Source: Candidatus Bathyarchaeota archaeon (GTDB lineage: Archaea; Thermoproteota; Bathyarchaeia; 40CM-2-53-6; RBG-13-38-9). Taken from it: DNA of 40,659 bases. The translations under genes and the position numbers were made by a program. Shown here piece by piece: positions 1 through 40,659 of the stretch. The stretch spans positions 1 to 40,659 of the forward strand of contig JAGTRD010000013.1 in NCBI GenBank assembly GCA_018396915.1. Reading direction: 5' to 3'. The notes beneath the pieces were generated by a model. That model saw nothing but the letters and a program-made list of their open reading frames with translations. It made no database searches and was not told the origin of the DNA. Numbering within the stretch: position 1 is the stretch's first letter; each line of letters starts with the position of its first letter.

Positions 1-1758
1 ACTAATCCAATAGCTCTTACAGCCATCGGTCAACCTGAAGGGTCAAACATCATCTTTCAACCAAGCAACATACTCCCCTCAAGTCAGCCGAGCAGAGTTA
101 ACGTAACCATTACGACATCCAACGCCATCGGTGTCGGCGTAGGCAACTTCATGATAATGGTAACCGCATCTCACCCCATGGCGATAAAAGTATTGCAGTT
201 GCATCTCACAGTGATTCCACGAGTAGGATTCGACCTCTCCATTTATCCATCTTCAAGAGCCGTCTCCCAAGGAAACCAGGCCATATACACTGTCACTGTG
301 AGATCCAGTGGAGGTTTCTCCTCCCAAGTCACGTTAAGTTACTCAAACATCCCTCAGAATAGCGTCGCAATCTTCGATATCAACCCTGTAACTCCTACAA
401 GCACAGGAACTTCGTCCACGCTAACGATCTCAACAAACATCAACACCGTCCTTGGAAGCTGTACGTTCAATGTTTGTGGTGTCAGCGGCTCAGAGACTCA
501 TTGTGTAGACGCTTCAATAACAGTGACACCTTCGACAGAGCCATACTTCACAATCTCAGTCCAACCAACCCAAAAGACCGTTATGCGTGGTGGCTCGACA
601 ACATTCAATGTAGCTGTCACCTCACATAACGGATTCAACTCAGATGTCAGCTTAACTTTGAGTGGGTTGCCAGCAGGGACATTCGGTACCTTCAATCCTT
701 CACCGGTTAGGCCTCCGCCGAATGGTATAGTCAGCTCCACCTTGAATATTTCAGCCGCCACCGACGCCTCATATGGAACATACAACATCATAGTCACAGG
801 ATCAAGTTCTGGCTACTCATCCCAACAGGTTCAGGTGACTCTCATAGTCAGCTCACTTGCTCAACCTGATTTCGGAATCCACATAGTGCCCACGACACTT
901 TCAATAGTTCAGAACAGGTCAGGTGTCGCTACAATTCAGATCGTGTCGATAAACAATTTCGCTGAGGCCGTTAATCTAACCCTCCATAATATTCCTCCAG
1001 GAATCACATATTTAATCTCTAACCCTATGGTGGCTCCCTTACCTGGAGGATACGTCAACACTAAACTGACAATCCAGACAAGCAGCTCCACAAGTATTGG
1101 AAACTACACCCTGACACTTAGAGGTGAGAGCTCCAGTAAAACTCATACAGTAAACTTCTTCTTAGTCGTTGTGGAAGCTCCACCACCCTCTTTCGGTAGA
1201 TGTATAGTCGCTACAGCCACCTACGGTTCAGAGTTATCCCCTCAAGTCCAGTTTCTTAGAGAGTTTAGGGATCGGCGTGTCCTCTCAACATTTTCAGGGA
1301 GAGCGTTTATGGATGCCTTTAACATTTGGTACTACTCATTCAGTCCCGAGGTGGCGTCATGGCTTAAAGATAATCCGTCAGGCAGGGAGGTTATGAAGGT
1401 TATGTTGATTCCTCTCCTCGGGATCCTTCAACTTTCAGAGAAGATCTACGTGATATTCGGATTCGCCCCTGAACCCGCAATAACCATGGCAGGTATGCTC
1501 GCAAGCTTCCTTATTGGCCTCACATACTTTTGTGCTCCCGCAACCTTCATTCTCAAAGCCATTCCATTCAAGAATCATAGAAGACTTATCTTTCCAGCTA
1601 CGATTTCATGGTTGGCTTCAATTGCACTTCTTGCTATAGGTGTTGCAACTTCGACGGCACCGCTTGTAATGGCGGCATCCACTACGCTGGTCTTATGTAC
1701 CGTTACCATAGGCTCTTGGAGTATACCTATGGTAATGTTGAGAGTCCTGAAGGTTTAG
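1..1758 (+). CDS. Ig-like repeat surface protein with CFI-box and C-terminal membrane segments (5' partial)
   Basis: The frame is open from base 1, so the true start lies upstream and 585 residues are visible. Residues 1-390 hold about four repeats of roughly 100 residues. Each is rich in Ser, Thr and beta-prone residues, with a recurring pattern of F-x-I-x-x-x-P, then Gly-Phe, then V-x-L-x-x-x-x-x-P, as in Ig-like or NEW3-like domains of archaeal exported proteins. At residue 401 comes CIVATATYGSE, the CFI-box motif found near the C-terminus of many archaeal surface proteins. A helical stretch and two to three hydrophobic segments (about 490-583) finish the protein. I infer that the repeats are extracytoplasmic and the C-terminus is anchored. 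Substrate and role are not visible. The next gene is about 100 bases downstream on the same strand and is unrelated. Confidence 0.8.
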   Translation, partial: TNPIALTAIGQPEGSNIIFQPSNILPSSQPSRVNVTITTSNAIGVGVGNFMIMVTASHPMAIKVLQLHLTVIPRVGFDLSIYPSSRAVSQGNQAIYTVTVRSSGGFSSQVTLSYSNIPQNSVAIFDINPVTPTSTGTSSTLTISTNINTVLGSCTFNVCGVSGSETHCVDASITVTPSTEPYFTISVQPTQKTVMRGGSTTFNVAVTSHNGFNSDVSLTLSGLPAGTFGTFNPSPVRPPPNGIVSSTLNISAATDASYGTYNIIVTGSSSGYSSQQVQVTLIVSSLAQPDFGIHIVPTTLSIVQNRSGVATIQIVSINNFAEAVNLTLHNIPPGITYLISNPMVAPLPGGYVNTKLTIQTSSSTSIGNYTLTLRGESSSKTHTVNFFLVVVEAPPPSFGRCIVATATYGSELSPQVQFLREFRDRRVLSTFSGRAFMDAFNIWYYSFSPEVASWLKDNPSGREVMKVMLIPLLGILQLSEKIYVIFGFAPEPAITMAGMLASFLIGLTYFCAPATFILKAIPFKNHRRLIFPATISWLASIALLAIGVATSTAPLVMAASTTLVLCTVTIGSWSIPMVMLRVLKV

Positions 1759-1866
1759 CAATTCTAGTAGGCACCTAGTTCAAATTGAAGTCTAGTCGGT
1801 GAACCCAAAACTTTACAAGAAAATTATAACTCAACCCTCCAAGATCGATATCGGTTGGTGTATATT

Positions 1867-2616
1867 ATGAGGTTGAGAAATAAGGTTGTACTTATCACAG
1901 GGGCAGGTAGAGGAATAGGTAGGTCCATCGCCAAACTTTTCGCACAGGAAGGTGCAAAGGTTGTGATAAACTATAGCAAGTCTGAGAGTGAAGCGGCAAG
2001 TCTCGCCAAGGAGATAGAAGAGACAGGTGGGGAGACTCTACTCGTCAAGGCGGATGTCTCTAAAAGTGATCAAGTAAAGGAGATGGTCAAGAGAGTAATC
2101 GACAGGTTCGGTAGGATAGACATTCTTGTGAACAATGCTGGAGTTCTTTTCCCAGCGGGCTTCTTAGACTCCACGGAGGAGATGTGGAATAGAACAATAG
2201 ATGTTAATCTCAAAGGGGCCTACCTATGTTCGAAGGAGGTTGCGCCGATAATGTTGAGTCAGAGAAAAGGTAAAATAATTAACATAGCCTCAGTCTGCGG
2301 CCTAGCCCAACATTCAGCACTAGGCAATACTCCATACGCCGTTTCGAAAGCAGGTGTGATAGGTTTAACCAGGTCATTGGCAGTGAATCTAGGCCCCTAC
2401 ATAAACGTCAATGCTATAGCTCCTGGAGTAATTGATACGGAAATGGTTTCCTTCTTCACCCCTGAAAGAAAAAGAATGATCATTGAAGAGACTCTCCTAA
2501 AGAGGGTTGGGAGGCCTGAGGAGGTTGCTAAAGTTGCCTTGTTCCTCGCCTCAGAAGAGTCTGACTTCATAACAGGCGAGGTGATAACTGTCTCAGGTGG
2601 AAGAGGGATGAGGTAA
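1867..2616 (+). CDS. SDR-family oxidoreductase, FabG-like 3-oxoacyl reductase
   Basis: A classical short-chain dehydrogenase of about 249 residues. Visible motifs are TGAGRGIG (nucleotide-binding Gly motif, near residue 10), NNAG (near 86), the catalytic Ser in the IASVCG region, YAVSK (Tyr and Lys of the active site) and a C-terminal TGEVITVSGG. It should reduce a keto group with NAD(P)H; the substrate is not readable from sequence, so FabG-like is a family label only. The frame extends up to a TTG at 1855 and a GTG at 1858. I prefer ATG 1867 because it starts directly at the beta-1 strand and GGTG lies six bases upstream. The gene stands alone; a TATA box separates it from the ABC pair downstream. 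Confidence 0.88.
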   Translation: MRLRNKVVLITGAGRGIGRSIAKLFAQEGAKVVINYSKSESEAASLAKEIEETGGETLLVKADVSKSDQVKEMVKRVIDRFGRIDILVNNAGVLFPAGFLDSTEEMWNRTIDVNLKGAYLCSKEVAPIMLSQRKGKIINIASVCGLAQHSALGNTPYAVSKAGVIGLTRSLAVNLGPYINVNAIAPGVIDTEMVSFFTPERKRMIIEETLLKRVGRPEEVAKVALFLASEESDFITGEVITVSGGRGMR

Positions 2617-2640
2617 ATCTCCCCCATTCAAATCTTCCTC

Positions 2641-2664
2641 ACATGTTTCAAAACATGTTTCAAA
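2641..2664. promoter_or_regulatory. Tandem 12-bp repeat (ACATGTTTCAAA x2), candidate operator
   Basis: Two perfect head-to-tail copies of ACATGTTTCAAA. Each contains palindromic ACATGT, and AAACATGTTT spans the junction. The array ends about five bases before the TATA-like element of the ABC ATPase pair, where an archaeal activator or repressor could act. Function is inferred from position only. Confidence 0.45.
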
Positions 2665-2668
2665 TAAG

Positions 2669-2678
2669 CTTATATATG
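2669..2678 (+). promoter_or_regulatory. TATA box for the ABC ATPase gene pair
   Basis: CTTATATATG is a good archaeal TATA-like element. Start of transcription would fall near 2700-2705, giving a leader of about 25-30 bases to the ATG at 2731. Confidence 0.5.
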
Positions 2679-2730
2679 ATATAGTTATGGGATGTCATTT
2701 GGAATAGTTTAGCTGATGGTTGGGGATGAT

Positions 2731-3834
2731 ATGGAAAGGTATGGCAAGAGCCTCCATCTGGACAAGCTGAGGAAGGAGTTTGGAACACTCGTCGCTGTGA
2801 ATGACCTGACCTTAGAAGTTAAGAGTGGAGAGTTCGTAAGCCTACTCGGCCCCTCAGGATGCGGTAAGACAACGACTCTTAACATGATAGCTGGACTTTT
2901 AACTCCTACGAGTGGAAGGATATATGTCGGAGACACCGATATAACCGATCTTCCTCCAATCCAGAGAAATGTAGGCTTAGTATTCCAGAACTACGCCGTC
3001 TTCGGCCACATGACTGTCTATGAGAATCTTGCCTTCGGCCTCAGGGTTAGGAAGGTTCCTGATGAGGAGATAAGGCGGGAGGTTATGAAGGTCGCTGAGA
3101 TGCTTGAGCTCACAGAGATATTGGGTGTTAAGGCTGGTAGGCTAAGGTTGGATGAGATGCAGAGGACCGCCTTGGGCAGGTCGATGATAACGAAGCCAGC
3201 TTTCTTCCTGCTAGATGAGCCCCTGAGCAACCTAGACGCTGGTTTGAGGTCGACTATGAGGGTTGAATTAAAGAGGATACAGAGGGAGCTCCAGCAGACC
3301 ATAATATATGTCACACACGACCAGATAGAAGCCATGGCTATGGCCGACAGAATAGCAGTTATGAACTTTGGAGTCTTACAACAGTACGGTTCAAGGGAGC
3401 AACTATACAACCATCCAGCGAACAAGTTTGTTGCAAACTTCATAGGCAGCCCAACAATGAACTTCATAGACTGCACCTTGATAGAGAAGAGTGGTAAATC
3501 CTACCTCGACGCCTCAGACTTCCAGGTTGAAGCAACCAATCTTGCAGATACGATAAGGAAACATGCAACTGGATCCGAGTTGATCATGGGGATAAGGCCT
3601 GAGGACGTTTATGTCAGTAGGCAGGCTACAGGAGCTGACTCTATCCAGAGCGAAGTGTTCATGGTTGAGCCTCTAGGAGCAAAGTCCATAGTAACCCTCT
3701 CAGTAGGCAAGATACTAGTGAAATCGATTGTTCCAGGAACATTCAAGGCAGATCTAGGTGAGAGGCTATGGATGAACTTCAACATGGATAAGCTGCATGT
3801 CTTCGATAGCAAGACTGAGCAGGCAATCTTCTAG
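2731..3834 (+). CDS. MalK/UgpC-like ABC transporter ATP-binding protein, degenerate signature motif
   Basis: ATP-binding subunit of the carbohydrate-uptake (CUT1/MalK) type, 367 residues. Walker A is GPSGCGKTT, the Q-loop is VFQNYAV, Walker B is FFLLDEP, the D-loop is SNLD and the H-loop is YVTHDQIEA. The C-terminal third (GIRPEDVYV onward) is a TOBE/OB-type regulatory domain. The ABC signature LSGGQ, however, reads LRLDE (context GRLRLDEMQRTALGRS), so this subunit cannot supply a normal signature to its partner. I chose ATG 2731 because GGGG sits five bases upstream; an in-frame ATG at 2716 lacks such a site. The next gene, 29 bases downstream, encodes a second ATPase with the opposite defect. 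No permease or binding protein for this pair lies in the window. Confidence 0.88.
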   Translation: MERYGKSLHLDKLRKEFGTLVAVNDLTLEVKSGEFVSLLGPSGCGKTTTLNMIAGLLTPTSGRIYVGDTDITDLPPIQRNVGLVFQNYAVFGHMTVYENLAFGLRVRKVPDEEIRREVMKVAEMLELTEILGVKAGRLRLDEMQRTALGRSMITKPAFFLLDEPLSNLDAGLRSTMRVELKRIQRELQQTIIYVTHDQIEAMAMADRIAVMNFGVLQQYGSREQLYNHPANKFVANFIGSPTMNFIDCTLIEKSGKSYLDASDFQVEATNLADTIRKHATGSELIMGIRPEDVYVSRQATGADSIQSEVFMVEPLGAKSIVTLSVGKILVKSIVPGTFKADLGERLWMNFNMDKLHVFDSKTEQAIF

Positions 3835-3863
3835 ACCGAATATTTGTAATGGGGGCCTAGAGC

Positions 3864-4955
3864 ATGGTGGCTGTAAGGGTTGAGAATTTAACAAAGAAAT
3901 ATGGAGAGACCACCGCTATTAACAACCTAAACTTCGAAGTTGACGATGGAGAATTCTTTGTGATGCTCGGCAGGCCTGGAGCAGGTAAGACAACGACCTT
4001 GAGAACGATAGCTGGGTTGGAGAGGCCTGACCAAGGTAAGATCTACATTAAAGACAGACTTGTAAACGATGTCTTGCCGAGTGAAAGAAACATAGCTATG
4101 ATATTCCAGAACCTAGCATTATACCCAGCATGGACCGTATATGATAATATGGCCTTCACCCTCAAGATACATAAACTTCCTAAGGACGAGATCGATAAGA
4201 GAGTTAGGGACGTTGCCAGAACACTTAAGATTGAATATCTTCTAAATAGAACCCCAGCCACCCTCAGTGGTGGTGAGAGGCAGAGGGTAGCGATTGGGAG
4301 AGCTCTTGTTAGAAATCCCAGCGTCTTCCTGATGGATGAGCCCCTAGGCCCCTTAGACGCCCTCCTAAGATTGAACATGAGAACTGAGCTGAAGAGGTTG
4401 AACGCCGAGTTAGGCCAAGCCATAATCTACGCAACACCAGACCAGCTCGAAGCAATGAGTATGGGCGACCGAATAGCCATAATACATCAGGGGACGATAC
4501 ATCAGATCGGAGATCCTGAGACGGTATATAATAATCCGGTGAACCGGCTTGTGGCAAATATGATAGGAAGCCCATCAATGAACTTCATAGACGCATCCTT
4601 TGAAGAACATGAAGAAACTGCCACACTCAACTGCGGCCCCTTCAAGATTGACGTTTCAAGGTTTAAGTCAACGATACTTAAGGAGGCAACAGGCACCGAA
4701 CTGGTATTCGGAATAAGACCTGAACATATAAAGGTCAACCATGAAAAGATTTCACCAGACTCTGTTGAGGGCACAGTGATTATGGAGGAGCCTCTAGGCT
4801 CAGAGACCATACTGCATGTAAACGTGGACGGTAGGACTGTTAAGGCCATAGTTCCACCGACATTCACAACGATATTTGGAGAGAAAGTCTGGCTCAACTT
4901 CGACATGTCGAGAATGCATGTAATAGACCGTAAAACAGAGAAAGTCATAATTTAA
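3864..4955 (+). CDS. MalK/UgpC-like ABC transporter ATP-binding protein, H-loop His replaced by Pro
   Basis: Second MalK-type ATPase, 363 residues, clearly related to the preceding one along its whole length including the TOBE domain (GIRPEHIKV). Walker A is GRPGAGKTT, the signature LSGGERQRVAIGRA is intact and Walker B is VFLMDEP. The H-loop reads YATPDQLEA where the family has YVTHDQ, so the switch histidine is missing, and the D-loop is GPLD instead of SNLD. GGGGG eight bases before ATG 3864 is a strong ribosome binding site. The pair is probably co-transcribed and forms a heterodimer. The substrate is unknown because no transmembrane or binding subunit is linked here. Confidence 0.88.
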   Translation: MVAVRVENLTKKYGETTAINNLNFEVDDGEFFVMLGRPGAGKTTTLRTIAGLERPDQGKIYIKDRLVNDVLPSERNIAMIFQNLALYPAWTVYDNMAFTLKIHKLPKDEIDKRVRDVARTLKIEYLLNRTPATLSGGERQRVAIGRALVRNPSVFLMDEPLGPLDALLRLNMRTELKRLNAELGQAIIYATPDQLEAMSMGDRIAIIHQGTIHQIGDPETVYNNPVNRLVANMIGSPSMNFIDASFEEHEETATLNCGPFKIDVSRFKSTILKEATGTELVFGIRPEHIKVNHEKISPDSVEGTVIMEEPLGSETILHVNVDGRTVKAIVPPTFTTIFGEKVWLNFDMSRMHVIDRKTEKVII

Positions 4956-5052
4956 ACACCGTCCATACCAACATTTGAGGAAGATATGATAAGCTAGCGG
5001 AGCATGCAGATCGAACATAGGGATGCTCAACGCAACATTATTCTTGGTCAAC

Positions 5053-5059
5053 ATATAAG
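5053..5059 (+). promoter_or_regulatory. TATA box for radA
   Basis: ATATAAG lies about 40 bases before the ATG at 5095, predicting a short leader that still includes the GGAGA ribosome binding site at 5085-5089. Confidence 0.45.
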
Positions 5060-5094
5060 TAGTACATTGCTTAATTCAAAGGTTGGAGAATAGA

Positions 5095-7338
5095 ATGCCC
5101 CCAAAGAAGGGTTCAGGGGAACCTTACCAAGAGCCTAAGAAGAGACCTGAAACCATAGAGGACCTCGGAGGCGTCGGACCTGCTACAGCTGAGAAGCTGA
5201 GGGAGCTCGGATACCATACAATCGAATCCCTAGCAACAGCAACAATAAACGAGCTTGTTCCTGCAGGAATCAGTGAGAAGCAGGCTGCGAAGATAATATC
5301 CCAAGCAAGGGAGAGCATCTCCATAGAGTTCATCCATGCAGATGAATTAGTTAAAATGAGGCAGAACGTAGCCAGACTGACAACTGGCAGCAAGACTATA
5401 GATGACCTCTTAGGCGGAGGGCTTGAGACACAGACAATAACCGAGTTTTACGGACAGTATGGGGTTGGAAAATCCATCCTCTGTCACCAACTATGCGTGA
5501 ATGTCCAACTTCCTGTGGAGAGTGGAGGGCTTGAAGGTGGAGCCCTATATATTGACACTGAACAGACCTTCAGGCCTGAATGGATAGTGAGAATATCGAA
5601 ACATCTTGGCTTAGACCCTGACAAGGTCGCCCAGAACATCATATACTCAGAAGCCTACAACAGCGACCATCAGATACTCCTCCTGGATAAGGCAGACCAA
5701 ATCATCAAGGAGAACAATATCAGGCTGATCATAGTCGACTCCTTAACAGCGCATTTCAGAAGCGAATATCTGGGGAGGGAGATGCTTGCTGAGAGACAGC
5801 AAAAACTCAACAAACATATGCATAGATTGACCAGGTTGGCTAGGGTATTCAATACGGTAGCTGTTGTTACAAATCAAGTTATGGCCAGGCCAGATGCTTT
5901 CTTTACAATAGCGGTTGAAGCAGCTGGAGGTCACATAGTTGCACATACATGCCTCCACCCAGACACCCTAGTCCAGCTGGCCGACGGATCTATTGAGAAG
6001 ATCAGTAGAGTCCACAACCCCTCAAAATTGATGTCAGTCGACCTGAAGAAGACCCTCCAGACTGAAAGAGGAAGATGTGATGGCGTATGGGAGACCGAAT
6101 TGCCTGAGATCCTCCGGATCAACGCTGGCTTCGAAGTCAGGGCTTCACCGAACCATAGATTCTTCAAACTGCATGATATAGACGTGATTGAGGTTCATGC
6201 CAAAGACCTTAAAGTCGGGGACTACGTTGCATGCATCAGGAAGATGGAGATTGAAGGGACCCCGCAAAGAATTTTGAAGCATGAACAAAACACCTGCATC
6301 CCCACAGAGTTGAGCCCCGACCTGTCACAGATACTGGGCTACATCTTAGGATGTGGAAATATAATTGGAGGCGACATCGTCCTATTTGATAAAAACCTGT
6401 CGGTGATAGAGTTTTACAGAAGAAAGGTCTCTGAGACTTTCAACCTCAACTGCAGAATATCTAGGCGTCGGAGGGGAAAATATTGGCTGAGAATAGAATC
6501 CGGGGAGGCCACAGATCTACTCAAGAAATTATCATGCGAATGGAACAAAATCATACCAAAATCGCCTAGGGAATGCGTCGCATCGTTCATAAAGGGTTTC
6601 GCAGATGCTAGGGGATACGTCTCTAACAGTCTACGTCTGATTCATAGGGAGAAGAATATTCTGGAGATTCTACAACTACTCATGTTGAGATTTACGGTCA
6701 AATCGACGATTCATAGAATTAAGGACGCATGGTCATTACATATCTCTGAAGCAGTATCTTTAATCAACTTTATCGAAAACATCGGATTGACTGATAAAGA
6801 TAAGATCAGGAGACTCGTCTTGAAGACAAAAAATATTAAAATAAAGAGTGACGTAATACCTGTCAGCGCAGAAATCTTGCGGGGACTAGCAAGATATTTC
6901 GGCGTAACACCTTGTGAACTCCCTAAACCCATTGGAAACCGATTTATGGGGAGGCTCCAGCTAGCTGAATATGTGAGAACGATCAAGAGCAGTCCAAATT
7001 GGGATAGGGCTCCTCGTGAAGTTGTTGATAAGGTTATGAAGCTGGAGAGGCTGGTTGAGTCACCTCTGGGATGGGAGAAAGTCAAGTCGATAGTTCGCGA
7101 ACCATCCGACTCACCCGTATACGACATCTCAGTATCACCACACGCCAACTTCATAGCCAACGGTCTACTGGTCCATAACAGTCACACCAGAGTGTTTCTT
7201 AGGCGTACAGCCAACAGTCCAATACGTATAGCTAGACTGGTGTCAAGCCCATACTTACCGGAGGGTGAGAGACTCTTCAAGATCACAGAGAATGGAATAG
7301 AAGATGTTGATGAGAAGGAGTATTCTGGAAGAAGATGA
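5095..7338 (+). CDS. radA: DNA repair and recombination protein RadA, interrupted by an intein
   Basis: Archaeal Rad51/RecA-family recombinase that forms filaments on single-stranded DNA and catalyses strand exchange. The precursor has 747 residues. Extein part 1 (1-285) holds a helix-hairpin-helix domain (about 20-70), Walker A GQYGVGKS (120-127) and Walker B LIIVDS (about 211-216), then loop L2 up to GGHIVAHT. A 410-residue intein follows, and extein part 2 (696-747) resumes SHTRVFLRR and ends in the usual FKITENGIED tail. Spliced RadA would be 337 residues, normal for the family. ATG 5095 is preferred over TTG 5083 because GGAGA lies five bases upstream of it. The stop overlaps the next start by four bases. 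Confidence 0.95.
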   Translation: MPPKKGSGEPYQEPKKRPETIEDLGGVGPATAEKLRELGYHTIESLATATINELVPAGISEKQAAKIISQARESISIEFIHADELVKMRQNVARLTTGSKTIDDLLGGGLETQTITEFYGQYGVGKSILCHQLCVNVQLPVESGGLEGGALYIDTEQTFRPEWIVRISKHLGLDPDKVAQNIIYSEAYNSDHQILLLDKADQIIKENNIRLIIVDSLTAHFRSEYLGREMLAERQQKLNKHMHRLTRLARVFNTVAVVTNQVMARPDAFFTIAVEAAGGHIVAHTCLHPDTLVQLADGSIEKISRVHNPSKLMSVDLKKTLQTERGRCDGVWETELPEILRINAGFEVRASPNHRFFKLHDIDVIEVHAKDLKVGDYVACIRKMEIEGTPQRILKHEQNTCIPTELSPDLSQILGYILGCGNIIGGDIVLFDKNLSVIEFYRRKVSETFNLNCRISRRRRGKYWLRIESGEATDLLKKLSCEWNKIIPKSPRECVASFIKGFADARGYVSNSLRLIHREKNILEILQLLMLRFTVKSTIHRIKDAWSLHISEAVSLINFIENIGLTDKDKIRRLVLKTKNIKIKSDVIPVSAEILRGLARYFGVTPCELPKPIGNRFMGRLQLAEYVRTIKSSPNWDRAPREVVDKVMKLERLVESPLGWEKVKSIVREPSDSPVYDISVSPHANFIANGLLVHNSHTRVFLRRTANSPIRIARLVSSPYLPEGERLFKITENGIEDVDEKEYSGRR
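5950..7179 (+). other. RadA intein (410 aa) with a degenerate LAGLIDADG endonuclease domain
   Basis: It is inserted right after loop L2 between T and S of GGHIVAHT/SHTRVFLRR. Splicing residues are present: Cys1 (CLHPDTLVQLADGS), a block B-like SPNHRF with the conserved His, a C-terminal block F (VYDISVS to FIANGLLVHN) ending in His-Asn, and Ser at +1. The central part has two LAGLIDADG-like helices, LGYILGCGN (Cys at intein residue 135, codon 6352-6354) and FIKGFADARGYV (Arg at residue 221, codon 6610-6612). These two positions normally carry the metal-binding Asp of GDG and DADG. The intein should splice, but its endonuclease is probably dead. Confidence 0.92.
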
Positions 7339-7742
7339 ACCAGTCTCTATCTACGGCTGCCAGAAGTTTCCTCGTAGCTGTTGCGGAGCGGAGGACAAAA
7401 GATTGTGAGAGGGAATTCGAGAAGCTGAGAAACGGCGTGGAGAATTCGGAGTGGAACAAAGGTTATCTCAAGGCGTTGGAAGGCCTTCTGCATACGGTCA
7501 AGTCGAGTGACAATCAATACCTATACTTTAACAGGATCCAGATGTCTGAGAAGAGAGTTAGGGGGCTTAAAGAGGAGTTTAGTAGACAATCCAGAGATGA
7601 ACTTTACGACGATTATGATAGGGGATACTTCGCAGCCCTCACTGATTACGCATCGATTCTGGAGGAGTCCAAGCCTTGGACCAGACAGGTTTCACCTCAG
7701 AGTGTTGAGGCCGACGCCGATGTAAACTCTGATATTGAGTAG
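7335..7742 (+). CDS. Conserved hypothetical protein translationally coupled to radA
   Basis: 135 residues, acidic and largely helical, with no signal peptide or membrane segment. The start ATG shares an ATGA with the radA stop, so it is probably translated by coupling. The middle carries two related stretches (EWNKGYLKALEGLL and LYDDYDRGYFAALTDYASIL), which look like an internal helical duplication with a G-Y-x-x-A-L core. I do not recognise a named family. Its place suggests a role with RadA or DNA maintenance, but that is inference from neighbourhood only. Confidence 0.8.
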   Translation: MNQSLSTAARSFLVAVAERRTKDCEREFEKLRNGVENSEWNKGYLKALEGLLHTVKSSDNQYLYFNRIQMSEKRVRGLKEEFSRQSRDELYDDYDRGYFAALTDYASILEESKPWTRQVSPQSVEADADVNSDIE

Positions 7743-7747
7743 GATGA

Positions 7748-8080
7748 CTAGTAAGGGTTGAGGGTGTATAGGAGAATCCAAATAGCTGCCCAAGTGAAGA
7801 TGTAGGTCCCCAAGCCAAGAATAGTCACCTTATACTTACCCTGCAACTCAACCTCACCATAACGAAGAATATTCTTGAATACTATGACAGAGAGCAAATA
7901 TATTAAGGCGGCCAGAGCCAACCCGTTCGAACCTCTCAACTGTAAGATGTAACATAGGAAAGCGGTGAGAACAGCCAAACCGAATCTAGACCAGTAAACC
8001 AGACTTGAAGGAGTAAAACTTCTAATCGCAAATTTAGATGGTGTCTGAAATATGAAAGATGTTACGACGAGTGTAGACAT
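7748..8080 (-). CDS. Small membrane protein, EMC6-like candidate
   Basis: 110 residues with three hydrophobic segments: about 34-50 (FGLAVLTAFLCYILQL), 55-72 (GLALAALIYLLSVIVF) and 90-107 (ILGLGTYIFTWAAIWILLY). The short polar N-terminus, three segments and a C-terminal TW-x-x-W-x-L-x-Y resemble archaeal EMC6-like proteins, related to a subunit of the ER membrane protein complex. This assignment is from memory of the pattern and is tentative. No ATG, GTG or TTG lies between the ATG at 8080 and the first membrane segment, so the start overlaps the start of the divergent rqcH gene by 29 bases, unless a rare start codon is used. Confidence 0.6.
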   Translation of the reverse strand: MSTLVVTSFIFQTPSKFAIRSFTPSSLVYWSRFGLAVLTAFLCYILQLRGSNGLALAALIYLLSVIVFKNILRYGEVELQGKYKVTILGLGTYIFTWAAIWILLYTLNPY

Positions 8081-10052
8081 AGCCCTCATCATCCCCGAAC
8101 TGACTGAGAAGATAGTTGGGAAACGGATAGATAACATTTACCACATCCTTCCAGAAACTTTCATATTCCGCCTCAGACCTGGGGACCTGAGGCTTCTAAT
8201 CGAAGTTGAGAGAAGGATACATCTAACCCAATATGACTATCCGACACCCCAGAAACCGAGCAACATATGCATGGCCCTGAGGAAACATCTCGTAGGCGGG
8301 GTTATAGAAAATATTCAACAGTACGAGTTTGAAAGAATAATCGAGTTAAAGGTCTCTACTGGAAGAGGACCTCTCCTACTTGTTGCTGAAGTCTTCAGAA
8401 GAGGCAACCTCATCCTTGTCGGGCCAGATAAAAAGATAATTCTGAGCCTAAGATATGCTAAGATGCGTGATAGAGAAGTTGTAAGAAATGTGGAATATCG
8501 CCCTGCACCCCCTAGCGGGTTGAACCCTCTGAAAATGGACCTACAAAAGTTGCAGAACATACGTGAAGCAGGAAAGAAATCCATACTGAAAACCCTAACC
8601 TCACTCATCTCAATAGGACCCACGTACAGCATGGAAATACTGCTCAGGGCCGGTGTCAATCCTGAAACAGAATCTGCAAAGGTCGAAAACAGTGAAATAC
8701 TTGGAGTAATCGAATCCTTCAAAGACCTCATTAGAAAGATAGTGGAGAAAGATATCGAGCCCCGCATAATCTTCGACGAAGATAATATACCAATAGATGT
8801 GATACCTTTCCCATTGAAAACATATGAGAACAAACCTTTCAGAAAATTCATATCTTTCAATGAAGCTGTAGATGAATACTTCTCCGCCCTAACCACAACA
8901 TTAGAAATTGAGAAGGCCAAATCAAAGAGGTTAGATGAAGAATCTCGACTCTCAAGGATCCTGCGTGAGCAGGATACTCAAAGGAGACTGTTGGAGGAGA
9001 CCGTGAAAGAAGATAGGGCGAGAGGAGAACTGATATACTCTAATCTCCATCTGATACAAGAATTCATCGGCGATGCTCTCAAAATGAGGAAAGCCGGCTT
9101 GGCAATTGAAGAGATTAATGAGAACCTCATAAAAAAAGCTTCAAGCCTCAACATTGTTTTCAAGCCTAAGATGGAAAATGAAAGCTTCACCTTCGAGATA
9201 GGAGGGTCACATCTCAAGATAATGCGTAATGAGACCCCCCAACAAGCGGCCCAAAGATACTACGAGTCGGCCAAGAAGTCTTCAGAGAAACTCAAGAGAC
9301 TCAAAGAATCCATGAGAATGGTTGAGTCGAAGATCAAAAATCTATCTTCTAAAGTTGAAGCTGAAGAGTTGAAGGTAGAAGTTCCCAAGTTAAGGAGGGT
9401 GAAGGCATGGTATGAAAAGTTTAGCTGGTTCAAGAGCTCAGACGGTATCTTAGTCATCTCCGGTAAGGATGCATCTACTAATGAGCTGCTTGTTAGGCGT
9501 TATATGGAGGAGGGTGACATAGTCATGCATGCTGAGATCCACGGGGCACCGTTCACAGTAATCAAGGCTGGAGGCAACTTTCCACCTGACTCTACCTTGA
9601 CAGAGGCAGCTCAAGTAACAGCTTCAAGAAGCAAGGCCTGGTCTCTAGGCTTGGCTGCGGTAGATGTTTACTGGGTAAAACCCGAACAGGTGACTTCGAA
9701 GGCGCCGAGCGGAGAATATCTGGGAAGAGGGCAATTCATGGTGACTGGCAAGAGAAACTATATTCGTGGTGTTGAGTTGAGGATGGCTATAGGTCTCCAA
9801 AAAAATGGTGAGGAGATACGCTTCATTGCGGGGGCACCCTCGGCTATTAAGAGACATTCAGAAACATATGTTGAATTGGTTCCAGGTAAAACACCTGCTG
9901 GAAAACTTGCAAGAAAGATTATTGAAATATTGAAGCCGGATATAATTGGAAGGGTAAGCGAGAGAACCCTGAAATCTATGGTTGAGGAGGTGGCGAGGCT
10001 TATTCCTGCGGGAAGAGCCGACATACTCAGCAGAGGCAGAATAATCTCGTAA
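8052..10052 (+). CDS. rqcH: RqcH/NEMF-family ribosome quality control protein (NFACT domains)
   Basis: 666 residues with the full NFACT layout: NFACT-N (about 1-200, opening TSVDIALIIPELTEKIVGKRIDNIYHI), a helical/HhH region, a long coiled coil (about 280-450, rich in E, K, R and L), NFACT-R (about 455-560, with WYEKFSWFKSSDGILVISGKDA and the YLGRGQFMVTGKRNY segment) and a C-terminal helical part. Bacterial and eukaryotic relatives bind stalled large ribosomal subunits with peptidyl-tRNA and recruit tRNA for C-terminal tailing; archaeal members are expected to act the same way in the cytoplasm. It is divergent from, and overlaps at the 5' end with, a small membrane protein gene; a membrane protein gene follows three bases after its stop. 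Confidence 0.93.
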   Translation: MKDVTTSVDIALIIPELTEKIVGKRIDNIYHILPETFIFRLRPGDLRLLIEVERRIHLTQYDYPTPQKPSNICMALRKHLVGGVIENIQQYEFERIIELKVSTGRGPLLLVAEVFRRGNLILVGPDKKIILSLRYAKMRDREVVRNVEYRPAPPSGLNPLKMDLQKLQNIREAGKKSILKTLTSLISIGPTYSMEILLRAGVNPETESAKVENSEILGVIESFKDLIRKIVEKDIEPRIIFDEDNIPIDVIPFPLKTYENKPFRKFISFNEAVDEYFSALTTTLEIEKAKSKRLDEESRLSRILREQDTQRRLLEETVKEDRARGELIYSNLHLIQEFIGDALKMRKAGLAIEEINENLIKKASSLNIVFKPKMENESFTFEIGGSHLKIMRNETPQQAAQRYYESAKKSSEKLKRLKESMRMVESKIKNLSSKVEAEELKVEVPKLRRVKAWYEKFSWFKSSDGILVISGKDASTNELLVRRYMEEGDIVMHAEIHGAPFTVIKAGGNFPPDSTLTEAAQVTASRSKAWSLGLAAVDVYWVKPEQVTSKAPSGEYLGRGQFMVTGKRNYIRGVELRMAIGLQKNGEEIRFIAGAPSAIKRHSETYVELVPGKTPAGKLARKIIEILKPDIIGRVSERTLKSMVEEVARLIPAGRADILSRGRIIS

Positions 10053-10055
10053 ACA

Positions 10056-10667
10056 ATGTTCAGAAGGATCATAGTGATGATTCGAAACCTGATCAAAGGT
10101 ATCGATTTGAGATCAATCGCATTCTATGCAGCTCTTGCAATACTGCTCGCTTTCATCTCAATTTCTCTCCCTTACCAGGTTCAAGTATACATAGCCATAG
10201 TTGCTGGATTCGCCGTAGCATCCCTCATGCTCTCAACAGCTATTCTCTCCCGTAGACGTGAGCCGCTCGACCTGATATTTATGGCTGGAATTGCCTTTCT
10301 CTTCGTCGGATTATATAAGAGCGACCTGCCGACACGTGCTACTCTTGAAAATATTAGACACCTATCCCTGATCATTTCAGTAACACTCACAGGCATATAT
10401 GTAGCAGCAAGAATCTCCAGGCGAGGTAGGACTCATCCGAGTTTTGATCCAATTCAGAATCTCAGCAGATTCTTATCGGTGTTCAGTGCAACCTTATCTT
10501 CGGAGTTATGTTCATGTCTGCATCCTACGTTGATATTGGAGGCCATAGGATTCACATTGCTTATCCCAAACCAAGTCAGGCTTGGCTTCATATTGATGAT
10601 GATAACATTAGCATACCAGCTCAATTTAACATACAGATCAATCTTCAGAACCCCAATTAGGAGGTAA
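10056..10667 (+). CDS. Uncharacterised polytopic membrane protein
   Basis: 203 residues with about five to six hydrophobic helices: 22-40, 44-63, 75-87, 104-120 and one or two after 158. The N-terminus is basic. It begins three bases after the rqcH stop, so co-transcription is likely; an internal ATG at 10077 is an alternative start. A short Cys-rich bit (SSELCSCLHPT) sits between predicted helices. I recognise no family. The neighbourhood suggests, weakly, a link to translation quality control. Confidence 0.7.
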   Translation: MFRRIIVMIRNLIKGIDLRSIAFYAALAILLAFISISLPYQVQVYIAIVAGFAVASLMLSTAILSRRREPLDLIFMAGIAFLFVGLYKSDLPTRATLENIRHLSLIISVTLTGIYVAARISRRGRTHPSFDPIQNLSRFLSVFSATLSSELCSCLHPTLILEAIGFTLLIPNQVRLGFILMMITLAYQLNLTYRSIFRTPIRR

Positions 10668-10783
10668 GGTTCTATCAAGGGGAGATTAAAGAGGGTTTAT
10701 AATTATAATCTTGAGCATATCTTCCACACATAAATCGAATACTGGAGCCATAAGACTCTTCGGAGACTGGACTCCACAAACAC

Positions 10784-10790
10784 TATAAAG
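10784..10790 (+). promoter_or_regulatory. TATA box for the CBS/zinc-ribbon gene
   Basis: TATAAAG lies about 45 bases before ATG 10832. A second AT-rich element, TTTATAATTATAATC, lies upstream near 10697-10711. Confidence 0.45.
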
Positions 10791-10831
10791 GTCTCGGTTC
10801 ACCCTATCTTCAAACAGAATGGTTATCGGCC

Positions 10832-11407
10832 ATGTCCAAGGATGAAGATATACTTACAGCAAAAGACGTAATGTCTAGACCAGTGGTCACGGCAAGGGAA
10901 GATGAGAGTGTCGTCAAGGTAGCTCAACTTATGGAGAATCATAGAATAGGCGGAGTCATAGTGGTCGATGAAAGAAACAATCCTGTAGGCATAGTGACTG
11001 AGAGGGACTTGGCTACTAGAGTTGTGGCTAAGAACCTCCAACCAGCGAATGTGAAAGTCTCTGAAGTGATGAGTAAGCCGCTAGCTATGATAGATGGTGA
11101 GACAAGTATAAGGGAAGCAGCGAGAAGGATGAGCAAGCTGGAGATCAGGAGACTTGCCGTTATGAGTAAAGGTGAATTGGTAGGTATAATCACAAGCAAA
11201 GACATTTTGAACGTCACCCCTGCACTCATAGATATTCTCTGGGAGAAGTCGAGACTCACATCTGAGGAGCCTCTCAGGACACAGAATAGGCTCGCCGGCT
11301 ACTGCGATAGATGCGGTATCTGGTCAGATGGATTGATGCATTACGACGGCCAATATTACTGTGAAGATTGCATCGCAGACATCGAGGAGGAAAGTAAGCC
11401 ACACTGA
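10832..11407 (+). CDS. Tandem CBS-domain protein with C-terminal zinc ribbon
   Basis: 191 residues. Two CBS motifs (about 8-65 and 72-130) are marked by AKDVMSRPVV, GIVTERDLATRVV, VSEVMSKPLA and GIITSKDIL, a pair that usually binds AMP, ATP or SAM. Residues 150-182 hold C-x2-C (YCDRCG) and C-x2-C (YYCEDC), a compact zinc ribbon. This is a known archaeal architecture and suggests a nucleotide-sensing regulator, possibly binding nucleic acid or protein through the ribbon; the target is unknown. It has its own TATA box and is separated by about 70 bases from pyrC. Confidence 0.88.
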   Translation: MSKDEDILTAKDVMSRPVVTAREDESVVKVAQLMENHRIGGVIVVDERNNPVGIVTERDLATRVVAKNLQPANVKVSEVMSKPLAMIDGETSIREAARRMSKLEIRRLAVMSKGELVGIITSKDILNVTPALIDILWEKSRLTSEEPLRTQNRLAGYCDRCGIWSDGLMHYDGQYYCEDCIADIEEESKPH

Positions 11408-11480
11408 AGTATTAGGGTGCTGATGGAAGTATACTCCGGTTTGCCCAATAAAAAATCTGGATGAAGGGCAAAATGACGGT

Positions 11481-12836
11481 ATGATCGGAATGTATCTTGC
11501 AGATCTAAACATTGTAAATGTCAAAATATTAGTCGGTGATGAACTTATAGATGGATGCATAAGTGTCGAGGATGGAAAGATCCTTAAGATAGGTAAGAAG
11601 CCGAATATTCCAAGAGCTGAGCAGACCTATGATGGGAACGGTCTCATAGCTATCCCAGGCCTGATCGATGCACATGTTCACCTGAGGGACCTGCAACTCG
11701 CATATAAGGAAGACTTCTACACAGGCACATGCGCAGCCGCTGCAGGCGGTTTCACCACCATACTAGATATGCCGAACACTGTTCCCCCAACCAACACCAC
11801 ATCGAACCTTAGGTTGAAGATAGATTCGGCAAAAAACAAGATAGTGGTCAACGTTGGATTTCACGCAGGACCAGCTGAAGATCCTGTGGAGCTTCAAAGA
11901 ATGGCATCAGCGGGAATATTCTCAATCAAACTTTACATGAATGAGGCAAGTATAGGTGAAGTTCTTTACGATTCTCAGAATCTTACAAGAATGTTGAGGG
12001 AGTACGCCTCATTGAAGTTACCTGTAACGATACACGCTGAGGATGGTGTGGAGATAAATAAGAGGATGGAGAAGTTGAAGGGTAAACCATTGACTATAGA
12101 AGAATATTCTCGTATTCATAGTCCAGAGGTTGAGTTGGAGGCTGTGATGAGAATCCTGAAGTCAGCAGAGGAGTCAGGCGTAAAGATGCATCTATGCCAT
12201 TTAACCCTACCCTCCAGTCTTGATGCTGTCCGAGAGTCAAGGTTAAGGGGAGTCGATGTCTCATGTGAGGTAACTCCCCACCACCTATTCTTAACCAGCA
12301 GGGACCTTAAGAAGATAGGAGGTTGGGCCCTATCAGACCCACCCTTAAGGGAGCCCAAGGAGGTCCAGGGCCTATGGGATGGCATATCCAACCTAGACTC
12401 TCTCATAGTTGCAAGCGACCATGCACCCCATAGTCTAATGGAGAAGAGTGCATCAGACATGAGGGAGGTCAAGCCTGGGATCCCAGGATTGGAGACCACC
12501 CTTCCACTCCTACTCGGTAAGGTGAATAGTGGAGATTTATCCCTAAGAAGGCTCATCGAGGTCTTGGCTGAGAAACCGGCTGAGATCTTCGGTTTGAAAG
12601 GTAAAGGCAGATTATCTGAAGGTTTAGACGCCGACATAGTTCTCATAGACCTTGAGAGAGAGCATGTTGTAAACCTTGATGTCTTTCACAGCAAAGCCAA
12701 ATATTCACCGTTCATAGGTTGGAGGTGTAAGGGTGATGTTTCGAAAGTATTCTTGGGTGGCCGCCTCATATTCGATGAAGGTGAAATCTTAGCACCTCCA
12801 GGATCAGGCAGTATCTTAGAGTGTAGACCGGAATGA
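11481..12836 (+). CDS. pyrC: Dihydroorotase
   Basis: Cyclic amidohydrolase of 451 residues that closes carbamoyl-aspartate to dihydroorotate in pyrimidine synthesis. The metal-binding HVHLRD follows PGLIDA near residue 65. The stretch FSIKLYMNEA carries the Lys expected to be carbamylated; IHAED and MHLCH supply further His ligands, and SDHAPHS the catalytic Asp. The C-terminal beta domain (GLDADIVLIDLE) is typical. ATG 11490 (MYLADLNIVN) is an alternative start that fits the family N-terminus well. The stop overlaps the next start by four bases, and the gene heads a five-gene operon. Confidence 0.92.
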   Translation: MIGMYLADLNIVNVKILVGDELIDGCISVEDGKILKIGKKPNIPRAEQTYDGNGLIAIPGLIDAHVHLRDLQLAYKEDFYTGTCAAAAGGFTTILDMPNTVPPTNTTSNLRLKIDSAKNKIVVNVGFHAGPAEDPVELQRMASAGIFSIKLYMNEASIGEVLYDSQNLTRMLREYASLKLPVTIHAEDGVEINKRMEKLKGKPLTIEEYSRIHSPEVELEAVMRILKSAEESGVKMHLCHLTLPSSLDAVRESRLRGVDVSCEVTPHHLFLTSRDLKKIGGWALSDPPLREPKEVQGLWDGISNLDSLIVASDHAPHSLMEKSASDMREVKPGIPGLETTLPLLLGKVNSGDLSLRRLIEVLAEKPAEIFGLKGKGRLSEGLDADIVLIDLEREHVVNLDVFHSKAKYSPFIGWRCKGDVSKVFLGGRLIFDEGEILAPPGSGSILECRPE

Positions 12837-13306
12837 GGTTCCTAGCCGACGGTATGCTTGGAAACATTACAAGGTGGCTCCGCCTCTTAGGATACGATGT
12901 AAAATATGAAAAGTTGAGGAATGATGATGAACTGTTGAATGAGTCCAGAATGGAGAACAGGATACTCTTAACTGCTGATGTTGAATTGTTCAGACTCGCT
13001 AGAAGGAGGGGGCTGGAAGCTGTTCTGGTCAAGGAACATTCCACAGTCGAGGGTCTATCAAGGCTCTCGAGGAAACTCAACCTCCAGTTGACGGTCAACC
13101 ATGAAAGGTCTAGGTGTCCAACATGTGGGTCGCCTATAATGAGGGTTGAAAAGGGACTTGTTGAAGGTAAGGTTCCTGACGGAACCTACAATAGGTACAG
13201 AAGGTTTTGGATGTGCACATCAGCTTCATGTTCAAAGATTTACTGGCGTGGGAGCCATTGGAAAAAGATTAAGCAGACCTTGGAGAAAGCAAAGAAAGCA
13301 AAGTGA
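12833..13306 (+). CDS. Mut7-C RNase domain protein (PIN-like, with zinc ribbon)
   Basis: 157 residues. The N-terminal half (MRFLADGMLGNITRWLRLLGYDV, then LLTADVELF) has the acidic residues and order of the Mut7-C PIN-like nuclease domain. The C-terminal half holds C-x2-C (RCPTCG) and a second pair (MCTSASCSKIYWRGSHW), a zinc ribbon. It is probably a small RNase; the target is unknown. It is coupled to pyrC by an ATGA overlap, and AMMECR1 starts seven bases after its stop. Confidence 0.88.
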   Translation: MRFLADGMLGNITRWLRLLGYDVKYEKLRNDDELLNESRMENRILLTADVELFRLARRRGLEAVLVKEHSTVEGLSRLSRKLNLQLTVNHERSRCPTCGSPIMRVEKGLVEGKVPDGTYNRYRRFWMCTSASCSKIYWRGSHWKKIKQTLEKAKKAK

Positions 13307-13313
13307 ATATCTA

Positions 13314-13955
13314 ATGAGCAAAAATACCGGTTTCGAGATTAACCTCCAACTTGATGAAGGTCGATTTCTCGTAGAAGTATCAAGGAGAGCAATAACGGAA
13401 TATTTGAAGGTACGGAAGATCATACAGCCACCTCCGGAAACCCCGTCGAAACTCTTCATGAATAGTGGAGTATTCGTTACTCTACGCAACCACGCAACAG
13501 GTGAACTTAGAGGTTGCATAGGTTTTCCTGAGCCTACTAGCAGGCTGATTGAGGCGACGATAACGTCAGCCATAGAAGCTGCTACAGGTGATCCTAGATT
13601 CCCACCTGTGACATTGGAGGAGCTCGATGAGTTGACAATTGAAGTAAGTGTTCTCACACCGCCCCAAGAGATAGACGCTAGTCCAGAGGAGATTCCTAAA
13701 AGAATAGTTATAGGAGTAGACGGCCTCATAGTCTCCAGAGGCTCCAAGAGAGGTTTACTCCTCCCCCAAGTCGCTGTCGAATGGAACTGGGACCAAGAGG
13801 AGTTTCTGGCAAACTGCAGCATGAAAGCAGGTTTACCGCCAGACGGATGGTTGCTCAAGGGAACGAAGGTATTCAAATTTCAAGCTGAAATATTCAGGGA
13901 GAAGAGTCCCAACGGTCCGGTGGAGAAGGTTTCCGAAGAGCAAAGGGTAACATGA
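13314..13955 (+). CDS. AMMECR1-family protein
   Basis: 213 residues matching the AMMECR1 domain from end to end. It has the hallmark LRGCIGFPEP near residue 62-70, then a DPRFPPVTLEEL stretch, an EVSVLTPP strand, GLLLPQVAVEWNW and a C-terminal FQAEIF. The strict LRGCIG suggests an enzyme active site or a binding pocket; no reaction is established. In many prokaryotes it accompanies Memo and a radical SAM protein (the AmmeMemoRadiSam trio). A variant radical SAM gene lies at 30727-31926; no Memo gene is present. ATG 13314 was chosen because homologous sequence begins there; the open frame continues upstream into the Mut7-C gene. It overlaps the next gene by four bases. Confidence 0.9.
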   Translation: MSKNTGFEINLQLDEGRFLVEVSRRAITEYLKVRKIIQPPPETPSKLFMNSGVFVTLRNHATGELRGCIGFPEPTSRLIEATITSAIEAATGDPRFPPVTLEELDELTIEVSVLTPPQEIDASPEEIPKRIVIGVDGLIVSRGSKRGLLLPQVAVEWNWDQEEFLANCSMKAGLPPDGWLLKGTKVFKFQAEIFREKSPNGPVEKVSEEQRVT

Positions 13956-15190
13956 GAATCTACGTCGCATCCAGCGGTATAGGGCTCGGCCACATAGCCA
14001 GGCTTACGCCAATAATTGAGGAGCTTACAAGGAGGGGGCACAACATTGTTGTCTCAACATATCTGGATGGTCTAAAGTATGCGAGGGCAAAGGGGTTCAG
14101 AGTGGTTGAGGCGGTGCCCATAAGCTTCAGGGTTAGGGAAAATGGAACAGTAGACTACAAGCAGACAGCCGCCAGAAGCGGCTTATCGCTAGGTTTAAGA
14201 AGATTTCTCAAACAGGTGATAGTTGAGATCAGAAACATCAAGAGGACGAGACCAAACATTATAATCTCAGACTCCAGAGGCTCGACGCTAGTAGCTGCGA
14301 AGCTTCTTGGAATCCCATCGATACTCATCATCAACCAGTTCAGGATAGAGATAATTCGAAGGCCAAGCTCTGGGAGGCTAAGTCTCTTGGACAGAATATT
14401 CTTCATATTCGCAAGAATATTCTGGATATTTGTTAGAACGATCATCATGGGCTTATGGGGGCAGAGCCTCGCGATAGTGATTCCCGATTTTCCAGGACCA
14501 TACACAATATCTCAAAGCAACTTGACTATCCCAAGAAGGTATAGGCGCAAAGTCATCTTTGTAGGCCCAATAGTTCAGAAGAACCTACGAGACCTACCTG
14601 ATATAGAGGAGATAGAGAGGCGACTAGGATTCTCCGGTGGGGAAAAGATCATATATGCATCTGTGAGTGGGCCGAAGGTTGAGAGAAGGTGGCTTACAGA
14701 GAGGCTCCTCGAAATATTGCCTAAGATCAATGGAGGATACAATTTCATAATGTCATGCGGAGACCCGGGAGGAGAGAACTCACCGGTGAAGATAAACAAT
14801 TTGACTGTTTATAGATGGGTTGACGATGAGATTCAACTTATGATGCTTAAACTCTCAGACCTAGTCATATGTAGGTCCGGCCATGGAACTGTGACCAAGG
14901 CCCTGACATATGGGAAACCATTGATCCTCATTCCGACCCCAGACCATACGGAGCAGTATGGAAACGCGAGGAGGGCAGCTGAGCTTGGAGTAGCATTGAT
15001 AATTGATCAGGCAGACCTGTCTGCCGAGAAACTTTCAAAGGCCTTGGATGAAATATTCAATAAACCAAAGTATAGGGAGAATGCTGAACGTATCAGCAGT
15101 GTCGCCTCAAGATTCGAATCTACAGGTACGGTTGCAGACCTTGTCGAGAAGGTGGTTGGACTTAAAACAGGCCCACCACAAATATTATGA
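13952..15190 (+). CDS. GT-B glycosyltransferase, MurG/UDP-glycosyltransferase-like
   Basis: 412 residues. The N-terminal Rossmann domain opens with a glycine-rich SSGIGLGHIARLTPII loop, as in MurG/GT28 and GT1 enzymes. The C-terminal domain has the donor-site signature CRSGHGTVTKALTYGKPLILIP followed by DHTEQYGNA. A hydrophobic, aromatic stretch near 145-170 (FFIFARIFWIFV) suggests membrane association, consistent with a lipid or polyprenol acceptor. Donor and acceptor are not determined. It is bracketed by ATGA overlaps with AMMECR1 and the HAD phosphatase, so all three are probably made together. Confidence 0.85.
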   Translation: MRIYVASSGIGLGHIARLTPIIEELTRRGHNIVVSTYLDGLKYARAKGFRVVEAVPISFRVRENGTVDYKQTAARSGLSLGLRRFLKQVIVEIRNIKRTRPNIIISDSRGSTLVAAKLLGIPSILIINQFRIEIIRRPSSGRLSLLDRIFFIFARIFWIFVRTIIMGLWGQSLAIVIPDFPGPYTISQSNLTIPRRYRRKVIFVGPIVQKNLRDLPDIEEIERRLGFSGGEKIIYASVSGPKVERRWLTERLLEILPKINGGYNFIMSCGDPGGENSPVKINNLTVYRWVDDEIQLMMLKLSDLVICRSGHGTVTKALTYGKPLILIPTPDHTEQYGNARRAAELGVALIIDQADLSAEKLSKALDEIFNKPKYRENAERISSVASRFESTGTVADLVEKVVGLKTGPPQIL

Positions 15191-15951
15191 TATGCAATAA
15201 AATCTTTGGAGTGTATCCTTTGAAGCCGAAGGCTGTATTCTTAGACTTAGATGGGACATTAGTTGAGTTCTGCATAGACTATGTTGGGGCTAGGAGTGAA
15301 GCCTTGGGTCTGCTCGAGAGGTACGGTCTCCCGGAATCTCTTGGGTTGACCGTCAGGGACAGCATCTTCTATATGGATAGGGAGGTTAAGCGGTACATGC
15401 TGAAGAGGGGGGAACCCAGACTCTATGGGGAGATCCACAGTCGATTAGAGGCTATCCTTGACAGATATGAGCTCAGAGCCGCTGAGGTGACTAGGCTGCT
15501 GCCGAATGTGAGGGAGACCCTCAGAGAGTTGAGGGGTATGGGTCTGAGACTCATCCTCTTCACAGCCGACGGTGATAAGGCAATGAACGCTATAGTCGAC
15601 AGGACCGGTATCAGAGATTTCTTTGACCTCCTCATCTCCAGAGGTTCATCGATGGATGTTAAGCCCCATCCGAGACATGTCTCTGAAGCAGTCGCCCTAT
15701 CAGGCTCCAAGCCTGAGGAGAGTATTCTGGTCGGCGACAGCGTAGCCGACATAATATCTGGCAAAATAATCAACGCTATAACTGTAGGAGTTTTGACAGG
15801 CCTAGGATCCAGAGAACAACTCGTTGAGGCGGAGGCTGATTACGTAATAGAGTCGGTCGCAGATTTGCCGCCGATAATAAAAAGAGTACAAGTGGAAGGT
15901 CCAAACAGGTTCAAGATCACTCAGCCGAAGTCTTCTCATACATCCTCCTGA
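15187..15951 (+). CDS. HAD-superfamily hydrolase, phosphoglycolate phosphatase-like
   Basis: 254 residues with all four HAD motifs: DLDGTLV (nucleophile Asp), LFTADGD (motif II Thr), the Lys of MDVKPHPR, and VGDSVADI (metal-binding Asp pair). The helical cap between motifs I and II is of C1 type, as in Gph-like phosphatases. The substrate is uncertain. It starts inside an ATGA overlap with the glycosyltransferase and ends the pyrC operon. Its last 35 bases overlap the convergent coiled-coil gene. Confidence 0.87.
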   Translation: MICNKIFGVYPLKPKAVFLDLDGTLVEFCIDYVGARSEALGLLERYGLPESLGLTVRDSIFYMDREVKRYMLKRGEPRLYGEIHSRLEAILDRYELRAAEVTRLLPNVRETLRELRGMGLRLILFTADGDKAMNAIVDRTGIRDFFDLLISRGSSMDVKPHPRHVSEAVALSGSKPEESILVGDSVADIISGKIINAITVGVLTGLGSREQLVEAEADYVIESVADLPPIIKRVQVEGPNRFKITQPKSSHTSS

Positions 15952-16495
15952 AAGTCCATCTTATAGCATTCTTGAGCTCCATCAGCCTCCTCTCATCACC
16001 ATAATTCCTAACGACTATCGACTTCAGATACAAACCGTCCTGTTCTATCGTATATGTGAAGGCCCTATCGACCTGAAGTTTACCCTCTCTACACAGTTCA
16101 GTATCCCTCGCCTTCATAGGTTCAAGGACCTTCGATACTAGAAAGGCTCTCAGCGGCGGTGTATCCAGGTTGAATCTTAAACCTTCAGCAGGTGCCGCAA
16201 CTAAACAGTTGCCATCAACTGTGATCTCGCCGATGCCAGCCCCTTCAGGCGTGAGGATCGGAATCTTCTCTTTTGGACCGGAAGGTTCAACCTTCACCGC
16301 ACGCTCACTAAGTTTCGGAACCTCCATTCTTCGGAAACTCTTCTCAGCTAATAGTTCGTCGACGACTTCCAGAAAACTACTCAGCTCAACAATCTCCCTA
16401 TTCAAATCTGAGATCCTCTTCTCCAGATAGGCCTTCATATCGGCGAGTCTCTTCCTCGTCTCTTCACTACTCAAACGTCCATCCCTACACTCCAA
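15917..16495 (-). CDS. Conserved hypothetical protein with N-terminal coiled coil
   Basis: 192 residues. Residues 8-52 form a heptad-rich coiled coil (MKAYLEKRISDLNREIVELSSFL), followed by a Pro/Lys linker and a mixed alpha/beta domain (about 80-188) containing GIGEITVDG and a helical end (LKNAIRWTFRRMYEK). I do not recognise a named family; it resembles archaeal hypothetical proteins with a coiled coil and a globular tail. It converges on the HAD gene with a 35-base overlap, so both stops lie inside the partner's coding sequence. Confidence 0.75.
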   Translation of the reverse strand: MECRDGRLSSEETRKRLADMKAYLEKRISDLNREIVELSSFLEVVDELLAEKSFRRMEVPKLSERAVKVEPSGPKEKIPILTPEGAGIGEITVDGNCLVAAPAEGLRFNLDTPPLRAFLVSKVLEPMKARDTELCREGKLQVDRAFTYTIEQDGLYLKSIVVRNYGDERRLMELKNAIRWTFRRMYEKTSAE

Positions 16496-16748
16496 CGAGT
16501 ACCTTCTTAGAATGGCGAAAATTCTTTTACACCAACATATCTAGACTAATGAATATACTATCATACAGATATTCTCTTCGCTATTCAAGCCGGTATCGCA
16601 TGTTGTTTATGGAGGTCGTTCGAGAAACATTATGAGAATTTTCATTCAACAAAAAGGATTATAGTGTGGAAAGTGGAAGGTGCACTCTTGATCGATATGT
16701 GAATGTTGTGGCCCTTGTTAAGTATCGTTTTGACCGGAGTCGTGGATC
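16496..16748. other. Intergenic region, no gene seen
   Basis: 253 bases between two divergent genes. AT-rich stretches could hold promoters for both, but no convincing RNA gene, repeat or small ORF is visible. Confidence 0.5.
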
Positions 16749-17324
16749 TTGAGTTCAAGTAAAGAACGTTTGGCGATGAAGGCTATTGAAAAGTTGGCTA
16801 GGCTCAGACTGAGTGAGTTTGCCCTGAGCAGGTTTGAGAGGCTGGCAGCTAAGATAGGGATAGATGAGAGGAGGCTCCTTGAGCTTTATGTTGAGGCGAA
16901 GAACAATTTTGGAAGGGAGAGATTTAACAGAATCCCTTACTCTGATAGGATACTGCTACTCCCCCAATGTTTGAGGTCCAGAGATTGTCCTGCTAAGCCA
17001 GGCTCTTACGGTTACGCATGTCTACGCTGTGGGAAGTGCAATGTGGGTGAAGCGATACTGGAGGCTGAGAATCTGGGATATAAGTCTGCATTGATCATAT
17101 CTGGTGGTAGTGTGGTTCCTAAGATTCTCTTCGAACTATCGCCTAAAGGCTGTTTGGGGGTTGGATGCGTCAGGGAGCTGGTTCTGGCCAGCTTCGTATG
17201 TGAGAAGTATGGGATTGTCGGCCAGGGTATACCTTTACTGAAGGATGGATGTTTGGAGACTGAGCTCGACTGGAAATCTTTCAGGAATGTCTTGTATGCT
17301 AATTCAAGTTTGAAGGTTATGTGA
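16749..17324 (+). CDS. DUF116-family cysteine-rich protein
   Basis: 191 residues. The DUF116 pattern is clear: LLPQCLRSRDCPA, then CLRCGKCNVGEA, then IISGGSVVPKIL, GCLGVGCVREL and LLKDGCLETELDW. The many conserved cysteines suggest a metal or iron-sulfur centre; the function of the family is unknown to me. The start is a TTG at 16749, with GGAG at 16736-16739 as ribosome binding site; ATG 16776 is a possible alternative. It converges on, and overlaps by 21 bases, the acyl-CoA synthetase gene. Confidence 0.88.
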   Translation: MSSSKERLAMKAIEKLARLRLSEFALSRFERLAAKIGIDERRLLELYVEAKNNFGRERFNRIPYSDRILLLPQCLRSRDCPAKPGSYGYACLRCGKCNVGEAILEAENLGYKSALIISGGSVVPKILFELSPKGCLGVGCVRELVLASFVCEKYGIVGQGIPLLKDGCLETELDWKSFRNVLYANSSLKVM

Positions 17325-18743
17325 GGTTCCATACTTTAAATAGTATCTTGCCAGACCGCTCAGGGCCCTGATATTTCTATTGAGGGATGGGTATGTCGGC
17401 ACCCCTAACCGCGCCATCTCTTCATTGAAGTCTTCGGTGACCTCCCTCGACGCCATGATGGTTGCTACAAGGGGCTTCTCAGGATGGTCCATCCCAATTT
17501 TCGAGAATACCCTACCAAAGTCAACTTCCCATATCCTGCTACCCCTTCTCAGACCTACCATGACTAGAGACACCATGTCAACATTCGGGTCCCTCATAAA
17601 AGCTTCCAGAGAAATTTTCATAGACTCTTCAGCGTTGCCCACCCTCATTCTGAGGAGCTCAGCGTCTAGCGGATTCGATAATACTCCGAATGGTGGAGTG
17701 TACGCTCTCAGCGTCTCCATCGTCTCTTCTGAGAGTTCAGCTAGCCTCAGACCGTAATCCTCAATCGCATCGGCACTCATCACGCATCCTGCTCCAGTAT
17801 ACGCTATGACACCTACTCTGTCCCCTCTTGGCGGTGGCGACATTGCGAATACCTTAGTGTAGTCTAAGAGCTCCTCAATATCTCCAGCACGTATGACGCC
17901 TGCAGCCTTGCATGCTGCATCGAAGATCTCATCCCTGACCATGATGGATCCTGTGTGTGTCTCAGCCGCCCTCCCACCTGACCTCGTCCTCGCCGACTTC
18001 AATATTATAATCGGCTTCTTCCGAGACACCCTTCTTGAGACCTCGATGAATCTTCTACCGTCCCTTATCCCCTCAGCGTATATTGCTACAACCCTTGTGT
18101 CAGGGTCTCCCTCGAGATATTCCAGGATGTCTGAGTCTTCGACGTCAACCTTGTTCCCTAAGCCTGCAACCTTGCTCAGGCCGTATGGCTGTGTTGTGAG
18201 GATATGTTCGAGCATGGTTGATGCAAACATTCCTGTCTGGGCTATTATCGACACCGGTCCCCTCACGGGTTTAGAGAGCTTCACGAAGGATGATGTAAAG
18301 CCGTTGTATGTATTCAGTATGCCTGTGGTGTTTGGGCCTACGATCCTGATTCCACGCCTCGAAGCGATCTCAAGTATCTCCTTCTCAAGTTTGGCTCCAT
18401 CGCCTCCCGCCTCCCCGAATCCTGAGGAGCATATTATCACACTCCTAACCTTCTTATCTCCACAGTCATCCATGATCTTAGGCACCTCCTTGGCTGGGAC
18501 TATGATTATAGCAGTCTCGACTTCACCCGGAATCTCGTTGACTCTGGGATAACATTTCAGACCGAGAACGGTCTCCCTACCCCTGTTAACAGGATAGATT
18601 TTCCCCCGGTAACCTAGGTCGATGAGGTTTCTAAGAAGAAGATATCCAGGTTTTTCAGGATTCTCTGTCGCCCCTACGACGGCGACGCTATCCGGGTCGA
18701 ATAGGCTTCTGATAGATTCACAGAATCTTCCTGATGTTGACAT
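17304..18743 (-). CDS. ADP-forming acyl-CoA/acetyl-CoA synthetase, alpha-type subunit
   Basis: 479 residues: a CoA-binding Rossmann domain (SVAVVGATENPEKPG near 20, YPVNRG near 52) followed by two succinyl-CoA-ligase-like flavodoxin domains (IVGPNTTGI, then AETHTGSI). This is the alpha part of NDP-forming acetyl/acyl-CoA synthetases, which in archaea convert acyl-CoA, ADP and phosphate to acid and ATP. The ATP-grasp beta domain is not fused and not in the window, so a partner must be elsewhere. Start ATG 18743 is preferred over 18764 because GAGAGAGG lies seven bases before it and a TATA-like ACTTATAACC (minus strand, about 18774-18783) is correctly spaced. Confidence 0.88.
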   Translation of the reverse strand: MSTSGRFCESIRSLFDPDSVAVVGATENPEKPGYLLLRNLIDLGYRGKIYPVNRGRETVLGLKCYPRVNEIPGEVETAIIIVPAKEVPKIMDDCGDKKVRSVIICSSGFGEAGGDGAKLEKEILEIASRRGIRIVGPNTTGILNTYNGFTSSFVKLSKPVRGPVSIIAQTGMFASTMLEHILTTQPYGLSKVAGLGNKVDVEDSDILEYLEGDPDTRVVAIYAEGIRDGRRFIEVSRRVSRKKPIIILKSARTRSGGRAAETHTGSIMVRDEIFDAACKAAGVIRAGDIEELLDYTKVFAMSPPPRGDRVGVIAYTGAGCVMSADAIEDYGLRLAELSEETMETLRAYTPPFGVLSNPLDAELLRMRVGNAEESMKISLEAFMRDPNVDMVSLVMVGLRRGSRIWEVDFGRVFSKIGMDHPEKPLVATIMASREVTEDFNEEMARLGVPTYPSLNRNIRALSGLARYYLKYGTSHNLQT

Positions 18744-18773
18744 GTCGATTCCTCTCTCAGGCATAGGATTTAT

Positions 18774-18783
18774 GGTTATAAGT
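18774..18783 (-). promoter_or_regulatory. TATA box for the acyl-CoA synthetase gene
   Basis: On the minus strand this reads ACTTATAACC, about 35 bases before ATG 18743, predicting a short leader that still carries the GAGAGAGG ribosome binding site. Confidence 0.4.
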
Positions 18784-18831
18784 CTTGGGTAGACCTCGAA
18801 CTATGGCATCTAGATGACTAAATTTTTCGTC

Positions 18832-19686
18832 TCATGTTCTCGGCCTCAACCTTGGAACTGCCGCCCTCAAAGCTATGGTGTATGGGTGTCGAGGGTTATT
18901 TATGACTTCGAGTGTCGGGCCGAGCTCAACTATCTTACCGAGACGCATAACCGCTATTCTGTCACAGATATACTTAGCAACAGCCAGATCATGCGTTATG
19001 AAGAGATATGTGAGGTTGTATCTATCTTTCAAGTCCAACATCAGATTCAGTAGGTCAGCCCTGATTGAGACGTCGAGCATAGATACCGGCTCATCTGCAA
19101 CTATAAAGGTCGGTCTTATTATCAGGGTCCTCGCTATGGCAACCCTCTGCCTCTCCCCACCACTCAACTCATGTGGGTATCTGTCAACATAATTCTTTGC
19201 GGGTGTGAGCTTAACATCCTCCAAGATCTCAATTATCCTCTCAAACTTATCCCTCTCAGTCAAACCCCTCTCATGAACCTGTAATGGTTCACCTACAATC
19301 TCTCTAACCCTCATCCTTGGATTTATTGAGTCATATGGGTCTTGGAAGATCATTTGCATCCTCCTCCTAAACTCTCTGATTCTGAATTGCTCCTTAACAG
19401 CTGTGAAGTCAGCTCCTTCAAAATAGATCCTGCCACTGTCTGGTTCTTCGAGTCTGAGAAGTAGCCTTCCAAGGGTTGTCTTGCCGCTTCCGCTCTCACC
19501 GACTAAACCTAATACTTCACCTTTCAAGATGTCAAGTGAGACGTCGTCGACTGCCCTTATCTGTTCCCCCTTCCCTCTTATAGTCTGGAGTAGGCTGCCT
19601 GAGGTTCTGAAAGTCTTTTTGAGGTTTTGGGCTCTCACTATCGCCTCGAAGAGTTTCACCCTCCCTAATATATGTGGCATGCACAT
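18832..19686 (-). CDS. oppF: Oligopeptide/dipeptide ABC transporter ATP-binding protein, OppF/DppF-like
   Basis: 284 residues. Walker A is GESGSGKTT, the Q-loop IFQDPYDSINPRM is typical of the OppF group, the signature is LSGGERQRVAIAR, Walker B is FIVADEP and the H-loop is FITHDLAVA. It ends soon after the HPYTIALRAAVP motif and lacks the usual C-terminal tail of about 40 residues with its Cys cluster, which OppD upstream retains. It overlaps oppD by 22 bases. With oppD it should power the importer encoded divergently at 20916-25210. The gene symbol denotes the family role, not a proven substrate. Confidence 0.9.
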   Translation of the reverse strand: MCMPHILGRVKLFEAIVRAQNLKKTFRTSGSLLQTIRGKGEQIRAVDDVSLDILKGEVLGLVGESGSGKTTLGRLLLRLEEPDSGRIYFEGADFTAVKEQFRIREFRRRMQMIFQDPYDSINPRMRVREIVGEPLQVHERGLTERDKFERIIEILEDVKLTPAKNYVDRYPHELSGGERQRVAIARTLIIRPTFIVADEPVSMLDVSIRADLLNLMLDLKDRYNLTYLFITHDLAVAKYICDRIAVMRLGKIVELGPTLEVINNPRHPYTIALRAAVPRLRPRT

Positions 19687-20654
19687 AGATGCCTATCCCC
19701 AACCTCTATGAGCTTGGGATCCTCCTCCAAACATCTCTTGCCTCTTGAATCGCATCTTGGATAGAATGGGCAGCCGAGGCCAGTTGCCTGCCAATTAGAA
19801 CCTAGGCTTGGGACTGGTCTGAGCTTGACCCTGGGCCCTTCGATGTCGGGATAAGCTTCTAGAAGCGCCCTTGTGTATGGGTGGGCTGGATGTGTGAGGA
19901 TTTTTTTCGTAGGCGCTTCCTCCACTATCCTCCCAGCATACATTACTGCAACCCTCTCACAGAGCTCTGAGATGATGGAGAGGTCGTGAGTTATGAGGAT
20001 GAGTGATAGGTTGAATCTTTTCTTCGAATCTTCCAGAACCTTAAGCACTCCTGCTTGAGTTATCACGTCAAGTCCTGTTGTAGGTTCGTCCGCTATGAGT
20101 AGGCTTGGATTGCAGGCTAGGGCCATTGCTATCATGGCCCTCTGTTTCATGCCGCCACTGAACTGGTGGGGGTAGTCCCTTGCTCTGCTTCTGGGTATTC
20201 CAACATTCTCCAGAAGCGCTTCAGCCCTCTCGAAAGCCTCCTCAACTGTAACATCTTCATGGGTGAGTATTGCCTCAACTATCTGCCTGTTCACCCTATG
20301 TACTGGTGTGAGGGAGTTCATTGTTGCCTGTGGGACTATCGCTATTCTTCGCCATCTGAACCTACTCCTAAACTCCTCCTCAGCAATTTTGAGAATGTCC
20401 TCACCTTCGAAGAGGATTCTACCCATCAAAATCTCCGCATTGGAGGGTAGGATTCTTAATATGGTGTTGGCCAGGGTTGATTTTCCTGAGCCTGACTCAC
20501 CCGCTAAACCGAAGGCTTCACCGCGGTCGACTACTAGTGTGACCCCATCAACAGCCCTCACAGGAAACTTCTCAGTCACATACCGGACTGTTAAGGAATC
20601 TACCTCTAAGATATGTTCAGCCTTCATGTCAGGGGTGGGCACTTGACGTCTCAC
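19665..20654 (-). CDS. oppD: Oligopeptide/dipeptide ABC transporter ATP-binding protein, OppD/DppD-like
   Basis: 329 residues. Walker A is GESGSGKST, the Q-loop region is [13 protein letters not shown], the signature is [13 protein letters not shown], Walker B is LLIADEP and the H-loop is LITHDLSII. The C-terminal oligo/HPY domain ([15 protein letters not shown]) is followed by four cysteines ([20 protein letters not shown]), the cluster seen in OppD/DppD proteins. An in-frame ATG nine residues in (MKAEHILEV) is an alternative start that fits family length better. It is transcribed away from the binding-protein gene, sharing the 20655-20915 regulatory gap. Confidence 0.9.
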
Positions 20655-20776
20655 ACCTTAATTGGATCGTTAAGTGGACTCTCATGTTAGGTTTTCCATC
20701 CCTAAACCTGAACTGTTGGAGTTTAGCAATCCATTCAAAGGTGGGTGGCATGTGTTGAGCTGATCATTACTAACCG

Positions 20777-20783
20777 TTTATAA
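20777..20783 (+). promoter_or_regulatory. TATA box for the SBP-oppB-oppC operon
   Basis: TTTATAA, with transcription expected to begin near 20805. This gives a leader of about 110 bases if translation starts at ATG 20916, or about 27 bases if it starts at TTG 20832. Confidence 0.45.
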
Positions 20784-20788
20784 TCTCT

Positions 20789-20800
20789 GGAGGCGCCTCC
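20789..20800. promoter_or_regulatory. Perfect 12-bp palindrome GGAGGCGCCTCC, candidate operator
   Basis: This GC-rich perfect palindrome sits six bases after the TATA-like box, between it and the predicted transcription start, where a repressor would block the SBP-oppB-oppC promoter. Function is inferred from position and symmetry. Confidence 0.45.
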
Positions 20801-20915
20801 AATGCTCATAAGGTTAACTAGATAGAGGTTCTTGTCGACACCAAATCTCTATTCTACCGTCTCTATCAGATATTTCATAGAAACCTTTTTTGACTTGGAG
20901 ATAATATTTCGATTG

Positions 20916-22763
20916 ATGTCAAGATTGTTTCGTAGCTACGCTGTCTTACTCATAGTCTGCGTAACCCTCAATACATTCCATATGGGGGTTGCCAGTTCTG
21001 TTCCTGAGAGTTCAAAATATCCTATAAACGGTCCCAGGCTCGATGAGATTCTCTGCGTCTACCACGCCACACCCGAGGCTGCTGTAGCTGCTATTCGTAA
21101 AGGCGACATCGACATCCTCTCAGACATATTCAGACCCTCAGATGTTCATGTTCTATCTGAGGATCCGAATCTGAACATAACTTTCAGCCAGCAGACTCAC
21201 TACTGCTATGTCGCGTTCAATACTCGACGTGAACCTCTGAATGATAAACAATTCAGGAAGGCCCTCGCCCACCTGATTCCCAGGGAAGAGATTGCGAGCA
21301 AACTCTTCGAAGGTATAGTTGTGACCCCTATGCTATACGAGACATCACCCGCCTTCGGGAGATGGCATAATCCCAACGTAGCTACTTATCCTTACAACCC
21401 TACGAGGGCTAGGCAGATACTCTCCTCGGGAGGTTACGGTTGGGATAGGGATGGGAAGTTGATCGGGCCGGACGGCAAGCTTTTGCGTAAAGTCAGTTTC
21501 ATCTCACCAACCCAGGAGGAGGCTCCTACCTCATATGAGATAGCTAAGCTCACAGTTGAGGAGATGAAGAAGATCGGCTTAGATGTTTACCAGGAGCCTG
21601 TATCCTTCGACTCACTATTGACCAGGGTTCTGACTGAGAGGAGCTTCGACATATACTTCCTATGCGTCTCAAACCTAGGTAAGTATCCCAGATGGCTATA
21701 CGACTACTACCATTCAAGCCTCGATGTTCCAGACGGCGATAATACTCCAGGGGTCAGGGACATGGAGCTCGACAGGCTACTATACACATTCAGGTTTGAG
21801 TCTGAGACTGAGGAGGAAGGTGAACGTGCCGTCTGGAGAGCCCAAGAGGTGATTGCCGACATCGCAGCGAGAGTTCCTGTCTACTCCAGATACCAGATCG
21901 AAGCCTATAGGAAGGGTTTGGAGGGTATGGTGGAGCATAGGGGGGTCGGCTACTTCACCTCAGGAGCCTTCTGGACATACCTCAACCTTAGCAGGGTAGG
22001 GTTGCCGGCTGGTGGAAAGGTGAAGGTCGATGTTGGGGGGAGGGTCAGAACCCTCAACCCACTCTACGGTTCTGGAGCCTACGAGCAGAAGATAATAACG
22101 TTGATTTATGACTCCCTACTCGCGTCGGACCCACAGACCGGTGAGATCGTACCTTACTTGGCTGAGGGTTGGAAGATACAGAATCTTATGGTAGGCAAGT
22201 CTAAGGTTCAGAAGATAACCTTCAAACTTGCCCGAAACGTCACCTGGCATGACGGTGAACCTCTCACCTCTGCAGACATACGCTTCTCAATGGAGTATAT
22301 TAAGCAGAATAGGGTCCCAGCCTTCATATCTTCAATTGAGAGGGTGATCAATGTCTCAGACCCAGACCCATACACTCTGGAGGTTACAATGAACGGAACG
22401 AGCTTCTTCAACCTCATAGATGTCGGAGGTATCGTAATCATTCCTAAGCATATTTGGAAGGATGTATCTGACTGGAGGACATTTCAGCCTGATAGGGAAC
22501 CCCATCCAAAAGTCAAAGGTTTGACCAAGATGGTCGGTACAGGCCCTTTCATACTCGCAGAAGAGAAGCCTGGAGAATTTTGGAGGTTGAGAGCAAACCC
22601 CAACTATTTCAAGAGGTTCCCAGCCGTCAAAACGCCAGTCGAAGGTGTAGGGTTGGAAGAGTGGTCCCTAAACCTTAAAACACTCAGTCTCATCGCCATC
22701 CCAATATTGCTAGTCTTGATTGGCTACTTAATGCTGAGGAGAAGGGTCAGTAGAAGAATTTAG
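20916..22763 (+). CDS. Circularly permuted family 5 extracellular solute-binding protein, membrane anchored
   Basis: 615 residues from ATG 20916. Residues 1-28 are a signal peptide (RLFRSYAVLLIVCVTLNTF). Then comes what is normally the C-terminal half of SBP_bac_5 proteins: IRKGDIDIL, the YVAFNTRREPLNDKQFRKAL block (near 101), Y-N-P-T-R-A-R-Q-I-L-S-S-G-G-Y and the closing VPVYSRY. At residue 376 the normal N-terminal half begins: RTLNPLYG, LIYDSL, PYLAEGW, the family hallmark WHDGEPLTSADIRFS (444) and VGTGPFIL (541), then ANPNYFKRFP. A hydrophobic helix (about 590-608) and RRRVSRRI end the protein. It probably captures peptides or similar solutes for OppBC. ATG 20916 is chosen because it places the signal peptide at the N-terminus; the frame is open back to TTG 20832. 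Confidence 0.87.
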   Translation: MSRLFRSYAVLLIVCVTLNTFHMGVASSVPESSKYPINGPRLDEILCVYHATPEAAVAAIRKGDIDILSDIFRPSDVHVLSEDPNLNITFSQQTHYCYVAFNTRREPLNDKQFRKALAHLIPREEIASKLFEGIVVTPMLYETSPAFGRWHNPNVATYPYNPTRARQILSSGGYGWDRDGKLIGPDGKLLRKVSFISPTQEEAPTSYEIAKLTVEEMKKIGLDVYQEPVSFDSLLTRVLTERSFDIYFLCVSNLGKYPRWLYDYYHSSLDVPDGDNTPGVRDMELDRLLYTFRFESETEEEGERAVWRAQEVIADIAARVPVYSRYQIEAYRKGLEGMVEHRGVGYFTSGAFWTYLNLSRVGLPAGGKVKVDVGGRVRTLNPLYGSGAYEQKIITLIYDSLLASDPQTGEIVPYLAEGWKIQNLMVGKSKVQKITFKLARNVTWHDGEPLTSADIRFSMEYIKQNRVPAFISSIERVINVSDPDPYTLEVTMNGTSFFNLIDVGGIVIIPKHIWKDVSDWRTFQPDREPHPKVKGLTKMVGTGPFILAEEKPGEFWRLRANPNYFKRFPAVKTPVEGVGLEEWSLNLKTLSLIAIPILLVLIGYLMLRRRVSRRI

Positions 22764-22780
22764 CTTGAGGAGATTTACAG

Positions 22781-23767
22781 GTGGGTTTCAAGGCTTACTT
22801 TGCAAGGAGACTCATAAACACAGTCATAGTTGTGTTTGTGACTGTGACCCTCCAATTTTTCATCTTCAGGATCATGCCAGGAAACCCACTCGCACACTTC
22901 ATCAGCCCAAACTTTCCTTTGGAGTCACGTAGGGCTCTCATGGAATTGTGGGGTTTGGACAAACCGGTGCATGAACAGTTTATAACCTATCTCTCCAACC
23001 TCTTCACCGGCAAGCTTGGCATCTCTTTCATATCCCAAAGGTATGTTATCGACGAGGTTCTTGAACGCCTCCCAAATACAATCCTTCTGATGGGCTCATC
23101 AACGACCCTCATGATAGTGTTAGGTATCCATCTAGGTGTCTTGGCCGGTTCAAGGAGGGGTTCGAAGACTGATGTGGCGAGTGTGACCTTTGGCCTGTTA
23201 ACTCAAGGTTTACCGGTGTTCTTTCTCGGTCTGCTTCTTATGCTTACTTTCTCCTACTATCTTCCAGTAGTAACTGGTGGGCTCATCAACTTCCCAGTCG
23301 CAGGAACAGTCTCCAGGCCTCCACCACCAGACCTTCCAGGATATGTTATGGATGTGCTCTGGCACCTTACCCTGCCGATGGTGACCCTCGTCATAATAAG
23401 TTTCGGAGGTTACACCCTGATCGTCAGGAGCCTGATGATAGATGTCATGGCTCAAGACTATATCTTGACCGCGAAGGCGAAGGGTCTGCCTGAGAGAAGC
23501 ATAATATATGGGCATGGATTGAGGAGCATCCTCCCACCTATATCGACAATGGTTGGACTCAGCCTCTCAGGTATCGTCGGAGGAGCTGTCATCACCGAGA
23601 CGATATTCAGTTGGCACGGTATAGGCCGCTACTTGTATGAGGCTGTCTTGCAGAACGACTATCCTGTGATGCAGGGAACCTTCTTCCTACTCAGCATGGT
23701 AACCATCATCGCCAACCTGGTCGTCGACCTCATATATGGACTACTGGATCCGAGGATACGTTACTGA
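22781..23767 (+). CDS. oppB: Oligopeptide/dipeptide ABC transporter permease, OppB/DppB-like
   Basis: 328 residues, with the N-terminal RRLINTVIVVFVTVTLQFFIFRIMPGNP opening typical of DppB/OppB, about six membrane helices, and the EAA-like cytoplasmic loop (AKAKGLPERSIIYGHGLRS) that docks on the ATPase. It ends in the family LIYGLLDPRIRY. The start is GTG 22781, supported by GAGGAG eight bases upstream. It lies 17 bases after the binding-protein gene and is followed directly by oppC, so the three form one operon. Confidence 0.93.
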   Translation: MGFKAYFARRLINTVIVVFVTVTLQFFIFRIMPGNPLAHFISPNFPLESRRALMELWGLDKPVHEQFITYLSNLFTGKLGISFISQRYVIDEVLERLPNTILLMGSSTTLMIVLGIHLGVLAGSRRGSKTDVASVTFGLLTQGLPVFFLGLLLMLTFSYYLPVVTGGLINFPVAGTVSRPPPPDLPGYVMDVLWHLTLPMVTLVIISFGGYTLIVRSLMIDVMAQDYILTAKAKGLPERSIIYGHGLRSILPPISTMVGLSLSGIVGGAVITETIFSWHGIGRYLYEAVLQNDYPVMQGTFFLLSMVTIIANLVVDLIYGLLDPRIRY

Positions 23768-23770
23768 GGT

Positions 23771-25210
23771 GTGAGGAACAGATTGTCAAGGGTTCGTCTG
23801 CGCGAGTTCTGGTCAGCATACAAGAATAGTAGGCTCGGAATCTCAGGTCTGATTATCCTGATCTTCTTCATATTTGTCGCATTCACCGCGCCCCTCCTCA
23901 CACCATACGATCCTATACGGGACAAGTTCTTGGCTGAAGGATCAGCCCTACCAGCCTGGTTCAAAATATTCCCCCAGTACAGCGGCCTACCTGAGACAAT
24001 GGATTTCACCGTCCAATCTGAGGTGGATTGTGCCGGCTGGAGTTTCAAGTTCGAAGGGCCTGTCACCTTAAATATACAGGAGCCTTTAACATTCACCTTC
24101 AAAGCAGCTGACAGGGTAGGTGATTCAGGCGTCGCCGAATTCACTCACAAGTTCAACTATGAATATTCGCCGCCTTACAGTTTCAGGGTGAACATGAGCC
24201 TCCAATTTCTGGATATAAATAACGTCACATATTCAGCTGAGCTCCTCATATTAACCCCTGAATATGAATCTTTCCTGGTTTGGAGCATCGGCCCGAGCAG
24301 GAGACCTCTTGAGCCTCCGAACATAAGCCTTGACTCGAAGGGGATTCCTTTCGAGTTAAAGTCCAGGATGGGACTCGAATGGCATAGGAATGTTGCTGAA
24401 CATATATTCTCAAAGAGGGGCCCCTACACATTAATTTTAAGATTCAGGGTGAATGGCGATTCAGGTGGGTCATCCACATTAACTATTTCTCTCGGTAAGC
24501 TGGTCCTGCATGTCCCTGGAAGGGTCCATGGGGTCCTGGGCACAGATCATTTGGGTTCAGACATCTTCTCTCAGCTTCTATACGGGTCTAGAGTATCCCT
24601 TATGATAGGTGTCAGCGCAGCCCTCATCTCCGTTATCATAGGTCTCCTATGTGGGCTCGTTGCAGGCTACTATGGGAGGATTATCGATGAGGCTGCTATG
24701 AGGCTCGTAGATGTGCTTCTAGTACTTCCCGGTTTACCTATGCTTATGATTCTAAGCAGCCTCTTCGGAAGGAGCATATGGAACATAGTCTTTCTACTCG
24801 GTGTCCTGAGTTGGCCGGGATTCGCAAGGGTTGTGAGAGCCAGAGTCTTACAGTTGAAGACAGCGGCTTTCATTGAGGCTTCAAGGGCAATAGGCTCATC
24901 TGGATCGCATATAATTTTCAAACATCTACTCCCAAACGTTCTCCCCCTGGCCTATGCAACTGTCGCGTTGTCTATTCCTGGGGCGATTATGGCTGAGGCA
25001 GCTCTCAGCTTCCTTGCTTTAGGCGATCCAGATACACCCTCCTGGGGTAGGATGTTCTATTCAGCTCATTCCTTCGGTGCCTTCCAGAGGTTGGCTTGGT
25101 GGTGGGTAGTTCCTCCTGGTGTAGCTATAACTCTACTATCCCTCTCATTCGTCTTTATTGGGACGACGATAGATGAGGTTCTGAATCCAAGGCTTCGTGT
25201 TGTGAGATAA
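23771..25210 (+). CDS. oppC: Oligopeptide/dipeptide ABC transporter permease, OppC/DppC-like, with inserted ectodomain
   Basis: 479 residues, against about 290-300 in ordinary DppC/OppC. Helix 1 (about 24-44) ends in the usual LLTPYDP. The conserved LGTDHLGSDIFSQLLYGSRVSL, normally some 40 residues later, comes only at 257. The roughly 190 residues between are beta-rich, with regular short strands such as FSFKFEG-like and TLTISLGKL runs, and should lie outside the membrane. Five more helices and the EAA loop (EASRAIGSSGSHIIFKHLLPN) follow normally. The insert may interact with the unusual anchored binding protein encoded upstream. The start is GTG 23771, three bases after the oppB stop, with no clearly separate ribosome binding site. 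Confidence 0.92.
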   Translation: MRNRLSRVRLREFWSAYKNSRLGISGLIILIFFIFVAFTAPLLTPYDPIRDKFLAEGSALPAWFKIFPQYSGLPETMDFTVQSEVDCAGWSFKFEGPVTLNIQEPLTFTFKAADRVGDSGVAEFTHKFNYEYSPPYSFRVNMSLQFLDINNVTYSAELLILTPEYESFLVWSIGPSRRPLEPPNISLDSKGIPFELKSRMGLEWHRNVAEHIFSKRGPYTLILRFRVNGDSGGSSTLTISLGKLVLHVPGRVHGVLGTDHLGSDIFSQLLYGSRVSLMIGVSAALISVIIGLLCGLVAGYYGRIIDEAAMRLVDVLLVLPGLPMLMILSSLFGRSIWNIVFLLGVLSWPGFARVVRARVLQLKTAAFIEASRAIGSSGSHIIFKHLLPNVLPLAYATVALSIPGAIMAEAALSFLALGDPDTPSWGRMFYSAHSFGAFQRLAWWWVVPPGVAITLLSLSFVFIGTTIDEVLNPRLRVVR

Positions 25211-25216
25211 TTTTTT
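25211..25216 (+). terminator. T-run after the opp operon
   Basis: Six consecutive T immediately downstream of the oppC stop codon, as expected for archaeal oligo-T termination. Confidence 0.35.
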
Positions 25217-25232
25217 CAGACCGATAAATTAA

Positions 25233-25260
25233 AGTGTAAGTTAATTATAATGGTTACACT
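25233..25260. promoter_or_regulatory. Inverted repeat AGTGTAA-N14-TTACACT around a TATA-like box
   Basis: Perfect 7-bp arms at 25233-25239 and 25254-25260 flank TTATAA (25245-25250), 27-55 bases before the start of a winged-helix regulator gene. The arrangement suggests an operator for autoregulation by that protein. Confidence 0.5.
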
Positions 25261-25287
25261 TGGGTTTAAGCCCAGGAACCCCAAAAA

Positions 25288-25743
25288 ATGGACGACACAT
25301 ACAAGGAAACCGTTCTCAAACTGATATGGGAGAATGAAGAGGAAGGGGTGATTGCAAGCCAACTCCACAAACATTTGAAGGCCCTCATGAAGGATAAGGC
25401 AGTGTCTAGAGCAGCTATCTTAAGCTACCTCAACGACCTCTGCAAACAAGGTATCCTAAACTTTAAGGAGGAGACTTGCAGGGGTGGACGTAGAAAGAGA
25501 TACTTCCCAAGAATGAGCAGGGTCGACTATGAGAAAGAAAATGTCAGGGGAACCTTACAAAAGCTACTGAAATCTCATCCCAAATACACGATAGAGGTTC
25601 TCACCGAACTGCTCAAAGGTGGAGAATTCGACCCACAAGTCTCGAGGGCTCTATTAGGATACTTTATGGTTAGGGACGAGTTGACCTACCATACTTTGGA
25701 GGAGGCTATTTGGGGTTCAGGCAACCCCATACATAGGTATTGA
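25288..25743 (+). CDS. Winged-helix DNA-binding protein
   Basis: 151 residues. Residues 5-75 fit a winged helix: ETVLKLIWENEEEGVIASQLHKHL, then a recognition helix VSRAAILSYLNDLCKQGIL and a basic wing CRGGRRKRYFP. This resembles BlaI/PadR-type regulators of bacterial and archaeal origin. The C-terminal half (KLLKSHPKYTIEVLTELL) is helical and probably dimerises. The 28-bp inverted repeat over its promoter may be its own operator. It is followed three bases later by a small helical protein gene, so the two probably work together. The target genes are unknown; the opp operon immediately upstream is one candidate. Confidence 0.78.
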   Translation: MDDTYKETVLKLIWENEEEGVIASQLHKHLKALMKDKAVSRAAILSYLNDLCKQGILNFKEETCRGGRRKRYFPRMSRVDYEKENVRGTLQKLLKSHPKYTIEVLTELLKGGEFDPQVSRALLGYFMVRDELTYHTLEEAIWGSGNPIHRY

Positions 25744-25746
25744 ACC

Positions 25747-26142
25747 ATGAATATGATGGCTGGAGGGAGATTCGGAGTTAATCTTCATTCATTCGACATC
25801 GATGTAGAGGATGGAGGTTTGAGTGAGAACTTCGATACTGCAGTGTCCTCGGCTATTGAGATGACCCTCCGCCTCATACTCGGTGATAGAACTGCCGAAG
25901 CCCTCTACTCATACATCTTAAGAGAGTTCAATATTGACAGGAAGAGTCTCGCCTCCAATATCCAAATCTTATGCAAGGTCTTGCACGATATCTTCGGGGA
26001 TGGTGGTAGGGTTGTTCAGAGGGTTATAGTTCGTAGCTTATGCGAAAATTTTAACATTGAGTACGGCGCACTACCTACAGATGACCTTCCATCAGCATTA
26101 GTTGAACTCCGCAGACTCAGACATCCACCTATGCCTCAATAA
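25747..26142 (+). CDS. Small helical protein co-transcribed with the winged-helix regulator
   Basis: 131 residues. Residues 40-105 carry a helical segment, LGDRTAEALYSYILREFNI through IFGDGGRVVQRVIVRSLCENFNIEY. This resembles a short archaeal helical domain that recurs in regulatory proteins (G-x-x-A-x-A-L-Y-x-Y pattern, DUF3227/NitrOD5-like; from memory and tentative). No membrane segment or metal motif is seen. It begins three bases after the regulator stop and converges on the KaiC-like gene with a 34-base gap. Confidence 0.68.
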   Translation: MNMMAGGRFGVNLHSFDIDVEDGGLSENFDTAVSSAIEMTLRLILGDRTAEALYSYILREFNIDRKSLASNIQILCKVLHDIFGDGGRVVQRVIVRSLCENFNIEYGALPTDDLPSALVELRRLRHPPMPQ

Positions 26143-26176
26143 AGTTGAAGATACCACTTTCACAATCGGCAGACTC

Positions 26177-27166
26177 TTAGCTTGTCTTGAAGAGGCCACG
26201 TTCAGGGCTGAATGAGTAGGCAACCCATGAGGTATCATACTTCGCATTTCGCATCTTCAGTATCCTCAGCTTAGTCTTGAGAGTTCCGAGCTCCTCAACA
26301 ATCTTTGTCTCTATAACCCCGTCTACAACCTCCTGGGCTGCGACGACTATGGCAGGATGGAAGACCCCGTTTGCGAGGCTCACTAGAAAATTCACCTCAG
26401 ACTTCCTAACCCTTGCAGTGATCCTTCTGAGAAACTCAATGGAAGACTTAACTCCTGCAGATTGAAAGAGGGTTGTGGCAGAGTCGAGGACAAGCAGTCC
26501 ATCATTCTCAGGTAAGAGTTTGGAAAGGAGTATTGCCTGCTCAACGAGGTTACTCGGATCCACATTATATTTCTCACCACTCTCGGAGCCGACCAGTTTT
26601 GAGTAGCAGTCTACGAAGACGATTTTCCCATCAGCCTCATAATGTTCAACGTCGACACCCAACCTGATTATAGCCTCCCTTATTCTAGATGGGAAGTCAT
26701 CTGTTGAAACATACGTCACACCCCTACCCTCCCTCAGAAACTCAGCAACCATCTGGTAGATGAAGAGCTCCCTCCCAGACCCCGGATCTCCCATCAGAAG
26801 AATAGTTGACGGCGACGGGATGCCACCTTGGAGCAGCTCATCCACGAAATCTATGCCGGTGCTCAGCTTCTTCTCTAAAATTTTCCCTTTATACTTCGGT
26901 TCACCGGTCAGCCTAGCGGTGACCAGCCTCTGAATCTCATCATCCATCTCTTTATTGAACCTATAATACTTAACCTCTTTCACAAGACCTATCTTGACAA
27001 AGTCTTCGACAGCCCTCTTCAAATCGGATGGTTTTTCACCTAACCTATCAGCTAGCTCCTCGAGGGTACCAGACTGGCTCGGATCCTTATGGAATAGCAT
27101 AAGTAGGGCAGCCTTAGCATCCGTGTCGATTATGCGCTCAACAATATTCAATTTTTGAATCCTCAA
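26177..27166 (-). CDS. KaiC/RadA-like RecA-fold protein with N-terminal HTH and degenerate Walker A
   Basis: 329 residues. Residues 10-70 look like a winged helix (LEELADRLGEKPSDLKRAVEDFVKIGLVKEV). Residues 98-325 form a KaiC-type RecA fold: LSTGIDFVDELLQGGIPSPSTILL, Walker A region GDPGSGRE (126-133) and Walker B LLVLDSAT. The Walker A Lys and Ser/Thr (GKT or GKS in active members) are Arg132 and Glu133, so ATP hydrolysis is doubtful. Archaea carry many KaiC-like paralogues with signalling roles; this one is likely a sensor or scaffold with DNA contact through the HTH. It is transcribed divergently from lplA. Confidence 0.85.
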   Translation of the reverse strand: MRIQKLNIVERIIDTDAKAALLMLFHKDPSQSGTLEELADRLGEKPSDLKRAVEDFVKIGLVKEVKYYRFNKEMDDEIQRLVTARLTGEPKYKGKILEKKLSTGIDFVDELLQGGIPSPSTILLMGDPGSGRELFIYQMVAEFLREGRGVTYVSTDDFPSRIREAIIRLGVDVEHYEADGKIVFVDCYSKLVGSESGEKYNVDPSNLVEQAILLSKLLPENDGLLVLDSATTLFQSAGVKSSIEFLRRITARVRKSEVNFLVSLANGVFHPAIVVAAQEVVDGVIETKIVEELGTLKTKLRILKMRNAKYDTSWVAYSFSPERGLFKTS

Positions 27167-27233
27167 AATAATAAAGAGCCATATTCAGTTAAATATTTCC
27201 GACACACATCTTCGAAGGATAAAGGGTGAAGAC

Positions 27234-28004
27234 ATGTCTGGAAGATGGCGGCTAATAGATTTTGAGAGTAACGACGCTCCAACAAACATGGCTATCGACG
27301 AGGCTATTCTAATATGCCGTTCCAAAGGTGAGAGCCCAAACACATTGAGACTATATAGTTGGCAGCCCTCAGCTGTGTCGATAGGATTCTTCCAGAGCCT
27401 TCAAGATGAGGTCGACATCGAAGCCTGCAGGAGGGAAGGCGTTGACATTGTCAGAAGGATCACTGGAGGCGGGGCTGTCTACCATGACAGCCGAGGAGAG
27501 GTCACCTACAGTCTTATTGTAGGTGAGGGTGAACATAATATTCCGAGGGACATCTTGAACTCTTACAGGCTCATATGTAGTGGGATAATTAAGGGTCTGG
27601 AGCTTCTAGGTGTAAAGGCTACATTCCAACCTGTAAATGACATTCTTGTGAATGGCAGGAAGATATCTGGAAACGCTCAGACGAGGAGGATGGGCGTTAT
27701 CCTGCAACATGGAACAGTGCTTGTAGACGCCGACTTGAAGAGAATGTTCCGGTTACTGAAGGTTTCAGACGAGAAGATCCGTGACAAGATGATAAAGTCT
27801 GCTGAGGAGAGAGTTACAACTCTCAGAAGAGAACTCTCGTCGAAGCCGAGCCTACAAGAAGTGGCGTCAACCCTCAAGACTGGTTTCGAGCAAGCCCTAA
27901 ACCTGAATCTAACTTGTGGCAGACTGACGGAGGAGGAGTTTAGGCTGGCAACAAAGTTGAAGAGTGAGAAGTACTCCAGTTGGGAGTGGATATTCAGAAG
28001 ATGA
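27234..28004 (+). CDS. lplA: Lipoate-protein ligase A, catalytic subunit
   Basis: 256 residues of the BPL/LplA fold: RLYSWQPSAVSIGFFQ, the lipoyl-AMP loop RRITGGGAVYHD (near 75-86) and the substrate loop DILVNGRKISGNAQTRR with the catalytic Lys. It should attach lipoate to E2 or GcvH proteins after adenylation. It lacks the C-terminal accessory domain of one-piece LplA; that part is encoded by the next gene. GGGTGAAG just before ATG 27234 is the likely ribosome binding site. Its ATGA overlap with the lplB-like gene indicates coupled translation. Confidence 0.9.
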   Translation: MSGRWRLIDFESNDAPTNMAIDEAILICRSKGESPNTLRLYSWQPSAVSIGFFQSLQDEVDIEACRREGVDIVRRITGGGAVYHDSRGEVTYSLIVGEGEHNIPRDILNSYRLICSGIIKGLELLGVKATFQPVNDILVNGRKISGNAQTRRMGVILQHGTVLVDADLKRMFRLLKVSDEKIRDKMIKSAEERVTTLRRELSSKPSLQEVASTLKTGFEQALNLNLTCGRLTEEEFRLATKLKSEKYSSWEWIFRR

Positions 28005-28312
28005 AGAGTTTTCAAGGAAGTTCCGAAGTCAAGGTTCCGGGTGGAAAACTCGTCAGGGTAAAATGCAATGTCGAAGGGAACAAAATATCGAAGATTCAGA
28101 TAACAGGCGACTTCTTTACACACCCTGAGGAGACTATTCAGAGGCTTGAGGAAGAGCTCACAGGCTTAATGGTTGACACTGAGAAGATTAGGAGTAGGGT
28201 GACAGAATTCTTTCAAAGGCAAGAGTGCACCTTGATAGGCGTCGAGCCAAGCGACTTCATCGCAGCAATTTTGAAAGCCGCTTCCCCGCCGAGACCTGAG
28301 GTTAACCTCTAA
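28001..28312 (+). CDS. lplB: Lipoate-protein ligase accessory subunit, LplB-like
   Basis: 103 residues. The sequence KVPGGKLVRVKCNVEGNKISKIQITGDFFTHPEE is the signature of the LplA C-terminal accessory domain, which in Thermoplasma is a separate protein (LplB) needed for lipoate activation. The ATG lies in an ATGA with the lplA stop (28001-28004); an open frame continues upstream to 27980 but homology starts here. Together with LplA it makes a two-piece ligase. Confidence 0.86.
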   Translation: MKSFQGSSEVKVPGGKLVRVKCNVEGNKISKIQITGDFFTHPEETIQRLEEELTGLMVDTEKIRSRVTEFFQRQECTLIGVEPSDFIAAILKAASPPRPEVNL

Positions 28313-28337
28313 TCCAACGAAGTCAAACATAACCATA

Positions 28338-29045
28338 TTAACGCTTAATACGCCTACGTTTGGCTGGCTTACGTCTATGCCATGCGAGAAAGCCGACGGA
28401 TAAGGCGGCTACAGCAACGATGACTATAAGGGCAACGTTCCATAAGCTTGAGGTTTTTGGGGACTCTTTAGATTTAAATTCCAACAGTTCGCCGACATCA
28501 GCTATTAGAACATCCTTCTCAGTGAAACCTTCATGTACCCTTCGAACGACGCCACCACCATCTATCAACAGTATGGTCGGCGCTATCTCTATTCCATAAT
28601 CATCACTGATACCAGCAGTGTCACGTGCAACAATCCAGTCGACACCAACACTGCCAGCCAGCTGTTTCAGGACTTGAACGGTATCTACTGAAGGGTCAAA
28701 ACTTATGGAGACTATTACGAGTATATCCTTAGGATAGGCAGCCCTAACACTTTTCAACTCCAAAAGTTGCGGTTTGCATGGACTACAACTGCTGATGAAG
28801 AATTCGAGGAGCACAATCTTCCCTCTGAAGTCTGATAGCCTGAAATTTTTACCTTCAATATCTACAAGTTGAAAGTCACTTGCCTCAATATTCAGCTTAG
28901 GCCTTGCAAAGGCCACATCGAAGACGTTCACACCGATCAATATTGCCAGAAGAAGGCTGGTGGCAAATATCTTAGGCCCAAATATTCTTCCGAGCCTATT
29001 TGAGAGATCATGCTCATGCATAGACGATGCCTTACCAAAATTCAA
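28338..29045 (-). CDS. TlpA-like thioredoxin-fold protein, membrane anchored
   Basis: 235 residues. An N-terminal hydrophobic segment (about 25-45, FATSLLLAILIGVNVFDVAFA) acts as signal or anchor. A thioredoxin-like AhpC/TSA domain follows (about 52-195) with FQLVDIEGKNFRLSDFRGKIVLLEFF and the redox motif CSPC within SSCSPCKPQ. A second membrane helix (about 202-222) ends in a basic tail (RRKPAKRRRIKR). The domain would lie outside the cell between the two helices and reduce or form disulfides. In-frame ATG 29021 is an alternative start. Partners are not visible nearby. Confidence 0.87.
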   Translation of the reverse strand: MNFGKASSMHEHDLSNRLGRIFGPKIFATSLLLAILIGVNVFDVAFARPKLNIEASDFQLVDIEGKNFRLSDFRGKIVLLEFFISSCSPCKPQLLELKSVRAAYPKDILVIVSISFDPSVDTVQVLKQLAGSVGVDWIVARDTAGISDDYGIEIAPTILLIDGGGVVRRVHEGFTEKDVLIADVGELLEFKSKESPKTSSLWNVALIVIVAVAALSVGFLAWHRRKPAKRRRIKR

Positions 29046-29068
29046 TCTACATTCAATAAAAAGATTGC

Positions 29069-29088
29069 TTGACGAAAATAATTGTCAA
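29069..29088. promoter_or_regulatory. Short inverted repeat TTGAC-N10-GTCAA in a divergent intergenic gap
   Basis: Perfect 5-bp arms lie between the divergent TlpA-like and SDR genes, in an AT-rich stretch. It may be an operator; the arms are short enough to arise by chance. Confidence 0.25.
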
Positions 29089-29151
29089 AACATAAATTGT
29101 TATCCGTGCCTATTCAGCCTTTATTGATCAGGTCGAATTGGGGTGTGAAAG

Positions 29152-29910
29152 GTGACCCTCCCACTACGGTTCGTAGGTAAGACTGTCATAATAACAAACG
29201 CGGCTGGGAGTGTAGGTTTAGCCGCAGCAAAACTCTTCCATGAAGAGGGTGCAAACGTGGTCGCCAATGATGATAGAGTATCAAAACTACTCCTACTGGG
29301 GCGGAGTCTAAATTCAAGGTTCAAGGTAACATCCTACGACCTCACAAAGTCTGAAGCCGGCATCCAACTTGCCAAAGAAGCCTTAGATGAATTCAAGTCT
29401 ATAGATATTCTCATATGCAATGAGGGTTCTTCCCAAGGAAGGCCCTTAATGGACATCACATCTGAAGAGTGGGATAGCATTATTGATAGAAATCTTACTA
29501 CGATATTCCATGCCTTACAGGGGGTATATGACCATTTCAGGGGTAAGGGTGCAGGGACAGTTATCTTGGTCTCATCAATAGCGGGTAGGAGCGGATGTGG
29601 AGAAATGGTTGACTACGCCTCCTCCATGGGCGGTGTCCTAGGTATAATGAAAACAGTAAGCAGAGAGTGGTCGAGATGGGGTGTCACATGTTCAGCAGTA
29701 TGCCCTGGACCCATAGTGGAGAGTGATCAAGGTTTGAACGTGAAGTTTAAGAGTAGATACACACAGACCCAGGTTGAGCTCGCAAGTTTCAGAAACGTCA
29801 CCGCCGAACAAGTTGCGAGAGTGATCCTCTTCCTAGCGTCGGAGGATGGTAGACCATTAAATGGCCAAGCGATAAACGTCGACTACGGACTCTATCTACA
29901 TAGCATATGA
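29152..29910 (+). CDS. SDR-family protein lacking the catalytic lysine (probable pseudoenzyme)
   Basis: 252 residues with the SDR fold and normal length. The Gly motif reads TNAAGSVG instead of TGxxxGIG, and NNAG is CNEG. Of the catalytic tetrad, Asn114 (RNLT), Ser142 and Tyr155 are present, but the Lys of YxxxK is Met159 (YASSM). The protein is therefore unlikely to be an ordinary oxidoreductase. It is followed 12 bases later by an intact SDR of the same length, so it may be a structural partner in a hetero-oligomer. The start is GTG 29152, with GGGTG about six bases upstream. Confidence 0.85.
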   Translation: MTLPLRFVGKTVIITNAAGSVGLAAAKLFHEEGANVVANDDRVSKLLLLGRSLNSRFKVTSYDLTKSEAGIQLAKEALDEFKSIDILICNEGSSQGRPLMDITSEEWDSIIDRNLTTIFHALQGVYDHFRGKGAGTVILVSSIAGRSGCGEMVDYASSMGGVLGIMKTVSREWSRWGVTCSAVCPGPIVESDQGLNVKFKSRYTQTQVELASFRNVTAEQVARVILFLASEDGRPLNGQAINVDYGLYLHSI

Positions 29911-29922
29911 GGATGATTGGCG

Positions 29923-30675
29923 ATGAGTCGGCTGGAGGGGAAAGTCGCCATAATCACAGGGTCTGGGAGGGGTATAGGGAAGGCAATAGCTAAGACCCTC
30001 GCATTGGAAGGCGCCTCCATACTGGTGAATGATGTGGATGAGGAGGTTGCTGAAGAAACTGCCGATGAACTCAGAGAGTTAAATTCAAAGGTTGCCGTAG
30101 CTGCAGGCATCCCTGAAGGCGACGTTACAGACGAGTCAAGCTGCATAAGAATGGTTGAGAAGGCAAGGAGGGAGCTGGGTGGCCTACACATTCTAATCAA
30201 TAACGCAGGAGTGACAAGGGACAAGGTCATACATAAGATGACTGATGAGATGTGGAATCTCGTCCTAAAAATCAACCTCAAAGGAATAATGTTCATGACG
30301 AAGGCTGCATGTGAACACTTCAAGCAGCAACGTTACGGGAAGATAGTTAACATGTCAAGCATGGTAGGTTTGGGAGGAAATGTCGGGCAGATAAACTATT
30401 CAGCATCTAAGGCTGCTATAATCGCTTTCACAAAGTCGATTGCTGAGTACCTTGCAAGTTACAATATATGTGTAAACGCCGTCGCCCCAGGCATAATAGA
30501 CACGAGACTGACCAGACAGATCCCTGAGGAGAAGTTTGCTTCATATGAGAGGTCTATCCCGATGGGCCTAGGAACCCCTGAACATGTAGCCAGAGTCGTC
30601 CTGTCATTATGCTCTAAAGACTTCGACTATGTCACAGGACAGACAATCCTCGTGAGTGGGGGTCTCATCATCTAA
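29923..30675 (+). CDS. SDR-family oxidoreductase, FabG-like (intact partner)
   Basis: 250 residues with all SDR motifs: TGSGRGIG, NNAG, catalytic Ser in NMSSMVG, YSASK and a TGQTILVSGG end. An NAD(P)-dependent ketone or alcohol substrate is expected; 3-oxoacyl reduction is the closest family label. ATG 29923 is chosen because GAGG lies ten bases upstream; TTG 29917 is also in frame. Its close linkage to the Lys-less SDR upstream suggests the two assemble together, as known for some heterotetrameric SDR reductases. Confidence 0.88.
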   Translation: MSRLEGKVAIITGSGRGIGKAIAKTLALEGASILVNDVDEEVAEETADELRELNSKVAVAAGIPEGDVTDESSCIRMVEKARRELGGLHILINNAGVTRDKVIHKMTDEMWNLVLKINLKGIMFMTKAACEHFKQQRYGKIVNMSSMVGLGGNVGQINYSASKAAIIAFTKSIAEYLASYNICVNAVAPGIIDTRLTRQIPEEKFASYERSIPMGLGTPEHVARVVLSLCSKDFDYVTGQTILVSGGLII

Positions 30676-30726
30676 CGTCCCGAACTGTTATCACACCTGA
30701 AAACTCGTTCTGTACCAAAGAGATCT

Positions 30727-31926
30727 TCACATGCAGCTTAAGTCTAGGAGGTGCCTATTCCCAATATTCACCCTTTTAAGGTATTTCCTAGCTGCCGCGT
30801 AACATCGCTCAACCTGCCTTCTAGGCGTAACCGGCAAGTCTGACATTTCAAAGTCTGGATGAAATACGAGGAGGGAGTAGGGGATCTCCGGATCTATATC
30901 GCCGATAAACTTTGCAATAGACTCAACCTCCCTCTCATCGACATATCCAGGCACAAGTAGGGTTGTCGCGGTTAGGTTCGGGACCTCTCCACGATCTGTG
31001 AAGAACTCTCTAGCGACCATCTCGAAATTTTCGAATGCCTTCTTGTTCGATACTCCACATAGAGCTTCAGCCAGGTTCTCGTCGAAACATTTTATGTCAA
31101 ATTTCACGTTTCCACCCGTTACATTTGCAAGCGCAGCAGCCTCTCTCACAAGCCTACTCTCTCCACAGCCGTTCCATTCGAAGCAGACACGTAAAACCCT
31201 GCCAGATTCAGCTTCAATAATCTCCCTCGACGAGGAGACTGCGAATGGCAGCTGAGGCTCAGGTGAACCTCCAAAAAAGCATATACATGTTATTCTTCTG
31301 TTCCTATCCAAGATTTCTTTGAGATTCCCTCTTGTAACCCTCATTGCCTGGCTGATCTCCTTATGTGATGAGTTCTGGCAGAATAAACAGTCAAAGTTGC
31401 ATCCGTAGAAGAATACTGCCAAATTGAAGTAGCCATATTCTGGACCGTTCGACATAGCGTATCTTGGATACCCGCAACCTGTTCCAGCTGGACAGAACCA
31501 TGAGGCGCAGCAGTTAGTTACATGTGGGTCTATGTAAGAGTATAGGAGAGCCTCCTCTGAACTTACCAAACCTTCGAGTCGACCTTCAACATTGCCTCTT
31601 AACCCACAGTAACCCTTCTCTCCGACACCCATCACGCATAGGTTTGAGCATAATCCGCATCTGATCCCTCCTTGACTCTTCGGAGGTTTAGAAGGTAACC
31701 CGTAACGTGCCCTAACCTTCAAATGCGCCTTCTCAACAATAACTCGCGAGAGCTCAGGCTTCTCTCTTATACAGTCTGCACAGACACCTAGAGAGCCTGC
31801 TACCAGCATATCTCTACTCTTGCAGATGACACACTCAATCTTTCTGTTAAACACCAATAGATCACTATTACAGAATGGAGATAAACATTCGCCTAAAACA
31901 TTGGTGCTGGCGATATGTTCCCTCAT
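30727..31926 (-). CDS. Radical SAM enzyme with N-terminal zinc-ribbon region (AmmeMemoRadiSam/PflA-related)
   Basis: 399 residues. Residues 1-55 hold several cysteines in C-x2-C-like pairs (CVICKS, CADC), probably a zinc ribbon. Then come CGLCSNLC and GYCGLRGN, a motif shared with the radical SAM member of the AmmeMemoRadiSam group, and an unusual Cys-rich insert (NCCASWFCPAGTGCG). The iron-sulfur site CNFDCLFC (CxxxCxxC) follows, with FFGGSPEPQLPF for SAM binding. It probably installs or triggers a radical on an unknown target. AMMECR1 is in the window but 17 kb away. Confidence 0.85.
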   Translation of the reverse strand: MREHIASTNVLGECLSPFCNSDLLVFNRKIECVICKSRDMLVAGSLGVCADCIREKPELSRVIVEKAHLKVRARYGLPSKPPKSQGGIRCGLCSNLCVMGVGEKGYCGLRGNVEGRLEGLVSSEEALLYSYIDPHVTNCCASWFCPAGTGCGYPRYAMSNGPEYGYFNLAVFFYGCNFDCLFCQNSSHKEISQAMRVTRGNLKEILDRNRRITCICFFGGSPEPQLPFAVSSSREIIEAESGRVLRVCFEWNGCGESRLVREAAALANVTGGNVKFDIKCFDENLAEALCGVSNKKAFENFEMVAREFFTDRGEVPNLTATTLLVPGYVDEREVESIAKFIGDIDPEIPYSLLVFHPDFEMSDLPVTPRRQVERCYAAARKYLKRVNIGNRHLLDLSCM

Positions 31927-32087
31927 ATGGCCTGAGATCTTTAAAAAGTGACATTCTCATTCCATTATGGATTGAGATTCACATCTTAACAATGGTCTTG
32001 TTGACATTGGGGAAAGGCAGTAACTTATCACCAGCAGCAGATTACTGGACCGTAACCCTAAAGACGATGTAACACTATCTTACCGTC

Positions 32088-32516
32088 ATGGAAAGCATAT
32101 TGTTAGTAAGGGATGTTATGAGTGGAAATGTGAAGACCGTCAGGCCTAACTCAACCATTCTCGAGGTTGTACGTAAAATGAACAAGTTCGATGTAGGTTC
32201 AGTGGTGGTGGTTGAGGGAGATAGGCCGGTTGGAATAATCACTGAGCGTGACATACTGAGGAGGGTTCTGGAGGTCACATTGGCCCCTGAAGCCTTGAAG
32301 GCTAAGGAGATAATGTCCTCGCCCCTTGTGACTATAGGTGACCATGCTACCCTAGAGGAGGCGGCGAGGGTGATGGCTGAGAGAAACATTAAGAAACTCC
32401 CTGTAGTTCAGGATGGGCGTCTCATAGGGATCGTCACGACGACCGATATTGTGAGGAACCAGCCGAAATATGTCGATGTTCTCAGGGACCTGGTCTGGAA
32501 GACTGGAAAAACTTAG
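32088..32516 (+). CDS. Tandem CBS-domain protein
   Basis: 142 residues, essentially two CBS motifs (VRDVMSGNVKTV, GIITERDILRRV, AKEIMSSPLV, GIVTTTDIVRN) with no other domain. Such stand-alone pairs bind adenine nucleotides and regulate partner proteins. It differs from the CBS protein at 10832 in lacking the zinc ribbon. It converges on the marC gene with a 20-base gap. The ligand and partner are unknown. Confidence 0.88.
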   Translation: MESILLVRDVMSGNVKTVRPNSTILEVVRKMNKFDVGSVVVVEGDRPVGIITERDILRRVLEVTLAPEALKAKEIMSSPLVTIGDHATLEEAARVMAERNIKKLPVVQDGRLIGIVTTTDIVRNQPKYVDVLRDLVWKTGKT

Positions 32517-32536
32517 GATTCCGCCCCAGATAATAG

Positions 32537-33139
32537 TTAGGGGAAGGAATGTTTTATTCCCTCAATCATGAACTCAACAGCTATAGCTGCAATGAATACA
32601 GCCATCAGCCTAGCGACTACAGCTGACCCTACCCTGCCGAGGATCCTGTAAATTGAGTCGATGAATTGAAGTATAATCCTCGTCACAGCCATAACTATGA
32701 GCACCGATATTACAGATACCATTATCCCAGCCCTCTGATTGTAAACTAGGAGTGTCGTTATTGCACCTGGACCGACAAGGAGGGGGAAGGCTATAGGAAC
32801 CGCTCCCAAATCTTCTTCGGAACCCTCCCCCTCAACCCATCCGCCGTAAACTAGAATCTTGATCGAGAGTATCGCTAGGAGGATGCCTCCAGCAATCATT
32901 ATGCTGTAGAGTCCGATTCCGAAAAGGTTTAGGATCTGTTGACCGCCGAGGACTATACCAATGGCTATGATGAAGGCTACTATACCTGCTGTGTTGAATA
33001 CACGCCTCCTCTCCTCCTTTGAGAGGTTCCTTGTCAAAGAGATGAATATTGGAATGTTTCCCAAAGGATCGACGACTATGAAGAGCGCTATCACAGCTCT
33101 AACCATCTCCGGAATCAAATTCTGCGCCATAACATCCAC
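32537..33139 (-). CDS. MarC-family integral membrane protein
   Basis: 200 residues with six hydrophobic helices. Family hallmarks are FIVVDPLGNIPIFISLT near the N-terminus, GGILLAILSIKIL, and VPIAFPLLVGPGAITTLLV. The MarC family has no firmly established transport substrate. A TATA-like ATATATA lies on the minus strand near 33172-33182, about 35-40 bases before the start codon. Confidence 0.9.
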   Translation of the reverse strand: MDVMAQNLIPEMVRAVIALFIVVDPLGNIPIFISLTRNLSKEERRRVFNTAGIVAFIIAIGIVLGGQQILNLFGIGLYSIMIAGGILLAILSIKILVYGGWVEGEGSEEDLGAVPIAFPLLVGPGAITTLLVYNQRAGIMVSVISVLIVMAVTRIILQFIDSIYRILGRVGSAVVARLMAVFIAAIAVEFMIEGIKHSFP

Positions 33140-33443
33140 CAGACATATACCTACAAGAAATCTCCCTCACACACCATATATATTGTAGCTTCGTAAAACG
33201 AATAACGCATATTATGGAACTATGAACTACGCACCAGACAGGTTTATTAAATTGAAGGGCTGAACGGCTATACTCAAATATCTTAAGCCGTCTCAGAGAT
33301 GCCGATAAGATTCCGCTAAAATAATATCCAACGGGACTACAAGAATATTCTTAGGTATTCCTTCCAATTTATGGCTTAACTAAAACCTTATCGGCTACCA
33401 TGTCAATGTGTGAACAGGAAACATTGATGGATTGAGTGTCGGC
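33140..33443. other. Divergent intergenic region
   Basis: 304 bases between marC and the DUF2153-like gene. It is AT-rich, with TATA-like sequences near 33172-33182 (marC side). No RNA gene, clear repeat or convincing small ORF was found. Confidence 0.5.
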
Positions 33444-33767
33444 ATGAGTGACGAGTGGTCTAGAGCGAAAGAGAAGCAGATAGAGAGAATAAAAAGTATG
33501 AAGCCCCACGATAGGCTGAGCCTCGTCGAGGCGATAACAGAGATAAACCAGTATATAGCGAGCAGTTGCCAGGGATGGATGCAATGGGTTTACAACCCAC
33601 TTATAATTGGGCAATTCGACCAGGAAAAGTTACAAGACATATTCGAGACATTCAGAAAGTTCGCCCTAGAATTCCTAGAGTTTGATATCGCAGCTACAAG
33701 AGGCTTGGGGGAGGTTCTTAAGAAACAGTCGAGGGCTAGAAGGAAGGAAGGGCCAACATACGTCTGA
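33444..33767 (+). CDS. DUF2153-like archaeal protein
   Basis: 107 residues, helical, soluble. The pattern of an N-terminal E/K-rich helix, DRLSLVEAITEINQYIASS, GWMQWVYNPLII, then LQDIFETFRKFALEFLEFDIAATR matches my recollection of DUF2153, a small archaeal family of unknown function. ATG 33444 is preferred; TTG 33432 lies in frame upstream. It has no operon partner: ino1 starts 137 bases downstream. Confidence 0.7.
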   Translation: MSDEWSRAKEKQIERIKSMKPHDRLSLVEAITEINQYIASSCQGWMQWVYNPLIIGQFDQEKLQDIFETFRKFALEFLEFDIAATRGLGEVLKKQSRARRKEGPTYV

Positions 33768-33904
33768 AGACCTAAATCCTCTCGGCTTCCCACCTTGAAT
33801 TTTCAGGAAACGCCATGAAAATCTTGAGGGCAATGTCTACTCGCATATGTCACCATTAAATACTAGAATCCTCATGAATGTCTCTGTATCAGGTGTAGTC
33901 AAGG

Positions 33905-35002
33905 TTGGGTAAAAGAATCAGAGTAGGAATCATCGGTGTAGGGAACTGTTTCGCTGGCCTCGTTCAAGGTATCGAGTATTACAGGAGAAACTCAGGGAGA
34001 CCCATCATAGGGGTGATGCATGAAGATATAGGCGGATACAGAATATTCGACATAGACTTCGTATCAGCATTCGATGTAGCCGAGAACAAGATCGGTAGGA
34101 GACTCGATGAGGCAATATATCAGCCTCCGAACTGTGTCGACTGGCTACCTGAAGTTCCTAAGATAAATGCAATTGTCAGGGAGGCTCCTATCCTGGACGG
34201 TGTCGGCGTCTATGTTGAGAAGATGATAAAGCCTGTGAAGCAGACCAAGACACCTGAAGAGTTAAGGAAGGAGATTATAAAGGAACTCAATGATACTGGG
34301 ACTGAGATGCTTATAAACTACCTGCCTGTCGGCAGTGAGAAGGCTGTCAGATACTGGAGCAACATAGCCTTGGATGCTAATGTCGGCCTGATAAACTGTA
34401 TGCCTGTATTCATAGCCTCCGATAAACAGTGGGTTTCGAAGTTTGAGAAGAGAGGATTGCCAATCATAGGTGACGATATTAAAGGCCAGGTTGGGGCTAC
34501 CATCCTCAACCGGGTCTTAGCGAAACTCTGCGATGATAGGGGGACGGTTATAGACCAGATGTACCAGATAAACGTCGGCGGAAACACAGATTTCGCGAAT
34601 ATGATAGAGAGGTCTAGGCTAGCCTCCAAGAAGATATCTAAGACTGAAGCTGTTCAGAGCCAGCTCCGGCAGAGGCTCGGTGAAGACAGAATATATGTCG
34701 GCCCATCAGACTTCCTCCCATTCCTTGGAAACACGAAGATATGTTACATAAACATCAAGGGAAGAATGTTTGCCGACAGATCCTTCGAGATAGAATGTAA
34801 ACTCACAGTCGACGACAAGTCGAATTCAGCTGGAATAGCTGTAGACGCTATAAGATGTCTTAGATTGGCTTTCGACAGAGGTATAGGAGGAGTCTTGACG
34901 TCGCCTTCAGCATACTTGATGAAGCATCCTCCGATCCAGTATAGCGACGCCGAAGCTAAGATTCTGATGGAGAAGTTTATTGCCGGCGAGGTTGAGAGGT
35001 GA
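33905..35002 (+). CDS. ino1: Myo-inositol-1-phosphate synthase
   Basis: 365 residues, NAD-dependent conversion of glucose 6-phosphate to inositol 1-phosphate, used in archaea for archaetidylinositol lipids or inositol solutes. It has the N-terminal Rossmann GIIGVGNCFAGLVQGIEYY, the SDKQWVSKFEKRGLPIIGDDIKGQVGAT block (about 178-200), VGGNTDF, and the catalytic-domain KSNSAGIAVDAIRCLRLA. The length fits the short archaeal/actinobacterial form. The start is TTG 33905, with AGGTG about ten bases upstream. It converges on the MBL hydrolase gene with a six-base gap. Confidence 0.93.
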   Translation: MGKRIRVGIIGVGNCFAGLVQGIEYYRRNSGRPIIGVMHEDIGGYRIFDIDFVSAFDVAENKIGRRLDEAIYQPPNCVDWLPEVPKINAIVREAPILDGVGVYVEKMIKPVKQTKTPEELRKEIIKELNDTGTEMLINYLPVGSEKAVRYWSNIALDANVGLINCMPVFIASDKQWVSKFEKRGLPIIGDDIKGQVGATILNRVLAKLCDDRGTVIDQMYQINVGGNTDFANMIERSRLASKKISKTEAVQSQLRQRLGEDRIYVGPSDFLPFLGNTKICYINIKGRMFADRSFEIECKLTVDDKSNSAGIAVDAIRCLRLAFDRGIGGVLTSPSAYLMKHPPIQYSDAEAKILMEKFIAGEVER

Positions 35003-35008
35003 CATAAC

Positions 35009-35914
35009 TCATCCTCCACATGCAAATCCTTCGATGAATCCCCTGGCCATAAGCTCCGCAGCCTTTTCCCTAACAGGCCCTGGAAATATCTCAGTAGCCT
35101 CTGTCAGGGCAGCTTTCAACTCATTGAGTAACTTACCTGAATCCATTCTAGAAACACTCTCTCTACATATTCTTTCAAGCATCATATGTGCAGACAAACT
35201 TTTCTCTAAGAGGTCTCTCACATTCCTTCTCCCCAGAACATATCCGAAATGTGGGAAAACCAGACCTTCAAGATTCATCTCTCTAATATGCGTCATTGTA
35301 GCCTTATACTTCTCATAGTTGAAACTCGGATACATACAAGTTGGGTAGATGCTCCCCCTCACCGAGTTGAATGAGCCAACCACATCCCCACAATAAAGGA
35401 TCCTACTAGAACGTATGTAGTATGCGATGTGATCTGAGGTGTGGCCTGGAGTGTATATTGCCTGAACAGTCTCCTGCCCAACATAAATCTCTTCAAGGTT
35501 ATTCAGGGTTTTCATCTTACTGTCTTGAATAGGTTTCATGGGCGTTGCATATTCCCCGAAGAGTTCTCTCCCACCATCATAGATCTTCGAAGGATTTGAT
35601 AAGGCGCCTGTTGAGAATGGATGGGTTCCAACAGAAGCTTTTGGAAACGCCTCTAGGAGGAAGGCGGCGCCGCCAGCATGATCAATATGTCTATGTGTGA
35701 GCAGTATATGCTTAACAGAATCAGCCTCAACCCCTAACTTTTCTACAGTTTTTAAGATCTTGTTTACGGAGTTCGGCATACCTGAGTCGAAGACCAAACT
35801 CTCCCCACGGCTTCTAAATATCAAGATCCCTATAGCCCCCGACATGTCGTGGGCGTAGGTATCCAAATAGAACAGATTATCTTGAATCTCAAGTATTTGA
35901 CCAGATTTCTCCAT
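35009..35914 (-). CDS. Metallo-beta-lactamase-fold hydrolase
   Basis: 301 residues. The metal-binding motif THRHIDHAGG is near residue 75, followed by TPGHTSDHIAYY, YCGDVVGS and a late His in VFPHFGY, giving the full two-metal MBL set. A C-terminal helical region of about 90 residues follows. It could be a glyoxalase II-like or related thioester/phosphoester hydrolase; the substrate is undetermined. It is divergent from ppa, sharing a 122-base gap. Confidence 0.88.
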   Translation of the reverse strand: MEKSGQILEIQDNLFYLDTYAHDMSGAIGILIFRSRGESLVFDSGMPNSVNKILKTVEKLGVEADSVKHILLTHRHIDHAGGAAFLLEAFPKASVGTHPFSTGALSNPSKIYDGGRELFGEYATPMKPIQDSKMKTLNNLEEIYVGQETVQAIYTPGHTSDHIAYYIRSSRILYCGDVVGSFNSVRGSIYPTCMYPSFNYEKYKATMTHIREMNLEGLVFPHFGYVLGRRNVRDLLEKSLSAHMMLERICRESVSRMDSGKLLNELKAALTEATEIFPGPVREKAAELMARGFIEGFACGG

Positions 35915-36036
35915 CTGATACTCCTCAAGTCACGATTTGCCGTTGAGATTACCAAGGATATGTTTATCAGTCTTACCCTCAATCTTTGCTGTTAATTAAC
36001 TTATGAGCTGTTTTCCCGCTGGCGTGGGGTGTTGAT

Positions 36037-36582
36037 ATGGGCAATCTTTGGAGAGACCTCCCTTCAGGGCCTGAACCACCACATAAAGTATATGCCATAA
36101 TAGAGGTTCCGAACGGATGCAGCAACAAATATGAGTTTGACTGTGAAACCGGAGTCTTTAAACTCGATCGTGTGCTCTACTCAGCCTTATATTATCCTGG
36201 AGACTATGGTATAATCCCCAGAACATGGTCTGTAGACGGTGATCCCCTCGATATCCTGGTCTTGACGACGAAACCAACATTCACAGGTTGCGTCATGGTC
36301 GCTAGGCCGATTGGCGTTTTGACTACAGAGGATGAGAATGGTGAGGATAACAAGATTCTAGGCGTTCCTGTGTGTGATCCGAGATTCGAAGAGGTCTCCG
36401 AGATAACGAATGTTGCTAGACATTTACAGGTTGAGATAGCTGACTTCTTCCTTAACTATAAGAGGCTTGAACCTAACAAATGGGTTAAGGTTAAAGGTTG
36501 GAAGGATGCATATTCTGCTGAACGAATAATACTGGCGGCCATAGAGAACTATTATGAGAAGTTTGGTGGGCCTAGCGGCTGA
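36037..36582 (+). CDS. ppa: Inorganic pyrophosphatase, family I
   Basis: 181 residues. The soluble pyrophosphatase signature is clear: KYEFDCETG, YYPGDYGIIPRTW, the metal-site DGDPLDILVL and the later KILGVPVCDPRF. It hydrolyses pyrophosphate made by biosynthetic reactions. GGGGTG lies a few bases before ATG 36037. It converges on the M23-like gene with a five-base gap. Confidence 0.95.
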   Translation: MGNLWRDLPSGPEPPHKVYAIIEVPNGCSNKYEFDCETGVFKLDRVLYSALYYPGDYGIIPRTWSVDGDPLDILVLTTKPTFTGCVMVARPIGVLTTEDENGEDNKILGVPVCDPRFEEVSEITNVARHLQVEIADFFLNYKRLEPNKWVKVKGWKDAYSAERIILAAIENYYEKFGGPSG

Positions 36583-36587
36583 CGGAT

Positions 36588-37493
36588 CTATTCTAGAGGA
36601 AAGATCTCACTCGTCGAGACCTCATCTCCAATATTGAGTGGTACTTCTCCTAAGTTAATAGGTATCAGTTTGATATGGGGATAGTTTAAGTATAGGCTAA
36701 CACCTCTGAAAGTGGATCCACCTATGAGAATCTTTCTTATAGGGCAGGTGAAGTGGATGTATCCACTCTGGAGAAAGTCTACTTGAAGTTCTCCATAAAC
36801 TTTTAGCGAAGGGACATCCAATCCGCTCAGAAAACCCCAGAGGCCACCGTGACCATAATGGGTCAGGCCTCCTTCAAGTATCAATGGGCTTCCTTGAATG
36901 TTCAATGATAATGGCGTAGTATAGGGTGCAACGCTTGATTCTGGGGTTAAGATCACATATCGATCAGACTTTTCCGTCACTGTGAAGGTGGTTGGCTGCT
37001 CGATGTTAGATCTCATCCTACTGATCATAGGTGTCGGGTCGAGTATGAACCCTCCCCTGGCTCTGGTTCTATCATCGATTGGCCGAACCTCCACATGAAT
37101 GTGGTAATCTGTCCAGAAATTGAAGAATGGGCTCCAAACGGTCTCTCCAATGGTATCCCCGACCTTAACGTAGTCTCCAACTTCGACTGTAGGCTTGGCA
37201 TGCAAGATCTTTGTACATACATCCATATCCCGTTCACCAATGACAATAATGTAATCATCAATCCCTCCCAGCCTCTTGACCTCTATAACCTCGCCATCTA
37301 CTGGACTGTAAGCTATCTTGCATCCCCTTCTGGGATATATGTCGACTGCCGCAAGATGTTTATGCGCATAGTATGGACTATTACTGAACGATAAGAATCC
37401 GTCCCCACTCGCATGTACCATTATCCCCATGCACTCAGCTATGCTTATCATCTCAACATCAACGACAGCGCTCTTCTGTGGATATTCTCTCAT
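36588..37493 (-). CDS. M23/LytM-like metallopeptidase-fold protein
   Basis: 301 residues. Residues 43-130 look like a lysostaphin/M23 domain: HKHLAAVDIYP (His and Asp zinc ligands, with one extra residue between them compared with HxxxD), SPVDGEVIEV, then VGDYVKVGDTIGE and HIHVEVRP (HxH). A second beta-rich domain (about 170-301) has no recognised family. There is no clear signal peptide, so it may act in the cytoplasm. Archaea lack murein, so the natural substrate is unclear; it may be a peptidase or a non-catalytic binding protein. Internal ATGs near the N-terminus leave the exact start open. Confidence 0.75.
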   Translation of the reverse strand: MREYPQKSAVVDVEMISIAECMGIMVHASGDGFLSFSNSPYYAHKHLAAVDIYPRRGCKIAYSPVDGEVIEVKRLGGIDDYIIVIGERDMDVCTKILHAKPTVEVGDYVKVGDTIGETVWSPFFNFWTDYHIHVEVRPIDDRTRARGGFILDPTPMISRMRSNIEQPTTFTVTEKSDRYVILTPESSVAPYTTPLSLNIQGSPLILEGGLTHYGHGGLWGFLSGLDVPSLKVYGELQVDFLQSGYIHFTCPIRKILIGGSTFRGVSLYLNYPHIKLIPINLGEVPLNIGDEVSTSEIFPLE

Positions 37494-37836
37494 GGGCTGA
37501 AGGACGAAACATCGTTAACCTCCAGTTTGCTCTCCAGAATTGATTCCAACAATATATATCTATCAAATTATCTTCACATTGTCGAGGATGGGGAAGCTGA
37601 TTTAACATTCCATATTTTAACTGTCAAACGAGGCCAAGATCTTTGAGGATCTAAAGCCTTATCTTACCTCTCGGTCCACTAGGGATGTTTAGTAGTCAAG
37701 CATTGATTGATAGCGGCTTGATATGGCTTTTCTAGCATCTTATGCAAGATGTGTCTCAAAGGACTTCTCTAGACCAAATGCCATGCTTATATAAGTAGTC
37801 CAGGGATAAGTCGAGAGTCTAGAAGAGGGTTGGTGC
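37494..37836. other. Intergenic region with promoter elements
   Basis: 343 bases between divergent genes. It holds a small inverted repeat CATCTT-ATGC-AAGATG (37736-37751) and the TATA box TTATATAAG (37787-37795) that should drive the DMT transporter gene. A TATA-like AATATATATC near 37551-37560 is another AT-rich element. No RNA gene or convincing ORF was seen. Confidence 0.5.
37787..37795 (+). promoter_or_regulatory. TATA box for the DMT transporter gene
   Basis: TTATATAAG, about 45 bases before the TTG start at 37837. Confidence 0.5.
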
Positions 37837-38760
37837 TTGAGTGAACTATTCATATACTATGCAATAGTGTCTTCGTTCTTCTGGGCAGTTTTCACCTTCA
37901 TCTCGAAGTACATACTCTCGAGGAAGATGAGGAATTTCATTAGCTTCACATACCTTCAGGGCATATTGATAGTAATACTCTTCCCAATCCTTTCATTTCT
38001 CATCGTGCCAGACCAGATTTACATTCCGCCGACCGTAATTGTTCCATACGCGATCTTGTCAGGTGGAACTTCAATGGTAGCCTACCTCTTACTTTACTAT
38101 GGCCTAACTAAGTATGACGCCTCCTCCGCAGCTCCCATAGTCTGCACCCAGTCGATCTTTGTGATACCGTTGACCTACATTTTCCTCGGAGAATATTATG
38201 GCTTGAACGTGATTCTCTGGATTCTGATGGCTGTGTTAGGCGCGACCATGACATCATGGGATGAGAAGATAAAAGTGAAACAGCTCTTTTCATTCAATAA
38301 CAAAGCTTTCATGATTTTCCTAACAGTAGCTTTACTATATGCTCTGGGAAATGTGGCTGTAAAACCAGCCTTAAGATTTGTTTCGAACTTCAACTTTCTA
38401 ATTTGGCGTGAATTAGCATGGTTTGGAACACTGATCCTCTTGACGCCATTTATTTTTCGTAGAAGTGAGAGAATCGTTCTTTGCGAAAATTGGAGGAAAA
38501 CTTCACTCATACTTGGCCTCGGAGTTGTGATCCTATATTTCATGTATATTCTAATGTTCTATGCACTAGGCGTCTCTGTACAGATCACTATGGGGCTCGC
38601 TGCATCTAATGGGCTCTTCGCCGTAATCATTGGATTTCTTCTATCAAGAACCAGCTGGGGTTCCAGCCTTGAAAGACATGGAGGTAGAATATACATCCTT
38701 AGAATGATTGGAGCCTTGATGATACTCATTGCAATATTCGAGCTGTCACTAGCAGTCTGA
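37837..38760 (+). CDS. EamA/DMT-superfamily membrane transporter
   Basis: 307 residues with about ten membrane helices in two related halves. The first half contains FFWAVFTFISKYILSRK and ends in the EamA-type YDASSAAPIVCTQSIFVIPLTYIFLGE; the second ends in YALGVSVQITMGLAASNGLFAVIIGFLLSR. DMT proteins usually export amino acids, nucleotide-like metabolites or toxins; the substrate is not predictable here. The start is TTG 37837 with GAGG upstream. It stands alone. Confidence 0.87.
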   Translation: MSELFIYYAIVSSFFWAVFTFISKYILSRKMRNFISFTYLQGILIVILFPILSFLIVPDQIYIPPTVIVPYAILSGGTSMVAYLLLYYGLTKYDASSAAPIVCTQSIFVIPLTYIFLGEYYGLNVILWILMAVLGATMTSWDEKIKVKQLFSFNNKAFMIFLTVALLYALGNVAVKPALRFVSNFNFLIWRELAWFGTLILLTPFIFRRSERIVLCENWRKTSLILGLGVVILYFMYILMFYALGVSVQITMGLAASNGLFAVIIGFLLSRTSWGSSLERHGGRIYILRMIGALMILIAIFELSLAV

Positions 38761-38893
38761 TCTTTGACGAGGGCATCAATTGAACCGCTTGTGTTAAATG
38801 TACTTTCATACTTATGAAGGCCTAAGCCAGAGATTGATTTAGTTTCATGTGCGCAAAACAAATAAGCGTGCAGCAGTGCATCTCTTTAGACTG

Positions 38894-38900
38894 TTATAAA
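38894..38900 (+). promoter_or_regulatory. TATA box for the aldolase gene
   Basis: TTATAAA. Transcription predicted some 25 bases downstream (about 38923) would start after TTG 38915, which favours the in-frame TTG at 38927 as a leaderless start. Confidence 0.4.
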
Positions 38901-38914
38901 TCGGTCGGTAATAA

Positions 38915-39682
38915 TTGTATAATCCGTTGAAGGCTAAGCTGCGGCGCCGTGAAGTTACTTTTGGAGTTACTGTAGGTCTCGGATGTCCAGAGGTCTCCGA
39001 AGCTCTAGGTAATATAGGTCTAGATTGGATTAGTTTCGACATGCAGCACACAAGCCTTGACACCGAAACTGTTCAGGCAATGGTTCAAGCTATGAGCTGC
39101 TCTAATAGTGTACCGATCATCAGGATAACATCCAACGATCCTGGTCTGATCAATAGGGCATTGGATATAGGCGCATATGCGGTAATAATTCCATTGGTGA
39201 ATTCCAGGGAAGATGCTGAGGATGCTGTGCGCGCATCAAGGTATCCACCGAAAGGGATACGAAGCTGGGGTCCAAGACGTCCTGCACTGAGGGACCCGGA
39301 CTATGCTGCCACTGCAAACGAGGAGATAATGGTCATCCCACAGATTGAGACAGAGCATGCCTTAAAGAACCTTGAAGATATTGTGACAACAGAAGGTATC
39401 GAGGCAGTCTTTTTGGGACCTATGGATCTTTCGATGTCCCTAGGGATCTTCAGACAATTCGAAGACCCAAAGTTTCTCAGATCTATGGACAGGGTCGTCT
39501 CTGTATGCGAGGCTCACAATGTCTCTCCTGGACTTCTGGCTCCGATAGGTCCGGTGGAGAAGAGCATTGAACAAGGTTTCAAACTGATCTCACTCGGAGG
39601 GGATCTACGTCTGCTGATTGATTGCGTCGAAGAGATTCTAAAGAGATCAAGAAGCATCACCAATAGTGGAATCGAAGCCTAA
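38915..39682 (+). CDS. HpcH/HpaI-family aldolase
   Basis: 255 residues, class II metal-dependent aldolase fold. It opens FGVTVGLGCPEVSEALGNIGLDWISFDMQHTSLD, where the catalytic His is present and the usual DxEH reads DMQH. GIRSWGPRRPAL supplies the conserved Arg, and IPQIETEHAL (Glu) and FLGPMDLSMSLG (Asp) form the metal site. Members cleave 2-keto-3-deoxy acids to pyruvate and an aldehyde; the substrate here is unknown. The start is TTG at 38915 or, given the TATA box at 38894-38900, more likely TTG 38927. No operon partner is seen. Confidence 0.88.
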   Translation: MYNPLKAKLRRREVTFGVTVGLGCPEVSEALGNIGLDWISFDMQHTSLDTETVQAMVQAMSCSNSVPIIRITSNDPGLINRALDIGAYAVIIPLVNSREDAEDAVRASRYPPKGIRSWGPRRPALRDPDYAATANEEIMVIPQIETEHALKNLEDIVTTEGIEAVFLGPMDLSMSLGIFRQFEDPKFLRSMDRVVSVCEAHNVSPGLLAPIGPVEKSIEQGFKLISLGGDLRLLIDCVEEILKRSRSITNSGIEA

Positions 39683-39734
39683 TCCGATTTAGAGCCTTCA
39701 ATATATCGAGGAAACGGGGGAGGAGGGTGCTTAA

Positions 39735-39905
39735 CCAATTAATGCTTTCATCAATGAGGTCGCGGTACCCATACTGGCAGTCGCTACATCGGAGCTCTTA
39801 GGGTTTCAAGTTGAACTAGCAACAGGTGAGCTAGTTCTTAAACTTAATCATCTGTTCTCAATATCTTTCGGATATGTCATCCTGTGGCTATTTAATTCTT
39901 CATAA
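39735..39905 (+). pseudogene. Possible remnant of a retropepsin-like aspartic protease C-terminus
   Basis: An open stretch of 56 codons after an in-frame stop, with no usable start codon. Its translation contains NEVAVPILAVATSELLGFQVELATGELVL. This recalls the C-terminal segment of small clan AA aspartic protease-like proteins of archaea (pattern P-x-LG-x-x-x-L-E-x-LG-x-x-V-D-x-x-TG-x-L). The Asp-Thr-Gly catalytic part is absent. It could be a decayed gene or a chance open frame; I lean weakly to the former. Confidence 0.25.
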
Positions 39906-39908
39906 GAA

Positions 39909-40151
39909 TCATAGAGGTCTCAGATGGTTTCCAACCCTTATAACTTCGATGGAGGATTTTGAACCCTCCAGTATCTTGATGTATTCGATCTTCTCTCTCA
40001 GAGCAGACTCGACGAACTGCTGCCTATTATAGTTCAGCTCAGGATGCTCCCTGACTATCCGATCCACTTCGGCTATCATGGTCTCGGGGAGCCGAATCTG
40101 GACTCTCTTCTGAATTGTCGTTGCGGTAGGTCTACCTATTGTCTTGGGCAA
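39909..40151 (-). CDS. Ribbon-helix-helix (CopG-like) DNA-binding protein
   Basis: 80 residues. KRVQIRLPETMIAEVDRIVREHPELNYNRQQFVESALREKIEYI fits the beta strand, helix and helix of the MetJ/Arc/CopG fold, which dimerises and inserts a two-stranded ribbon into DNA. The start is TTG 40151. A TATA-like AAATTATAAT lies upstream on the minus strand near 40206-40215. No toxin-like partner is adjacent, so a lone transcription regulator is more likely than an antitoxin. Confidence 0.78.
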   Translation of the reverse strand: MPKTIGRPTATTIQKRVQIRLPETMIAEVDRIVREHPELNYNRQQFVESALREKIEYIKILEGSKSSIEVIRVGNHLRPL

Positions 40152-40461
40152 ACTCTCACGGTCCGAATCTATACTAGTACCATCTTCGTCATAGCATGGG
40201 TGTATTATAATTTTTCTCTACTCTAGATATCAATCAAAGATAATATGCATTGAAAGACCTTATCCTCCATCAATAAAGATGACAGTCAAAATCTTTGGCG
40301 TCTGGTGCCGTAAATGCTTGAGCAATCATGGACTGCTGAATTCCATACTCAAATTAAGCTGAATCGCTTTTCAGCTATTGCAAAGGACGCGCGCAATTTG
40401 TGTAGATAAATAACCCATCCACATTTTTTTGATACATAGATGTTGCAATGACACAATTTTT

Positions 40462-40479
40462 TTATACATCTTTGTATAA
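40462..40479. promoter_or_regulatory. Inverted repeat TTATACA-N4-TGTATAA, TATA-containing
   Basis: Perfect 7-bp arms around TCTT, next to a T-run. Both arms contain TATA-like sequence, so this may be the promoter of the gene at 40555 or an operator over it. Confidence 0.4.
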
Positions 40480-40514
40480 TCGAATGTCAGTAGGATCTGT
40501 CCTTGAGGGTTGTC

Positions 40515-40551
40515 ACTCCCTAATCCAACCTTCAAGGTTGGATTAGGGAGT
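40515..40551. repeat. Perfect 37-base hairpin (18-bp arms, one-base centre) at the start of an exported-protein gene
   Basis: The left arm 40515-40532 is exactly complementary to the right arm 40534-40551, with a single C between them; in RNA the innermost pairs would open to form a loop. The right arm contains GGGAG (40546-40550), the apparent ribosome binding site for TTG 40555, so folding would hide it. It may be a translational switch, an operator, or a mobile-element-derived palindrome. Confidence 0.6.
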
Positions 40552-40554
40552 AAG

Positions 40555-40659
40555 TTGAATAAATTGAAATATTTCACTCTACTTGTGTTGGCGATAATAG
40601 TTGCCTCCAGTTTGACCAACCTAGCCTTGGCTCATGACGAGATCACCCTAACTACTGAG
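40555..40659 (+). CDS. Exported protein, N-terminal fragment (cut by the window end)
   Basis: The frame is open to the last base. The 35 visible residues form a signal peptide: basic start (MNKLKYF), hydrophobic core (TLLVLAIIVASS), a likely cleavage site after LALA, then HDEITLTTE. The start is TTG 40555, four bases after GGGAG; TTG 40564 is an alternative. The mature protein is outside the window, so its function is unknown. Its 5' end abuts a perfect hairpin. Confidence 0.65.
   Translation, partial: MNKLKYFTLLVLAIIVASSLTNLALAHDEITLTTE

Follow-up and report, generated by a model that had tools for sequence, protein, structure and literature searches.

The locus raises the question whether a 615-amino-acid protein (P0001), encoded on the forward strand of the 40,659-nucleotide stretch of DNA analysed here (the window; Table 1), is a functional solute-binding protein (SBP) of the SBP_bac_5 family in which the parts of the domain have changed places. 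A preliminary description had claimed that the halves of a family 5 protein were reordered and that every expected segment occurred once. Both claims were borne out by Pfam and by an independent 552-position profile derived from 17 canonical archaeal proteins of the family.

Table 1. Features of the permuted SBP gene and its neighbours in the window; m denotes positions of the 552-position profile.
Feature	Coordinates	Strand	Basis and remarks
Permuted SBP_bac_5 solute-binding protein, 615 aa (P0001)	20916..22763	+	Pfam and own profile; ATG 20916, stop 22761-22763
Predicted signal peptide / N-terminal hydrophobic segment, residues ~1-27, MSRLFRSYAVLLIVCVTLNTFHMGVAS	20916..20996	+	Sequence reading only
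Former C-terminal part, now first; residues 38-344 = m236-525	21027..21947	+	Pfam and own profile
Internal junction, old C- to old N-terminus; residues 345-364, GYFTSGAFWTYLNLSRVGLP, then AGGKVKVDV	21948..22007	+	Alignment
Former N-terminal part, now second; residues 365-572 = m42-241; TLNPL, LAEGW, WHDGEP, GTGPF, NPNYF	22008..22631	+	Pfam and own profile
C-terminal transmembrane anchor, residues ~585-609, then basic tail RRRVSRRI	22668..22742	+	Hydropathy maximum, residues 584-607
DppB/OppB-type permease	22781..23767	+	PF00528 and PF19300; adjoins SBP in L031-L035, L007, L008
DppC/OppC-type permease, ~240-aa insert between OppC_N and BPD_transp_1	23771..25210	+	PF12911 residues 10-48, PF00528 residues 291-476
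Penicillinase-repressor-like winged-helix gene, then 131-aa ORF without Pfam match	25288..26142	+	Directly downstream of importer
OppD-type ATPase, oligo_HPY C-terminal domain, divergent	19665..20654	-	Pfam; same place in L031, L032
OppF-type ATPase, oligo_HPY C-terminal domain, divergent	18832..19686	-	Pfam; same place in L031, L032

In a Pfam search, SBP_bac_5 (PF00496) was the sole family matched by P0001 (197.9 bits, E 3.5e-58; gathering cut-off 32.4), and no Type I SBP family was found. E-values of this size rule out chance. When the halves were profiled separately, as the preliminary description had proposed, model order proved rotated: residues 40-249 corresponded to model positions 146-344 (111 bits alone), followed by residues ~409-570, for which the C-terminal part was searched on its own, corresponding to positions 1-148 (90 bits alone). 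P0001 thus departs from the canonical N-to-C order of SBP_bac_5 parts by a rotation at model position ~146. The two segments recognized by the 552-position profile (110 and 109 bits; Table 1) together gave full coverage with an overlap of ~6 positions, and no segment was duplicated or missing. Duplication and truncation of the domain were rejected because each region was covered once. As a control on the method, canonical proteins left out one at a time were read as canonical in 17 of 17 cases and artificially rotated copies as permuted in 17 of 17. Consistent with these assignments, PDB searches (phmmer and profile) matched the halves of P0001 to solved SBPs in swapped order. P0001 fell below the cut-offs of the NCBIfam equivalogs DppA, NikA, and Opp4A, the last being the best (107.6 vs 650 bits). 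Judged by sequence comparison, P0001 is a permuted variant of SBP_bac_5 and not a canonical member; whole-domain circular permutation was supported as the only reading that would fit full, single coverage in rotated order, and the equally ordered orthologues and Opp-type operon described below lend it further support. The position of the cut given by the preliminary description required slight revision. The domain is indeed opened after NPNYF, but the next strand is LDEILCVYH, which by the usual lobe assignment of the fold lies inside lobe I, and not the first lobe-to-lobe crossover; that crossover, YVAFNTRREPL, comes after the cut and is left uncut.

Homologues with the same order were found, as the preliminary description had suggested looking for, in independently assembled metagenome-assembled genomes (MAGs). 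Orthologues of P0001 shared 95, 67, 67, 66, 58, and 38% identity with it; the one at 95% belongs to the same genus, those at ~67% represent different genera of its family, the one at 58% comes from a second family within the order, and the one at 38% from yet another genus, and the named records were all Candidatus Bathyarchaeota MAGs. Comparison of P0001 with the 95%-identical relative yielded dN 0.022, dS 0.157, and dN/dS 0.14, and residues 345-378, which span the new junction, showed zero nonsynonymous changes relative to L002. The gene is under purifying selection. An assembly or binning artefact, in which two partial SBP genes were misjoined or a tandem array was circularised, might be suspected in a metagenome-type assembly of 42 contigs. 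Such an artefact was refuted by the independent orthologues, since the same order and junction recur in five or more further assemblies, made in different studies, with a conserved operon and purifying selection across the junction, and we assign it practically no probability. Equally negligible is the notion that the permuted gene is a decayed or non-functional remnant: no evidence in its favour was found, the frame stays open over large evolutionary distances, invariant residues were present across 20 proteins of the same topology, and the measured selection refutes decay. In addition, this was the sole SBP_bac_5 gene detected in the source genome (96% complete), whose two Pfam matches both lie inside this ORF.

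The gene neighbourhood comprises a complete Opp/Dpp-type set, with SBP, DppB, and DppC on one strand and OppD and OppF on the other; the SBP gene lies 17 nt upstream of the permease genes. This neighbourhood was retained in relatives to the limit of their contigs. The DppC-type permease (479 aa) was kept at full length at 60-91% identity in L031, L032, L034, and L035; its insert of ~240 aa is probably extracellular and might contact the permuted binding protein. The gene pair directly downstream of the importer, a possible regulator, was conserved in L031 at 87-91%. In the proposed mechanism, the N-terminal signal would export the permuted SBP and the C-terminal helix would hold it at the membrane, so that the domain would be presented outside, beside DppB/DppC. 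It would then close on its ligand, probably a peptide or an oligosaccharide, and deliver it to DppB/DppC, with transport driven by OppD/OppF. Some SBPs feed sensors, and the C-terminal membrane helix of P0001 would also suit a tethered ligand receptor or scavenger that is not the delivery subunit of an importer. This alternative was considered improbable: the SBP gene was upstream of DppB/DppC, with OppD/OppF divergent, in all loci with flanks present, no sensor gene was adjacent, and a C-terminal helix also occurs in canonical archaeal SBPs (e.g., L015).

The distribution of the topology of P0001, here named CP-A, was surveyed in 299 Thermoproteota genomes with a query profile from 20 CP-A-type proteins. 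Among the matches listed, junction-spanning ones were counted by eye in at least 42 genomes of ~19 family-level groups. Checks with the canonical profile established the rotated order in 48 different ORFs by an automatic rule, and in 49 when L090 was included; this protein was counted as CP-A for its position in the CP-A clade, its late match start having triggered assignment to another type (CP-C, below). CP-A proteins of group f38 were ~770 aa long, with a Ser/Thr-rich stalk and a C-terminal helix. Those of groups f26 and f53 (~820-960 aa), from genomes carrying the archaeal ammonia monooxygenase AmoA, had a diverged, weakly matched second half, in which NP, HHG, IDENT, and SNGPF could be recognized by eye, in order, after the first half. 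A query made of the CP-A junction and the part upstream of it had no plasmid match with coverage of 80% or more, so that outside Thermoproteota CP-A was not observed; this plasmid collection was a small sample, and bacteria and other non-Thermoproteota genomes were represented through plasmids only. In a Bathyarchaeia genome, an SBP_bac_5 domain was also observed inside a 2064-aa open frame (G064:C28:80180-81346).

Three further cut points were encountered. In CP-B, the domain is cut near m372, after a helix ending in LLxxAG. Its hosts were Bathyarchaeia, group f27, haloarchaea (Halorussus, Halostagnicola, Halalkalicoccus, and Haladaptatus), and Alphaproteobacteria (Nitratireductor, WP_113156578.1; Neorhizobium; and Ketogulonicigenium). 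The alphaproteobacterial and haloarchaeal loci (L195:4836-6434 on the forward strand, L196, L201, L192-L194, and L202) were annotated, where at all, just as 'ABC transporter substrate-binding protein'. Each of 51 plasmid records covered 80% or more of the Nitratireductor protein, and the order was checked in seven. CP-C is cut near m279, with ends and starts at exactly neighbouring positions, and occurred in four f3 genomes; a scan of 200 further Thermoproteota genomes gave nothing beyond partial matches at E 1e-60 or better. Among the sampled genomes, CP-C was restricted to a single family of Bathyarchaeia (group f3). A CP-C protein (L103) and a CP-B protein (L106) were 53% identical and are cut at different places. 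Seven f3 genomes (G010, G018, G022, G023, G024, G034, and G035) contained many SBP_bac_5 ORFs of ~800-1,190 aa with large inserts and Cys/Ser/Thr-rich segments, whose Pfam matches were split and weak and in several cases rotated; these long ORFs are a family expansion.

CP-D, cut near m100, was found in two congeneric genomes of group f31 (L208:1028-2749, reverse strand; L209:2-1732, forward strand); these ORFs carry a Tat-like RR signal. In CP-D the old termini are joined by about nine residues (KEEGGRIAD). A canonical relative from the same group (L210:1193-2914, forward strand) showed 61% identity to the body and 70% to the transplanted end, and L208 and L210 share an N-terminal stalk type while differing in domain order. 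The CP-D permutation is young.

A maximum-likelihood tree (LG+C20, SH-aLRT) was computed from 83 rows restored to canonical order, with CP-D left out. A single branch (SH-aLRT 99) separated all 32 CP-A rows from the rest, corresponding to one topology change. CP-B needed four changes, three of them forced by starred branches, and CP-C and one CP-B protein were nested inside a canonical group. In all, this tree required no fewer than six changes, compared with a mean of 39 after shuffling; as the tree is unrooted and has many weak deep branches, this count of origins is a minimum and not a firm history. CP-D adds at least one further event. These results indicated that circular permutation recurred in the SBP_bac_5 fold, a conclusion that is well supported, and that at least four different cut points exist in a family in which they seem so far to have passed unremarked. 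A broader reading, that several independent events at these four or more cuts took place in Archaea and some Bacteria, that CP-A arose early and became fixed in much of Thermoproteota, ammonia oxidisers included, and that the permuted form is adaptive because moved chain ends alter tether and hinge, is offered only tentatively; its adaptive part is speculation.

Both natural termini lie in lobe I in structures of DppA and OppA, so the fold can stay intact after their fusion and an opening elsewhere. In P0001, a short conserved junction joins the old C- and N-termini, and the new termini open between NPNYF and the next lobe I strand. Because old and new termini would sit in surface loops, we infer that the permuted SBP retains the usual two-lobed fold as one intact unit. 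With the new ends of CP-A in lobe I and both crossovers continuous, the hinge should still work. An AlphaFold prediction from only six sequences (P0001 and L031-L035) had a pLDDT of 39 and a pTM of 0.35; a search of viral contigs for further alignment rows found none. Permuted proteins can domain-swap, and the junction is short (~20 aa), as would suit a dimer in which a second chain completes lobe I and the halves of one chain do not pack into a single fold. With both termini in lobe I, however, a short link suffices, as the even shorter CP-D junction illustrates, and a swapped dimer was given little weight.

For the origin of the permuted domain, the most economical route would start from a mature domain duplicated in tandem and in frame, with secretion signal and tail retained; copy one would then have lost its first half and copy two its second. 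The pair L208/L210, with its shared stalk type and different order, fits this route; no duplication intermediates were present among the proteins found. Fusion of tandem genes was also considered as the source of the order in P0001 and rejected. Taken together, P0001 is interpreted, with a probability of roughly 0.88, as the extracytoplasmic substrate-binding protein of an Opp/Dpp-type importer whose SBP_bac_5 domain is circularly permuted and whose folding, tethering, delivery, and origin are as proposed above.

A major transporter family thus carries several natural permutations, which stay hidden because domain databases return two fragmentary hits and a generic product name. Templates and alignments in canonical order misplace half of such proteins, including those of ammonia-oxidising archaea. 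The canonical and permuted pair L210/L208 offers a naturally occurring test of how a large protein tolerates the rewiring of its chain, and bears on whether membrane tethering drives permutation. Sensor work makes frequent use of engineered permuted SBPs, and the design of fluorescent sensors gains naturally permitted cut sites in cluster C proteins. To our knowledge, few cases of natural circular permutation in large two-lobed binding proteins have been published.

No description of a permuted SBP_bac_5 protein was found in the open full-text literature, and an earlier one in subscription papers or preprints is possible. The best 60 chains of each of three PDB searches were all canonical, and no NCBIfam family searched was specific to, or had, the permuted order. 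With the DppA-OppA-NikA-AppA family (cluster C SBPs; PF00496; PDB 1xoc, 1dpp, and 4oet), P0001 shares all sequence regions, a Pfam score far above cut-off, a predicted signal peptide, and OppB/C/D/F genes; it differs by its rotated order of parts. That a permuted SBP half can fold is reported for Thermotoga maritima ribose-binding protein (PMC9815098); the structures are of permuted halves that derive from a Type I protein and were made to model fold evolution, unlike the natural, full-length P0001. The single natural precedent found in the open literature was TpMglB-2 (Tp0684) of Treponema pallidum, a naturally permuted SBP of 'Type Ic / Cluster Bc', whose type of permutation also occurs in other treponemes and Gram-positives, which is probably envelope-tethered, and for which tethering was suggested to have favoured permutation (PMC4990184). 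Like P0001, it is a natural circular permutation of the SBP of an ABC importer; the resemblance is in kind only, as TpMglB-2 is a glucose-binding protein of Type I / cluster B and fold type, family, and cut point all differ. TpMglB-2 is therefore a functional precedent, and not a relative, of P0001.
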